A stretch of DNA of 48,938 nucleotides from Opitutaceae bacterium (GTDB lineage: Bacteria; Verrucomicrobiota; Verrucomicrobiia; Opitutales; Opitutaceae). Below are positions 1 to 48,938 of this stretch, in pieces; the stretch's first letter is position 1; each line of letters starts with the position of its first letter. The stretch is taken from the NCBI GenBank assembly GCA_027485815.1, contig JAIXQE010000112.1, positions 1 to 48,938 on the forward strand, in the 5' to 3' direction. The notes beneath the pieces were generated by a model. That model was not told the origin of the DNA, did not search any database, and saw only the letters and a list, made by a program, of their open reading frames with translations. The position numbers were made by a program, and so were the translations under genes.

Positions 1-1
1 G

Positions 2-2449
2 ATGCGCGACGCCTCCTTCGCGGTGATCCGCGAGATCGGCGTCGAGACCGGCGGCTCCAACATCCAGTTCTCCGTCGATCCCGTGTCGGGCCGGATGGTG
101 GTGATCGAGATGAACCCGCGGGTGAGCCGCAGCTCCGCGCTCGCCTCCAAGGCCACCGGCTTCCCCATCGCGAAGATCGCGTCCAAGCTGGCAGTGGGCT
201 ACAGCCTCGACGAGCTGCGCAATGACATCACGCGCCTCACCCCCGCGAGCTTCGAGCCGACGATTGATTACGTCGTCACCAAGATCCCCCGCTTCACCTT
301 CGAGAAATTCCCGCTGGCCGACCCCACGCTGACCTCCGCGATGAAGTCGGTGGGCGAGGCGATGGCGATCGGCCGCACGTTCAAGGAGTCGATGCAGAAG
401 TGCCTGCGCTCGCTCGAGATCGGCGCCCGGGGCTTCGGCGGGGGCGGCCGCCTCGGCGGCGACGAGCCGGTCGACGAGACGACGCTCAACGCCCGCCTCG
501 GCACGCCCAACGCCGAGCGGATCTTCTTCATCCGCCATGCCTTACGGGCCGGCTACACGGTCGAGCGCATCTTTGACCTGACCAAGATCGACCCCTGGTT
601 CCTGCACCAGCTGCGCGAAATCTGGGAACTGGAGAACGAGCTCGCTGCCTCCGCTCTCGGCACCCTCGACGCCGCCGCGCTGCGCCGCGCCAAGTCGGCC
701 GGCTTCTCCGACGTGCAGCTCGCCCACCTGCTCCGGACCGACCGCGAGTCCGTCCTGCGCCGCCGCCGCGAGCTGGGCGTCACCACCACCTACCGCCTGG
801 TCGACACCTGCGCCGCGGAGTTCGAGGCCTTCACTCCTTACTACTATTCGAGCTACGGCGACGAGAACGAGGTCCTGCCGCCGAGCGGCAAGCGCAAGAT
901 CATGATCCTCGGCGGCGGCCCGAACCGCATCGGCCAGGGCATCGAGTTCGATTACTGCTGCGTCCACGCCAGCTTCGCCCTGCGCGAGATCGGCTGCGAG
1001 AGCGTGATGGTGAACTCCAACCCGGAGACCGTCTCCACCGACTACGACACGAGCGACCGGCTGTACTTCGAGCCGCTGACGCTCGAGGACGTGCTGGAGA
1101 TCTACCACCAGGAGGGCTGCTCCGGGGCCATCGTGCAGTTCGGGGGCCAGACGCCCCTCAACCTCGCCACCGCGCTGAAGGCCGCCGGGGTGAACATCAT
1201 CGGCACCTCGCCCGAGAGCATCGAGGCGGCGGAGGACCGGAAGCTGTTCGCCGCGATCCTGCGCGACCTGGGCCTGCGCCAGCCCGCCAACCGCATCGCG
1301 CTCACGGAGGCCGAGGCCCTCGCCGGCGCCGCGGAGATCGGTTACCCGGTGCTGCTGCGCCCGTCCTTTGTGCTCGGCGGCCGCGGGATGTTCATCCTCT
1401 TCAGCGAGGAGGAGCTCAAGGGCGTCGTGCGGCAGGTCTTCGACGTGATGCCCGGCAAGCCGGTCCTGATCGACAAGTTCCTCGAGGACGCGATCGAGCT
1501 CGACGTGGACTGCATCAGCGACGGCGAGACGTCCGTGATCGGCGGGATGCTCGAGCACATCGAGTACGCGGGCGTCCACTCCGGCGACGCGGCGATGGTG
1601 ATGCCGCCGCACACCCTGGGCGCGCCCATGCTCGAGACCGTGCGGGCCGCGACCCACGCCCTCGCCCGGGCGCTGCGGGTGGTGGGCCTGATGAACGTCC
1701 AGTTCGCGATCAAGGACGACCAGCTCTACGTGCTGGAGGTCAACCCGCGCGCCTCGCGCACCGTGCCCTTTGTGGCCAAGGCCATCGGGGTGCCGCTGGC
1801 CAAGCTGGCCGCCAAGGTGATGGCGGGCGCCAAGCTGCGCGACCTCGGCTTCACCCGCGAGCTCACCCCGCGCCACTGGTGCGTGAAGGAGGCCGTGTTC
1901 CCGTTTGTCCGCTTCCCCGGCGCCACGATCGCCCTTGGGCCGGAGATGCGCTCCACCGGCGAGGTGATGGGCCTCGACGAGGACCTCGGGGTCGCCTTCG
2001 CCAAGGCCCAGGCCGCCGCCAAGCCCGGGCTCCCGACCTCCGGCAACGTCTTCCTGTCGGTGAAGGACGCCGACAAGCCCCGCGCGATCGGGCTCGCCCG
2101 CGAGCTGGCCGCGCTCGGGTTCACGATCCATTCCACCGGCGGCACCGCCAAGGCGCTGGCCGACGCCGGCGTCGCCGTCCGCAAGATCGCGAAGATCCAG
2201 GAAGGGCGGCCCACCGCGATCGACCTGATCAAGAACGGCGAGATCCAGCTCGTGATCAACACGCCCGCCGGGATGATCCCGCGCCGGGACGAGAACGCGA
2301 TCCGCGCCGCCGCGCTCGCCCGCAACGTGTGCATCATGACCACGTTGACCGGGGCCGCCGCCGCCGTGCAGGGGATCCGCGCCCTCCGCGAGAAGCACGT
2401 CGGGGTCCGCCCGATCCAGCGCTACCGCGGGAACGTCGTCCCGGTCTGA
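2..2449 (+). CDS. carB: Carbamoyl-phosphate synthase large subunit, 5'-truncated by window edge
   Basis: Large subunit of carbamoyl-phosphate synthase, which makes carbamoyl phosphate from bicarbonate, ammonia (from glutamine via CarA) and two ATP for pyrimidine and arginine synthesis in the cytoplasm. About 815 codons are visible; the family is about 1,070 residues, so roughly 250 N-terminal residues lie left of the window and the real start is not here. Visible in order: the end of the first ATP-grasp domain (EMNPRVSRSSALASKATGFP near residue 37), the oligomerisation domain, the second ATP-grasp half (GGGPNRIGQGIEFDYCCVHA near residue 302; EVNPRASRTVPFVAKAIGVP near 580), and a C-terminal MGS-like allosteric domain (HSTGGTAKALADAGV). 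It ends 8 bp before purU, so the two are probably cotranscribed. Identity is very secure. Confidence 0.97.
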   Translation: MRDASFAVIREIGVETGGSNIQFSVDPVSGRMVVIEMNPRVSRSSALASKATGFPIAKIASKLAVGYSLDELRNDITRLTPASFEPTIDYVVTKIPRFTFEKFPLADPTLTSAMKSVGEAMAIGRTFKESMQKCLRSLEIGARGFGGGGRLGGDEPVDETTLNARLGTPNAERIFFIRHALRAGYTVERIFDLTKIDPWFLHQLREIWELENELAASALGTLDAAALRRAKSAGFSDVQLAHLLRTDRESVLRRRRELGVTTTYRLVDTCAAEFEAFTPYYYSSYGDENEVLPPSGKRKIMILGGGPNRIGQGIEFDYCCVHASFALREIGCESVMVNSNPETVSTDYDTSDRLYFEPLTLEDVLEIYHQEGCSGAIVQFGGQTPLNLATALKAAGVNIIGTSPESIEAAEDRKLFAAILRDLGLRQPANRIALTEAEALAGAAEIGYPVLLRPSFVLGGRGMFILFSEEELKGVVRQVFDVMPGKPVLIDKFLEDAIELDVDCISDGETSVIGGMLEHIEYAGVHSGDAAMVMPPHTLGAPMLETVRAATHALARALRVVGLMNVQFAIKDDQLYVLEVNPRASRTVPFVAKAIGVPLAKLAAKVMAGAKLRDLGFTRELTPRHWCVKEAVFPFVRFPGATIALGPEMRSTGEVMGLDEDLGVAFAKAQAAAKPGLPTSGNVFLSVKDADKPRAIGLARELAALGFTIHSTGGTAKALADAGVAVRKIAKIQEGRPTAIDLIKNGEIQLVINTPAGMIPRRDENAIRAAALARNVCIMTTLTGAAAAVQGIRALREKHVGVRPIQRYRGNVVPV

Positions 2450-2457
2450 GGCCCCGG

Positions 2458-3309
2458 ATGGCGTCCGCGACCCTCATCGCCCTGCTCCACGGGCCCGACC
2501 AGCCCGGCCTGGTCGCCCGCGTCGCCGGCTGGATCTTCGCCCGCGGGGGCAACATCCTTCACGCGGATCAGCACCGCGACCAGGAGGCAGGGGTGTTTTT
2601 TCAACGGGTGGAATGGGTGCCCGCGGCCGGCGCCGACGCCGCCGCCGCGGCGGAGTTCACCGCCTTCGCCGGCACCCTCGGGATGCAGGCCCGCCTCGTC
2701 TCCACTGCCCGGCGCCAGCGGGTGGTGCTGTTCGTTTCGAAAGCCGACCACTGCTTCCACGACCTCGTCCTGCGCGGACGCGCCGGGGACTTGCCCGGCG
2801 ACCTCGTGGGCGTCGTGGGCAACCACCCGGACCTCGCCGCCGCCGCCGCCGGCTACGGCCTGTCCTTCCACCACGTGCCCGTCACGCCCGAGGGCAAGGC
2901 CGCCGCCGAGGCCCGCCAGCTTGAGCTGCTGCGCGCGGCCGGCGCCGACCTCGTGGTGCTCGCCCGCTACATGCAGGTGCTGTCGGCCGATTTCCTGGAG
3001 CGCTGCGGGGCCCCGGTGATCAACATCCACCACTCGTTCCTGCCCGCCTTCGCCGGGGGCCGGCCCTACCACCAGGCCCACACGCGCGGGGTGAAGCTGA
3101 TCGGCGCCACCGCCCACTACGCCACCCGCGACCTCGACGAGGGTCCCATCATCCACCAGGACGTCGCCCGGGTCACGCACCGGCACGGCGTGGACGACCT
3201 CGTCCGCCGCGGGCGGGACCTCGAGCGGCTCGTCCTCGCGCAGGCCGTGCGCTGGCACCTCGAGGGTCGCGTCCTCGCCTACGGCAACAAGACCGTCGTC
3301 TTCGACTAG
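2458..3309 (+). CDS. purU: Formyltetrahydrofolate deformylase
   Basis: Hydrolyses 10-formyl-tetrahydrofolate to tetrahydrofolate and formate, balancing the one-carbon pool. The 283-residue product has the family's usual size and layout: an N-terminal ACT domain (HGPDQPGLVARVAGWIFARG, residues 9-28) and a formyltransferase-fold catalytic domain. Catalytic features are visible: the NIHHSFLP motif, where the Asn and first His are the expected catalytic pair, and the Asp in RDLDEGPIIHQDV. The ATG at 2458 gives a full ACT domain; longer extensions in this frame would run antiparallel to nothing and simply overlap carB. Only 8 bp separate it from carB, so translation is probably linked, although the two enzymes serve different pathways. 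Standalone glycinamide ribonucleotide formyltransferase (PurN) is excluded by the ACT domain. Confidence 0.95.
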   Translation: MASATLIALLHGPDQPGLVARVAGWIFARGGNILHADQHRDQEAGVFFQRVEWVPAAGADAAAAAEFTAFAGTLGMQARLVSTARRQRVVLFVSKADHCFHDLVLRGRAGDLPGDLVGVVGNHPDLAAAAAGYGLSFHHVPVTPEGKAAAEARQLELLRAAGADLVVLARYMQVLSADFLERCGAPVINIHHSFLPAFAGGRPYHQAHTRGVKLIGATAHYATRDLDEGPIIHQDVARVTHRHGVDDLVRRGRDLERLVLAQAVRWHLEGRVLAYGNKTVVFD

Positions 3310-3387
3310 CCGCCCCGCCCGTTTCCGGCATTTACACCACCGCCGGCCTTTGCCTAGCTCGGCGATCCAGCCCGTCCCCTCGTCCCT

Positions 3388-4125
3388 ATGACCACGCCCG
3401 CCTCTCCCGTCCCGAACCCGCCCGCCGGCGACGATCGCAACCTGGTTGCCGCGGCCACGTCGCCCGCGGTCACCTTCGAGGACCGGGTCCGCACGTTCTG
3501 GACCGGCAATCGCAACGTCATCACCGGGCTCTGCGTCGGCGTCGCCCTCGCGATCTTGGGCAAGGGCGGCTGGGACCATCTCCAGCGGGACAAGGAGTCC
3601 GGGGTCGTGCAGGTCTACGCGGCCGCCGATTCCCCCGAGAAGCTGAAGGCCTTCGCCGCCGCCCACGCGGGGCATCCGCTCGCCGGGGTCGCGCAACTCC
3701 GCCTGGCGGACGAGGCTTACCAGGCCGGCAAGGCCGCGGATGCCGCCGCCCTTTACCAGCAGGCCGCCGCGGCCCTGAAGGGGGATCCCCTCGGTGCCCG
3801 GGCCCGGATGGGCCGCGCCGTGGCGCAGTTGGCCGCGGGTCAGGCCGCGGAGGCGTCCCCGGCGCTCAAGGCGCTGGCCGATGACTCGACCCAGCTCAAG
3901 GCCGTGCGCGCCGAGGCCGCGTACCACCTCGCGAGTCTTGCCGTCGAGGCCAAGAACGCGGACGAGGCCCAGCGCCTCGTCGATCAACTCATGCAGATCG
4001 ACGTCTCCAGCCCGTGGACGCAGCAGGCGATGATGCTGCGCGCCTCGTTGCCGGCGACTCCCGCCCCGGCCGCCGCGCCCGCCCCCGCGGCCGGCGCCGC
4101 CGAGGTGAAGCTGCCGGGCAAGTGA
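3388..4125 (+). CDS. TPR-like membrane-anchored protein (YfgM-type)
   Basis: Protein of 245 residues with a short cytoplasmic N-terminus rich in Pro and Ala, one predicted membrane segment (about residues 44-58, VITGLCVGVALAILGKGGW) and a helical region with repeated A-x-L-Y/A-x-x-A patterns typical of tetratricopeptide repeats (about residues 70-225). The C-terminus is an Ala/Pro low-complexity tail. This layout resembles the YfgM/TPR_21 family, which in Proteobacteria associates with the Sec translocon and periplasmic chaperones; that role is inference here. It stands apart from purU (78 bp) and has its own TTGCCT hexamer 38 nt before the ATG. The next gene starts 16 bp after its stop, so it could lead the aminoarabinose genes, although nothing in the protein suggests lipid A work. 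Confidence 0.7.
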   Translation: MTTPASPVPNPPAGDDRNLVAAATSPAVTFEDRVRTFWTGNRNVITGLCVGVALAILGKGGWDHLQRDKESGVVQVYAAADSPEKLKAFAAAHAGHPLAGVAQLRLADEAYQAGKAADAAALYQQAAAALKGDPLGARARMGRAVAQLAAGQAAEASPALKALADDSTQLKAVRAEAAYHLASLAVEAKNADEAQRLVDQLMQIDVSSPWTQQAMMLRASLPATPAPAAAPAPAAGAAEVKLPGK

Positions 4126-4141
4126 GCGCTCCCGCCGGCTG

Positions 4142-5044
4142 ATGCGGCCCCGCATCCTCTTCTTTGGCTACAGCGAGGTCGGGCACGACTGCCTCTCGCT
4201 GCTGCTGGAGCGGGGGGACCACGTGGTCGCGCTGGTCACGCACGAGGACCAGCCCGGCGAGAAGATCTGGTTCCGCACCCCGGCCCTCGCCGCCCGGGAA
4301 CACGGTGTCCCCGTGCTCACGCCGGCGAACGTCAACACCCCGGAGTGGCGCACCCGCCTCGCGGAGCTCTGCCCCGACCTGATCCTCTCGGTCTACTACC
4401 GCCAGATGATCGGCACCCGCATCCTCGGTCTCGCGCGGCTCGGGGCTTGGAACCTGCACGGCTCCCTGTTGCCCCGTTACCGCGGGCGCGCCCCGATCAA
4501 CTGGGCCGTCCTCCACGGCGAGACCCGCATCGGGATGACGCTCCACCGGATGATCAACCGGGCGGACGCCGGCGCCATCGTCGATCAGGAGGGCGTCGAA
4601 CTCGGTCCCCGCGACACGGCCGAAGAGGCCTTCCGCAAGGTCCTGCCTTGCGCCCGCCGCATCCTCGCCCGGCAGATCGACGCGCTGCTCGCCGGGACGG
4701 CATCCGAAACCCCGCAGGACGATTCCCTGGCCACCACGTTCAGCGGTCGCCGGCCCGAGGATGGCCGTATCGACTGGGGACAACCCTCCGCCGCGATCTT
4801 TAACCTGATCCGCGCTGTCACCGATCCTTACCCCGGCGCCTTCACGGACGTCGGATCCGCCCGGCTGATGGTGTGGTGGGCTGAACCCGCCCCGCGCCCC
4901 CCGGGCACGGCGAGCGCCGCCCCCGGCACCGTGCTCGCCCTGGAGCCTTTTCTCGTCGCCACCGGCGACGGCGCCCTGCGCCTCACCCGCACCGAGTGGC
5001 GCGGCGCCCCGGCGCCAACCCTCGCCGCCGGCGCCCAACTCTGA
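4142..5044 (+). CDS. arnA: UDP-4-amino-4-deoxy-L-arabinose formyltransferase (ArnA N-terminal half as a separate protein)
   Basis: Formyltransferase of the methionyl-tRNA formyltransferase fold. It matches the N-terminal half of enterobacterial ArnA, which N-formylates UDP-L-Ara4N with 10-formyl-THF in lipid A modification. Visible features: N-terminal Rossmann start (RILFFGYSEVGHDCL), NLHGSLLPRYRGRAPINWA with catalytic Asn/His, LHRMINRADAGAIV with the catalytic Asp, FSGRRPEDGRIDW, and the C-terminal OB-like subdomain up to residue 300. Enterobacterial ArnA is one 660-residue polypeptide; here the reading frame stops cleanly at 300 residues and the decarboxylase half begins 54 bp later with its own ATG. 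No frameshift linking the two is apparent. ArnA-type function is better supported than Fmt because of the neighbouring decarboxylase and arnD. Confidence 0.88.
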   Translation: MRPRILFFGYSEVGHDCLSLLLERGDHVVALVTHEDQPGEKIWFRTPALAAREHGVPVLTPANVNTPEWRTRLAELCPDLILSVYYRQMIGTRILGLARLGAWNLHGSLLPRYRGRAPINWAVLHGETRIGMTLHRMINRADAGAIVDQEGVELGPRDTAEEAFRKVLPCARRILARQIDALLAGTASETPQDDSLATTFSGRRPEDGRIDWGQPSAAIFNLIRAVTDPYPGAFTDVGSARLMVWWAEPAPRPPGTASAAPGTVLALEPFLVATGDGALRLTRTEWRGAPAPTLAAGAQL

Positions 5045-5098
5045 ATTGCGCGAGCGCCGCCCTCGCGCTCCTCTTCCCCGTCCCCCCCCGCCGCCCCC

Positions 5099-6136
5099 AT
5101 GCCCCTCAAGGTTCTCATCCTCGGCGCCAACGGCTTCATCGGCAGCTCCCTCACCCGCGCCATCCTCGAGCGCAAGGACTGGGAGGTCTACGGGATGGAC
5201 ATCGGCTCCCACAAGCTCGAGGACAGCCTCGGCCACCCCCGCTTCCGGTTCGTCGAGGGCGACATCACGATCAACCGCGAGTGGATCGAGTACCACGTCA
5301 AGAAGTGCGATGCCGTCATCCCGCTCGTGGCGATCGCGAACCCGGTCCAGTACGTGAAGGACCCCCTGCGGGTCTTCGAGCTGGATTTCGAGGCTAACCT
5401 CGCGGTCGTGCGCCAGTGCGTGAAGTACCGGCGCCGGATCATCTTCCCGTCCACCTCCGAGGTCTACGGGATGTCCCCGGACCGGGAGCTGGACGAGTCC
5501 TCGAGCCCGCTCGTCTACGGCCCGATTGAGCGCCAGCGCTGGATCTACGCGTGCTCGAAGCAATTGCTCGACCGGGTGATTTACGCCTACGGCGTGCGCG
5601 ACGGCGTGGACTACACGCTGTTCCGGCCGTTCAACTGGATCGGGCCGAAGCTCGACGATGTGCTCGAGCCGAAGGAGGGGAGCTCGCGGCTCTTCACCCA
5701 GTTCATCTCCAACGTGCTGTTTGGGAAGCCGCTGCAGCTGGTGGACGGCGGGCGGCAGACGCGGTCCTTCACGTACATCGACGACGGCGTCGACGCCCTG
5801 CTGCGCATCATCGAGAACCGGGGCGGCAAGGCGTCGCGACGGATCTTCAACCTGGGCAACCCGCGCAACGAGGTGAGTGTCGCGCGCCTCGCGCGGCTGA
5901 TCATCGCGGCCTGCCGGGAGTACCCGGCCATCCGGGAGCGGGCAGAGGCCGCGCGGACCGTGGTCGTGCGGTCCAAGGATTATTTCGGTCCGTACTATCA
6001 GGATATTCAGAAGCGGGTGCCGGCGATCACCGCGGCCCGCCGGGCCCTGGGCTGGAATCCGCGCGTCGACCTGCCCACCGCGATCCGCCGGACACTCGAC
6101 TACCATCTCGCGCACCAGGATTACCGGTTGGAGTGA
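5099..6136 (+). CDS. arnA: UDP-glucuronic acid decarboxylase (ArnA C-terminal half as a separate protein)
   Basis: NAD-dependent SDR-type oxidative decarboxylase that converts UDP-glucuronate to UDP-4-keto-arabinose, the first committed step of L-Ara4N synthesis. The 345 residues match the C-terminal half of ArnA. Visible: the Rossmann motif LGANGFIGSSLTRAIL (residues 8-23), the FPSTSEVYGM segment holding the catalytic Glu of ArnA, and the YACSKQLLDRVIYAYG helix with the YxxxK pair. It also has RPFNWIGPKLD and the C-terminal RSKDYFGPYYQDIQKRVP stretch carrying the expected substrate-binding arginine. It follows the formyltransferase by 54 bp and precedes arnD by 13 bp, forming one unit. ArnB (transaminase), ArnC (undecaprenyl transferase) and ArnT are not in the window. 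Confidence 0.92.
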   Translation: MPLKVLILGANGFIGSSLTRAILERKDWEVYGMDIGSHKLEDSLGHPRFRFVEGDITINREWIEYHVKKCDAVIPLVAIANPVQYVKDPLRVFELDFEANLAVVRQCVKYRRRIIFPSTSEVYGMSPDRELDESSSPLVYGPIERQRWIYACSKQLLDRVIYAYGVRDGVDYTLFRPFNWIGPKLDDVLEPKEGSSRLFTQFISNVLFGKPLQLVDGGRQTRSFTYIDDGVDALLRIIENRGGKASRRIFNLGNPRNEVSVARLARLIIAACREYPAIRERAEAARTVVVRSKDYFGPYYQDIQKRVPAITAARRALGWNPRVDLPTAIRRTLDYHLAHQDYRLE

Positions 6137-6149
6137 AGTCCAGCCCGCC

Positions 6150-7067
6150 GTGCGCCTCGCCCTCAAGGTAGACGTCGACACGGACCGCGGCACGCGCGAG
6201 GGCGTGCCGCGGCTCGCGGCGGAGCTGCGGGCGGCCGGGATCCCGGCCTGCTTCCTGTTCTCGCTCGGCCCGGACCAGACGGGGCGCGCCATCACGCGGG
6301 TCTTCCGCCCCGGTTTCCTCGCCAAGGTCTCCCGCTCCAGCGTGGTCGGCATCTACGGCTGGCGCACGCTGCTGAACGGGACGCTGCTGCCCGCGCCGCA
6401 CATCGGTCGCCGTCACGCCGGCGTGATGCGGGCCGTCCGCGACGCGGGCTTCGAGGTCGGGATCCATTGCCACAACCATTACCGCTGGCAGGACCACCTC
6501 GCGCGGATGTCGGCGGCGGAGGTGGCCGCGGAGTTCGGCGCGGCGCGCGCGGAGTTCCGGCGGATCTTCGGCCTCGAGGCGCGCACGGCCGGGGCCGCCG
6601 GCTGGCAGAGCAACGCCCACAGCCGCGCGGCCTACGACGCGGCGGGGCTGCTTTACGCGAGCGACTCCCGCGGCACCGGGCCCCACTTCCCGCGCGTGGA
6701 CGGAAAGGTGTTCCGCACGCTCGAGCTTCCGACCACCCTGCCCACCTTCGATGAACTGATGGGCCGGCCGGAATTTCCCGACGCGGCGATCCCCGGCCAC
6801 TGTTGCGCGTTGCTGCGTCCCGACCGCCTGAACGTCTTCACGTTGCACGCGGAGATCGAGGGGATGGGGCGGCCGGACCTGTTCCGCGCCTTCCTCGACT
6901 GCTGCCGCGCGCGCGGGGTGGAGTTCGTCCGTCTCGACGAGGCCGCCCGGGCGCTGCTCGCCGCGCCCGAGCGGATCCCGGTCTGTGACCAACTCGCCGC
7001 GCCGGTCGACGGCCGCAGCGGCGTGGTCGCCACGCAGGGCCCGGTGGTCGCGCCCGCGCCGGGTTGA
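6150..7067 (+). CDS. arnD: 4-deoxy-4-formamido-L-arabinose-phosphoundecaprenol deformylase
   Basis: Polysaccharide-deacetylase-family enzyme (305 residues, GTG start 13 bp after the decarboxylase). It removes the formyl group from undecaprenyl-phosphate-L-Ara4FN before transfer to lipid A. Visible: the N-terminal LALKVDVDTDRGTREGVPRL with the metal-site Asp pair, GIHCHNHYRWQDH (His-x3-His metal motif of the NodB fold), AAGWQSNAHSRAAYDAAGL, and LPTTLPTFDELMG. These are close to the enterobacterial ArnD consensus and distinguish it from peptidoglycan deacetylases. Its position right after both ArnA halves strongly supports the assignment. The pathway normally confers cationic-peptide resistance by lowering lipid A charge; whether this organism completes it depends on genes outside the window. 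Confidence 0.92.
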   Translation: MRLALKVDVDTDRGTREGVPRLAAELRAAGIPACFLFSLGPDQTGRAITRVFRPGFLAKVSRSSVVGIYGWRTLLNGTLLPAPHIGRRHAGVMRAVRDAGFEVGIHCHNHYRWQDHLARMSAAEVAAEFGAARAEFRRIFGLEARTAGAAGWQSNAHSRAAYDAAGLLYASDSRGTGPHFPRVDGKVFRTLELPTTLPTFDELMGRPEFPDAAIPGHCCALLRPDRLNVFTLHAEIEGMGRPDLFRAFLDCCRARGVEFVRLDEAARALLAAPERIPVCDQLAAPVDGRSGVVATQGPVVAPAPG

Positions 7068-7113
7068 CCTGCGCTTCCCGCCGCGGCCATCCTCCGCGCT
7101 TCCACCGGAGCCT

Positions 7114-9717
7114 ATGCGCCGCCCCCGCCTCGCCGTCCGCCTGCTGCTGCCGTTGTCCCTGACGCTGCCGTGCGCCCTGCCCGCCGCGTCCGGACCGGCG
7201 GACCTCCGCGGCTTCATCGAGGCGCATTGCGCGCGCTGCCACGACGAGGTGGAACGCAAGGGGGAGCTCGATCTCACCGCCCTCGTCGAGGAACCGGCCC
7301 GCCCCGCGGCCTTCGACCTGTGGGTGCGGGTGCACGATCGGGTGGCCGCCGGGGAGATGCCCCCGCGCGACAAGGCCCGGCCGCCCGCCGCGGAACAGGC
7401 CGCCTTCATCGGGGAACTGGCAGGCCGGCTGGCGGCCGCCGACCGGGAAAAACTCGGCGGCGAGGGCCGCTCCACGCGCCGCCGCCTCAATCGCCAGGAG
7501 TACGAGCACGCGCTGCGCGACCTGCTCGGCGCCCCGTGGCTGCAGGTCAAGGAGTGGCTCCCCGAGGACGGCGAGGCCCATCGGTTCAACAAGACCGGCG
7601 AGGCGCTCGATGTCTCCCACGTGCAGCTCGCGCGGTACCTTGCCGCGGCCGAGTACGCGCTGCGCGAGGTCATTGCTCCCTCGGTGGAGCGCCCGGCCGC
7701 CGCCGTCACCCGACACTACGCGCGCGACCAGCGCAGCTTCACCGGGCCGATGAAGTTCACGGTGATGAACACCGCGCCGGAACGCGCCACCTTCCCGGTG
7801 CTCGGCCTCGCCGCCCAGCCCGAGGTGCGCGCGGGCCGCGCCCCGGTCACCGCCGGCCCGGGTGATCCCGCGACCCGCGACCTCGAGGGCGTCGGCCTGG
7901 TCGCCAGCACCTACGAGCCCCTCGAGCCCAAGTTCATCCAGTTCAAGGCACCGGCGAGCGGGCGCTACCGGCTGCGCTTCCAGGGGTTCTCCGTCTGGGT
8001 CGGTCCCACCAAGCCCGTGCCGAACCGGCCCGATCGCTGGTTCATCCCGGACCTCGACGACGTCCACCCCGGCCGGCGCTCCGAACCCATCACGATCTAC
8101 GCGGAGACGCCGCCCCGGCAGCTCCGTCGCCTCGGCGCCTTCGACCTCGAGCCGGAGCCGGCGACCCGCGAGCTCGACACCTGGCTCCTCGCCGGGGAGA
8201 CGATCCGCCCGGACGCCGCCCGGTTCTTCCGTTCGCGGCCCGGCGCGGGACGCTGGCAGAACCCGCTGGCGGAGCGCGACGGCCAGCCCGGCGTGGTGTT
8301 CCGTTGGCTGGAGGTCGAGGGACCGCTGCACGACACCTGGCCTGCCGCCGGCCATCGGCTGCTCTTCGGCGATCTCCCGTTGCGCCCGCCCGCGCGGCCC
8401 GGCGCCCGGGTCGAGGTCGTTTCCGCCGAGCCCCGCGCGGATGCGCGTCGCCTGCTGGCCGGGTTCCTCGCCCGCGCCTACCGGCGGCCCGTGCCCGGCG
8501 GCGAGGTCGAACGTTTCCTGCCCGTGTTCGACCACACCCTGGGCGCTGGGGGCAGCTTCACCGACGCCCTGATCGCCGCCTACACCGCGGTGCTCTGTTC
8601 GCCGGAGTTCCTGGGCCTCGCCGAGAGTCCGGGCGAACTGGAGGGGCCGGCCTTGGCCACCCGCCTTGCGCTGTTCCTCTGGAACTCCGTGCCGGACGCC
8701 GCCCTGCGAGCCCTCGGGGAATCCGGCCGCCTGCGGGAGGACGCCGTTCTCCGGGCCGAGACCGAGCGCCTCCTCGCCGATCCCCGCGCGCAGCGATTCC
8801 GAGACGCGTTCCTCGATTACTGGCTCGACCTGCGCAAGGTCGGCGCAACGTCGCCGGACGAGCTGCTGTATCCGGATTACTACCTCGACGACCTGCTGGT
8901 GGAGTCCGCGCTTGCTGAGTCGCGCGGGTATTTCGCGGAGCTGCTCGACCGCGACCTGCCGGTGCGGCACGTGGTGGACGCGGACTTCGCGGTGCTCAAC
9001 GAGAAGCTCGCGGAGCACTACGGCCTGCCCGCCGTCGCGGGCGTGGCCCTGCGGCGGGTGGAGCTGCCGCCGGGGAGCGTGCGCGGGGGCTTCCTCACCC
9101 AGGCGGCCGTGCTCAAGGTGACGGCCAACGGCACGACCACTTCCCCGGTCCTGCGCGGGGCCTGGGTGATGGAGCGCCTGCTGGGCCGCCCGCCGCCGCC
9201 CCCTCCGCCGGGGGTGCCCGCGGTCGAGCCGGACATCCGCGGCGCGGCCACCCTGCGCCAGCAGCTGGAGCAGCACCGGGCGCAGGAGAGCTGCGCCGGC
9301 TGTCACGCGCGGATCGACCCGGCCGGCTTCGCGCTGGAGGCGTTCGACGTGCTCGGCGGCGCGCGCGACCGTTACCGCGCCCTTGGTGCGCCGGGGACCG
9401 CGCCGCAGCCGGGCCTCGGCCGCGGCGGCCAGAAGTTCGCCTTTCACCTGGCGCTGCCCGTCGACGCCACCGGGGAATGGATGGACGGAAGCCGCTTCGC
9501 GGACGTCCGGGAATTCAAGCGTGTGCTGCTCCGCGACGAGGACCAGTTGGCGCGCAACCTGGCCGGCCAGTTCGTCACCTATGCCACCGGCGCGCCCGTG
9601 CGCTTCAGCGAACGCGCCGAGGTGGAGGCGATGCTGGCGCGCACCCGTCCCGGCGGCCACGGCGTGCGCTCGCTCCTGCACGCGGTCGTCCAGAGCCGCC
9701 TCTTCCGCCACAAGTAG
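7114..9717 (+). CDS. Secreted DUF1592/DUF1588/DUF1585-family cytochrome c protein
   Basis: Protein of 867 residues with a signal peptide (RRPRLAVRLLLPLSLTLPCALPAAS) and two c-type heme motifs: CARCH near residue 42 in the N-terminal planctomycete cytochrome c-like domain, and CAGCH near residue 730. Between them are the DUF1587-like (RRLNRQEYEHALRDLLG), DUF1595, DUF1592 (LFLWNSVPDAALRALGESG) and DUF1588 regions, and it ends with the DUF1585-type tail (FVTYATGAPVRFSER). These proteins are abundant in Planctomycetes and Verrucomicrobia. Their biochemical role is not established; periplasmic electron transfer tied to polymer degradation is usually assumed. They normally sit next to a DUF1552 gene, but here the next gene is an M32 peptidase. 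A TTGACC hexamer overlaps the arnD stop, 50 nt upstream of the ATG. Confidence 0.85.
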   Translation: MRRPRLAVRLLLPLSLTLPCALPAASGPADLRGFIEAHCARCHDEVERKGELDLTALVEEPARPAAFDLWVRVHDRVAAGEMPPRDKARPPAAEQAAFIGELAGRLAAADREKLGGEGRSTRRRLNRQEYEHALRDLLGAPWLQVKEWLPEDGEAHRFNKTGEALDVSHVQLARYLAAAEYALREVIAPSVERPAAAVTRHYARDQRSFTGPMKFTVMNTAPERATFPVLGLAAQPEVRAGRAPVTAGPGDPATRDLEGVGLVASTYEPLEPKFIQFKAPASGRYRLRFQGFSVWVGPTKPVPNRPDRWFIPDLDDVHPGRRSEPITIYAETPPRQLRRLGAFDLEPEPATRELDTWLLAGETIRPDAARFFRSRPGAGRWQNPLAERDGQPGVVFRWLEVEGPLHDTWPAAGHRLLFGDLPLRPPARPGARVEVVSAEPRADARRLLAGFLARAYRRPVPGGEVERFLPVFDHTLGAGGSFTDALIAAYTAVLCSPEFLGLAESPGELEGPALATRLALFLWNSVPDAALRALGESGRLREDAVLRAETERLLADPRAQRFRDAFLDYWLDLRKVGATSPDELLYPDYYLDDLLVESALAESRGYFAELLDRDLPVRHVVDADFAVLNEKLAEHYGLPAVAGVALRRVELPPGSVRGGFLTQAAVLKVTANGTTTSPVLRGAWVMERLLGRPPPPPPPGVPAVEPDIRGAATLRQQLEQHRAQESCAGCHARIDPAGFALEAFDVLGGARDRYRALGAPGTAPQPGLGRGGQKFAFHLALPVDATGEWMDGSRFADVREFKRVLLRDEDQLARNLAGQFVTYATGAPVRFSERAEVEAMLARTRPGGHGVRSLLHAVVQSRLFRHK

Positions 9718-9768
9718 TCCGGCGACTGCGCGCTGGCGTCCGCCCGTGGGCGGTGTTTGCCTGCCGGG

Positions 9769-11292
9769 ATGAGCACCGCCGAGGCCCTCGCCGAACTCAC
9801 CCGGCTCGTCCAGCGCGCCCACACCCTGGGCACCGTCGGCGGCCTCCTCGGTTGGGATGAGCAGGTTAACCTGCCCCCGGGCGCGGCGGAGCAGCGGGCG
9901 GCGCAGCAGGCGGTGATGGCCGAGGTGATCCACGCCGCGACGGCGGATCCGCGCGTGGGCGAACTCCTGGCGCGCCTGGAGGCCCCGGGCGCGGGCCTCG
10001 ACGCGGACGGGGCGGCGATCGTCCGCCAGGCGCGCCGGGATCACGACCAGGCCACGCGCCTGCCGGCGGACTTTGTGCGCGCGAAGGCGGAGCAGGAGAG
10101 CCGCGCCTTCCACGCGTGGGCGGCGGCACGGGAGGCGCGCGACTTCGCGGCCTTCGCGCCGGTGCTCGCCCGCAATATCGACTTCGCGCGCCGCGAGGCC
10201 GCCTTCCTCCATCCGTCGGCCCCGCCCTACGACGTCTTGCTCGACAAGTACGACCCCGGCCTGACCGCCGCGGCGGTTGAGCGGCTCTTCGCCGAGCTCC
10301 GCCGTGACCTCGTCCCGCTGATGCGCGCGATCGTCGCCTCGCCGCGCGCCGCGCGGGCGCGGGAGCTGGCGGCCGGCCTGCGCGGCTTCCCGGTGGAGGC
10401 GCAGGGCCGCTTCCTGCGCGAGGTGACGACCCGGCTGGGCTTCGATTACCGCCGGGGCCGGCTCGACGTGTCGCTGCACCCCTTCTGCTCCGGCACCGGC
10501 GACGACGTGCGCCTCACGACGCGGTACCGCGAGGATCAGCCGTTGTCCGCGCTGCTCGGCTCGGTGCACGAGGCGGGGCACGGGATGTATGAGCAGGGCC
10601 TGCCCGCCGCGCACCTGGGCACCGCCCTCGGCCTGAACGCGGGGATGGCCGTGCACGAGTCGCAGAGCCGTCTCTGGGAGAACCAGGTGGCGCGCGGCCC
10701 CGGCTTCTGGCGGCACTTCGGGCCCCGGTGGCGGGAGCTGTTCCCGGCGCAGACGGCCGGCCTCTCCGCGGAAGACCTCGCGCTCGTGGTTGCCCCCGTG
10801 GCGCCGACCCTGATCCGGGTGGAGGCGGACGAGGTGACCTACAACCTCCACATCGTCCTCCGGTTCGAGTTGGAGCGCCGCCTGTTCGGCGGTGACCTCG
10901 CGGTGGCGGACCTGCCGGAGGCCTGGCGCGCGCTGTCGGAGGAGCTGCTGGGGCTCGCGCCGGCCCACCCCGGGGAAGGGGTGTTGCAGGACGTCCATTG
11001 GGGCGCCGGGCTCTTCGGGTATTTCCCGAGTTACTGCCTCGGCAACATGATCGCGGCGCAGCTCTGGAGCCGGGTGCGCGCGCTGCGGCCGGGGCTGGAG
11101 GAGGAATTCGCGCGCGGCGACTTCAGCTGGCTGCTCGGCTGGCTGCGCGAGCACATCCACGCCGCCGGCCGGCGCCACTCCGCGCTCGAGCTGGTGCGGA
11201 ACGTGACCGGCGAGGAACTCTCCCCGCGGCACCTCGTCGGCTATCTCCGCGGGCGCTACGGGGCCCTTTATCTCGAGGGCGCGGCATGCTGA
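9769..11292 (+). CDS. M32-family metallocarboxypeptidase (Taq carboxypeptidase)
   Basis: Zinc carboxypeptidase of the M32 family, 507 residues, the usual length, with broad activity on C-terminal residues in the cytoplasm. The active-site motif HEAGHGMYEQGLP (HExxH, about residues 266-278) and the following HESQSRLWENQVARGPGF with the third zinc ligand Glu are both intact; a C-terminal ELSPRHLVGYLRGRYG segment closes the fold. I chose the ATG at 9769; an in-frame TTG at 9757 would add four residues, but that TTG lies in a recurring TTGCCT hexamer. The stop overlaps the next gene's start by 7 bp (ATGCTGA), so translational coupling to the TatD-like gene is likely. Confidence 0.93.
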   Translation: MSTAEALAELTRLVQRAHTLGTVGGLLGWDEQVNLPPGAAEQRAAQQAVMAEVIHAATADPRVGELLARLEAPGAGLDADGAAIVRQARRDHDQATRLPADFVRAKAEQESRAFHAWAAAREARDFAAFAPVLARNIDFARREAAFLHPSAPPYDVLLDKYDPGLTAAAVERLFAELRRDLVPLMRAIVASPRAARARELAAGLRGFPVEAQGRFLREVTTRLGFDYRRGRLDVSLHPFCSGTGDDVRLTTRYREDQPLSALLGSVHEAGHGMYEQGLPAAHLGTALGLNAGMAVHESQSRLWENQVARGPGFWRHFGPRWRELFPAQTAGLSAEDLALVVAPVAPTLIRVEADEVTYNLHIVLRFELERRLFGGDLAVADLPEAWRALSEELLGLAPAHPGEGVLQDVHWGAGLFGYFPSYCLGNMIAAQLWSRVRALRPGLEEEFARGDFSWLLGWLREHIHAAGRRHSALELVRNVTGEELSPRHLVGYLRGRYGALYLEGAAC

Positions 11293-12083
11293 TCGATTCC
11301 CACACGCACCTCGAGTCGTTCGCGCGCCGCGGTGACCTGGCGCCGGTCTTGGCGCGCGCCCGGGCCGCGGGGGTTGAGGTTCTCGTGACGGTCGGTACCT
11401 CGGTGGACGACTGGGATCTGTACGCCGGGCTCGAGGCGGCGGCCCCGGACGGCTCCCTTCGCCATACCGCGGGCTTGCATCCGTGTTCGGTGGATGAGCG
11501 CTGGGCGGACCAGGTGGCGCGGCTGGAGGAACGCTGGCACCGCGGCCCGGTCCCGGTGGCGCTGGGGGAGTGCGGACTCGACCGCTTCCACCTGCCGCCC
11601 GAGGCGGACGCGGCGGCCCGCCTCTTCGCCCTCCAGGAGGCCGCGTTCGCCGCGCAGCTGGGCCTCGCGCGCCGGCTGGGTTGCCCGGTTGTCGTCCATT
11701 CGCGGGGTGCCTTCCGCGAATGCGTCGCGCAGGTCGACGCCAGCGGGGTGGATTGGTCCCGGGTGGTCTTCCATTGCTTCACCGAGGGCGCCGCGGAGAT
11801 GGCGGAACTCACGCGGCGCGGCGGGCGGGGTTCGTTCACGGGCATCCTCACCTACAAGAGCGCGGCCGAGGTGCGGGCCGCGGCCCGGGCGCAGGGCCTC
11901 GCCCGGCTGATGCTGGAGACGGATGCGCCCTACCTGACCCCGGTCCCCCTGCGCGGCCAGCCCAACGAGCCCGCCTACCTGCGCCACACCGCGGCGTACG
12001 CGGCGGCGGAGGTCTTCGGGGTCAGCCTCGAGGAGCTTTGCGCGGTGACTTCCGCGAACGTCCGGCACTGGCTGGGCCTGTGA
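11286..12083 (+). CDS. TatD-family metal-dependent hydrolase
   Basis: TIM-barrel hydrolase of the TatD DNase family, 265 residues. Metal-site features are complete: DSHTHLE at the N-terminus, the Glu of GECGLDRF, the His of VVHSRGAF, the His of FHCFTEG and the Asp of LETDAPYL. Characterised members act as 3'-5' exonucleases or D-aminoacyl-tRNA/D-peptide hydrolases. The substrate here is not determined by the sequence. It overlaps the end of the M32 carboxypeptidase gene by 7 bp, so the pair is probably one operon. It ends with a typical ANVRHWLGL tail. A 230-bp non-coding stretch follows. Confidence 0.9.
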   Translation: MLIDSHTHLESFARRGDLAPVLARARAAGVEVLVTVGTSVDDWDLYAGLEAAAPDGSLRHTAGLHPCSVDERWADQVARLEERWHRGPVPVALGECGLDRFHLPPEADAAARLFALQEAAFAAQLGLARRLGCPVVVHSRGAFRECVAQVDASGVDWSRVVFHCFTEGAAEMAELTRRGGRGSFTGILTYKSAAEVRAAARAQGLARLMLETDAPYLTPVPLRGQPNEPAYLRHTAAYAAAEVFGVSLEELCAVTSANVRHWLGL

Positions 12084-12313
12084 CCGGATCCGGGGCCGCC
12101 GGCGGGACGCGTTGCGCCCGGCGCCGGAGGGCGGCGCGCTCCGCCCGCGCCGCGTTGGACAGCGGGAAGGCGTCGTGGTGGGGCAGGCCGCAAAGGTGGC
12201 ACATCAGCGGAGGCGGGAGTCCAGCCGCGCGCGCGCGCAAAGGCACGACTGGAATGCGGGCGGCCGGTTTCGATTCGCTTGCGGTCCGGGCGCCGGTGTC
12301 TTCAGTCGGCCCG
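12084..12313. other. Intergenic region before the ABC transporter genes
   Basis: This 230-bp stretch between the TatD-like gene and the ABC ATPase is GC-rich and contains no frame I would call a gene. Near its right end a TTGCGG hexamer at 12279-12284 is followed after 16 bp by TTCAGT (12301-12306), 7 bp before the ATG of the ATPase gene. This is a plausible promoter for the transporter unit with a very short leader. A run of alternating GC (12227-12238) has no evident role. Confidence 0.35.
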
Positions 12314-12991
12314 ATGCTTGCGGTGCGGCAGCTCAGCAAATCGTTCGCCGGTCCCGACGGGACGCGGGTCCCGGTCGTGGCGGTGGCGGAATTTGATCTG
12401 GCCGCGGGGGAACAGCTGGCCCTCCGGGGCGAGAGTGGTTCGGGCAAGACCACCTTTCTGCACCTGATCGCCGGCATCCTGGCGGCGGACGCGGGCGAGG
12501 TGCGCCTCGATGGTGTCGAGATGACCGCGCTGGGTGAGCCGGCGCGCGACCGCCTCCGCGCCGAGAAGCTCGGGTACATCTTCCAGACCTTCAATCTGCT
12601 CCAGGGCTTCACCGTGCTGGAAAACGTCCTGCTCGGGATGTCCTTCGGTCCCCGGGGGGCCGACCGGGCGCACGCGCGGGCCGTGCTGGAGCGGGTGGGC
12701 CTCGGCCACCGGCTCGGGCATTTCCCGCGGCAACTTTCCACCGGGCAGCAGCAGCGGGTCGCGGTGGCGCGTGCGCTCGCCAACCGCCCACGGCTGGTCC
12801 TTGCCGACGAGCCCACCGGGAACCTGGACGCCCGTCACGCCGGCGAGGCCCTCGCGCTGATCCGCGAGGTCTGCCGGGAGCAGGGTGCGGCGCTGCTGCT
12901 GGTCAGCCACGACGAGGGGGTCCTCGGTCAGTTCCAGCTGCGCCGGGATTTTGCGGAGCTCAACCAAGTGCTGCGGGAGGCCCGGCGATGA
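12314..12991 (+). CDS. ABC transporter ATP-binding protein (LolD/MacB-like)
   Basis: ATPase subunit of 225 residues from the LolD/MacB/FtsE group. Visible: Walker A GESGSGKTT (about residue 39), the Q-loop FQTFNLLQGFTVLENVLLG, the signature LSTGQQQRVAVARALA, Walker B LVLADEPTGNLD, and the switch His in LLVSHDE. The NLLQGFTVLENV segment is typical of exporters that work mechanically on lipoproteins or periplasmic substrates rather than of classical importers. It overlaps the permease gene by ATGA, so the two form a transporter. The signature has LSTGQ rather than the usual LSGGQ, a tolerated variation. With the DUF3299-like protein downstream, the gene order resembles proteobacterial clusters linked to zinc limitation. 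Confidence 0.9.
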   Translation: MLAVRQLSKSFAGPDGTRVPVVAVAEFDLAAGEQLALRGESGSGKTTFLHLIAGILAADAGEVRLDGVEMTALGEPARDRLRAEKLGYIFQTFNLLQGFTVLENVLLGMSFGPRGADRAHARAVLERVGLGHRLGHFPRQLSTGQQQRVAVARALANRPRLVLADEPTGNLDARHAGEALALIREVCREQGAALLLVSHDEGVLGQFQLRRDFAELNQVLREARR

Positions 12992-14193
12992 CGCTGCCCC
13001 TCATCGTCTACCGGTCGCTGCGCCAGCACGCGCTCTCGACGCTGATCACCGCCGGCGGCATCGCCCTCGCGGCGGGGCTGTTGATGACCGTCTGGCGGGT
13101 CAAGGTCGAGTCGCAGGCGGCGTTCACCCAGACCTCGGCGGGCTTCGACGCCGTCCTCGGCGCCCGGGGGTCGAAGCTGCAGCTGGTGTTGAACGCCATC
13201 TTCCACCTCGAGGCTTCCCCGGGCAACGTGGCGGCGGCCGACGCCGAGGCGATCCGGCGGCACCCGCTGGTGAAGGCGGCGATCCCGATCGCGGTGGGCG
13301 ACAACCTGCGCGGGTTCCGGCTGGTGGGCACCGTGCCGGAACTGTTCACGGGCGTGGAGTACGCGCCGGGGCGCAAGTACGTGATCGAGTCCGGCGGCCG
13401 GCTCTTCGCGGCGGACCAGCGGGAGGCGGTCGCGGGCAGCTTCGCGGCGCAGCAACTGGGGCTGCGCGTGGGCTCTGTCTTCCGCCCCTTCCATGGCCTC
13501 AATTTTGACCCGAAGGCCGAGCACGCGGAGGAGTTCACCGTCACCGGCATCCTCGCGCCCACCAACACGCCGGCGGACCGCGTGATCTGGCTGCCGCTGC
13601 GGGGCATCCAGACGATGGCCGGGCACGATCCGAAGGCGGCGACGGACGTCAGCGCCGTGCTGCTCCAGCTGCGGACCCCGACCGCCGGGTTCATGCTGGA
13701 TATGCTCTACAACAAGCAGGGCAACCGGCTCACCTTCGCGTTCCCGGTCGGCGCGATCATGGCGGAGCTGTTCGGCAAGATCTCGTGGTTCGACCGCGTG
13801 CTGGAGTTGGTGGCTTACCTCGTGGCGCTGGTGGCGGCCGGTTCGGTGCTGGCGAGCATCTACAACTCGATGAGCGCGCGGCAGCGGGACCTCGCGATCC
13901 TGCGGGCCCTCGGGGCGCGGCGGCGGACGGTCTTCGGCGCGGTGCTGGCGGAAGCCACCGTGATCGGCGCCCTCGGCGCGCTGGCCGGCCTCGCCGCCCA
14001 CTTCGCGCTTTACGCGGGCGTGGCGAGCCTCATCCGCGCCCAGACCGGCGTGGTCCTCACCCCGTGGGCCTTCCACGCCGTGCTCGTCCTCTGTCCCCTC
14101 GCGATGACCGCGCTCTGCGCCCTCGGCGGGATCGTGCCCGCGGTGAAGGCCTACCGCACCCCGGTGGCCGAGACGATCGCCCCGGTTTCCTGA
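12988..14193 (+). CDS. FtsX-like ABC transporter permease (MacB/LolC type)
   Basis: Membrane subunit of 401 residues with the MacB/FtsX architecture: one N-terminal membrane helix (about residues 18-35), a large periplasmic domain (about 40-265) and three C-terminal helices (about 270-395). The conserved cytoplasmic loop after the second helix, SARQRDLAILRALGARRRTVF, is the expected contact with the ATPase. The start codon overlaps the stop of the ATPase gene (ATGA), so both are made together. The substrate cannot be read from the sequence. It is not a full-length LolC/E pair; a homodimer is expected from MacB relatives. Confidence 0.88.
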   Translation: MTLPLIVYRSLRQHALSTLITAGGIALAAGLLMTVWRVKVESQAAFTQTSAGFDAVLGARGSKLQLVLNAIFHLEASPGNVAAADAEAIRRHPLVKAAIPIAVGDNLRGFRLVGTVPELFTGVEYAPGRKYVIESGGRLFAADQREAVAGSFAAQQLGLRVGSVFRPFHGLNFDPKAEHAEEFTVTGILAPTNTPADRVIWLPLRGIQTMAGHDPKAATDVSAVLLQLRTPTAGFMLDMLYNKQGNRLTFAFPVGAIMAELFGKISWFDRVLELVAYLVALVAAGSVLASIYNSMSARQRDLAILRALGARRRTVFGAVLAEATVIGALGALAGLAAHFALYAGVASLIRAQTGVVLTPWAFHAVLVLCPLAMTALCALGGIVPAVKAYRTPVAETIAPVS

Positions 14194-14204
14194 GGCAAAG
14201 CCCT

Positions 14205-14233
14205 TTGACGAATCCCGCCCTGGCCCGCATCTT
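14205..14233 (+). promoter_or_regulatory. Candidate promoter TTGACG-17-CATCTT
   Basis: TTGACG at 14205-14210 and CATCTT at 14228-14233, separated by 17 bp, lie just upstream of the DUF3299-like gene and after the permease stop. The predicted transcript would begin only a few bases before the ATG at 14247. The hexamer is a good match to the sigma-70 minus-35 consensus; the minus-10 is weak. No experimental data. Confidence 0.4.
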
Positions 14234-14246
14234 CCGCCCAACTCCG

Positions 14247-14825
14247 ATGAATGCCCCGTCGCGCCTCCTCCGCCCCCTGCTCGCCGCCCTCGCGCTGACC
14301 GCCGTCGCGCTGGCGGCGGAGCCGGCCGGTCCGGACGCCTTTGCGAACCCGAACCTGCCCGCCCCGTATCCCGCCCCGCCGGTCACGGCCCAGCCGCCCG
14401 CGGACAACGGCTACCTGAAGCTCGGGTTCGACCAGCTCTCGTCCTACGTCTTCACCCCGCCGGCGTTCGACCCGGCCGCGGACCCGAACGTCAAGCCGCC
14501 GACCGGCGAGGAGCAGATTCCGCCCATCGTGAAGTCCTGGCACGGGAAGAAGGCGGTCGTCACCGGCTACATGGTGCCGGTGAAGATGGAGAAGGGCCTG
14601 GTGGTGGAATTCCTCCTGATGCGCAACACGCTCGCGTGCTGCTTCGGCACGGTCCCGAACATGAACGAGTGGGTGATCGTGAAGATGAAGCAGGGCGTGG
14701 CCCCGCTGATGGACGTCCCGGTCTCCTTTTACGGCCAGCTGAAGGTCGGCGCGATGTTCGAGAACGGCTACATGACCGGCCTCTACGAGCTTGAGGCGGA
14801 GCGGATGGGCGAGGTGCAGGGCTGA
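14247..14825 (+). CDS. Secreted DUF3299-like protein
   Basis: Protein of 192 residues with a signal peptide (about residues 1-23, LLRPLLAALALTAVALAAE), a Pro-rich linker (residues 25-50) and a compact C-terminal domain. The domain runs from KSWHGKKAVVTGYMVPVKME to the Cys-containing NTLACCFGTVPNMNEWV and the closing YELEAERM. This matches the DUF3299 pattern, where a conserved Cys stands before a Pro/Asn-rich loop. In Vibrio and other Gammaproteobacteria, DUF3299 proteins sit next to an ABC ATPase and FtsX-like permease in zinc-starvation loci. The same neighbours occur here, which supports a functional link, but the DUF2796 partner is missing and no metal ligand set is proven. Confidence 0.7.
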   Translation: MNAPSRLLRPLLAALALTAVALAAEPAGPDAFANPNLPAPYPAPPVTAQPPADNGYLKLGFDQLSSYVFTPPAFDPAADPNVKPPTGEEQIPPIVKSWHGKKAVVTGYMVPVKMEKGLVVEFLLMRNTLACCFGTVPNMNEWVIVKMKQGVAPLMDVPVSFYGQLKVGAMFENGYMTGLYELEAERMGEVQG

Positions 14826-14883
14826 GCCGGCTGCGGGTCGTCGGTCTGGTGCGGCCGCGGTCGGCCCCACGGGCGTCGGGCAC

Positions 14884-16176
14884 TTAAAACCCGAGCGCGC
14901 GCGGTAGGGCGAGGGAGAGCGCGGGCCAATACGTCACGAGCATCAGCACGACCAGCATCGCCGCGAAGAAGGGGAGGAGCGGGCGCCAGACGCGGGCGAT
15001 GGTGGTCTGGGCGACGCCGCAGCCGACGAAGAGGCAGTTGCCCACGGGCGGCGTGCACAGGCCGATGCAGAGGTTGAAGATGAGCATCAGCCCGAAGTGC
15101 AGGGGCGACATCCCGAGCTTCTGCACCACCGGCAGCAGGATCGGGGTGAAGATCAGCACCGCCGGCGTCATGTCCATGAAGGTGCCGACGACCAGGAGGA
15201 GCAGGTTGAGGATCAGCAGCAGCAGCACCTTGTCCTCGGTGATCGCGAGCAGGCCGGCGGTGACCGCCTGCGGGATGTTGGCGAGGGACATCACCCACGA
15301 CATGCCCATCGAGGTGCCGATCAGCAGCAGCACCACGGCGGTGGTGAGGGCGGAGTCGGTCAGGATGGCGGGCAGTTCGCGCCACGGGACCTCGCGGTAG
15401 ATCAGCACCGAGAGGACGAAGGTGTAGGCGACCGCGATGGCGCTGGCCTCGGTGGGGGTGAACCAGCCGCGGATGATGCCGCCCATCACCAGCACGATCA
15501 GCAGCAGGCTGGGGAGGGCGCGGAACAGGATTCCGCCGGCCTCGCTGGCCGCGACCTTCTCGCCGGCCGGGTAGTTCCGGCCGCGGGCCAGGATCGCCAC
15601 CGTCCCCATCAGCGCGAGGGAGAGGAGGATCCCCGGCACGTACCCGGCGAGGAACAGGGCGGCGATCGAGACCCCACCGCTCGCGAGGGAGTACACCACC
15701 ATGATGTTGCTCGGGGGGATCAGCAGGCCGATGGGTGCCGCGGAGATGTTCACGGCCGCGGCGAAATCGCGGTCGTAGCCCTCGCGGCGCATCAGCGGGG
15801 TCATCGTGCCCCCGATCGCCGCCGCGGCGGCGACGGCGGAGCCGGAGATCGCCCCGAACAGGGTGCTGCCGAGGATGTTCACGTAGGCGAGGCCGCCCGG
15901 CAGGCGGCCGACGACCAGCTTCGCCAGGTCCACGAGCCGCCGGGCGATGCCGCCGCGGTTCATCAGCTGGCCCGAAAGGATGAAGAACGGGATCGCCAGC
16001 AGCGCGAAGCTGTCGAGCCCGGTGGCGAGGCGCTGCGCGACCACGGTCGCCGCCGGTGCCGGGTCGAGGGCGAGCGCCAGCGCGGCGACCGCCGCCGAGC
16101 CGATGGCGAACGAGATCGGCACGCCCGCAAGGAGCAGGACCGCGAAGACGAGGGCGAGGACGAGTGCGGCGGACAT
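14884..16176 (-). CDS. dctM: TRAP transporter large permease
   Basis: Large membrane subunit (430 residues) of a tripartite ATP-independent periplasmic transporter, which imports organic acids using an ion gradient. It is almost entirely hydrophobic with about 12 helices. Family landmarks include AIPFFILSGQLMNRGGIARR, ISGSAVAAAAAIGGTMTPLM, LIPPSNIMVVYSLASGG and the C-terminal FGLMLIFNLCIGLCTPPVG. It is the last gene of the unit dctP-dctQ-dctM on the minus strand; its ATG is 1 bp beyond the dctQ stop. It converges on the DUF3299-like gene with 58 bp between them. Substrate is unknown; it is set by the DctP protein. Confidence 0.95.
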   Translation of the reverse strand: MSAALVLALVFAVLLLAGVPISFAIGSAAVAALALALDPAPAATVVAQRLATGLDSFALLAIPFFILSGQLMNRGGIARRLVDLAKLVVGRLPGGLAYVNILGSTLFGAISGSAVAAAAAIGGTMTPLMRREGYDRDFAAAVNISAAPIGLLIPPSNIMVVYSLASGGVSIAALFLAGYVPGILLSLALMGTVAILARGRNYPAGEKVAASEAGGILFRALPSLLLIVLVMGGIIRGWFTPTEASAIAVAYTFVLSVLIYREVPWRELPAILTDSALTTAVVLLLIGTSMGMSWVMSLANIPQAVTAGLLAITEDKVLLLLILNLLLLVVGTFMDMTPAVLIFTPILLPVVQKLGMSPLHFGLMLIFNLCIGLCTPPVGNCLFVGCGVAQTTIARVWRPLLPFFAAMLVVLMLVTYWPALSLALPRALGF

Positions 16177-16177
16177 C

Positions 16178-16687
16178 TCAGTTGAGGCCGGAGGAGGTGG
16201 GGCCCGCGTCCGCGTCCGCCCCGCGGCGGATTTCGAGGAGCGACGCGAGGCTGTACAGGACGATCGCCGCGCCGGCCAGGGGCACCGCGAGGTAGACGAG
16301 GCCGACGTTGAGTTGCAGGGCCGCCGACTTCTGGCCGAGCGTGAGCTGCACCCAGACGAGGCGCCCGCCGCCGCCGACCATCACCAGCGCCGCGAAGGCC
16401 AGCACCACGGCGTGGATGAAGCTTTCCGAGGCCCGCCGCGCGCCGCCCTGGAGCCGGCCGGTGAGCAGGTCGAGCGCGAGGTGCGCCTTGCGGCCGGTGG
16501 CGTAGGCGGCGCCGAGCATCCCCACCCAGATCATCAGGTAGCGGGCGACCTCCTCGGTGAAGCTCGACGGCGTGCGCAGGATGAAGCGCGTGCCGACCTG
16601 CCAGAGCACGTTGAGGACCATGGCCGCCATCAGCCCGGCGAGGAGCGTGCCCAGCACGCGGTCGAGGGCGCCGCGGACCACCTTCAC
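16178..16687 (-). CDS. dctQ: TRAP transporter small permease
   Basis: Small membrane subunit of 169 residues with four helices (about 14-34, 50-67, 88-110, 128-150) and the family segment WQVGTRFILRTPSSFTEEVARYLMIW. It forms the membrane complex with DctM. I place the start at GTG 16687 because it overlaps the dctP stop as GTGA and the product then begins VKVVRGALDRVLG, the usual DctQ N-terminus. The long open frame extending upstream is antisense or out-of-frame with dctP and is not real. The C-terminus (residues 155-169) is hydrophilic and ends 1 bp before dctM. Confidence 0.92.
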   Translation of the reverse strand: MKVVRGALDRVLGTLLAGLMAAMVLNVLWQVGTRFILRTPSSFTEEVARYLMIWVGMLGAAYATGRKAHLALDLLTGRLQGGARRASESFIHAVVLAFAALVMVGGGGRLVWVQLTLGQKSAALQLNVGLVYLAVPLAGAAIVLYSLASLLEIRRGADADAGPTSSGLN

Positions 16688-17673
16688 GGCCGCACCTCCC
16701 CGATCCGCCGCGCGAGGGGTCCGATCACGGGATCGTCGCGCACCGACTCCCGCAGCGCCTCCGCCGCGGCGTAGAACGCCGCCCGGTCCGGCCGGATCAC
16801 CTCGACCCCGGCCGCCCGCACCGCGGCCAGCGAGGCCGCCTCCGACTCCGCCCACAGGCTCCGCTGGTACACGGCGGATTCCTCCGCGGCTTCCTGCAGC
16901 CAGCGGCGCTCCTCCGGCGTCAGCCGGTTCCAGAGGTCGGTCCCGACCACCAGCACATCCGGCACCGAGGTGTGTTCGTTGAGCGTGTAGAACCGGCAGA
17001 CCTCGTAGTGGCGGGCGAGGTGGAACGACGGGGGATTGTTCTCCGCCCCATCCACGACCCCCTGCTGGAGGGCGGTGTACAACTCGCCGAACGCGATCGG
17101 CGTCGCCGAGGCGCCGAAGGCCCGGATGAGCGCGAAGGCCATCGGGCTTTCCTGGACGCGGATCTTCAGGCCGCGGAGGTCGGCCGGGGTCCGGATCGGC
17201 TGCTTGGTGTAGAAGCTGCGGCTGCCCGCGTCGTAGTAACACACGCCGCGCAGGAACTTCCGCTCGGGCGCCGCGAGGATCTCCCGGCCGAGCGGGCCGT
17301 CGAACACCGCCTGACGGTGCGCGGCGTCGCGGAACAGGTAGGGGAGGCCGAAGACCTTGAACTCCGGCGCGAAGCCCTCGAGCACGCTGGACGACACCTT
17401 GGTCATCCCGAGGCCCCCAAGCTGCACGAGTTCGAGGCACTCCCGCTCGCTGCCCAGTTGCCCGTTGGCGTACACCTCCACCCGGAGGCGCCCGCCGGAC
17501 TTCGCCGCCAGCAACTCGCCCAGGCGGACCATCCCCCGGTGGACGCTGTGCGTGACGTCGAGGCCGTGCGCCAGCTTGATCACGCGCCCCGACTCGCGTC
17601 CCTGGCACCCGGCGCCCGCCCCGGCGAGGCCGGCGGCAAGCAGCGCGAGGAGCAGGATCTGGAGGGCACGCAT
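16684..17673 (-). CDS. dctP: TRAP transporter substrate-binding lipoprotein
   Basis: Periplasmic solute receptor of 329 residues. The N-terminus MRALQILLLALLAAGLAGAGAGC looks like a lipoprotein signal with the acylated Cys at 23; soluble DctP proteins usually lack this, so membrane anchoring is an inference. The DctP fold is clear: IKLAHGLDVTHSVHRGMVRL, VYANGQLGSERECLELV, the LRGLKIRVQESPMAFALIRA segment with the conserved carboxylate-binding Arg, and GVVDGAENNPPSF. That Arg suggests an organic acid ligand (uronate, lactate or dicarboxylate). It is the first gene of the transporter unit and is divergent from queF (117 bp). No sugar-acid catabolism gene is adjacent. Confidence 0.93.
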   Translation of the reverse strand: MRALQILLLALLAAGLAGAGAGCQGRESGRVIKLAHGLDVTHSVHRGMVRLGELLAAKSGGRLRVEVYANGQLGSERECLELVQLGGLGMTKVSSSVLEGFAPEFKVFGLPYLFRDAAHRQAVFDGPLGREILAAPERKFLRGVCYYDAGSRSFYTKQPIRTPADLRGLKIRVQESPMAFALIRAFGASATPIAFGELYTALQQGVVDGAENNPPSFHLARHYEVCRFYTLNEHTSVPDVLVVGTDLWNRLTPEERRWLQEAAEESAVYQRSLWAESEAASLAAVRAAGVEVIRPDRAAFYAAAEALRESVRDDPVIGPLARRIGEVRP

Positions 17674-17752
17674 CGGGGTCCGGGAACGCTCAGCCGTCCG
17701 TCCGGGGGTTGTCGAAGGGAAAAGCGGCGCCGCCCCCGATCTCACTTCGTCT

Positions 17753-17780
17753 TTGCCTCTCGGCGTCCCCTCTGTTGCGT
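17753..17780 (+). promoter_or_regulatory. Twin TTGC boxes upstream of queF
   Basis: TTGCCT at 17753-17758 and TTGCGT at 17775-17780, 16 bp apart, lie 10 bp before the queF ATG. A purine-rich AGGGG at 17782-17786 could serve as a ribosome site. The same twin-box spacing recurs at other starts in the window. Confidence 0.4.
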
Positions 17781-17790
17781 CAGGGGCAGC

Positions 17791-18153
17791 ATGGCCGACC
17801 CGAAGATCCTCGAAACCTTCCCGAATCCCGCGCCGGGGCGCGATTACCTGATCGAGCACACCCACCACGAGTTCACCTCGGTGTGCCCGATGACGGGCCA
17901 TCCCGACTTCGCTGCGATCACGGTCCGTTACGTGCCGGACCGGACCTGCGTCGAACTGAAGTCCCTCAAGCTCTACTTCCACGCCTATCGCAACGAGGGC
18001 ATCTTCTTTGAGGCCGCGACGAACCGGATCTGTGACGACCTGGGCGCCCGGCTGCGGCCGCGTTCCCTGACGATCGTCGCCGACTGGAAGGCGCGGGGCG
18101 GCTTCTCCTCGGTGATCACCGCCGAATGGCGGCCGGCCCGGCGTCGTCGCTAG
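17791..18153 (+). CDS. queF: NADPH-dependent 7-cyano-7-deazaguanine reductase (QueF, short type)
   Basis: Reduces preQ0 to preQ1 in queuosine tRNA modification. The 120-residue product is the unimodular QueF type. Key residues are visible: the nucleophilic Cys and general-acid Asp in SVCPMTGHPDFA (about residues 30-41), and the substrate-binding YRNEGIFFEAATNRICDDL. The ATG at 17791 gives the usual N-terminus (ILETFPNPAPGRDYLIEH). It stands alone: no queC, queD or queE is nearby. I see no preQ1 riboswitch fold in the short upstream region. Confidence 0.95.
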   Translation: MADPKILETFPNPAPGRDYLIEHTHHEFTSVCPMTGHPDFAAITVRYVPDRTCVELKSLKLYFHAYRNEGIFFEAATNRICDDLGARLRPRSLTIVADWKARGGFSSVITAEWRPARRRR

Positions 18154-18171
18154 TTTCTGTCCATCCGAGGC

Positions 18172-18199
18172 TTGCCACAGCCGCGGTTCCCCCTACGCA
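18172..18199 (+). promoter_or_regulatory. Candidate promoter TTGCCA-16-TACGCA for the dehydratase gene
   Basis: TTGCCA at 18172-18177 and TACGCA at 18194-18199 lie in the 121-bp gap before the dehydratase gene, giving a leader of about 70 nt. A possible leader hairpin, CGCGGGG (18249-18255) pairing with CCCCGTG (18262-18268) around a 6-nt loop, sits 6 nt before the ATG and could cover the ribosome-binding region. A second TTGCGA hexamer at 18242 is also 33 nt before the ATG. Confidence 0.3.
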
Positions 18200-18274
18200 A
18201 ATGGGAGTGATGCATTTCGGTGGCAGTCTTGCGCAACGGGCTTGCGATCGCGGGGTAGGTTCCCCGTGCGCGCG

Positions 18275-20275
18275 ATGAGTCCGCCCCCGCTTCCGGCCCC
18301 TTCGGCGGTGAAGCCTGACCCGTCGGCGCTGCGCGAGGTCAGCCAGTGGCAGCGCACCTCCCTGCTGGTGCTGATCTACGCCGGGATCATCGCGGCCAGC
18401 TTCTACTTGGCGTACGAGATTCGCTTCGATTTCCAGGTGGCCGACGAACTGGAGCGGGAGCGCCTGCGGCTGATCGGGATGATCCTGCTGGTGAAGCTGT
18501 TCGCGCTGTATCTGGCCCGGCAGTTTGGCACGTTGATGACGTATTTCAGCCTGCCGGACTTGTTCCGGCTGGCATGGGCGATGGGCGGGGCGAGCCTGGT
18601 GCTCCTGCTGCCGCGCCTATTGGTGTACAAGCCCCTGGCGGTGCCCCGCGGCGTGCTGTTGATCGATTTCCTGCTTTGCTTCGGCGCGCTCTGCGCGGGC
18701 CGACTGGCGGCGCGGCTTTTCCGGGAACGCACCAGCGGGGCCGCCCGCGCCGCCCGTGGCCTCCAGCCGCAGATCCAGCGCATCGCGATTGTCGGGGCCG
18801 GGGACGCCGGGGCCTCCCTCGCGAAGGAATTCATCGGCGCGCCGCACCGCGGCTTCGAGCCGGTGATGTTCTTCGACGACGACCGCACCAAGCACGGCAA
18901 GCTGGTGCACGGCGTGCCGGTGGTCGGCCGGCCCGAGGACATCGGGCGCATCAACGGCGCGGCAACCCTCGCGAAGGCGATCATCGCGATGCCCTCCGCA
19001 CCCGCCCGGCGCGTCCAGGAGGTGGTGAAGCTCTTCGCGCAGCAGGGGCTCAAGGTCGAAACGTTGCCCTCGATCGAGGAGCTGGCGTCCGGCCGCGTGC
19101 TCACCAGCCGCATCCGGCCCGTGGAGGTGCAGGACCTGCTGGGGCGTCAGGCGGTCGAGCTCGATTCCGCGGGCATCCGCCTTTCGCTGACCAAGCGGGT
19201 GGTGATGGTGACCGGGGCGGGCGGCAGCATCGGGAGCGAGCTCTGCCGGCAGATCGCGGCGGTCAATCCCGCCCGGCTGCTGCTGGTGGAGCAGTCCGAA
19301 GCGGCGCTCTTCCTCATCGAGCAGGAGTTGAATGAGGCGGGACTCGGCGGGGTGATCGTGCCGCTCGTCGCCGATGTCCTCGACCGGGACCGGATGAACT
19401 ACATTTTCGAGCGCTACCGGCCCCAAGTGATCTTCCACGCGGCGGCGCACAAGCACGTCTACCTGATGGAGCGCCAGCCGGCCGAGGCGATCCGCAACAA
19501 CGCGGTGGGCACCCGCCGGCTCGCCGAACTCGCCGCCGAGCACGGGGTCGAGGGCTTCGTGCTGATCTCCACCGACAAGGCGATCAATCCGACCAACGTG
19601 ATGGGCGCGACCAAGCGGCTCGCGGAGCTCCAGCTGATGGCGCTCGCGGCCACGGTGGAACCCGTCCTGGCGGATCCACCGGCCGCTCCCGCCGCGGCCG
19701 CGAGCTCGCCCAGCCGGGCGCCATTCGACCGCCGGCCGCGCGAGCACAAGGGCCCGACCAAGTTCATGGCGGTCCGCTTCGGCAACGTCCTCGGCTCCTC
19801 AGGCAGCGTCATCCCCATCTTCAAGCGTCAGATCGCCAACGGCGGCCCGGTGACGGTCACACATCCCGAGGTCACCCGCTACTTCATGACGATCCCCGAG
19901 GCGGTCGGGCTCGTGCTGCAATCGTTCGTCCTCGGTCGCGGGGGCGAGATCTTCGTCCTCGATATGGGCCAGCCGGTGAAGATCGTGGACCTCGCGCGGC
20001 AAATGATCGAGCTGAGCGGATTCCGCGTCGGGGAGGATATCGAGATCGTGTTCTCGGGGCTCAAGCCGGGCGAGAAGCTCTTCGAAGAACTGCAGCATCA
20101 CTCCGAGGCCTACACGCCCACCTCCCACCCGCGAATCATGCGGTTCACCAGCCGCGCCGCGGTGGTTCTGGACGACGTGCGGTCCTTGGAGGGGCGGTTG
20201 TTCCAGCTGGATTCGAACCAGCTGAAGGGCGAGCTCAAGCGCCTCGTGCCCGAGTACCGGCCGCACCTCGACTGA
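18275..20275 (+). CDS. Membrane nucleotide-sugar 4,6-dehydratase (FlaA1/PglF/WbpM type)
   Basis: Polysaccharide biosynthesis protein of 666 residues: four N-terminal membrane helices (about 30-170), a first Rossmann segment (IAIVGAGDAGASLAKEF), and a catalytic SDR domain starting at VVMVTGAGGSIGSELCRQI. The SDR segment STDKAINPTNVMGATKR has Met where most SDR enzymes carry the catalytic Tyr (codon at 19601). This substitution is typical of inverting UDP-GlcNAc 4,6-dehydratases such as PglF and WbpM, so UDP-GlcNAc is the likely substrate. A Pro/Ala/Ser-rich insert of about 35 residues (codons around 19655-19750) interrupts the catalytic domain before KFMAVRFGNVLGSSGSVIP. I chose ATG 18275; TTG 18242 and GTG 18266 are weaker. 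No glycosyltransferase operon flanks it. Confidence 0.88.
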   Translation: MSPPPLPAPSAVKPDPSALREVSQWQRTSLLVLIYAGIIAASFYLAYEIRFDFQVADELERERLRLIGMILLVKLFALYLARQFGTLMTYFSLPDLFRLAWAMGGASLVLLLPRLLVYKPLAVPRGVLLIDFLLCFGALCAGRLAARLFRERTSGAARAARGLQPQIQRIAIVGAGDAGASLAKEFIGAPHRGFEPVMFFDDDRTKHGKLVHGVPVVGRPEDIGRINGAATLAKAIIAMPSAPARRVQEVVKLFAQQGLKVETLPSIEELASGRVLTSRIRPVEVQDLLGRQAVELDSAGIRLSLTKRVVMVTGAGGSIGSELCRQIAAVNPARLLLVEQSEAALFLIEQELNEAGLGGVIVPLVADVLDRDRMNYIFERYRPQVIFHAAAHKHVYLMERQPAEAIRNNAVGTRRLAELAAEHGVEGFVLISTDKAINPTNVMGATKRLAELQLMALAATVEPVLADPPAAPAAAASSPSRAPFDRRPREHKGPTKFMAVRFGNVLGSSGSVIPIFKRQIANGGPVTVTHPEVTRYFMTIPEAVGLVLQSFVLGRGGEIFVLDMGQPVKIVDLARQMIELSGFRVGEDIEIVFSGLKPGEKLFEELQHHSEAYTPTSHPRIMRFTSRAAVVLDDVRSLEGRLFQLDSNQLKGELKRLVPEYRPHLD

Positions 20276-20295
20276 GCCGCCGGCGGGCAGGGGGC

Positions 20296-20463
20296 CTAGG
20301 CGGCGGTCACGCGCGGCGCGGTGGAACGCCGGGCGCGGCAGGCGTCGGAGCAGTAGCGCACCTCCTCCCACACCTTCGCCCATTTTCGGCGCCAGACGAA
20401 GGGCCGGCCGCACACGGCGCAGTCCTTCGTCGGCAGGTCAGCCTTGCGGCGCATCTTGGGCAT
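20296..20463 (-). CDS. DUF2256 zinc-ribbon-like small protein
   Basis: Protein of 55 residues with the DUF2256 pattern: [20 protein letters not shown], then [20 protein letters not shown]. The two CxxC-type pairs (CAVC and CSDAC) form a probable zinc-binding knuckle. The start at 20463 gives the standard length; an upstream extension adds a non-conserved stretch. Function is unknown. DUF2256 genes are often near cryptochrome/photolyase-like genes in other bacteria, but none is seen here. It is convergent with the dehydratase gene (20 bp). Confidence 0.88.
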
Positions 20464-20468
20464 CGCGC

Positions 20469-20496
20469 ACGCAAACCGGCCCGCCCGGCGGCGCAA
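20469..20496 (-). promoter_or_regulatory. Twin TTGC boxes upstream of the DUF2256 gene
   Basis: On the minus strand TTGCGC (20496-20491) and TTGCGT (20474-20469) are separated by 16 bp and end 5 bp before the ATG. If used as a promoter the transcript would be leaderless or nearly so. Confidence 0.35.
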
Positions 20497-20503
20497 GTTG
20501 CCG

Positions 20504-21214
20504 TTACACGCGGAACGCGATGATGGTGCCCGCCACGCCGACGATTTCCCGGAAGCGGCCATCGCGCGTCGCCTCGAAGATCGCGCGCGTCACCCCATCC
20601 GCCCGGCTCCCGAAATCGTGGAACGCGATCACGCCCCCTGGCTTCACGAACGGCGTCCAGGCCGCGATGTCCGCCGCGCAGGCGGCGTGGGAATGGTCCC
20701 CGTCGATGAAGATCAGGTCGATCGCGCCGCGGCGCGCCGCGAGGTTCCGGGCCGCGGCGAGGGAGTCGCTCACCACCGGCTCCATCCGCGCGGCGAAGCC
20801 GAGGGCGGCGGCGTTGGCGCGAAAGATCTCGAGGGTGCTGTTGGCTCCGAGCCGGCGGAAGTGGCGCTGGTACCAGGCGGAGTCCTCCCCGCAGGTGGAG
20901 AGGCCCTGGAAGTTGTCCACCGCGAGGATCCGCGCGTCCGGCCCCCGCAGGCCCGCCGCGAGGAAACAGGTCGAGGCGCCCATCCAGGAGCCGACTTCCA
21001 CGACCTGGGCGTCGGCCGGGGCATCCGCGGCCAATTGGTAGAGGTAGCCGCGTTCCGGGAAGCTGCCCATGTCGTCCCGGGTGAAGTGCCGCGCGACGCG
21101 GCGGAACTCGTCCCAGTCGAGGTCGGGCCGGCGCCGGCGCGCGCCGCGGAGGTAACGCCCGCATTTCTGGGCAAAGCGCAGGTCGCGGACGAGGGGCCAG
21201 TGCTTGAACGCCAT
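20504..21214 (-). CDS. Class I SAM-dependent methyltransferase (Methyltransf_24-like)
   Basis: Methyltransferase-fold protein of 236 residues. The SAM-binding motif I is [19 protein letters not shown] (about residues 71-89), followed by [11 protein letters not shown], and the metal/catalytic-type [19 protein letters not shown] and [12 protein letters not shown] segments. This arrangement is typical of the class that includes cephalosporin hydroxylase-like and macrocin O-methyltransferase-like proteins, often linked to surface glycans. The acceptor is unknown. It lies upstream of the DUF2256 gene on the same strand, 40 bp away, and downstream of the SRPBCC gene. A T6 run just before it on the coding strand (around 21251-21256) could mark the end of the previous transcript. 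Confidence 0.8.
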
Positions 21215-21275
21215 CCCCGTTCGGTGCCCGAAGCCGCGCGGGGCCGCAGCAAAAAACCGCGGCGTCCGGCTGGGA

Positions 21276-21752
21276 TCAGAGAATTTCCGCGTCGCCCGCG
21301 CCCGGGAAGGCCTCCCGCACCTTCTGCGCCCGGAGGGCGAAGATCGTGCGCAGCTTCCCGCCGATCCACACCGCGTGCCCCAGCCCGCCCAGCCAGCCCC
21401 AGCCTGGGTCGTAGGTGACCAGATCCGTCATCTCCACGCCCCCCGCCACGGGGCTGAACCGGTGCTGATGGTGCCACAGGCGGTACGGGCCGCAGCGCTG
21501 CTCGTCCACGAAGTACTCGCCCTCGCGCACGTGCGTGATCTCGGTCAGCCAGCGGGTCTCGATGCCCGGCACGATGCCGACGCGGTATTCGATCAGCTGG
21601 CCGGCGTACATCCGCGGCGCAACGTCGCCGACGATGCGGAAGCGGAGCTCCGGCGACGTGAGGCGGTCGAGGTTGCGCGGGGTGGAGAAGAACTCCCAGA
21701 TGGCGGCCGGCGAACCGGGAATGAATTGGCGGCGCTGGAGGCGGTAGAGCAC
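21276..21752 (-). CDS. SRPBCC-family (START/Bet v1-fold) protein
   Basis: Protein of 158 residues starting at GTG 21752. The SRPBCC fold is indicated by RRQFIPGSPAAIWEFFSTPRN near the N-terminus, GQLIEYRVGIVPGIETRWLTEITHV in the middle, and the C-terminal helix GHAVWIGGKLRTIFALRAQKV. The DRLTSPELRFRIV segment resembles the YfcH/cyclase-like ligand-binding subgroup that often accompanies epimerases. It probably binds a hydrophobic ligand; there is no direct clue which. It is divergent from the hypothetical gene at 21836. No ATG fits the conserved start, so a GTG start was chosen. Confidence 0.8.
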   Translation of the reverse strand: MLYRLQRRQFIPGSPAAIWEFFSTPRNLDRLTSPELRFRIVGDVAPRMYAGQLIEYRVGIVPGIETRWLTEITHVREGEYFVDEQRCGPYRLWHHQHRFSPVAGGVEMTDLVTYDPGWGWLGGLGHAVWIGGKLRTIFALRAQKVREAFPGAGDAEIL

Positions 21753-21799
21753 AACGGTGGTTCGTTCCGCGGCCGTCGCCGGATGCGGCGGGCCCGGCC

Positions 21800-21805
21800 T
21801 TGACA
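21800..21805 (+). promoter_or_regulatory. Consensus minus-35 hexamer TTGACA
   Basis: An exact TTGACA lies in the 83-bp divergent region, 36 nt before the GTG start at 21836. No good minus-10 is visible 16-18 bp downstream (GC-rich sequence). It matches the position of TTGC/TTGA hexamers before other genes here. Confidence 0.3.
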
Positions 21806-21835
21806 GCCGGGCGGGGCGGCCCCGGTCTCGCCCGC

Positions 21836-22348
21836 GTGCGGGAACTCGGCGTGGAATTCGAGGACGTGGTCGCGGGGCTGCTGGAACGTTTCCAGCGGCA
21901 ACAGGGCTTTCCGTCGGCCGATCCGACGGTTCTGCGCGCGATCGCCGCCCGCCTCGGGGCGCTCGCCCGCGCCGCGGTGCCGGCGGGGGACCTCGCCGGC
22001 ACCGCGGCACAGGTCGCGGGACCCGGGGCGGACGCCGGCCTCGCGGAGGCGGTGACGCAACTCGTCAAGGCGGTCACCTATCCCCGGCTCGACGTTTGCC
22101 GGGAATCGTACCGGGAGACCGCCGCCGACGGCACGTGCCGGCGGCAACTGGCGGCGCAGGCGCGGCGGCGGATCAGCGGCACGCACTGCGTCGATTGCCC
22201 GCATTGGCTCGCCTTTGGCGCGGACGAGCACGCGGCGTGGCTGCGGGCGGCGTGGCGGTCGGATCCGGCGGACTTCGACGCGGCGCGCGGCGTCTTCCTG
22301 CCGGAGGATTTTCGCGTGCTGCGACGCCTGCTTTCCGGGCCGCAATAA
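21836..22348 (+). CDS. Hypothetical protein with four conserved-looking cysteines
   Basis: Protein of 170 residues that I do not recognise. It is helical and soluble, starting RELGVEFEDVVAGLLERFQR. Its C-terminal half has cysteines spaced as LDVCRESY, DGTCRRQ and THCVDCPHW, which could form a zinc site. It ends with FLPEDFRVLRRLL. Codon use is GC3-rich like its neighbours, so it is likely a real gene. Start is GTG 21836; a TTG at 21800 would add 12 residues but lies on the TTGACA hexamer. It is 58 bp from the response regulator on the same strand. Confidence 0.6.
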   Translation: MRELGVEFEDVVAGLLERFQRQQGFPSADPTVLRAIAARLGALARAAVPAGDLAGTAAQVAGPGADAGLAEAVTQLVKAVTYPRLDVCRESYRETAADGTCRRQLAAQARRRISGTHCVDCPHWLAFGADEHAAWLRAAWRSDPADFDAARGVFLPEDFRVLRRLLSGPQ

Positions 22349-22356
22349 ATGTGCGA

Positions 22357-22384
22357 TTGCCTTCTACGTAGAAACGCTTATCCC
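22357..22384 (+). promoter_or_regulatory. Candidate promoter with a perfect palindrome between the hexamers
   Basis: TTGCCT (22357-22362) and TATCCC (22379-22384), 16 bp apart, precede the response regulator gene. Between them lies the 12-bp perfect palindrome TTCTACGTAGAA (22362-22373), a position typical of a repressor or autoregulator operator. The regulator that binds it is unknown; the downstream LuxR-family protein is one candidate. Confidence 0.45.
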
Positions 22385-22406
22385 CTTTTCCCATCCCCAC
22401 CTCTCC

Positions 22407-23048
22407 ATGCGAAAACTCCGTGCCGTTCTGATCGAAGACGAGACCATGTTTCGTCAGCTCATCCTCCTGACGCTCGGCAAGGTGAAGGATCTCCAGGTGA
22501 TCGGAGAGTATGGGTTGGGTCGTCCCGGACTGGATTTCTGCCTGCGCGAGAAGCCGGATCTGCTGGTGGTCGACCTCGTGTTGCCCGACATCAACGGGAT
22601 CGAGGTCGCCCGCGAGGTGCGCAAGGCGCTGCCGGACACCAAGATCCTCGTGATCACCGCGCACCCCAGCGAGCGGCTGCCGGCTGAGCTGATGGTGCTG
22701 GGGGTGAGCGGCTACGTCGACAAGACGGAGCCGATCGAGTTCGTGCTCAGCGCGGTCGAGACGGTGCGCGACGGCGGGATGTTCTTCGCGAGCAAGGTGC
22801 GCGGGAAGACGACAGGCAACGGGATGCTGATCGGCCGGCCGCCCCTCGAGAATCCGCTCACCGAGCGCGAGAAGGAGATCGCGAAGCTGGTCGCCAGCGG
22901 GCAGCTGTCCAAGGAGATCGCGGCGCAGCTCGGACTCTCCGTGCGCACGGTGGAAAAGCACCGCGCGAACATCATGGAGAAGATCGGGGTGCGCGAGGTG
23001 GCCAGCCTCACCCGCTGGTGCATTCAGGCCGGGATGGTCGACGGCTGA
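22407..23048 (+). CDS. LuxR/NarL-family response regulator
   Basis: Two-domain response regulator of 213 residues. The receiver domain (about 1-120) has the acidic pair in IEDE, the phospho-acceptor Asp56 in LLVVDLVLPD, the Thr of VITAH and the Lys of VDKTEP. The C-terminal LuxR-type helix-turn-helix (about 148-205) reads LTEREKEIAKLVASGQLSKE and SVRTVEKHRANIMEKIGV. It should bind DNA as a dimer on phosphorylation. There is no sensor kinase next to it, but a convergent gene encodes an Hpt protein, suggesting a phosphorelay with a kinase elsewhere. A palindrome in its promoter region suggests regulation by a dimeric DNA-binding protein. Confidence 0.95.
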   Translation: MRKLRAVLIEDETMFRQLILLTLGKVKDLQVIGEYGLGRPGLDFCLREKPDLLVVDLVLPDINGIEVAREVRKALPDTKILVITAHPSERLPAELMVLGVSGYVDKTEPIEFVLSAVETVRDGGMFFASKVRGKTTGNGMLIGRPPLENPLTEREKEIAKLVASGQLSKEIAAQLGLSVRTVEKHRANIMEKIGVREVASLTRWCIQAGMVDG

Positions 23049-23060
23049 GGCCGCCCGACC

Positions 23061-23396
23061 TCACTCGCGCGCGAATTCCTGCAGCGTCGCGGCCACGGCC
23101 GCGAATTCCGCCTTGAGGGTCGCGAATTCCTGCGGGGTCAGGTCGCCCCCCTGTTCCTCGGAGAGACGTTCCTCGAGCAGCGCCAGGCGGGCGGAGAGCT
23201 CGTGCATCCCGATCAGGCGGGTGTTGCTCTTCAGGCTGTGCGCCTGCCGGTGTTGGGTGCGGCGGTCGCCGTGGCCCAGCTCCAGGAGGGATTGCGGAAA
23301 GTCGCGGAGGAAGGTCCGGACCAGCGTCCGCACGTTCTCGTGACCCAGGCCCTCGGCGAGGTCGGCGAGTTCGGCGGTCGGGGGTTGCGTCGTCAT
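23061..23396 (-). CDS. Histidine phosphotransfer (Hpt) domain protein
   Basis: Stand-alone Hpt protein of 111 residues, a four-helix bundle relay between hybrid kinases and response regulators. The phosphorylatable His53 sits in QAHSLKSNTRLIGM, the canonical HxLKGxxxxIG-like motif, with Ser replacing the usual Gly. The preceding helix (VRTLVRTFLRDFPQSLLEL) and the final helical hairpin match the family. It is convergent with the response regulator, the stops being 12 bp apart, so it has its own promoter. It may feed that regulator, but the pairing is inferred only from proximity. Confidence 0.88.
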   Translation of the reverse strand: MTTQPPTAELADLAEGLGHENVRTLVRTFLRDFPQSLLELGHGDRRTQHRQAHSLKSNTRLIGMHELSARLALLEERLSEEQGGDLTPQEFATLKAEFAAVAATLQEFARE

Positions 23397-23523
23397 GCGT
23401 CTGAGATTCCGGTCCGCGCGGTCCTCCGCAAAGCAAAAAATCGGTGGCGACTACGCCCCGCGCGGGTGGGTGAAAAGACTGCAATAACGCCTTGTCTCCA
23501 ACTCCTTGCGCGAGCGGTTTTGC

Positions 23524-24003
23524 TCAGGCGAAGCGATCGAGCGCGGCACCGGTGAGCCGGCACAGCTGCCACTCCGGGAGCCGCTGCGCGCCGAGTCGCT
23601 CGTAGAACGCGATCGCGGGCTGGTTCCAGTCGAGCACGTTCCATTCGAGGCGCCCGCAGCCGCGGGCGCGGGCCAGGCGCGCCACGTGGCGGAGGAGGGC
23701 GCCGCCGATGCCGCGGCCGCGGAGCGTCGGCGTGACGAAGAGGTCCTCCAGGTGGAGGCCGGGGCGCGCGAGGAAGGTCGAGTAGGTCGGGAAGAACAGG
23801 GCGAAGCCCGCGGGCTCGCCCTGCCAGAGCGCGAGCACGCATTCGGCGGCCGGCGTGCCCGCGGGGGGAAAGAGGGTGGCGCGCAGGCGGTCCTCCGTCG
23901 CCTCGACCTGGTCAAGCAGGCGCTCATAGGCCGCGAGGTCGCGGATGAAGCCGAGGATGACCGGCACATCAGCCGGGTTGGCGGAGCGCAACGCGAGGGA
24001 CAT
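23524..24003 (-). CDS. GNAT-family N-acetyltransferase
   Basis: Acetyltransferase of 159 residues. The acetyl-CoA site appears as LEDLFVTPTLRGRGIGGALL (R/Q-x-x-G-x-G/A) around residues 85-104, followed by RLEWNVLDWNQPAIAFYERLGA, typical of the diamine acetyltransferase-like subgroup (SSAT relatives). The acceptor may be a polyamine or other small amine; this is not certain. It lies 75 bp beyond the second CFA-like methyltransferase on the same strand and may be the last gene of that unit. The 127-bp region between it and the Hpt gene holds no gene. Confidence 0.85.
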   Translation of the reverse strand: MSLALRSANPADVPVILGFIRDLAAYERLLDQVEATEDRLRATLFPPAGTPAAECVLALWQGEPAGFALFFPTYSTFLARPGLHLEDLFVTPTLRGRGIGGALLRHVARLARARGCGRLEWNVLDWNQPAIAFYERLGAQRLPEWQLCRLTGAALDRFA

Positions 24004-24078
24004 CGGGGCATCCCGGCGGGACCCGGGGCGGAAAGCGAACCTTTCGCCGGGCGGATGCGGCCTAGGCCCGCGCCCGGC

Positions 24079-25089
24079 TCAGGGCTTGCGGAACCGGTAG
24101 TGGCTGACGATCCACTCCGCGCCGTGGCGGTAGCCCCAGAGCTCCGCGCACGCGAGGTAGAAGACCCGCCAGTAGGCCCACCAGCGGATTTCCTGGCCGG
24201 CGCCGTAGGTCTGGCGGAACAGCGGGAGGATCTCGGCGCGGTGCCGGTCCATGTTCTGCAGCCAATGCTCCGCCGTGCGCTGGTAATGGGTGCCGTCGAC
24301 CTTCCAGTCGGCCTCCAGCCGGAGGTCATCCTGAAAGGCCAGGAGCAGGTCGTGCGACGGCATCTGGCCGCCGGTGAAAAAGTACCGCGACATCCAGTCC
24401 GTCTGGTCCCGGGCCACGAAGTGATACGCCAACCGCTGGTGGGTGAAGATGTGGACGAACAGCAGGCCGCCGGGGCGGAGCCACGCCGCCACCTTCGCCA
24501 GCAGGCGCTGGTAGTTCTTCATGTGCTCGAACATTTCCACGGAAACGACGCGGTCGAACTGCGCCGCGGGCAGCTCGAGGGTGTTCATGTCCTGGGTGAG
24601 GATGCGGACGTTGGTGAGCCCACGGCGGCGGGCCTCCGCCTCGATGTGTTCCCGCTGGGTGCGCGAGTTCGAGACGCCGGTGATGCGGGCGCGTGGGAAG
24701 CGCTCGGCGAGATAGAGGGAGAGCGAGCCCCAGCCGCAGCCGAGCTCGAGGATGTCCTGCCCGTCCGCGATCTGCGCGCGCTCGACGTAGAGCGCGAGCA
24801 TCAGCTCCTCGGCCTGGTCGAGCGTTTCGGTGCCGGTCGGGTAGAGGCAGCCCGAGTACTTGAGGCGGCGGCCGAGGCAGAGCCGGTAGAACTCGGTCGG
24901 CACCTCGTAGTGCTGTTCGTTGGCGGCCCGGGTGTCCTCGGCGATCGGCCGCGTGCGCAGGTCGGCGACGTACGCCTCGCGCTGGTAGCGGCCCGTCTCC
25001 TCGCGCAGCCGCTGCGCCAGCAGGCGCCGGATGCCCCAGCGGAGCAGCGGGTCGGGCAGGAGGTCCTTTTCGAGCAGGGTATCGATCAT
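24079..25089 (-). CDS. SAM-dependent methyltransferase, CFA-synthase family (second copy)
   Basis: Protein of 336 residues in the cyclopropane-fatty-acid synthase superfamily. Landmarks: [27 protein letters not shown], the SAM motif [35 protein letters not shown], and [20 protein letters not shown]. The HYEVPTEFY and KYSGCLYP segments resemble the CFA-like group also found in eukaryotes rather than bacterial Cfa. Its substrate may be unsaturated phospholipid acyl chains. It is shorter than Cfa and lacks its N-terminal lipid-binding extension. Its ATG overlaps the DUF1295 stop (ATGA), so the pair is translationally coupled. Confidence 0.85.
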
Positions 25090-25892
25090 GGGGAAGGCGG
25101 GGCCGACGGGCGGCGGGGGAACCACGGGACGAACGCGCTGGTGGTCGCCTGATAGCGGCGGTAGGCGTCGCCCTTGCTCCGCAGCGACTGTTCCTCGGTC
25201 AGCGGGATGCCGGTGACGCGCAGGAGCAGGTAGAGGATGGTCACGGGCGCGGTGACGGCGACCCAGCCGCCCGGCGAGCCAAGGGCGAGGAGGAAGAAGG
25301 CGACCCACACGAGCCATTCGCAGAAATAGTTCGGGTGCCGGCTGTACCGCCACAGGCCGCGGTCGCAGACGGCGCCGCGGTTCGCCGGGTCGCGCTTGAA
25401 GGCGGCGAGCTGGGCGTCGGCCAGCGCCTCGCCCAGGAGCGCGATCACCCAGAGCAGCGCCCCGGCGAACTCCAGCGGGTGCCACGCCGGCGCGGGATTG
25501 CGCGCGACCAGCAGGAAGGCGAGTCCGAGCCAGACCACCGAGGCCGCCTGCAGCTGGAAAAAGCCGAACATCTTCGGCGCGAAGTTGCCGGCCCAGTCCC
25601 GCCGGAGCAGGGCGTAACGCGCGTCCTCCACCGGGTGGTGGCCCGCCACGCGGCGCAGCAGGTGCGTGCCGAGGCGGAGGCTCCATAGGCCGCCCAGGGT
25701 CGCCACGAGGGCGCGGCGGGGTCCCCAGCCGCCGGCCGCGTACGCGTAGAAGCCCGCAAGGCCGGCGAACGCGTACGACCACGCGACGTCGACGATCCCG
25801 TAGTTGTTCAGCCGTCGCGCGAACAGGTAGAGGGCCGCGAACGCACCCGAGAGGCCGGCGAACGCGAGGAGGAACAGGGCGGCGGCGGACAT
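25086..25892 (-). CDS. DUF1295 membrane protein (steroid 5-alpha-reductase-like)
   Basis: Integral membrane protein of 268 residues with about six or seven helices. It shows the DUF1295 hallmarks [14 protein letters not shown] near residue 28, [15 protein letters not shown], and the C-terminal [19 protein letters not shown] followed by [19 protein letters not shown]. The RHPNYF motif is shared with steroid 5-alpha-reductases and isoprenylcysteine methyltransferases and binds a nucleotide or SAM cofactor. In other bacteria DUF1295 genes cluster with cfa and DUF1365 genes, as here. A reductase role on a fatty acyl intermediate is plausible but unproven. It overlaps the downstream methyltransferase gene by ATGA. 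Confidence 0.88.
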
Positions 25893-25900
25893 CGCGGGTG

Positions 25901-26434
25901 TTACGCCCCGGCCGGCGCCGCGGACGCCCGCCGGAGGCGTCCGGCGGTGCGGGTCAAGGCGGGCACGAGGGGAAGGTACAGCAGCGCCGCCACCAGCGGG
26001 GCGGTCACGAGCCAGGCGGTGAACGCGTGAACGCCCGCCCAGCCGAAGCGCGCGAGGAACTCGCCCCACGAGGCGCCGGCGAAGGCCCCGAGCATCGTGT
26101 CGACGCTGAAGGCGCCGGCCGGCGCGCCCCACAGGCGCTCACCGGCGCGCACGTAGGGCAAGATCAGGAGCAGCTGGAGCGGCCCGAGGAGCTGATTCCA
26201 GCCTTGGAGCAGGGGCTGGTTCAGCCGGAGCGCGATCCCCACGGCGAGGTTGAGCAGCGAGGTGAAGCCGAGGAAGGGGAACAGCGAGCAGACGGTGCCG
26301 ACCGCGAGGGTGGCCGCGAGCTTCCGCGGGGTCACGCCCTGCACCAGTTGGCGCCGGAGGGGGTCGAGCAGGCGCCGGCGCCAGAAGCCCCCGGCGGGCG
26401 GCCCCGGCGGGAGCTCCGGGGAGGGGGCGCTCAT
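25901..26434 (-). CDS. DUF2062 membrane protein
   Basis: Protein of 177 residues with the DUF2062 pattern: a basic amphipathic start ([20 protein letters not shown]), then [31 protein letters not shown]-like and [18 protein letters not shown], and two more helices. The function of this family is unknown; it is often near lipid or glycan genes. Start ATG 26434 overlaps the DUF1475 stop (ATGA). It is followed after 8 bp by the DUF1295 gene. Confidence 0.85.
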
Positions 26435-26826
26435 GCGAGCAGGTAGATGCCCACGCCGGTGGCGGCGAGCAGCGCGGGCAGCACCGGCGACCCGGCGTTC
26501 GGACGCGTGATCACCGGGGTGAGCGACCCATCGGCCGGGATGCGGAACAGCTCCCGCAGGCAGTAGGTCGCCATCGCGAGGTTGCCCAGCGCGAGGATCG
26601 CCACGAGCCACAGCAGGCGCGCGGCCGCCGTCGGCTCCTTCCACGCCACCCACAGGTAGAAGGTCACGAAGCCCCAGTACGCATCCGCCATCGCCGCGAT
26701 GAACCACGGGTGCGCCCAGACCGATCGCGGCAGCTCCGACAACGGCGTGTGCAGGCTCGCCCACACGGTCACCCCGAGCATCGAGGCGAGGATGAGGACG
26801 AAGAGGAGGCGAAGGGCGATGACCAT
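26431..26826 (-). CDS. DUF1475 membrane protein
   Basis: Small membrane protein of 131 residues with four helices (about 3-23, 40-62, 70-90, 112-130). The segment ADAYWGFVTFYLWVAWKE is typical of DUF1475. Its role is unknown. It sits 12 bp after the Cfa-like gene and overlaps DUF2062 by ATGA, so it is part of the lipid-modification unit. The C-terminal half is variable. Confidence 0.8.
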   Translation of the reverse strand: MVIALRLLFVLILASMLGVTVWASLHTPLSELPRSVWAHPWFIAAMADAYWGFVTFYLWVAWKEPTAAARLLWLVAILALGNLAMATYCLRELFRIPADGSLTPVITRPNAGSPVLPALLAATGVGIYLLA

Positions 26827-26838
26827 CGGGGCGGGCGC

Positions 26839-28116
26839 TCAGAGCGCGGGGTTGTTGGCGCGGCTGTGCAGCGTGTGGACGACCGAGATGTTCCGCCCCG
26901 CGAAGGCGGCCTCGCAATAGCAGAGGTAGTAGGTCCACTTGCGGATGAAGCGGTCGTCAAAACCCAGCGCCCGCACCGCGTCGAGCCGCGCGTGGAAGGT
27001 CTCCCGCCACAGGCGCAGCGTGCGCGCGTAGTCGGTTCCGAAGTCATCCAGCGCGTGCAGCGTGAAGCCCCCGGCGTCCGCCAGCAGCCCGTTCATCCGG
27101 TTGAGCGACAACAGCAGCGAGCCGGGGAAGACGTGCTTCTGGATGAAGTCCACCCCGCGGCGGAATTCGTCGTACCGCGCGTCCGGACAGGTGATGAACT
27201 GAAGGGCGACGAGCCCGTGCGGCGCCAGCAGGCGGGACACGGCCTGCGCGAACACCGCCTGGTTGCGGTGGCCGACGGCCTCGAGCATCTCGATCGACAC
27301 GATCTTGTCGAAGCGGCCGGTCAGGTCCCGGAAATCGCGCAGTTGCACGTCGACGCGGTCGGCGAGGCCGGCGGCGGCCACCCGGCGCCGGGCGAGCTCG
27401 TGCTGCGCGGGCGATAGGGTGATCGTGGTCACGTGGCAGCCGCGGGTGCCGGCGGCGTGCAGGGCCCAGCCGCCCCAGCCGGTCCCGATCTCGAGCACGC
27501 GGTCGCCGGGTTGCAGGCGCAGGTGGCGGCAGAGGGCCTCGTTCTTCTCGCGTTGGGCCGCCTCAAGGGAGAGGTCCGGCGCGCCCGCGGGCCAGCGGGC
27601 GGAAGAGTACATCAGCGAGGGGTCGAGCCAGAGCGCGAAGAAATCGTTCGAGAGGTCGTAGTGCTCCGCGATGTTGCGCCGCGCGATCCGCCGGGTGTTC
27701 GGCCGCAGCAGGTGCCCGATCCGGTTCGCCCCGCGCAGGAGGTTCAGCGCCCAGCCGCGCGCCCGCCGCGAGCCCGAGAGGGTCGGCGCCGTCTCCACGT
27801 TGCGGACAAAGTGCGCGATCACCGCCGTCAGGTCCGGCGTCTCCCAGTCGCCGTCCACAAACGCCTCCCCGAAGCCGATGTCGCCCGACCAGAAGCATTT
27901 CCGGAAGAACGCCTCGCGGCGCACGCGGATCAGGGCGTGGGGTCCGGCTCCCGCCGGGTCGCCGATGAGGTGCGCGTCACCGCCGGGCAGCTCCAGCCGC
28001 AGGCACCCGCGGTCCATCCCGGAGAGGGCGTCGAGCACGAGGCGACGGGCGAACGAGGGCTCGGTGGCGCGGGCGGCGGCTGATCCGGGCGAGACGGTGG
28101 TGGAGGGGGAACTCAT
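26839..28116 (-). CDS. cfa: Cyclopropane-fatty-acyl-phospholipid synthase-family methyltransferase
   Basis: Protein of 425 residues, full length for the Cfa family, which transfers the SAM methyl group to the double bond of phospholipid acyl chains at the membrane surface. Visible: the N-terminal lipid-binding part (FWSGDIGFGEAFVDGDWETP), AEHYDLSNDFFALWLDPSLM with SSARW, the SAM motif VLEIGTGWGGWALHAAG, IVSIEMLEAVGHRN and the C-terminal RNISVVHTLHSRAN. The active-site Cys of E. coli Cfa falls at FITCPD here. The amine-oxidase/DUF1365/cfa order suggests the methylation product is further processed, not only cyclopropanated. It overlaps the DUF1365 stop by ATGA. Confidence 0.9.
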   Translation of the reverse strand: MSSPSTTVSPGSAAARATEPSFARRLVLDALSGMDRGCLRLELPGGDAHLIGDPAGAGPHALIRVRREAFFRKCFWSGDIGFGEAFVDGDWETPDLTAVIAHFVRNVETAPTLSGSRRARGWALNLLRGANRIGHLLRPNTRRIARRNIAEHYDLSNDFFALWLDPSLMYSSARWPAGAPDLSLEAAQREKNEALCRHLRLQPGDRVLEIGTGWGGWALHAAGTRGCHVTTITLSPAQHELARRRVAAAGLADRVDVQLRDFRDLTGRFDKIVSIEMLEAVGHRNQAVFAQAVSRLLAPHGLVALQFITCPDARYDEFRRGVDFIQKHVFPGSLLLSLNRMNGLLADAGGFTLHALDDFGTDYARTLRLWRETFHARLDAVRALGFDDRFIRKWTYYLCYCEAAFAGRNISVVHTLHSRANNPAL

Positions 28117-28985
28117 GACGCGGACGGGGCGGACGGGAGCGGGGCGGGCTTGAGGGAGGCGTGGGGCCGGTAAAGATCCCGCTGGTCGGCGGCGCGTGCC
28201 GCCTTGGCGAACCAGGGCACGCGCTTCGCCCACAGCAGGAGGGCGTGCCAGTGAATGAGGGCGATGACCCGCAGCGTGAGCAACGGATACTTGAGGGTGA
28301 ACCACGCGAGGCGGCCGGTGGTGAGCGTGCGGCGCGGCCCGGCAAGGGTGCTGGTGAGGGTGCGCTCCTCGCCGACGTAGTCGTCGATGCGGATGGCGAG
28401 CTGGTCCCCGGGCAGGCGCAGGTGAAAGTCGAACGCGACATCCACGTCCGAGTAGGGGGACACGTAGAACTGCTTCGGCACCCGGAGGCGGAAGACGCCC
28501 CGCCCCGCGTCCGCTGGGTCCGCGGGGACGAAGAACGGCTTCATCTCGCGGAAGGTGTTGGTCACCTCCGCGATGGCGCCGAGCGGCCGCCCATCCCGGT
28601 CGCGGCAGAAGTAGAAGGAGACCGGGTTGAAGAGGTAGCCGGCGATGCGGGGCAGGGTGACTAGCAGCACGCTACCGTCCCCGAGTTCGATCCCGTGGCT
28701 CCGGAGGTAGGCGGCGACGCGCGCCTTGAGCCCGGGGGTGGCGCCGGCGGCGGCCGCGGGCGCGGCGGGGCCGGACGGATGGCGCGGCTCGTCCACGGGG
28801 AGGAAGTCGCGGTCGTGCAACGCGTAGAGGTGGCGGCGGTTGTGGCCGAACAGGCCGATGCGGCGGGGCAGGTCCGGCAACTCGTCGAGATCGAGCGCGA
28901 AGAGGAAGATCCGGTACGCGAAGCGGTGGCGCCGCGGCGAGAACCGGGCGTGCATCACCTCGCATTCGTACAGGCAGGACTTCAT
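28113..28985 (-). CDS. DUF1365 family protein
   Basis: Protein of 290 residues with the DUF1365 signatures: an N-terminal LYECEVMHARFSPRRHRFAY, DLDELPDLPRRIGLFG, LVTLPRIAGYLFNPVSFYFC, EVTNTFREMKPFFVP and KQFYVSPYSDVDVAFDF. The function is not established. It is nearly always coupled to an FAD amine-oxidase-like gene and a cfa-like gene in Proteobacteria, including the photooxidative-stress (RpoE/ChrR) regulon, and the same trio is present here. An Ala/Pro insert (about residues 70-85) is specific to this copy. Start ATG 28985 fits the family N-terminus. A 132-bp gap upstream holds twin TTGC boxes. Confidence 0.9.
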   Translation of the reverse strand: MKSCLYECEVMHARFSPRRHRFAYRIFLFALDLDELPDLPRRIGLFGHNRRHLYALHDRDFLPVDEPRHPSGPAAPAAAAGATPGLKARVAAYLRSHGIELGDGSVLLVTLPRIAGYLFNPVSFYFCRDRDGRPLGAIAEVTNTFREMKPFFVPADPADAGRGVFRLRVPKQFYVSPYSDVDVAFDFHLRLPGDQLAIRIDDYVGEERTLTSTLAGPRRTLTTGRLAWFTLKYPLLTLRVIALIHWHALLLWAKRVPWFAKAARAADQRDLYRPHASLKPAPLPSAPSAS

Positions 28986-29054
28986 CTTCGGACCAGCGTC
29001 GGGACTACGTCCGCGGGGTCGGGGCGGATGCGGGCGCACGGCGGAGGCGGGAAG

Positions 29055-29083
29055 ACGCAACCCGCCCGCGGCGCCGGTGGCAA
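29055..29083 (-). promoter_or_regulatory. Twin TTGC boxes upstream of the DUF1365 gene
   Basis: On the minus strand TTGCCA (29083-29078) and TTGCGT (29060-29055) are 17 bp apart in the 132-bp gap between the FAD protein and DUF1365 genes. This could be an internal promoter for DUF1365-cfa and downstream genes with a leader of about 65 nt. Confidence 0.35.
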
Positions 29084-29117
29084 GGACGCGATCGTGAAAT
29101 CTCCGTGCGCCCGCCGC

Positions 29118-30410
29118 CTAGCCGCGCGCCGCCCAAGGATCGCGGCCCAGAAGCAGCTCCGCCACCCGGACCGCGCTCAGCAGGCCATCCTCGTGGAAGC
29201 CATAGCGTTGCCAGGCCCCGGCGTAATAGGTCTCGGTGGCACCCCGGGCAGACGCGTTCAGCCCAGGGATCTCCGCCTGGGCCCGCACGGCGCCCAGGCT
29301 GAAGAGCGGATGCTCGTAGGCGATGCGGCGCAGCACCCGGGCGGGATCGATCGCTTCGGGTCGCCCGATGCTCACGAAGTAGTTCTCCCGCTCGGAGACA
29401 CCCTGCAGGGAGTTCATCCAGTAATGCGTGGCGGTGGCCACGCGGCCGTCCGGCCCCGGGTTGATCTCGTAGTTCCAGCTCGACCAGGCCAGCCGCGTGC
29501 GCGGCATGACCCGCGCGTCGGTGTGCACGGTCGCGGGGTTGGGCTGATAATGGAATTCGGCGAGGGTGTGCCGCTCGGCCGGGGTCGGATCGGCCAGCAG
29601 CCGCAGCGCCTGATCCCCGTGGCACGCGAGGATCACCCGGTCGAAGCGCGCGGTCGCGCCGTCTGCGGTGGTGATTTCCACGCCGCCGCCCCCACGCCGG
29701 ACCCGCGCCACCGGGCAGCCGGTGCGGATGCGGTCCCGCCAGCCCGCCGTCAGCTTCTCGACGTAGGTGCGGGCGCCGCCCTCGACCGTCCACCACGGGT
29801 GCTGCGTGTGGAGGCCGAGGAAGCCGTGGTTATGGAAGAACCGCAGGAGGGTGGTGGCGGGGAACGCCAGCATCAGCTCCGGCGGGGTGCTCCACACCGC
29901 CGAGCTCATCGGCACGAGGTAAAGGTCGAGGAAGTCCTGCCCGTAGCCGCGGCGCCGCACGAACTCCCCGAGGGATTCCGCGCCGGCCGCCGGATCCTCG
30001 AGCGCGGCCACCGCCTCGCCGTTGAATCGGCTGATCGCCCGCAGCAGCCGCCAGAAGCGCGGGCGCAGCAGGTTGCGGCGCTGCGCGAACAGGTGGTTCA
30101 ACGAGGAACCGCAATACTCCAACCCGCTCGCCGTGTGGCGGACGCTGAACGACATCGAGGTCGGCTTCACCGGCACCGCCAGCTCCCGGAACAGCCGGTT
30201 GAGGTGGGGGTAGGTGACCAGGTTGAAGACCATGAACCCCGTGTCGAAGGCGACCTTCCGGTCGGTCCCCGGCTCGGGGACGTCCACGGTGTGCGAGTGA
30301 CCGCCGATCCGCGGGTCCTGCTCGAAGACGGTGACGTCGTGCGCGTGGCGCAGGAAGTGCGCGCAGCCGAGGCCCGCGATGCCGGAACCGACGATGGCGA
30401 GCGAGGGCAT
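29118..30410 (-). CDS. FAD-dependent amine-oxidase-like oxidoreductase (UfaD-like candidate)
   Basis: Flavoprotein of 430 residues with the dinucleotide-binding start LAIVGSGIAGLGCAHFLRHA, then VFEQDPRIGGHSHTVDVP, FDTGFMVFNLVTYPHLNRLF and a C-terminal GAWQRYGFHEDGLLSAVRVA that closes the FAD site. This is the family annotated as amine oxidase or NAD/FAD-dependent oxidoreductase that pairs with DUF1365 and cfa. In Rhodobacter sphaeroides a member (UfaD) works with methyltransferase UfaM in making methylated furan fatty acids. That precedent suggests desaturation of a methylated acyl chain here, but is inference. It lies 50 bp after the desaturase gene. Confidence 0.85.
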   Translation of the reverse strand: MPSLAIVGSGIAGLGCAHFLRHAHDVTVFEQDPRIGGHSHTVDVPEPGTDRKVAFDTGFMVFNLVTYPHLNRLFRELAVPVKPTSMSFSVRHTASGLEYCGSSLNHLFAQRRNLLRPRFWRLLRAISRFNGEAVAALEDPAAGAESLGEFVRRRGYGQDFLDLYLVPMSSAVWSTPPELMLAFPATTLLRFFHNHGFLGLHTQHPWWTVEGGARTYVEKLTAGWRDRIRTGCPVARVRRGGGGVEITTADGATARFDRVILACHGDQALRLLADPTPAERHTLAEFHYQPNPATVHTDARVMPRTRLAWSSWNYEINPGPDGRVATATHYWMNSLQGVSERENYFVSIGRPEAIDPARVLRRIAYEHPLFSLGAVRAQAEIPGLNASARGATETYYAGAWQRYGFHEDGLLSAVRVAELLLGRDPWAARG

Positions 30411-30460
30411 GGGCGGGAGCGGTGGCGAGAGAGTTGGCGCCGCGGCCCGGGCTTCCGGCC

Positions 30461-31609
30461 TCAGCGGGCGTCCGGCTGGGCGTCGGTCGCGCGCTCGGTG
30501 GCGGGGGCGCCGTCGGCCTTTTCGGGGAGCTTGGTCCCCGCGGCGGTGGCGGTGGCGACGGCGATGGCGGCCGCGGCAGGGACCACCCGTTTAAGCGGGG
30601 AAACGTCGAAGTGGACCTCGCGGGCCTGGCGCGCGGCCGCGATGCTGTGCGCGTGGTCGGCGCGCGCGGCCTCCTCCATCACGGACTTCGGCACGGCCTT
30701 GAGGCCCCAGATGAAGCCGGTCCACGAGAGCGCCTTGAGGCCGTAGTAGGTGAGGTCGAGCTCCCACCAATAGAAGCCGTTGCGGGTGGACGACTGGTAG
30801 CGGTGGTGGTTGTTGTGCCAGCCCTCGCCCAGAGTGATGAGGGCGAGGATGAAGCTGTTGCGCGAGTCGTCGCTGGTGTTGAAGCGCCGGCGGCCCATCA
30901 GGTGCGCCATCGAGTTGATGCAGGCCGTGCCGTGGAACAGCGCGGTGGTGCTAATGAAGAAGCCCCACACGAGCAGCTGCCAGCCGTTCGTGCCCAGCCC
31001 CGGGGCGTGGACCGCGAGGAGCTCGCCGGTGCCGAAGATCGCGAGCCCGAAGAGCAGGGGCACCACCGTATCGAACCGGTTCAGCCACACGAGCTCAGGG
31101 AAGCGCGCGAGATCTTTAATGGTCGAGTAGTCGGTCGGAAAGTTGCGGCGGCTGGTGATCCAGCCGATGTGCGACCACCAGAACCCGTGCACGTGCGGCG
31201 AGTGCGCATCCTCCGGGTCGTCCGAGTGCTTATGGTGGTGCCGGTGGTGGTACGCCCACCAGAGCGCCCCGCGCTGCACTGTCGTGCCGCCCCACAGTGC
31301 GAGCAGGAACTGGCCGGCGCGCGAGGTGCTGTAGGTCTTGTGCGAGAAATACCGGTGGTAAATGCCGGTGACCGCGAACATCCGCACGAAATAAAGCGCC
31401 ACCGCGGTCCAGACCGCCACCGGACTCGCGCCCACCCAGATGACGCCCAGGCAGCCCAGATGCAGCACGATGAAGGGGATGCAGCGCATCCAGTCCACGC
31501 GGTCCGGCTCCTGCCGCAGCAGCGCCGGGTCACCCGGGGTGTAGTCGGAATCGATCCACTGTTTGAGCGCGGTGAGGGGACGGGACAGGCGGGCGGATCG
31601 TTCGGACAT
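30461..31609 (-). CDS. Membrane acyl desaturase (delta-9 type)
   Basis: Integral membrane di-iron desaturase of 382 residues. The three histidine boxes are intact: HRYFSHK, HRHHHKHSDD and GEGWHNNHHRY, and the hydrophobic segments fit four helices. Relatives are acyl-CoA or acyl-lipid delta-9 desaturases that make oleate/palmitoleate-type chains with O2. A C-terminal Ala/Thr-rich tail of about 40 residues (after FDVSPLKRVVP) is an extension. As first gene of the block it could supply the unsaturated chains that the two Cfa-like enzymes modify. Start ATG 31609 is preceded by twin TTGC boxes. Confidence 0.93.
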   Translation of the reverse strand: MSERSARLSRPLTALKQWIDSDYTPGDPALLRQEPDRVDWMRCIPFIVLHLGCLGVIWVGASPVAVWTAVALYFVRMFAVTGIYHRYFSHKTYSTSRAGQFLLALWGGTTVQRGALWWAYHHRHHHKHSDDPEDAHSPHVHGFWWSHIGWITSRRNFPTDYSTIKDLARFPELVWLNRFDTVVPLLFGLAIFGTGELLAVHAPGLGTNGWQLLVWGFFISTTALFHGTACINSMAHLMGRRRFNTSDDSRNSFILALITLGEGWHNNHHRYQSSTRNGFYWWELDLTYYGLKALSWTGFIWGLKAVPKSVMEEAARADHAHSIAAARQAREVHFDVSPLKRVVPAAAAIAVATATAAGTKLPEKADGAPATERATDAQPDAR

Positions 31610-31624
31610 GAGAAGGTCGGGTCG

Positions 31625-31653
31625 AGGCAACGGGGCCCGCCGTCGCCGTGCAA
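31625..31653 (-). promoter_or_regulatory. Twin TTGC boxes upstream of the desaturase gene
   Basis: On the minus strand TTGCAC (31653-31648) and TTGCCT (31630-31625) are 17 bp apart and end 15 bp before the desaturase ATG. Just upstream is an AT-type inverted repeat, GGAAAA (31669-31674) and TTTTCC (31681-31686) with a 6-nt loop, a possible weak terminator or operator. This suggests the lipid block is transcribed from here, separately from the glycosidase-like gene. Confidence 0.4.
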
Positions 31654-31740
31654 GCCGCCATTCGGGGAGGAAAAGGGTTTTTTTCCGCGGTGGCGCCCCC
31701 GCCGTGAAATCCTGCGCCCCGGCGCCCCCGGCGCCCGCCT

Positions 31741-33291
31741 TCAGCGGGCCCCGACCACGTGCAGTTCCACCCACACGATTGCCTCGGCCGGTCCGTCGTC
31801 CTCCTGCGCCAGCCGGACCTCGTTCAGGCCGGCCCGCACGGACCCCGGCGGGCAGGCAAAACGCAGCGCCCGGCCCACCCCACCGAGGGTGGTCACCTCC
31901 TCGCGGTCCGGTCCCACGGCCAGCGGTCGGCCATTCAGGGTCACCTGCAGCCGGGCCGTGGCCGCCGTTGCGCTGGGCGCCAAGCCAGCCACCAGCCACG
32001 CCGCGCCGTCCCCGGCGCCCGGGCCGGCCGCCACGTGAACGGTGCCGCCGGGCCGGCCGGAAAGCGGCAGTTGCACGCCGGTGGGGAATCCCCGCGGGGC
32101 GGTGTCGATGTAGGTCACCACGTGGCGCCGCTCGCGGCCCGCCAGCGCCGCGGGCTCCAGCCCCTCCCGCAGCAACCGCCCGTAATCTGCCGCGCTCACC
32201 GGTCGCGTCTGGCTGTCCATCCAGTTGAACAGGTAGATCCCTTCCGCCCCCTCGTGCCACATCTGGGCGGCGAACCCGCGCAGGGCGGCAAGATCCAGCG
32301 GGACACTCTTGCCCAACGGGTAGGCGCGGAGGTTGTGTTCCACGCCGGGCAGGAAGGCGACGCCCGGGGCCGCCGCGGCGAGGCGCGCCCGCCACTCGCC
32401 CGTGGGCAACACGAAGTCCGAGGTCGACCAGTAGGGCGAGGCGACTACGAGATCGACCAGCCCCTCGCGGGCCCACGCGACGGCGTCCATCCCGAGGCCC
32501 GCGGCGGCGTCGGGGTGGCTCGGCACGCGCACGCCGAGGAGAATCGACCGGCCGCGGCGGGCACCCCACTCGCGGGTTAGCCGCCGCGCCTCGCGCACGA
32601 TCCCAGTCAGGTGGTGGGCCTCCTCCGTCTCGCGGCCGGGCGTGAGGTGGTGGCCGAAGCGCATCCAGTCGAGCTCCAGGCCGTCGGGGGCGTAGCGTTC
32701 GAGGAGTTCCCGCAGGAAATCGAGGACGTGCGCGCGCACTTCCGGGTGGCGGAAGTTCAGCGCGCCGTTGGCCGAGGGGGGGAATGGCCCGTCCGGCTGG
32801 CGCCGGAACTCCCGGTGGCGCCGCCAGAATTCCGAGTGCATGAAGTTGGCCGGATCGTCGACGGAGTGCGCGTCGTTCATCCGCATCGTCAGCCACGGGG
32901 ACAGGCCGCGGTTCCGGGCGCGGTCGATCCACACCGCGTAAGGGTCGAGGCCGGCCGCGTCGAGGCGGCGGGCGTTCCGCGGCCAGAGGTGGTCCGGCTC
33001 GCGGCCGTTCACCGGGTCCCAGATCGCCTCGCGGGTCCGGCTACGAAAGCTGGCCCGCATCGCGTTGGGATTAAGGAACAGGTGCGTGACCCGCGTGCCG
33101 GCATACTGGTCCACCCACGCGTGCAGGCCGGCGAGGGTCATCTCCTCGGGCGGGCGCGAGCCGAAAAAGTGACTGTTATCCTCGTTCACGACGAGCATCC
33201 CCCGCAGGGCGGGCGGAGTCTCGGCGGCGGGGACAGGGAGGACAGCGAGGGCGGCCAGCAGCAGGCCGGCGAGGCGGGGGAGGGCGGGCAT
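31741..33291 (-). CDS. Secreted TIM-barrel glycosidase-like protein
   Basis: Protein of 516 residues with a signal peptide (LAGLLLAALAVLPVPAAE). I cannot assign a named GH family. The central part (about 30-370) looks like a glycosidase-type TIM barrel: RVTHLFLNPNAMRASF, LSPWLTMRMNDAHS, LNFRHPEVRAHVLDFLRELL, YAPDGLELDWMRFGHHL (possible acidic active-site residues), LVDLVVASPYWS and IYLFNWMDS. The C-terminal 120 residues are a beta-rich domain. It resembles uncharacterised planctomycete and verrucomicrobial secreted proteins. The neighbouring pectate lyase-like protein and dienelactone hydrolase suggest carbohydrate breakdown. It is upstream of the desaturase on the same strand but 131 bp apart. 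Confidence 0.65.
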   Translation of the reverse strand: MPALPRLAGLLLAALAVLPVPAAETPPALRGMLVVNEDNSHFFGSRPPEEMTLAGLHAWVDQYAGTRVTHLFLNPNAMRASFRSRTREAIWDPVNGREPDHLWPRNARRLDAAGLDPYAVWIDRARNRGLSPWLTMRMNDAHSVDDPANFMHSEFWRRHREFRRQPDGPFPPSANGALNFRHPEVRAHVLDFLRELLERYAPDGLELDWMRFGHHLTPGRETEEAHHLTGIVREARRLTREWGARRGRSILLGVRVPSHPDAAAGLGMDAVAWAREGLVDLVVASPYWSTSDFVLPTGEWRARLAAAAPGVAFLPGVEHNLRAYPLGKSVPLDLAALRGFAAQMWHEGAEGIYLFNWMDSQTRPVSAADYGRLLREGLEPAALAGRERRHVVTYIDTAPRGFPTGVQLPLSGRPGGTVHVAAGPGAGDGAAWLVAGLAPSATAATARLQVTLNGRPLAVGPDREEVTTLGGVGRALRFACPPGSVRAGLNEVRLAQEDDGPAEAIVWVELHVVGAR

Positions 33292-33344
33292 CCGCCTTCA
33301 GCCGAAGCGGTTCCGCGCGCGGCGCAAGGCCGATCCGCCGGCGG

Positions 33345-34139
33345 TCAGAGGCGGCCGAGGATCGCCTTCACGCGGGTCCAGGCCTCGGCGCGGGCGCGCT
33401 TGTTCGCGTCGGACCCCGCCGGATCCTCGCCCGCGCGCATGAACCCGTGGCCGGCGCCGGCGTAGGTGACAGGCTCGAAGAAGCGTTGCGCGGCCTTCAT
33501 CGCCTGCTCGGTCGCGGGCAGGCCGGCGTTGATGCGGGCGTCGTTCTCCGCGTAGAAGCCATAGACCGGGGCCTTGATCCGGGATACCGCGGCGGCTTCC
33601 GGACCGGACCCGTAGAACACCAGGCCGGCGGCGATCGCGGGGTTGTGGGTCGCGTAAAGGAAGGTCTTGGCCCCGCCCCAGCAGAAGCCGCCGACGACCA
33701 CCTTGCCCGAGCACGCGTCGAGGGCGCGCACGTGCTTCACCGCCGCGTCGAGGTCGGCGTCGATCTGCGCCTGCGGCAGGCCTTGGATCTTCGCCCGCGC
33801 GCCATCGGGGCCGCCGAGGCTCTCGGTGCCGCCGCCGTTCGGGCCCGTCCCCGAGAGGAAATCCGGCGCGATGGCGATGTAGCCGGCCGCCGCGAACTGG
33901 TCGACCATCCCGCGCACCCAGTCGGTGAGTCCGAAGATCTCGTGGATCAGCACCACCGCGGTCGCCTTGCCCTTCGCCTCGGGGAACCCGAGGAAGCAGC
34001 GGACCTGGCGGTCGCCGTGCTTGAGGGTGACCCACTCGAGGTGGCGGGGCGACTGCTCGAGCCGCGCCTTGGCCCAGTCCTGGGCGGCGGCGGTTCCGGC
34101 GGAGAGGGCGAGGGCGGCGGCGAGGAGGAGGATTTTCAT
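33345..34139 (-). CDS. Secreted dienelactone hydrolase-family protein
   Basis: Alpha/beta hydrolase of 264 residues with a cleaved signal peptide (KILLLAAALALSAGTAAAQ). Dienelactone hydrolase features: VVLIHEIFGLTDWVRGMVDQ, YIAIAPDFLSG, the nucleophile elbow VVGGFCWGGAKTFLYA with Cys as nucleophile, the acid in YGFYAENDARI, and the catalytic His in YAGAGHGFMRA. The Cys-His-Asp triad is complete. Real substrates of the secreted members are usually not dienelactones; an esterase role on carbohydrate or lipid esters is likely. It is divergent from the pectate-lyase gene (119 bp). Confidence 0.9.
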   Translation of the reverse strand: MKILLLAAALALSAGTAAAQDWAKARLEQSPRHLEWVTLKHGDRQVRCFLGFPEAKGKATAVVLIHEIFGLTDWVRGMVDQFAAAGYIAIAPDFLSGTGPNGGGTESLGGPDGARAKIQGLPQAQIDADLDAAVKHVRALDACSGKVVVGGFCWGGAKTFLYATHNPAIAAGLVFYGSGPEAAAVSRIKAPVYGFYAENDARINAGLPATEQAMKAAQRFFEPVTYAGAGHGFMRAGEDPAGSDANKRARAEAWTRVKAILGRL

Positions 34140-34163
34140 CGGGGGCACGGGGTGGTTGCGGGG

Positions 34164-34191
34164 AGGCAAGCGGGACCCGGCCTCGACGCAA
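34164..34191 (-). promoter_or_regulatory. Twin TTGC boxes upstream of the dienelactone hydrolase gene
   Basis: On the minus strand TTGCGT (34191-34186) and TTGCCT (34169-34164) are 16 bp apart, 24 bp before the ATG, in the divergent region shared with the pectate-lyase gene. Confidence 0.35.
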
Positions 34192-34258
34192 GGCGGGACC
34201 GTGAAAGCCTCGCCAGCCCGTCACCTCCGACCCAGCTTAGCGTCTTCCCCCGCCGTCC

Positions 34259-35764
34259 ATGCGCTTCGCCACCCTGCTTGCCCCCCGGTTTGTCCTGACG
34301 CTTGCCGCCGCCACGTCCGTCCTCGCCGCTGCGCCCGCCCCGGCGCCGTTGGCGGAGGAGGCGCGCGCCGGTCTCGCGCGCGCGACTACCTTTCTCCGCA
34401 GTCTGAACACCGGGGGCGGCTACCTCTGGCGCTACTCGCCCGACCTCCGGGAGCGGGCCGGGGAAAACACCGCCACCCCGACGCAGATCTGGGTCCAGCC
34501 CCCGGGCACGCCCGCGGTCGGCCAGGCCTTCCTGCGGGCGTGGGAAGTGACCGGCGACCCCGCCTACCTCGACGCCGCGCAGGCCGCCGCGGATGCCCTC
34601 GCCACCGGGCAGTTGGAATCGGGCGGCTGGGATTACCTGATCGAGTTCGACCCCGCGCTCGCCTCCGCGTGGTACCGACGGACCGATGTCGGCCGGATTC
34701 CGCCCGCCGAGGGGGCGAAGCGGAAGAACACGACCACCTTCGACGACGACAACACCCAGAGCGCGCTGCGGTTGCTGGTGGCGGTGGTGGCCGCCTCCCC
34801 CGCGCCGGGCGGCGAGCGGGAGGCCCGCCTGCGCGCGGCCCGCGACTACGGGCTCCGACGCCTGCTCGAGGCACAGCGCCCTAACGGCGGCTGGCCGCAG
34901 CGCTGGAATGGGCAGCGCGTCGACCCCGCCGATTATCCGGTCCGACCCGCCCGCTTCCCGGCGGATTACCCCCGCGAGTACCCGAAGACCAACTACAACG
35001 GGCACTACACCCTCAACGACAACACGCAGCGCGACTGCATCCTGACCCTCCTGGAGGCGGCGCGCGCGACCGGGAACCCGGAGTACCGCGCGGCGGCGCT
35101 GCGCGGCGTCGACTTCCTCCTGCTCGCGCAACTGCCCGAGCCGCAGCCCGTCTGGGCCCAGCAGTACAACCCGCAGCTCGAGCCCGCGTGGGCCCGCGCC
35201 TTCGAACCGCCCAGCGTCTGTTCGGGCGAGAGCGTCGGCGCCCTCCGGCTGCTGATCGAGATGCACGTCGAGACGGGGGACCCCCGTTACCTCGAGCCGG
35301 TGCCGCGCGCGCTGGCCTGGTTTGACCGCTCCGCCCTCGCATCCGGCCGTTGGGCCCGGATGTACGAACTGGGGACCAACCGGCCGATCTACGGGGACCG
35401 CGACGGCAAGATCAAGTACCGCCTCGAGGACCTCAGCGAGGAGCGCCGCACCGGGTACTCGTGGGAGAGCGATTACGGCGTCCCCAGTCTCCGCCGGCAG
35501 TATGAGGAGGTCCGCACCAAGGGTCGCGACGCCCTGCTGGCGCAGCGCCGGGCCGCCGAGGAGAAGGCGCGTTCCGCCGCTCGGCGTGCCGCTGAGGCCC
35601 GCGCCCTCGAGCCCAAGGTGCGCGCCGCGCTGGCCGCCCTCGACGCCGAGGGCCGCTGGCTCGCGCCGGCCGGCCGTCGCTCCGCCGGCCCCTGGATCAC
35701 CACGTCCGCCTACCTCGCCAACGCCCGCGTGCTGTGCGACTACCTCGCGGCGGTCCGTCCCTGA
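34259..35764 (+). CDS. Secreted pectate lyase-like protein (PL10 family)
   Basis: Protein of 501 residues with a signal peptide (about 1-25). It matches the PL10 pectate lyase pattern, an alpha/alpha-toroid: GGYLWRYSPDLRERAG, TPTQIWVQPPGTPAVGQAFL, LESGGWDYLIEF, TTFDDDNTQSALRLLV with the Asp cluster, EAQRPNGGWPQRWNG, NYNGHYTLNDNTQRDCI, YNPQLEPAWARAFEPPSVC and SGESVGALRLLIEM. It would cleave polygalacturonate by beta-elimination. There is a C-terminal coiled-coil-like extension (about 420-465, Ala/Arg/Glu-rich) not usual in PL10. It is divergent from the dienelactone hydrolase gene and may share regulation. Real substrate might be another uronic polymer. Confidence 0.8.
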   Translation: MRFATLLAPRFVLTLAAATSVLAAAPAPAPLAEEARAGLARATTFLRSLNTGGGYLWRYSPDLRERAGENTATPTQIWVQPPGTPAVGQAFLRAWEVTGDPAYLDAAQAAADALATGQLESGGWDYLIEFDPALASAWYRRTDVGRIPPAEGAKRKNTTTFDDDNTQSALRLLVAVVAASPAPGGEREARLRAARDYGLRRLLEAQRPNGGWPQRWNGQRVDPADYPVRPARFPADYPREYPKTNYNGHYTLNDNTQRDCILTLLEAARATGNPEYRAAALRGVDFLLLAQLPEPQPVWAQQYNPQLEPAWARAFEPPSVCSGESVGALRLLIEMHVETGDPRYLEPVPRALAWFDRSALASGRWARMYELGTNRPIYGDRDGKIKYRLEDLSEERRTGYSWESDYGVPSLRRQYEEVRTKGRDALLAQRRAAEEKARSAARRAAEARALEPKVRAALAALDAEGRWLAPAGRRSAGPWITTSAYLANARVLCDYLAAVRP

Positions 35765-35816
35765 GTCCAGCTGAGTCAGGCCGAAGTCGCCGCTCGGCCG
35801 CCTCCGCCGGGGCGAT

Positions 35817-38219
35817 TCAGCGGTAGAGCAGGGCCCGTTCGCGGCGGGCCGCGAAGTCGCGCAGGCCGGGTTCCCACGCCGCCTTGATCCGTGCGAGGGG
35901 TTCCCCGCGCCGGATCGCGTCCAGCGTCGCGTCGTCGCCCAGCAGGCGGCCCATCGCGTCGACGTTGAACTCCGCCGGGTACAGCCGCCGCAGGGCGAGC
36001 GCCAGCTCGAGGCCGACGTCAACGACTGGGCAGGCCGCGCGGTCCGTGAGGATCACGCGGACGCCGCCGCACTCGCGGTCCTTGTGCTTCAGGGCCGAGG
36101 CGGGGCCGGGATAGAAGTCCATCGAGGGCGTGAAGCGCACGGGCTCGAAGCGCACGCCGGGCAACCCGCGCGCGTTCAGTTCGGCCGCGAGGCGGACGCC
36201 ATCCACGAACGGCGCGCCGACCTGCTCAAAGGGCCGGATCGTGCCGCGCCCCATCGAGATCACGGTGCTCTCCAGCAAGCAGAGCCCGGGGTAGAGCGTG
36301 GCTGCGGTGAGGCTGCGCATCGAGGGCGACGGGTTCACCCAGCCGAGGCCGGTTTCGTCGAACCAGCGGTCGCGCGACCAGTTCGCGCAGCGGACGACCT
36401 CGAGGTTCGCGCCGAAGGCCCGCTCCGCGTTGAAGAACACCGCCAGCTCCCCGAGGGTCATCCCGTGGCGCACCGGCATCGGATGAAAGCCGATGAAGCT
36501 CGGCGGCCGCGTCATCACCGGGCCCTCCCAGCGCGCGCCGGTGATTGGGTTGACCCGGTCGAGGATCATCAGGCGCTTGCCCGCCCGCGCCACCGCCTCC
36601 AGCGCTGCACCCACCGTCGCCGAATAGGTGTAGAACCGCGCGCCGATGTCCTGCAGGTCCACCAGCAGCACATCCAGGTCCCGCAGGTGCTCCGCCTTCG
36701 GCGCGTGGGCGCGGATGACGGCTTGGTCGTGCTCGGCGGCGGACATTCCGGGGGCGCGGCGCGGGGTCTCGCCGTAGAGGCTGTAGACGGGCAGGCCAGT
36801 CTTCTCGTCCACGGTGTCGCCGACCTTCTCGTCGGCGGTGCCGCGGATGCCGTGCTCGGGGCTGAAGAGCGCGGTGAGCTTCACCCCGGGCGCGCCGTGC
36901 AGGAGGTCGATCGTGGAACGGCCCTGCCGGTCGCGTCCGCTGGGGTTGGTGATGAGGCCGACGCGCAGCCCGCGCAGGCGCGCGAAGTCCTCCGCCACGA
37001 GCACGTCGATCCCGTTGCGCACGGCGTCCCGGTCGAGGCCCATCGCCTCCGCCGCGAGGGTCGCGATCTCGCGGCGGATCGGGGTGGAGTCGCCCTTGCC
37101 GTCGGGGTGGACGCGGTTCGCGAGGAAGATGACGAACGCGCCGGAGCCGGGGTCGATCCACACGCTGGTGCCGGTCCAACCCGTGTGCCCGAAGCTGCGG
37201 CCGGCGGGGAACCAGCGGCCACGCGGCCCCGAGTACGGAGTGTCGATATCCCAGCCGAGGCCGCGCCGGGCGGAGCCGTCGTTCTGCACCCGGGTCATTT
37301 CCGCGACGCTCTCGGGCCGGAGGATGCGCACGCCGTCGAGCGTGCCGCGGCCGAGGATCATCCGGCAGAAGCGCGCGAGGTCGGCGGCCGTGAGGAAGAG
37401 CCCCGCGTGGCCGGCGACGCCGCCCATCCGCCGCGCCGTGGGATCGTGGACCTCCCCGTGGATCATCCGGCCCCCGACCTGCTCGGTGGGGGCGATGCGG
37501 TCGCGGCGCGCGGCGGCGGGCCGGAACCCGGTGTCGCGCATGCCGAGGGGCCCGAAGATCTCCGCCTCGCAATAGGCGTCGAGCGGCCGGCCGTCCGCGA
37601 TCCGCACGATTTCCCCAAGGAGGATGAAGTTGATGTCGCTGTAGACGAAGCGGCTGTCCGGCGCCTGCTGGAGCCGTTCCGCGCACGCGCGCTCGATCGC
37701 GGCGGCGGTGCCCTCCCAGGCCGGCGTGGCGGGGATCCCGGGGCGCAGGCCGGACAAGTGGGTGAGCAGGTGGCGGACGGTGACCCGCTCCTTGCCGTGC
37801 TGGGCGAAGGCGGGGAGGTAGCGGGCGACGGGGGCGTCGAGCTCGAGGCGGCCGCGCTCCACCAGCTGCATCACCGCCGTGGTGGTGGCGATCACCTTGG
37901 TCAGCGAGGCCGCGTCGTAGATCGTGTCCTCGGTCGCCGGGGCGGGGGCGGGCACCAGCGCGCGTTGGCCATAGGTGCGGCGGTAGGTTTCGCCCGCGCG
38001 TTCCAGCCAGAGGACGCCGCCGGGAATCTTGCGGTCGGCGATCGCCCGGTCGACGGCCGCGTCGATGGCCGTGAGTTTCTCCGGGAGGAACGGGACGCGC
38101 GCGGTCGCAGGTGCGGGCGTCGCGGGGGCGACGGCGGGGGGCGGCGGCGTGCCGCAACCGGCGAGGAGGGCGAGGCCGAGCAGGGCGGGCAGCCGGAGGG
38201 GAACGCGGGGACCGGGCAT
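35817..38219 (-). CDS. Beta-lactamase-fold hydrolase fused to NamZ-type exo-beta-N-acetylmuramidase (lipoprotein)
   Basis: Protein of 800 residues with a lipoprotein signal (LGLALLAGC, start ATG 38219). Residues about 45-400 form a class C beta-lactamase/penicillin-binding fold: catalytic SLTK in DAASLTKVIATTTAVMQL, YSDINF in place of YxN, and GHTGWTGTSVW as the third motif. Residues about 415-800 form a DUF1343/NamZ domain: RVGLITNPSGRDRQGRSTID, FSPEHGIRGTADEKVGD, VDLQDIGARFYTYSAT, and GLGWVNPSPSMRSLTAATLY. In Bacillus subtilis the two activities are separate neighbouring proteins, AmiE and NamZ, in peptidoglycan-fragment recovery. Here one polypeptide could trim muropeptides at the outer membrane or periplasm. 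The alternative for the first domain is an esterase or D-aminopeptidase. Confidence 0.85.
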   Translation of the reverse strand: MPGPRVPLRLPALLGLALLAGCGTPPPPAVAPATPAPATARVPFLPEKLTAIDAAVDRAIADRKIPGGVLWLERAGETYRRTYGQRALVPAPAPATEDTIYDAASLTKVIATTTAVMQLVERGRLELDAPVARYLPAFAQHGKERVTVRHLLTHLSGLRPGIPATPAWEGTAAAIERACAERLQQAPDSRFVYSDINFILLGEIVRIADGRPLDAYCEAEIFGPLGMRDTGFRPAAARRDRIAPTEQVGGRMIHGEVHDPTARRMGGVAGHAGLFLTAADLARFCRMILGRGTLDGVRILRPESVAEMTRVQNDGSARRGLGWDIDTPYSGPRGRWFPAGRSFGHTGWTGTSVWIDPGSGAFVIFLANRVHPDGKGDSTPIRREIATLAAEAMGLDRDAVRNGIDVLVAEDFARLRGLRVGLITNPSGRDRQGRSTIDLLHGAPGVKLTALFSPEHGIRGTADEKVGDTVDEKTGLPVYSLYGETPRRAPGMSAAEHDQAVIRAHAPKAEHLRDLDVLLVDLQDIGARFYTYSATVGAALEAVARAGKRLMILDRVNPITGARWEGPVMTRPPSFIGFHPMPVRHGMTLGELAVFFNAERAFGANLEVVRCANWSRDRWFDETGLGWVNPSPSMRSLTAATLYPGLCLLESTVISMGRGTIRPFEQVGAPFVDGVRLAAELNARGLPGVRFEPVRFTPSMDFYPGPASALKHKDRECGGVRVILTDRAACPVVDVGLELALALRRLYPAEFNVDAMGRLLGDDATLDAIRRGEPLARIKAAWEPGLRDFAARRERALLYR

Positions 38220-38349
38220 TCCGCGAGGCAAGGCGTCGTGGGCGGCGGAGTCGAGGCTGCAGCCGGGGGGCGGTTCCAGATTGCGGTTGCCCTTGCCCGA
38301 TCCGGTGCGGTTTTCTTCGGGCGTTTCCCACAACTTACCCAGTAATCCC

Positions 38350-38775
38350 ATGAAGTTCCGTGCCCTGCTGACCACCCTTGCCCTCGCCCTCCTTGCCGGT
38401 CCCTTGGCGGCCGACGAAACCGAGCTGGGCGCCAAGATGGAGAAGATGGGCGGCGCCTTCCGTGCGCTCCGCCGTCAGATCTCCGACGCCTCCAAGAATG
38501 CCGACTCCCTGGCCAAGCTGGCGGTGATCCGCCAGAACGCCGAGGCTTCGGCGAAGCTCGATCCGGCGATGACCAAGGACATCCCGGCCGCGAAGCAGAA
38601 GGAGTTCGTCGCGCGCTACCAGGCCGAGATGAAGAAGTTCCTCGAGCTCACGGCCAAGGTGGAGGCGGCCCTCAAGGCCAACAACAACGCCGAGGCGGCC
38701 AAGCTCGTGAGCCAGCTCGCCGATGCGCAGAAGGCGGGCCACAAGGAGTTCAAGAAGGAAGACAAGAAGAAGTAA
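38350..38775 (+). CDS. Cytochrome b562-family periplasmic protein
   Basis: Protein of 141 residues with a signal peptide (ALLTTLALALLAGPLAA) and an all-helical mature part of about 120 residues. The pattern fits cytochrome b562: a Met near the mature N-terminus (GAKMEKMGGAFRALRRQ), the second helix with AVIRQNAEASAKLDP, and the C-terminal ADAQKAGHKEFKKEDKKK holding a His in the heme-ligand position. Met/His ligation is therefore plausible, though the family also includes members that may not bind heme. It is a single-gene unit ended by a strong intrinsic terminator. Upstream, three consecutive TTGC hexamers (38281-38298) precede it. Confidence 0.75.
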   Translation: MKFRALLTTLALALLAGPLAADETELGAKMEKMGGAFRALRRQISDASKNADSLAKLAVIRQNAEASAKLDPAMTKDIPAAKQKEFVARYQAEMKKFLELTAKVEAALKANNNAEAAKLVSQLADAQKAGHKEFKKEDKKK

Positions 38776-38803
38776 GGCCGCGTCCGACGCGTCCCCCGTT
38801 TCC

Positions 38804-38832
38804 GCCGCCGGCCCCGCGCCGGCGGCTTTTTT
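38804..38832 (+). terminator. Rho-independent terminator after the b562-like gene
   Basis: A perfect 9-bp stem, GCCGCCGGC (38804-38812) with GCCGGCGGC (38818-38826), loop CCCGC, followed by six T (38827-38832). It lies 29 bp after the stop of the b562-like gene and before the convergent FAD oxidoreductase gene. This is the clearest terminator in the window. Confidence 0.9.
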
Positions 38833-38851
38833 ACGGCTGGTTCCCGCCCGC

Positions 38852-40969
38852 TCAGGGCACCGGGACCCACTGGACGGCGTCGATCACGACGAAGCCGTCC
38901 GTGCCGGCGTTCGTGATCTCGACCCGGCCCGCCTGGCCCGCCTCAAACCGGAACTCACCCACCGGCTCGAGGAGGTCGTCCACCGCCGGCTTGCGGCGCT
39001 GGTTGAGGGTCACGCGCGTCTCGCCGTCCGCGTGGCGGATCAGCACCGGCACGCTGGTCGCCCGATTGGCATTATGCGGGTACGCCACCAGCACGCGGTA
39101 ACGGCCGGCGCGCGGGAGGTCGGGGACGAAGCGCGCCCACTGGTCGCCCTTGCCCGTGTTGTTGTCGTGCGCGTAACCCGAGTCGACGTAGGTCGGATGC
39201 GCGGTGCTGCCGCGGTCGAAGCCATGGCGCTGGGCCTGCAGGTCGTCGACCACGATGCCCGCGAGCTGCGTCCGGGGCTTGCGGAGCACGACGGGCAGCG
39301 GCGGGCTTTCGAAATCGAGCACCTGGCCGTCGGCGAGCAACCGCGCGCGGAACCGTTCCGCGTCGATGGCCTGGACCGCGACGCCCTGCTCGAGGGCGTG
39401 CACCGCCGCGGTGGCGGCGCTTTGGCCGAGCACCATGAAGACCGGCTCCATCCGGATCGAGCCGTAGGCGATGTGCGAGGCGCTGAGGCAGACGGGCACG
39501 AGCAGGTTTGCCGCCTCGGCGGCGCGCGGGCGGATGCTGCGGTAGCTGATCGGGTAGGGACGCACGCGCACCTGCACGTCCCCCTCGTTGCGGACGTGGC
39601 CGTCCTTCGTGACGTAGCGCTGCACGTGATGGGAATCCATGTTGTAGGCGCCCATGCCCACGCTGTCCGCGACCACCTCCGCCCGGGTGCAGTGGCGTTC
39701 GGTCATCACGTGGTCGCTGATCATCCGGCGCGCCTCGCGCACGTAGAGCTGGCGCGGCCAGTTGTCGTTTTCGGTGAACTCGTCCCGCGCGAGGCCGAGG
39801 CGCTGGAACTCCGCGCGGACCTTCTCCGGCACGCGCGGGTGGTGCGCGAGGGTCCACATCAGGCCGCGCTGCCAGTCCTCGTGCGCCTGCCGGATCTTCT
39901 CGCGGGTGGCGTGGTCGGCTTCCGGGTAGTCCCAGTTCTGGCCGATGAAGTCGGTGCTGACGGCGTAGTTGTTGTTGGTGTCCGTCTTGCGGTTGGGCAT
40001 CCAGACGGGGTTCCACGGCACGCGGTGGTCGCCGGCCTCGAAGTTGCGTAGGAGCAGCTCGTACCAGCGCGGGTCGTAGCGGGCGGGCTTTTCCCACGCG
40101 CGGCGGTTCTCCGGCACGTCGGTGGTGCAGAGGCGGAAGTTGTAGGCCTGCACCTTGCGGTCGCCGGCGAATTCGGTCCCGGGGCCCTCGGGATTGATCC
40201 CCGGCAGGAGGCCGCTGCGGGGGTCGCCGGGGACGACGTACGGGTCGACCGGGCGGATGAACTGGTGGCTGAAGGCGTGGCCGGCCTGCACGCCATTGAT
40301 CGTCTCGCCGTAGGTGGCGTTGGCCTCGCGGCCCACGTGGTAGCTCACGCCCGCGCGCGCCATCAGGTCGCCCTCGTAGGTCGCATCGATGAACATTTGC
40401 CCGGTGAACGCGCGGCCGCTCTCCATCACGATCCGGGTGATCCGGGCGCCCTCCTTGAACACGCCGCGGCCCGGGGCCAGCTCGAGCCGCTCGCCGCGCA
40501 CCACGGTGACGCGCGCGCCCGCCTCCCGGAGCATCGCGTCGTAGACCCGCGTGGCCACGTGGGGCTCGAAGGTCCACAGCGTGCGCTCCGCGGGGTCATT
40601 CGCCGTGCCGCGGCGGTTGACGTAGTCCGTGCGGACCTGGCGGGTCCAGGCGGAGGGCTGCTGGTAGTATTCCCAGATGCGGCCGTAGAACTCGCGGGCC
40701 ATCCCGCCGATCGCGCGCTTGTTGCCGATGTCGGTCGCGCCGAGGCCGCCGGTGGTCAGCCCGCCGAGGTGCTGCGTCGGCTCGATGAGGAGCGCGGTCC
40801 GGCCGAGGCGGGCGGTCTGGAGGGCGGCGGTGATGCCGGCGGAGGTGCCGCCGTAGATCACGACGTCGGCCGAGGCGGGCGGGGGCGTGGCCGCGCGGAG
40901 GACGGAACCGGCGAGCGCGAGGCCGGCGAGGAGCAGGCGGGAGGGGAGCAACGGGAAGGGGAACCGCAT
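38852..40969 (-). CDS. Secreted FAD-dependent oxidoreductase with C-terminal golvesin-like domain
   Basis: Protein of 705 residues with a signal peptide (SRLLLAGLALAGSVLRAA). The FAD_oxidored domain begins VVIYGGTSAGITAALQTARL with LGGLTTGGLGATDIGNKRAI, and includes FIDATYEGDLMARAGVSYHV; a second FAD contact is EPVFMVLGQSAATAA. The last about 130 residues (from VDDLQAQRHGF to VIDAVQWVPVP) match the golvesin/xanthan-lyase C-terminal beta domain, often carbohydrate-associated. These proteins are common in Verrucomicrobia and Planctomycetes, where they are thought to act on sugars or be part of polysaccharide use. The substrate is unknown. A second protein with the same domains is at 45901-48192. 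Confidence 0.88.
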   Translation of the reverse strand: MRFPFPLLPSRLLLAGLALAGSVLRAATPPPASADVVIYGGTSAGITAALQTARLGRTALLIEPTQHLGGLTTGGLGATDIGNKRAIGGMAREFYGRIWEYYQQPSAWTRQVRTDYVNRRGTANDPAERTLWTFEPHVATRVYDAMLREAGARVTVVRGERLELAPGRGVFKEGARITRIVMESGRAFTGQMFIDATYEGDLMARAGVSYHVGREANATYGETINGVQAGHAFSHQFIRPVDPYVVPGDPRSGLLPGINPEGPGTEFAGDRKVQAYNFRLCTTDVPENRRAWEKPARYDPRWYELLLRNFEAGDHRVPWNPVWMPNRKTDTNNNYAVSTDFIGQNWDYPEADHATREKIRQAHEDWQRGLMWTLAHHPRVPEKVRAEFQRLGLARDEFTENDNWPRQLYVREARRMISDHVMTERHCTRAEVVADSVGMGAYNMDSHHVQRYVTKDGHVRNEGDVQVRVRPYPISYRSIRPRAAEAANLLVPVCLSASHIAYGSIRMEPVFMVLGQSAATAAVHALEQGVAVQAIDAERFRARLLADGQVLDFESPPLPVVLRKPRTQLAGIVVDDLQAQRHGFDRGSTAHPTYVDSGYAHDNNTGKGDQWARFVPDLPRAGRYRVLVAYPHNANRATSVPVLIRHADGETRVTLNQRRKPAVDDLLEPVGEFRFEAGQAGRVEITNAGTDGFVVIDAVQWVPVP

Positions 40970-41042
40970 CCCGCGAGCGAACGGCTTTTGCCGCGCGGGG
41001 CGAGCCCGTTCCCGCCCGGAGGAAACCGGTTCCGCTCCCGGT

Positions 41043-42620
41043 TCAGGAGGCGGTCTCGGTGAAGCGGGATTCGCGGATCACCGTGACCTTGATGGTGCTC
41101 GGGTACTGGAGCTCCGTCTCGATGCGCTTGCGCAAGTCGCGGGCGATCTCGCGGGCGCGGTCGTCGGTCACCTCCGTCGGCGCGACCACCACCCGCAGCT
41201 CGCGGCCGGCCTGCACGGCGAAGGCCTGCTGCACGCCCTCGATCGACGTCGCCAGCCGTTCCAGCCGAGCGATGCGCTGGATGTAGCCGTCGAGCGAATC
41301 CGCGCGCGCGCCGGGGCGGTTGGCGGAGAGCGTGTCCGCGAGGATGACCAGCCCGGCGTAGATGGTCTCGGGCCGGACCTCCTCGTGGTGGGCGGCGACC
41401 GCGTTGACCACGATCGGCGTCTCGCCGTGGCGGCGGATGAATTCGGCGCCGATCGCGGCGTGGCTGCCCTCCAATTCGCCGGGGGCGGCCTTGCCGATGT
41501 CGTGCAGCAGCCCCGCGCGCTTCGCGACATCGGGGTCGAGGCCCACCTCGCTGGCCAGCAGCGAGGCCAGGAACGCGGTCTCGACCGAGTGGTCGAGCAC
41601 GTTCTGGGTGTAGGAGAACCGGAACTTGAGGCGGCCGAGCAGGCGGATGATTTCCGGATGCAGGCCATTGATGTGCAGCCGGGCCACGGCCTCCTCGCCC
41701 GCCTGGGTCGTCACCAGGTCGATCTCCTCCTGGGCGCGGCGCACGTACTCCTCGATCGAGGCGGGATGGATGCGGCCGTCCTTGACCAGGCCCTCCAGCG
41801 CGACGCGCGCGACCTCGCGGCGCACGGGGTCGAAGGAGGAGACGAGCACCATCTGCGGGGACTCGTCGATGAGGAGCGTGACGCCGGTGGCGGACTCGAA
41901 GGATTTGATGTTCCGGCCCTCGCGCCCGATGATCCGGCCCTTCATCTCCTCGGAGGGGAGCTGGATGATGGTGGCGGTGAGGTCGTTGTTGGGCCGCCCG
42001 GCGATCCGCTGCATCGCGGAGATCAGCACGCGGCGGGCGTCGTCCTGCAGTTCCCGTTCGGACTTCTCCAGGGTCGCGCGGCGCAGGGCGCGGAACTCGT
42101 CCTGGCACTCCAGCAGCACCTCCTCGCGGAGTTGCCGCCGCACGGCGTCGGCGTCGAGCTGGGAGACGCCCTCGAGGCGTTGGCGGACGCTCTTGGAGAG
42201 GCTGCGGATGGCGTCGCGCGCCTGGCGCAGGGCGGCGTTCTCGCGGTTGAGGCGCTCCTGCCGCTGTTCCAACTGGTAGTCGAGCAGGGCGAGGGATTCC
42301 TCGTGGGCCTTGATCTCGCGGAGGCGGATGTCGCTCTCGATCTCGCGGCGGTCGTACTCGCGGTTGAGTTCCGCCCGCTTCTCCTGGATCTCGGCCTCGG
42401 CCTTCTGGCGCAGTTCCTCGCCGGCGACGGCGGCCTCGCGGCGCGCGACCTCGATCAGTTCGGCCGCCTGCTCGTGGGCCACCCGGCGGGTGTGGCGGGT
42501 GAGCGCCCAGACGACGCCGAAACCGGCCGCGAGCCCGACGAGCACCGACGCGGCCTCCAGCGACCAGTCGAGCAACTGGCCGCCCTCGGCGGAAAGGATC
42601 GCAAGTTCGGACGCGCCCAC
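41043..42620 (-). CDS. rny: Ribonuclease Y
   Basis: Membrane-anchored endoribonuclease that starts bulk mRNA decay. Domains in order: one N-terminal membrane helix (about 15-35, SVLVGLAAGFGVVWAL), a long coiled coil (about 40-190, many Glu/Arg), a KH domain with MKGRIIGREGRNIKSFESA (about 220-285), and an HD domain with LDHSVETAFLASLLA and AGLLHDIGKA, the metal-binding His and HD pair. The C-terminal VTVIRESRF is typical. I chose GTG 42620 (525 residues, the usual size); an in-frame TTG at 42662 would add 14 residues. It is divergent from the amidohydrolase gene with a repeat-bearing gap between them. Confidence 0.93.
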   Translation of the reverse strand: MGASELAILSAEGGQLLDWSLEAASVLVGLAAGFGVVWALTRHTRRVAHEQAAELIEVARREAAVAGEELRQKAEAEIQEKRAELNREYDRREIESDIRLREIKAHEESLALLDYQLEQRQERLNRENAALRQARDAIRSLSKSVRQRLEGVSQLDADAVRRQLREEVLLECQDEFRALRRATLEKSERELQDDARRVLISAMQRIAGRPNNDLTATIIQLPSEEMKGRIIGREGRNIKSFESATGVTLLIDESPQMVLVSSFDPVRREVARVALEGLVKDGRIHPASIEEYVRRAQEEIDLVTTQAGEEAVARLHINGLHPEIIRLLGRLKFRFSYTQNVLDHSVETAFLASLLASEVGLDPDVAKRAGLLHDIGKAAPGELEGSHAAIGAEFIRRHGETPIVVNAVAAHHEEVRPETIYAGLVILADTLSANRPGARADSLDGYIQRIARLERLATSIEGVQQAFAVQAGRELRVVVAPTEVTDDRAREIARDLRKRIETELQYPSTIKVTVIRESRFTETAS

Positions 42621-42674
42621 GGGAACCAACAGGTCAGCGACCCTACGCGTTGCCGCCGGCAAAGCTCAAGCCCG

Positions 42675-42724
42675 GGTTTGCGGCCAGCCTGCGGGCTTGG
42701 CGTGCGGCCGGTTTGCGGCTGGCC
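42675..42724. repeat. Paired 15-bp repeat between rny and the amidohydrolase gene
   Basis: Two copies of a 15-bp unit beginning GGTTTGCGGC, at 42675-42689 and 42710-42724, match at 13 of 15 positions and are 35 bp apart. The two mismatches turn the ends into an inverted pair: GGCCAGCC (42682-42689) and GGCTGGCC (42717-42724). They sit in the 120-bp divergent region and could be a regulator-binding site. No function is proven. Confidence 0.5.
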
Positions 42725-42740
42725 TCGGCGGCATCCCCGC

Positions 42741-43586
42741 ATGCCCGCCTTTCCCCTCACCGACGCGCACGTTCACTTCTGGGATCCCGCCGCGGGCCGC
42801 TACGCTTGGCTCGACGGCGTTCCCGCGCTGGCTGGCCGCCGGGGCCCCGGCGAATTCGCCCGCGCCTGCGGAGCGGTCGCCGTTGATCGATTGGTCTTTG
42901 TCCAATGCGGCGCCGCCGATGCCCTGGCCGAGGTCGCGTGGGTCGACGGTCTCGCCGCGACCGAACCCCGCCTCGCCGCGATCGTCGCGCATGCGCCGGT
43001 GGAGGCGGGCGCGGCGGTCGAGCCTTGGCTGGAGCAACTGGCGTCCCGGCCGCGCGTCCGCGGCGTGCGGCGGTTGCTGCAGGATGAACCGGACGACGCC
43101 TTCTGCCTGCGGCCGGAGTTCGTGGAGGGCGTACGGCGGCTGGAGCGCTTCGGGCTCAGCTTCGACCTCTGCCTCTACGCCCGCCAACTCGGCGCCGTGG
43201 TCGAGTTGGTCCGCCGCTGCCCCGGGGTGCGCTTTATTCTGGACCACGGGGCCAAGCCGGACATCCGCGCCGGGCGGCTGGACCCGTGGCGCGAGGAGAT
43301 CCGCGCACTCGCGGCCCTGCCCAATGTGGACTGCAAACTCAGCGGCCTGGCGACCGAGGCCGATCTGCGGGCGTGGACGACTGCCGACCTCCGACCTTAC
43401 GTCGATCACCTCCTCGCCACCTTCGGTCCCGGCCGGCTGCTCTTTGGGGGCGACTGGCCGGTGAGTACCCTCGCCACAGATTACCCGCGTTGGGTGGCCA
43501 CGGTCGAGGCGTTGCTGGCGGGCGTCTCCGCGGAGGATCAGAGGCGGATCTGGTCCTCGAACGCCGCGCGGGTCTACCGGTTGTGA
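42741..43586 (+). CDS. Amidohydrolase (lactonase-like, amidohydrolase 2 family)
   Basis: TIM-barrel hydrolase of 281 residues. The N-terminal TDAHVHFWDPAAGRYAWLDG has the metal-type HxH, followed by VDRLVFVQCGAADAL, GVRRLLQDEPDDAF, FDLCLYARQLGAVVELV, FILDHGAKPDI, CKLSGLATEAD and LLFGGDWPVS with the final Asp. This set matches sugar lactonases such as L-fuconolactonase and rhamnonolactonase, so a sugar-acid lactone is a likely substrate. It does not belong to a visible sugar operon. It overlaps the tail of apbE by 13 bp in convergent orientation, an unusual but tolerated arrangement. Confidence 0.88.
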   Translation: MPAFPLTDAHVHFWDPAAGRYAWLDGVPALAGRRGPGEFARACGAVAVDRLVFVQCGAADALAEVAWVDGLAATEPRLAAIVAHAPVEAGAAVEPWLEQLASRPRVRGVRRLLQDEPDDAFCLRPEFVEGVRRLERFGLSFDLCLYARQLGAVVELVRRCPGVRFILDHGAKPDIRAGRLDPWREEIRALAALPNVDCKLSGLATEADLRAWTTADLRPYVDHLLATFGPGRLLFGGDWPVSTLATDYPRWVATVEALLAGVSAEDQRRIWSSNAARVYRL

Positions 43587-44635
43587 GGCGAGACGGGGGC
43601 CGGACCGATCTCCGGTTCCCAGCCGCTCCCGGTGGCCCGCGCCGTCAGCGTGCCGGCGGGGGTGTTCGCGAGAAACAGGGACGGCAGGCTGGCCGCGTCC
43701 GCGAGGGCCGGTCCCGCTGCCGGTCCGAGGACGAACAACCCCGTCGCGAGGGCGCTCGCGCGCTGGCTCGTCGCCGCGCGCACGCTCACCGAGAGCAGGC
43801 TGCTCTCCGCCGGCCGGCCGGAGCGGGGATCGAGCAGGTGACCGGCGCCCGCGGGACCGATGGGCGCGCGGTTGCGGTCATTGCCCGAGGTGGAAAGGGC
43901 GGCATCGCGCAGGTGCAGGCGGCGCGCGACGGCGGCTGTCGTGGTCCCGGGCGTCGCGATGCCCACGGGCCAGCCCGCGCCCGTGGTTCCCGGTCCCGCC
44001 GCGCGGAGGTCACCGCCGACGGCGGCGAGGTGGTTCGGCGCGCCGAGGCGGAGCGCGAGGTCGCTCAGCTCGTCGGTCGCCCGTCCCTTCGCGGGGGAGG
44101 AGAGGTCGATGCGGGTGTCCGCTCGCGCGCGCCGGACGGCCGGGGGATCCGCGCGGACCTCGAGGCGGCGCCAGTCTACCTGCCGACGGAGACTTTCCAG
44201 CTCGGCGGGCGGGGGCGGTGGACCGGTGCGTGCGGCCGGACCGTGGCCCCAGGGGCCGAGCAGCGGCTCGACGGTCGGGTCAAAGGCGCCGCCGGTGAGC
44301 GCGGCGACGTCGAGGGCCTCCGCGACGATTCCGGCGAGGCGTGGCGAGACGGGCAGCCATGCGCCGGCCGCGGCGGCGTTCAGGCGGTGGAGCGCGGAGT
44401 CCAGGCGCCAGGCGGAGAGTTCCGCCTCGAACGCCTCGAGCAGTGCCGTCGCCTCGCGCTGCACGACTGCGGGATCGGGGGTGCCTGGTCCCGGCACCCA
44501 CCGCAGCGACCAGGTGGTGCCGAGGGCGCGGCCACCGGCCGCCACGGGCTCGGCGGCGCCGCCGGCGGCGGGGAGGGCCGCCAACCCCAGGGTCCACCAG
44601 AGGCCCAGGCGGATCAGCCGACGTGCTTCATCCAC
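43574..44635 (-). CDS. apbE: FAD:protein FMN transferase (ApbE)
   Basis: Periplasmic flavin transferase that attaches FMN from FAD to a Thr of target proteins. The 353-residue product starts at GTG 44635, overlapping the end of the FMN/4Fe-4S gene by 22 bp; the first 30 residues look like a signal (LGLWWTLGLAALPAAGGAA). ApbE features: ALGTTWSLRWVP, SAWRLDSALHRLNAAAAG, ALTGGAFDPTVEPLLGPWG, RIDLSSPAKGRATDELSDLA and the Asp/Thr of HLLDPRSGRPAESSLLSVSV. GAFDPTVEPL is the usual GxFDPTV. The DLSSPAKG has Ser where many have GG(I/F)AKGY. Its neighbour carries the target motif, so the pair forms a system. Confidence 0.9.
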   Translation of the reverse strand: MDEARRLIRLGLWWTLGLAALPAAGGAAEPVAAGGRALGTTWSLRWVPGPGTPDPAVVQREATALLEAFEAELSAWRLDSALHRLNAAAAGAWLPVSPRLAGIVAEALDVAALTGGAFDPTVEPLLGPWGHGPAARTGPPPPPAELESLRRQVDWRRLEVRADPPAVRRARADTRIDLSSPAKGRATDELSDLALRLGAPNHLAAVGGDLRAAGPGTTGAGWPVGIATPGTTTAAVARRLHLRDAALSTSGNDRNRAPIGPAGAGHLLDPRSGRPAESSLLSVSVRAATSQRASALATGLFVLGPAAGPALADAASLPSLFLANTPAGTLTARATGSGWEPEIGPAPVSPHNR

Positions 44636-45879
44636 TGCTGCAGGGGGACGTCCCAATGGTTGAGCGCCCCGGCGATCGCCACCAGCACGAGGGCCGCGGC
44701 GTCGCGGGCGGAAAAACGGTCGGTGGCGCCGCGGGCGCGGACGAAATTGAGCAGGGCTCCGGTCGGGCAGCCGAACCGGCAGTAGGCCTGCGGGACGAAG
44801 ACCGAAGCGACCAGCCCGACCGCCGCGACCCCGAGCGTGGCGATGCCCGCGGTGCGGAAGACCCACGCGTCAAACGGCTCCAAGCCCGCGAGGTTGAAGG
44901 GCAGGGCGGTCATCGCGACGACCAGACTGAACAGCAGCAGCGCGGCCGGCAGGTAACCGAGGCCGCGGGCGACGTCCGGACGGAGGGTGGGGGTCCAGCG
45001 TCGCGGGCGGATCCGGCCGATGAGCTCCTGGGCCGCGCCGTGCGGGCAGACGTGATGGCAGTAGAACGGCTTCCGCGTCGCCCATGGCAGCACGAGGGAG
45101 GCGCCGAGGAGGAGCGCGAGGCCCGGGGCGGTCTCCCACGGCACGCCGCCGCGCGCCCAGCCCGCGAGGAGCGATTGAGCGAGGAGGTCGCCGCTCACGA
45201 GGCCGACATAGCCGACGAGCAGCAGCTGGTGCGGCAGTTTCCCGCGGCGCCGCCAGTCCGCGGGCCCGTAGGCCTGAAGGGCCGCGAGTCCGATCACCGC
45301 CAGCAGGCCCCAGTCGCGCCAGCCGGGCGAGAAGGTCGGCCGGGCGAGCATCTCATCGCGGCTGGCCTGCAGGCGCGCCTTCACGCTGCGGGCGATGGCC
45401 ATGCTGGTCATCGTCGAGCCCGAGACGCCCTCGATGCCGGCCGCCCGGAGGTCGAGGCCCGCCGCCTGGTCCCAGCTCATCCCATTCCACTTCTTCAGGA
45501 ACTTCCGATCGGTGACCACATCGCGCAGGTGCTCCGCGGTATCCTCCGATGAACGCACCTTCAGCCCGAGGATCTTCCAGTCCGGGTCGAGGGCGACCAA
45601 GGTGTCCGTCACCCCGCAGTAGCCGATGATGTCCTGGCAGCGGGGCTGCGTGCGCACCACGTAGCCGAGTTCGCGGCCTGCGCGGTCGAGGACGAAGAGG
45701 CCGTCGCGCTCCGAGCTGTCGGGGCGGAGGCGGGCGGCTTCCGGGAAGAAGCCGCGGACCTCGGTGACGTCGACCGGGGCGTCGCCGTGCGAGCGCTGGT
45801 GCACGGCGACGTCGCGGACCAGCCAGGCGATGGCCGCGACGACGGCGAGGCGGTAGAACTGGAGGAGGGCCGGCCGCAC
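44614..45879 (-). CDS. Membrane FMN-binding/4Fe-4S protein, NosR/RnfG-like
   Basis: Protein of 421 residues starting at GTG 45879. An N-terminal membrane helix (about 8-25) is followed by a periplasmic FMN-binding domain (about 40-175) with the flavinylation motif GIEGVSGSTMTSMA, where the Thr after Ser-Gly-Ser is the expected covalent FMN site. Six hydrophobic segments follow, with two Cys clusters: YCHHVCPHGAAQELIG and YCRFGCPTGALLNFV. These resemble the 4Fe-4S polyferredoxin motif of NosR/NapH, although each has only two or three Cys. It likely moves electrons across or along the membrane to a periplasmic acceptor. No nos genes are present, so a nitrous oxide role is not supported. The ApbE gene overlaps its end. 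Confidence 0.88.
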   Translation of the reverse strand: MRPALLQFYRLAVVAAIAWLVRDVAVHQRSHGDAPVDVTEVRGFFPEAARLRPDSSERDGLFVLDRAGRELGYVVRTQPRCQDIIGYCGVTDTLVALDPDWKILGLKVRSSEDTAEHLRDVVTDRKFLKKWNGMSWDQAAGLDLRAAGIEGVSGSTMTSMAIARSVKARLQASRDEMLARPTFSPGWRDWGLLAVIGLAALQAYGPADWRRRGKLPHQLLLVGYVGLVSGDLLAQSLLAGWARGGVPWETAPGLALLLGASLVLPWATRKPFYCHHVCPHGAAQELIGRIRPRRWTPTLRPDVARGLGYLPAALLLFSLVVAMTALPFNLAGLEPFDAWVFRTAGIATLGVAAVGLVASVFVPQAYCRFGCPTGALLNFVRARGATDRFSARDAAALVLVAIAGALNHWDVPLQQWMKHVG

Positions 45880-45900
45880 GGGGAGTCCGGACCCGCCGGC

Positions 45901-48192
45901 TCAGGGGGCGGGCAGGAGCTGGACCGCGTCGATGTGGGCGTTGCCGTTGGCCGTCGCGGCATCGACGACCACCGCGTGGGTCTCACCGGCGGTGAAGCGG
46001 TAGGTGCCGAGCGGGATCCAACGCGTGTCGATCGGCGGGGTGACCCGCTGGTTCACGGTGACCTTGGCTTCGCCGCCGGCGTGGCGCACCGTGACCGCGG
46101 TGTTGCTGGCGCGGTTCTCGTGGGCCGCGCTGGCGAAGCGGACCTCATAGTTGCCGGTGGTCGGCACCGTGAACTCGAAGGTGGCGGTGTGGCCGGGGCC
46201 ACGGGCATAGGCGTAGTCGTTACCGACGAAGGCCAGGCCACCGCCGTTGGTCCACTTGCCGGTCAGTTTCGCCTTGGTGTTGTCGACGACGATGCCCTTG
46301 AGCGCGGTGAGGGCGACGCCGCGGCCGCCGTTGTCGTCCACCGGGCCGGGGGTGGGGCCGCTGAGGTCAAAGGTGTTGTCCGGAAGGCGCCGGGCGCGGC
46401 CGGGCAACTGCAGCAGTTGGTCCATCTCGGACCAGTAGAGCGTGTAGACCTCGCGCGGGGTGCAGTTCCGCCGCACCGCGACGGAGGCGGCCTTGCCGAC
46501 GACCTCGCCCATCATCCCGATCGTCTTCATCACGCGCACCGTGCCGAGGGCCACGTCGGTGACGCTGATGTTGCGGCCGGCCATGAACAGGTTGCTGATG
46601 TTGACCGAGTACAGCGTGCGGTAGGGGATCGGGTAACCGTACTGCCGGTCGACGCGGCGATCGTGGTCCGCGTAGGAGATGAAGGGATTGTCGGGGAACT
46701 TCTTCGCGTACTCCTGCTTCGGGAAGTGCAGGTCGATGCTCCAGGTGCTCGGCACGCAGCCGTCCGGGAAGTCGCGTTTGTTCACGATGTCCTCCTGGGT
46801 GAGCATCACGTCGCCGACGATGCGGCGGGACTCGCGGGTGCCGCCGATGTACGCCACCCAGTCCAGCTTGGCCTTGGGGTGCTCGGCCTTGCCGTCGCGG
46901 TTCTTCATCGCGTTGAAGGCGCCGAAGACCGCGCGGAGGTTCCAGTCGCGGATCAGCTCGAGGTCGTTGATCGGGTGCTTGTTGAAGCCGCTCTCCCAGA
47001 ACCACTCGCCCTTGCCCTTGTCGGCCATGTCGGCGCGTCCCATCTTCGGGTACGGGAAGTCGTCCATCGTGAGGTCGAGGGCCCACGGGGTCTCGGGGAA
47101 GGCGCGTGGTTCGGCGGCGTTGCTCCAGACCCACATGTTGCTCATGCCGAGCAGGTCCTTCAGCTCGATCTCGTACTTGGCGCCGGCGAGGTGGGCGAGG
47201 TTCCCGTGGCCGGTGCAGTCCACGAAGAGCTTCCCGCGGAAGCGCTTCTCGCGGCTGGTGGTGGTGTTGAGGGAAGTGACCGAGAGGATCTTCCCGTCGC
47301 GGCTCTCGGCGGCATACACGTGCTCGTTGAGGAACAGGCTGATGTTCTTCTCCTTGCGGACGTGCGCCTCCTTCTGGGCGTCGCCGAACTCCTCGTACAT
47401 GCCGGGGGAGTTCTTCGCGCGGTCCGCGAACTCCTCCACCATCTCGCCGATATTCGGGTACTTGCCGCGGCGGATCAGGCCCATCGACCACACGCGGACC
47501 TCGGAGCTGCCGTTGCCGCCCAGCACGGGGCGGTTCTGGATGAGGGCGACCTTCAGGCCCTGGCGGGCTGCGGAGATGGCGCTGCCGAGGCCGCCGTAGC
47601 CGCCGCCGACGACCACCAGGTCGAACTCGCCCATGTCCTCCGGAGCGGCCGGGAGGCCGAGCGCGGCCTTGCGCCACGCGGAGAGGGGCGCGGAGTCATC
47701 CGGCGGCGTCTCCTTCAGGTCCTGCGTGAAATAGATCGCGTCGCAGCGGCCGTTGAAGCCCGTGAGGTCGCGGAGGGCGACCGCGAGGCTGGCGCTGGTG
47801 GCCTCGATCACGCCGCCATCCTGCCAGGACCAGGCCTTGCCCTTGGTCCCGAACGTCTCGGCGAGGGGCTGGCCGTTGACCAGCACCTGGAAGCGGCCGG
47901 GCGTGCCGGGCGCGCCCCAATGGGCGACCCAGTCCTTGGTGCGGACCCAGACGCGGTACTTGCCGGTGGCGGGGAGGGTGGCGGTGGTGGTGGCGTCGGC
48001 GACCGGCTGGCCCAGCCCGTGGGCGAGCAGGTAGGGCGAGCCCATGATCTCGATGAACTGGGTGTCGAGCGACCAGCCGCCCGGATTACGGAAGCTTTCC
48101 GCCTCGAGCAGGAGGCGGGGCGACGCGGCCGCGGCGGGGAGGGGGGACAGCAGGCCGAGCAGGCCGGCGAGGAGCGGGAGGGGCAGGCGCAT
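45901..48192 (-). CDS. Secreted FAD-dependent oxidoreductase with beta domains at both ends
   Basis: Protein of 763 residues with a signal peptide (PLPLLAGLLGLLSPLPAAAA). Residues about 25-165 form a beta domain (LLLEAESFRNPGGWSLD to ALRDLTGFNGRCDAIYF). The FAD core starts at FDLVVVGGGYGGLGSAISAA with VLGGNGSSEVRVWSMGLI, a FVDCTGHGNLAHLAGAKYEI segment, and NLFMAGRNISVTDVALGTVR. Residues about 635-763 form a golvesin-like domain like that of the protein at 38852-40969, ending HIDAVQLLPAP. Such proteins are annotated as FAD-dependent oxidoreductases of unknown substrate in Verrucomicrobia. The ApbE unit lies just beyond its stop (21 bp), in the same direction, so the flavoproteins may be functionally linked. 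Confidence 0.87.
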   Translation of the reverse strand: MRLPLPLLAGLLGLLSPLPAAAASPRLLLEAESFRNPGGWSLDTQFIEIMGSPYLLAHGLGQPVADATTTATLPATGKYRVWVRTKDWVAHWGAPGTPGRFQVLVNGQPLAETFGTKGKAWSWQDGGVIEATSASLAVALRDLTGFNGRCDAIYFTQDLKETPPDDSAPLSAWRKAALGLPAAPEDMGEFDLVVVGGGYGGLGSAISAARQGLKVALIQNRPVLGGNGSSEVRVWSMGLIRRGKYPNIGEMVEEFADRAKNSPGMYEEFGDAQKEAHVRKEKNISLFLNEHVYAAESRDGKILSVTSLNTTTSREKRFRGKLFVDCTGHGNLAHLAGAKYEIELKDLLGMSNMWVWSNAAEPRAFPETPWALDLTMDDFPYPKMGRADMADKGKGEWFWESGFNKHPINDLELIRDWNLRAVFGAFNAMKNRDGKAEHPKAKLDWVAYIGGTRESRRIVGDVMLTQEDIVNKRDFPDGCVPSTWSIDLHFPKQEYAKKFPDNPFISYADHDRRVDRQYGYPIPYRTLYSVNISNLFMAGRNISVTDVALGTVRVMKTIGMMGEVVGKAASVAVRRNCTPREVYTLYWSEMDQLLQLPGRARRLPDNTFDLSGPTPGPVDDNGGRGVALTALKGIVVDNTKAKLTGKWTNGGGLAFVGNDYAYARGPGHTATFEFTVPTTGNYEVRFASAAHENRASNTAVTVRHAGGEAKVTVNQRVTPPIDTRWIPLGTYRFTAGETHAVVVDAATANGNAHIDAVQLLPAP

Positions 48193-48573
48193 AGGGAAAG
48201 GGGCGGGGTTAGTGGGGGCGGCAGGATGCAACGGGACCCCACGCGAAATCCAGCCGGGAATCGCCGGCGGGAAAGCCCGCCGGCGCTTTCCCGCGGTGGC
48301 CGGGCGCGGCCGGTTTTGAAAAACAGAAACGGATTTCTGTTTTTCCAGGACCGCCGCCCACGGCGGCGATCCTTCGCTTCTAGTGTCGGCGGAGTTTACA
48401 GATTAGTTTGGCGCCACTGGCGATCGTAGACGGCGCACGGAAAAGTTATTCCCATAAAGCCTTAATTGGAAAAGGTTTGAGCTGATTTAGAGAACGCGTG
48501 ATCCGGCGCGGTACGGAAGATGCTGACGGGTAGTAGTTCCCCGTAAGCTCAATCCCAACCCCCTCCCAATACG
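48193..48573. other. 381-bp AT-richer intergenic region
   Basis: The stretch between the FAD oxidoreductase start and the small PEP-CTERM-like gene contains no convincing protein frame. It is less GC-rich than its surroundings, especially 48310-48350 and 48380-48570. It has the inverted repeat annotated separately and a GC stem, CGCCGCC (48352-48358) with GGCGGCG (48362-48368). The antisense frame 48446-48799 is not a believable protein. The two flanking genes diverge, so promoters for both should lie here. Confidence 0.5.
48318..48345. repeat. Perfect 12-bp AT-rich inverted repeat
   Basis: GAAAAACAGAAA (48318-48329) and TTTCTGTTTTTC (48334-48345) are exact reverse complements around the 4-base loop CGGA. 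It stands out because the surrounding genome is very GC-rich. It could be an operator for a dimeric protein or a bidirectional terminator-like hairpin. It lies 126 bp upstream of the FAD oxidoreductase gene and 229 bp upstream of the PEP-CTERM-like gene. Confidence 0.85.
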
Positions 48574-48708
48574 ATGAACGCCCTGCTCTTCCTTGCCTCC
48601 AGAACGCCGGCACCGGTTGCCGAGGTCTCCACGAGCTCCCTCCTAGTTGCCGGTGGCCTGATGGCCATGATCGCCGTCGTCCGACTGGTTCGCCGGAAGG
48701 ACCGCTGA
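48574..48708 (+). CDS. 44-residue PEP-CTERM-like small membrane protein
   Basis: Small ORF of 44 codons, closed by an in-frame stop (48544) upstream. Its product has a short N-terminus, then VAEVSTSSLLVAGG, a hydrophobic stretch (LLVAGGLMAMIAVV) and a basic tail (RLVRRKDR). This is the layout of a PEP-CTERM exosortase signal, whose usual form is VPEPST, a transmembrane segment and an Arg cluster. Both prolines are replaced (Ala and Val), while V-x-E-x-S-T is kept. PEP-CTERM signals usually end a larger secreted protein, whereas almost nothing precedes it here. No exosortase gene is in the window. It could be a degenerate remnant or a stand-alone small membrane protein. Confidence 0.5.
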   Translation: MNALLFLASRTPAPVAEVSTSSLLVAGGLMAMIAVVRLVRRKDR

Positions 48709-48731
48709 GCCACGCCGAACCCGAAGAGCCT

Positions 48732-48938
48732 TCAGCCGCCGTCACGGCTGCTGGGGTCTCCCGGTTCGCGCGGCTGCGGGCCCGCATTGCCGCCGCCACC
48801 GCCGCTGTCGCGGGACCCGAACGGGTCCCACAGGCGCCCCCAGATGCCGCGGGGATAGCGGTCCATTCCGTCGAAACCCAAGCGGGCGGGCGTCTCCGGT
48901 TGCTGGGGCAGGTAGGCGGTCCCGAACAGCCAGTCCCA
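48732..48938 (-). CDS. Sterol desaturase/fatty acid hydroxylase-family protein, C-terminal part
   Basis: The last 68 residues of a minus-strand protein run off the right edge of the window. The segment DWLFGTAYLPQQPETPARLG followed by FDGMDRYPRGIWGRLWDPFG is the characteristic C-terminal part of the sterol desaturase/fatty acid hydroxylase family (the W-D-x-L-F-G-T-x-Y pattern). A Gly-rich and then polar tail of 24 residues follows to the TGA at 48732. The catalytic His motifs lie outside the window. The stop lies 23 bp beyond the end of the small plus-strand gene, the two being convergent. Confidence 0.8.
   Translation of the reverse strand, partial: WDWLFGTAYLPQQPETPARLGFDGMDRYPRGIWGRLWDPFGSRDSGGGGGNAGPQPREPGDPSSRDGG

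Follow-up and report, generated by a model that had tools for sequence, protein, structure and literature searches.

A co-directional gene block of an Opitutaceae bacterium with homologues of all four characterised enzymes of methylated furan fatty acid synthesis

The window analyzed here comprises positions 1 to 48,938 of contig JAIXQE010000112.1 (GCA_027485815.1), and the block under study extends from position 31609 to 24079 on its minus strand. Scanning 30 ORFs of the window with Pfam at curated cut-offs yielded a run of eight genes in this region (Table 1), with three ATGA overlaps (28116/28113, 26434/26431 and 25089/25086) and, at the front, spacers of 50 bases between the desaturase and FAD protein genes and of 132 bases between the FAD protein and DUF1365 genes. 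The ORF coordinates and Pfam matches agree with a sequence-only reading of the locus, which had described eight genes in one direction with three ATGA overlaps and a built-in desaturase; the latter is the first gene of the block. No published account of the eight-gene block was found among the matches listed in a search of mostly open-access literature.

Table 1. Genes of the block, in order of transcription, with Pfam matches.
Gene product	Length (aa)	Coordinates	Strand	Pfam	E value
Membrane fatty-acid desaturase	382	30461..31609	-	PF00487	3e-18
UfaD-like FAD protein	430	29118..30410	-	PF01593	8e-29
UfaO-like DUF1365 protein	290	28113..28985	-	PF07103	3e-71
UfaM-like methyltransferase	425	26839..28116	-	PF02353	
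DUF1475 membrane-type protein	131	26431..26826	-	PF07343	2e-6
DUF2062 protein	177	25901..26434	-	PF09835	3e-10
DUF1295 membrane-type protein	268	25086..25892	-	PF06966	9e-68
FufM-like methyltransferase	336	24079..25089	-	PF02353	

The UfaM-, UfaD-, UfaO- and FufM-like proteins of the window are 39%, 40%, 38% and 51% identical to proteins of Rhodopseudomonas palustris XCP, in a comparison restricted to rows covering at least 60% of the query and, for the desaturase, to rows of at least 150 bits. Across five Rhodopseudomonas genomes, identities are 39-41% to the UfaD-like protein adjoining DUF1365 and 36-39% to the DUF1365 proteins. These genomes were located via an LH2 alpha chain; 6z5r and 7zcu are R. 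palustris proteins. Since identities of UfaD, UfaO and UfaM lie at 36-41%, substrate and position may differ from those of the known enzymes. The steps catalyzed by UfaM, UfaD, UfaO and FufM have been demonstrated experimentally for alphaproteobacterial enzymes, DUF1365 being the UfaO family of furan-forming oxygenases (PMC7380195, Lemke 2020), and the first step has been shown in E. coli for a Halomonas UfaM. We therefore predict the FAD protein to be a UfaD-like desaturase of the methyl-branched chain and the DUF1365 protein to be a UfaO-like, furan-ring-forming oxygenase, which completes the three-enzyme set of UfaM, UfaD and UfaO (PMC7380195) in the block. Thus, the earlier recognition of the FAD/DUF1365/cfa trio as related to UfaD and UfaM holds, with the addition that DUF1365 is to be named as UfaO. 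A profile of 18 DUF1365 rows had no match in the PDB up to E 5, and single-sequence structure predictions of UfaO and DUF1295 were too low in confidence to be used (mean pLDDT 43.9 and 49.8).

The first Cfa-like enzyme is predicted to be a UfaM-like protein that methylates a double bond. In a 114-row tree (quick method) it falls inside a 62-row group with the Rhodopseudomonas UfaM (support 99), which includes neither E. coli Cfa nor the other R. palustris Cfa, the Cfa sample of the tree being two rows, both on long branches. It is 33% identical to E. coli Cfa, with which it has the CMAS family, E239 and Y317 in common, whereas G236, H240 and H266 are replaced by E, A and Q in all 62 aligned UfaM rows, including that of the window. 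The set of bicarbonate ligands in Cfa, given as E239, H266 and Y317 in PMC11387697, is incomplete in the window UfaM, which carries E, Q and Y at these positions. H266Q is nevertheless no proof of a non-cyclopropane product, because cotton GhCPS1, with Q at 266 and a fused FAD oxidase domain, produces cyclopropanes in yeast (PMC3132707). The cotton enzyme, the CMAS membership of UfaM and the distant relationship of DUF1295 to double-bond reductases could all be accommodated by a pathway that ends in cyclopropane or saturated methyl-branched chains, with UfaM adding a cyclopropane or methylene, the FAD protein serving as a desaturase and DUF1295 as a reductase, so that furans would not arise. 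We regard such an outcome as unlikely: the window UfaM groups with its Rhodopseudomonas counterpart and not with Cfa; the set is accompanied by DUF1365, for which closing the furan ring is the single known activity, UfaD being present in 62 of the 66 regions around DUF1365 in the window's order; and Agrobacterium oxidase and CPS homologues yielded no cyclopropane in yeast (PMC3132707). Of the three products that the sequence-only reading had left side by side (cyclopropane, methyl-branched and furan), cyclopropane thus seems the least likely, while its proposal of a methylating and oxidizing acyl-lipid route related to UfaD/UfaM stands and, by homology, would comprise the full set for mono- to dimethyl-furans.

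The second methyltransferase had been taken for another Cfa-like enzyme. By identity and tree position it instead falls with a FufM / coclaurine N-methyltransferase-like family and is predicted to add the second furan methyl. It shares 50.6% identity with the R. palustris XCP protein of the FufM class and 40.8% with the coclaurine N-methyltransferase 6gkv, and its nearest solved structures are the plant coclaurine and pavine N-methyltransferases. In the 114-row tree the window and Rhodopseudomonas FufM share one 48-row bacterial group, separate from the two plant rows, with a support of only 80. In R. palustris, RPA0924 is FufM, the 9M5-furan methylase that adds the second furan methyl; it is 26% identical to R. 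sphaeroides UfaM, and RPA3082 is 38% identical to the same protein (PMC7380195). Our references are proteins of strain XCP, rather than RPA0924 (strain CGA009), RPA3082 or the R. sphaeroides proteins, and seven of the eight XCP CMAS matches were compared. Over 224 residues, the FufM candidate and the UfaM of XCP share 27% identity, against the 26% given for RPA0924, and we take this candidate for FufM. Between R. palustris UfaM and the presumed RPA3082-class protein the identity is 30.5%, against the 38% given for RPA3082, which counts against the assignment.

The plant relatives, together with the location of the DUF1295-FufM pair away from the Ufa genes in Rhodopseudomonas and in several genomes of one family of the window's order (f21), might also suggest that the pathway stops at a monomethyl-furan and that the FufM-like enzyme and DUF1295 act on another molecule, e.g., in head-group N-methylation like the plant alkaloid enzymes. 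This appears quite improbable, as, by the available marks, the group's Rhodopseudomonas representative is the furan C-methylase FufM (PMC7380195), equivalents of E239, H240, H266 and Y317 occur in 48 of 48 bacterial rows while 6gkv lacks H266 and Y317 in the same alignment, and FufM is found in only two of 112 genomes of the order that lack DUF1365.

Comparison with Proteobacteria indicates which features of the block are shared and which are its own. The UfaM-UfaD-UfaO pathway of Rhodobacter sphaeroides and R. palustris employs the same three enzyme families (PMC7380195), and in Rhodopseudomonas UfaD, UfaO and UfaM adjoin in the same order as here. In contrast, ufaM is separate in R. sphaeroides and the FufM class is encoded away from the Ufa genes in Rhodopseudomonas, whereas the block unites all steps with FufM, has a built-in desaturase and lacks a recognised ChrR. 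DUF1295 neighbors FufM in both settings: four of the five Rhodopseudomonas genomes have the two genes side by side, and they also adjoin in Rhizobium and Burkholderia. Among six stretches hand-picked from 83 DUF1365-bearing plasmid records, those of Burkholderia anthina, Cupriavidus and Rhizobium tropici combine the trio with DUF1295 and a FufM-like methyltransferase, although Rhizobium CIAT894 retains no more than a fragment of the UfaM-like gene. Thus, the second methyltransferase, described earlier as added here, is not a local addition.

Similar sets are described in plants and algae. Chlamydomonas CFA1, CFA2, a DUF1365 gene and a DUF1295 gene are singlet-oxygen-induced in a SAK1-dependent manner (PMC4067076), and CFA2 is also listed as a coclaurine N-methyltransferase. 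Three Arabidopsis lipid-droplet proteins (AtUFAMD1, AtUFAO1 and AtFUFM1/LIME1) were matched by their authors to UfaM/UfaD, UfaO and FufM (PMC10940516). By the authors' naming these are the same four families as in the block, with DUF1295 added in the algal SAK1 regulon; there, however, the genes are separate, the Arabidopsis UfaM and UfaD counterparts form one protein, and function is likewise assigned by homology.

Gene order among relatives, proposed earlier as a check, proved to be conserved. Counted with our own bit-score thresholds for each gene and allowing intervening genes, all eight genes are kept in the same order and strand in eight of 66 other regions of the window's order, and the six core genes in 22 of 66, spread over five families, which argues against a chance arrangement. 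Among 177 genomes of the order, DUF1365 and strong UfaM occur together in 64 of the 66 genomes with either (matches weaker than E 1e-70, the only ones in five further genomes, were dropped), DUF1365 and strong DUF1295 in 61 of 67 (cut-off 1e-50, excluding two further genomes), and DUF1365 and FufM in 54 of 67 (E up to 1e-40). FufM is absent from 11 of 65 DUF1365 genomes; at the genus level its association with DUF1365 has a p of 1e-16 (Fisher test, which ignores phylogeny). In the window's own family, eight of 15 genomes carry all five tested protein families and seven carry none. This all-or-none pattern and the conserved six-gene order make it very improbable that the block loosely juxtaposes lipid genes that are unrelated and have no common pathway, even though the spacers at the front and the lack of DUF1475 and DUF2062 in most other families of the order would fit such a view.

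The remaining families are less well placed. A profile of 17 DUF1295 rows matched ICMT (8e-5) and 3-oxo-5-alpha-steroid 4-dehydrogenase (3e-4) in the PDB, pointing to a remote relationship with ICMT and the steroid 5-alpha-reductases, so that it may be a membrane reductase of the NADPH type; strong DUF1295 matches are present in 61 of 65 DUF1365 genomes of the order. Within the order, DUF1475 is confined to DUF1365-bearing genomes (17 of 17) and is tied to the pathway by this distribution only, and DUF2062 occurs in 12 of 66 regions. Both may be accessories. Literature on DUF1475 amounted to two entries, on maize and rice, among the matches listed.

Furan fatty acid genes belong to the core RpoE/ChrR (ECF11) singlet-oxygen regulon (PMC6852236), and several proteobacterial plasmid clusters of the block families adjoin sigma/anti-sigma genes; in three of the six plasmid stretches the DUF1295-FufM pair has sigma and ChrR genes as neighbors. 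In line with the sequence-only reading, no ChrR was recognised here: the window's genome (97% complete) contains no TIGR02451 match, none of the 177 genomes of the order has one above the curated cut-off (nine have weaker matches), and no RpoE-type sigma factor was detected among 30 window ORFs scanned with Pfam. This suggests that the pathway in the window's order runs without ChrR. Some families of the order instead have ECF sigma, MerR or B12-binding MerR genes beside the block. A sigma-70 scan returned no sites, terminator-like sites were as frequent as in shuffled sequence (4 observed, 3.8 in shuffles), and inspection by eye revealed no shared box upstream of the desaturase in the window's family. 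In another family (f19), GTCAAAGCAGTTGCG is common to six of seven rows upstream of the desaturase, by eye, with CAGTTGCG in the seventh.

Because homologues of all four characterised enzymes lie in one block, we consider it probable that it is a co-directional cluster for methylated furan fatty acids on membrane phospholipids, leading from mono- to dimethyl-furans and including its own desaturase. The desaturase would first introduce a cis double bond, UfaM and SAM would methylate it to a methyl-branched trans-alkene, UfaD (FAD-type, O2) would insert a conjugated double bond, UfaO (O2) would close the furan ring and FufM would place the second methyl on it. The role of the desaturase as supplier of the cis-monounsaturated acyl chain is predicted from its histidines H85/H90, H122/H125/H126 and H265/H268/H269, invariant in a 36-row alignment, and from the only two solved relatives found in the PDB, both acyl-CoA desaturases (best E 1.4e-24). 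We take these relatives to have C9 regiochemistry. If the block enzyme acts at C9, the furan would span C8-C11, as in 7-(3,4-dimethyl-5-alkylfuran-2-yl)heptanoyl chains, compared with C10-C13 in Rhodobacter. A second desaturase is encoded elsewhere in the genome, so the block desaturase is not the sole possible source of the double bond. By analogy to Rhodobacter, the product likely serves as a sacrificial membrane scavenger of singlet oxygen.

Although plants, fish and microbes all contain furan fatty acids, in the literature surveyed their genes have been resolved stepwise in only two alphaproteobacteria. The Ufa and FufM chemistry itself is known from that class, and the block appears new in combining all Ufa steps, FufM and a desaturase; with every proven step including the dimethyl step in one block, the pathway becomes testable in a single construct. 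More speculatively, and as a tentative idea that may well prove wrong, DUF1295 and DUF1475 could truly belong to furan fatty acid metabolism wherever they accompany these enzymes, be it in bacteria, algae or plants, with DUF1295, as a relative of the enone-reducing steroid 5-alpha-reductases, reducing an unsaturated lipid form, most interestingly the reactive ene-dione left by singlet-oxygen destruction of the furan, in a make-and-clean-up cycle for a sacrificial antioxidant of the membrane, and plant alkaloid N-methyltransferases sharing descent with a lipid ring methylase. DUF1295 and namesakes of the other enzymes stand in a common algal singlet-oxygen regulon (PMC4067076). The block would link uncharacterised families, also present in plants and algae, to furan fatty acid chemistry, and put three of them on the map.

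All eight genes of the lipid-tailoring block with two Cfa-like methyltransferases lie where the sequence-only reading had placed them, on the minus strand, and Pfam returned the same domain names. The block is real and conserved and is best explained as a predicted full pathway to dimethyl furan fatty acids.

Features of the window and of two regions fetched from other genomes of the order (L084, L045)
Feature	Position (strand)	Spacing to next block gene	Remark
Pectic acid lyase	34259-35764 (+)		block neighbour, seemingly unrelated
Dienelactone-hydrolase family	33345-34169 (-)		block neighbour, seemingly unrelated
Eight-gene block	24079-31609 (-)
Desaturase		50 bases
UfaD-like FAD protein		132 bases
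UfaO-like DUF1365 protein		ATGA overlap
UfaM-like first methyltransferase		12 bases
DUF1475		ATGA overlap
DUF2062		8 bases
DUF1295		ATGA overlap
FufM-like second methyltransferase	24079-25089 (-)		closest solved relatives: plant alkaloid N-methyltransferases
GNAT acetyltransferase	23524-24003 (-)		block neighbour, seemingly unrelated
ORF	about 21276-21780 (-)		40-45% similar to a small protein from 6 of 66 regions (families f11, f22); SRPBCC-like by eye, no Pfam match
DUF2256	20296-20562 (-)		3.5 kb past block; also near Ufa genes on Burkholderia and Cupriavidus plasmids
DUF2878	L084:1195-1779 (-)		between UfaM and DUF1295
B12-binding MerR-type regulator	L045:6099-7013 (-)		adjoins block desaturase

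In alphaproteobacteria, the SAM methylase UfaM, the NAD/FAD-type desaturase UfaD and the DUF1365 protein UfaO, whose oxygen source is O2, suffice for a monomethyl furan fatty acid, and FufM (RPA0924) adds the second methyl group (PMC7380195). For direct comparison, five Rhodopseudomonas genomes were reached via an LH2 protein. A strong CMAS protein adjoins DUF1365 in all five. Four have a strong DUF1295 with a further CMAS protein immediately behind it, on its downstream side; in R. rhenobacensis, the fifth, there is a weaker DUF1295 only, with neither a strong one nor a CMAS protein behind one. The protein beside DUF1295 in R. palustris XCP shares 27% identity with its own UfaM over 224 residues; RPA0924 and R. 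sphaeroides UfaM share 26% (PMC7380195). Five of the six remaining XCP CMAS matches were compared: a full-length Cfa with 30.5% identity to R. palustris UfaM, three proteins aligning to UfaM over just 88 to 171 residues and one with no similarity found to UfaM. We infer that the protein beside DUF1295 is a FufM candidate, strain XCP and not CGA009 being the one compared, and the second methyltransferase of the window is 50.6% identical to it. The first matches R. palustris UfaM at 39% identity and E. coli Cfa at 33%; the window UfaD and UfaO are 40% and 38% identical to their R. palustris counterparts.

A tree of 114 proteins places the 62 UfaM rows, with window and Rhodopseudomonas members among them, in a single group (support 99) to which neither E. 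coli Cfa nor the further Cfa of R. palustris belongs, and the 48 FufM rows (support 80) join two plant N-methyltransferases on the opposite side (support 100). The placement of Cfa is unsure, since the tree was built by a quick method and rooted at the midpoint, and Cfa is represented by two rows, both long branches. In the alignment, the positions of E. coli Cfa G236, H240 and H266 are occupied by E, A and Q in each of the 62 UfaM rows; all 48 FufM rows have E239, H240, H266 and Y317, the last two being absent from 6gkv in the same alignment. H266 of Cfa is a bicarbonate ligand (PMC11387697). Cotton GhCPS1 has Q at the H266 position, yet produces cyclopropanes in yeast (PMC3132707), so that the E/A/Q signature marks the kind of enzyme and not its product. 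Bacterial FufM-type enzymes and plant alkaloid N-methyltransferases likely have a common origin, in either direction. Arabidopsis LIME1 is coclaurine-methyltransferase-like. Its identity to FufM is given as 37.87% in PMC10940516.

Among the 177 genomes of the order, which includes the window's family (f1), DUF1365 is present in 65, strong UfaM in 65 (64 in common with DUF1365), strong DUF1295 in 63 (61 in common), FufM in 56 (54 in common) and DUF1475 in 17, always with DUF1365; Fisher p-values for DUF1365 against these four, ignoring kinship, are 3e-46, 6e-40, 9e-32 and 9e-9. By hand count at the genus level, DUF1365 and FufM are common to 30 genera, unshared in 3 and 1, and both missing from 42 (p 1e-16). 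Eight of the 15 f1 genomes have DUF1365, UfaM, DUF1295, FufM and DUF1475; the other seven, one of them congeneric, carry none of the five.

The 66 fetched regions centre on DUF1365, and many end at contig ends; they contain UfaD (62), UfaM (52), DUF1295 (42), FufM (40), the desaturase (36), DUF1475 (19; tblastn, low score) and DUF2062 (12). With intervening genes allowed, six genes stand in the window's order and orientation in 22 regions (families f1, f2, f18, f19 and f24) and all eight do so in 8 (f1, f19). In 38 of the 52 genomes having both, FufM and DUF1295 share a strand and lie no more than 300 bases apart. Fifteen of the 17 DUF1475 matches share a contig with DUF1365 or FufM, at most 10 kb away, and two are on another contig (hand count). 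In f11 and f21 the gene set is partly scattered. In two f11 genomes (L053 of G049, and G079:C94), a UfaM-like reading frame is interrupted by a single in-frame stop. The DUF2878 gene of L084, the sole region with the Pfam scan, has relatives in 10 other f2 regions, and DUF2878 is also present in the Cupriavidus cluster.

Six plasmid stretches were chosen from 83 plasmid records with DUF1365. Plasmids of Burkholderia anthina, Cupriavidus and Rhizobium tropici carry the FAD protein, DUF1365, a UfaM-like gene and a DUF1295-FufM pair; that of Rhizobium CIAT894 has the pair with a UfaM fragment only, that of Shinella the pair without UfaM, and that of Azospirillum the FAD protein, DUF1365 and UfaM trio but no pair. 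Five of the six stretches include a sigma factor gene and three a gene named ChrR; ChrR gave no match over the cut-off in the 177 genomes of the order, in some families of which ECF sigma factors, MerR or a B12-binding MerR gene adjoin the block. The regulator of the last type in L045, where alone Pfam was run, has relatives in three other f24 regions and could possibly be a direct light switch. B12-binding MerR proteins can act as light sensors. The blue-light response of Vibrio cholerae is under both a MerR-like protein and ChrR (PMC5241685). By eye, six f19 regions (L062-L067) share GTCAAAGCAGTTGCG upstream of the desaturase, near an ECF sigma gene.

The proteins would act in the sequence desaturase, UfaM, UfaD, UfaO and FufM. 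For the conversion of furan to ene-dione and the ring position to be expected from a delta-9 desaturase, the scheme draws on general chemistry and inference. Experimental demonstration of the UfaM, UfaD, UfaO and FufM steps comes from alphaproteobacterial enzymes only (PMC7380195). Solved relatives of the block desaturase are acyl-CoA desaturases, and a second desaturase is encoded in the window's genome. DUF1295 bears a remote resemblance to ICMT and steroid 5-alpha-reductase, and 24 of its residues, including the RHPNYF stretch, are invariant across 52 rows. The three other operon genes of R. sphaeroides are dispensable for furan fatty acid synthesis (PMC7380195), which would fit extra genes acting after or beside synthesis. 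Among the genes that singlet oxygen induces in Chlamydomonas in a SAK1-dependent manner are CFA1, CFA2 (which is also listed as coclaurine N-methyltransferase), one DUF1365 gene and one DUF1295 gene (PMC4067076); they were matched with the block genes by name only. Arabidopsis lipid droplets carry proteins that the authors match with UfaM/UfaD, UfaO and FufM (PMC10940516). The Chlamydomonas and Arabidopsis sources each speak for the pathway, the former also for a place of DUF1295 beside it. The pathway is of a kind already known, and what is new is the arrangement of the genes and the families drawn into it.
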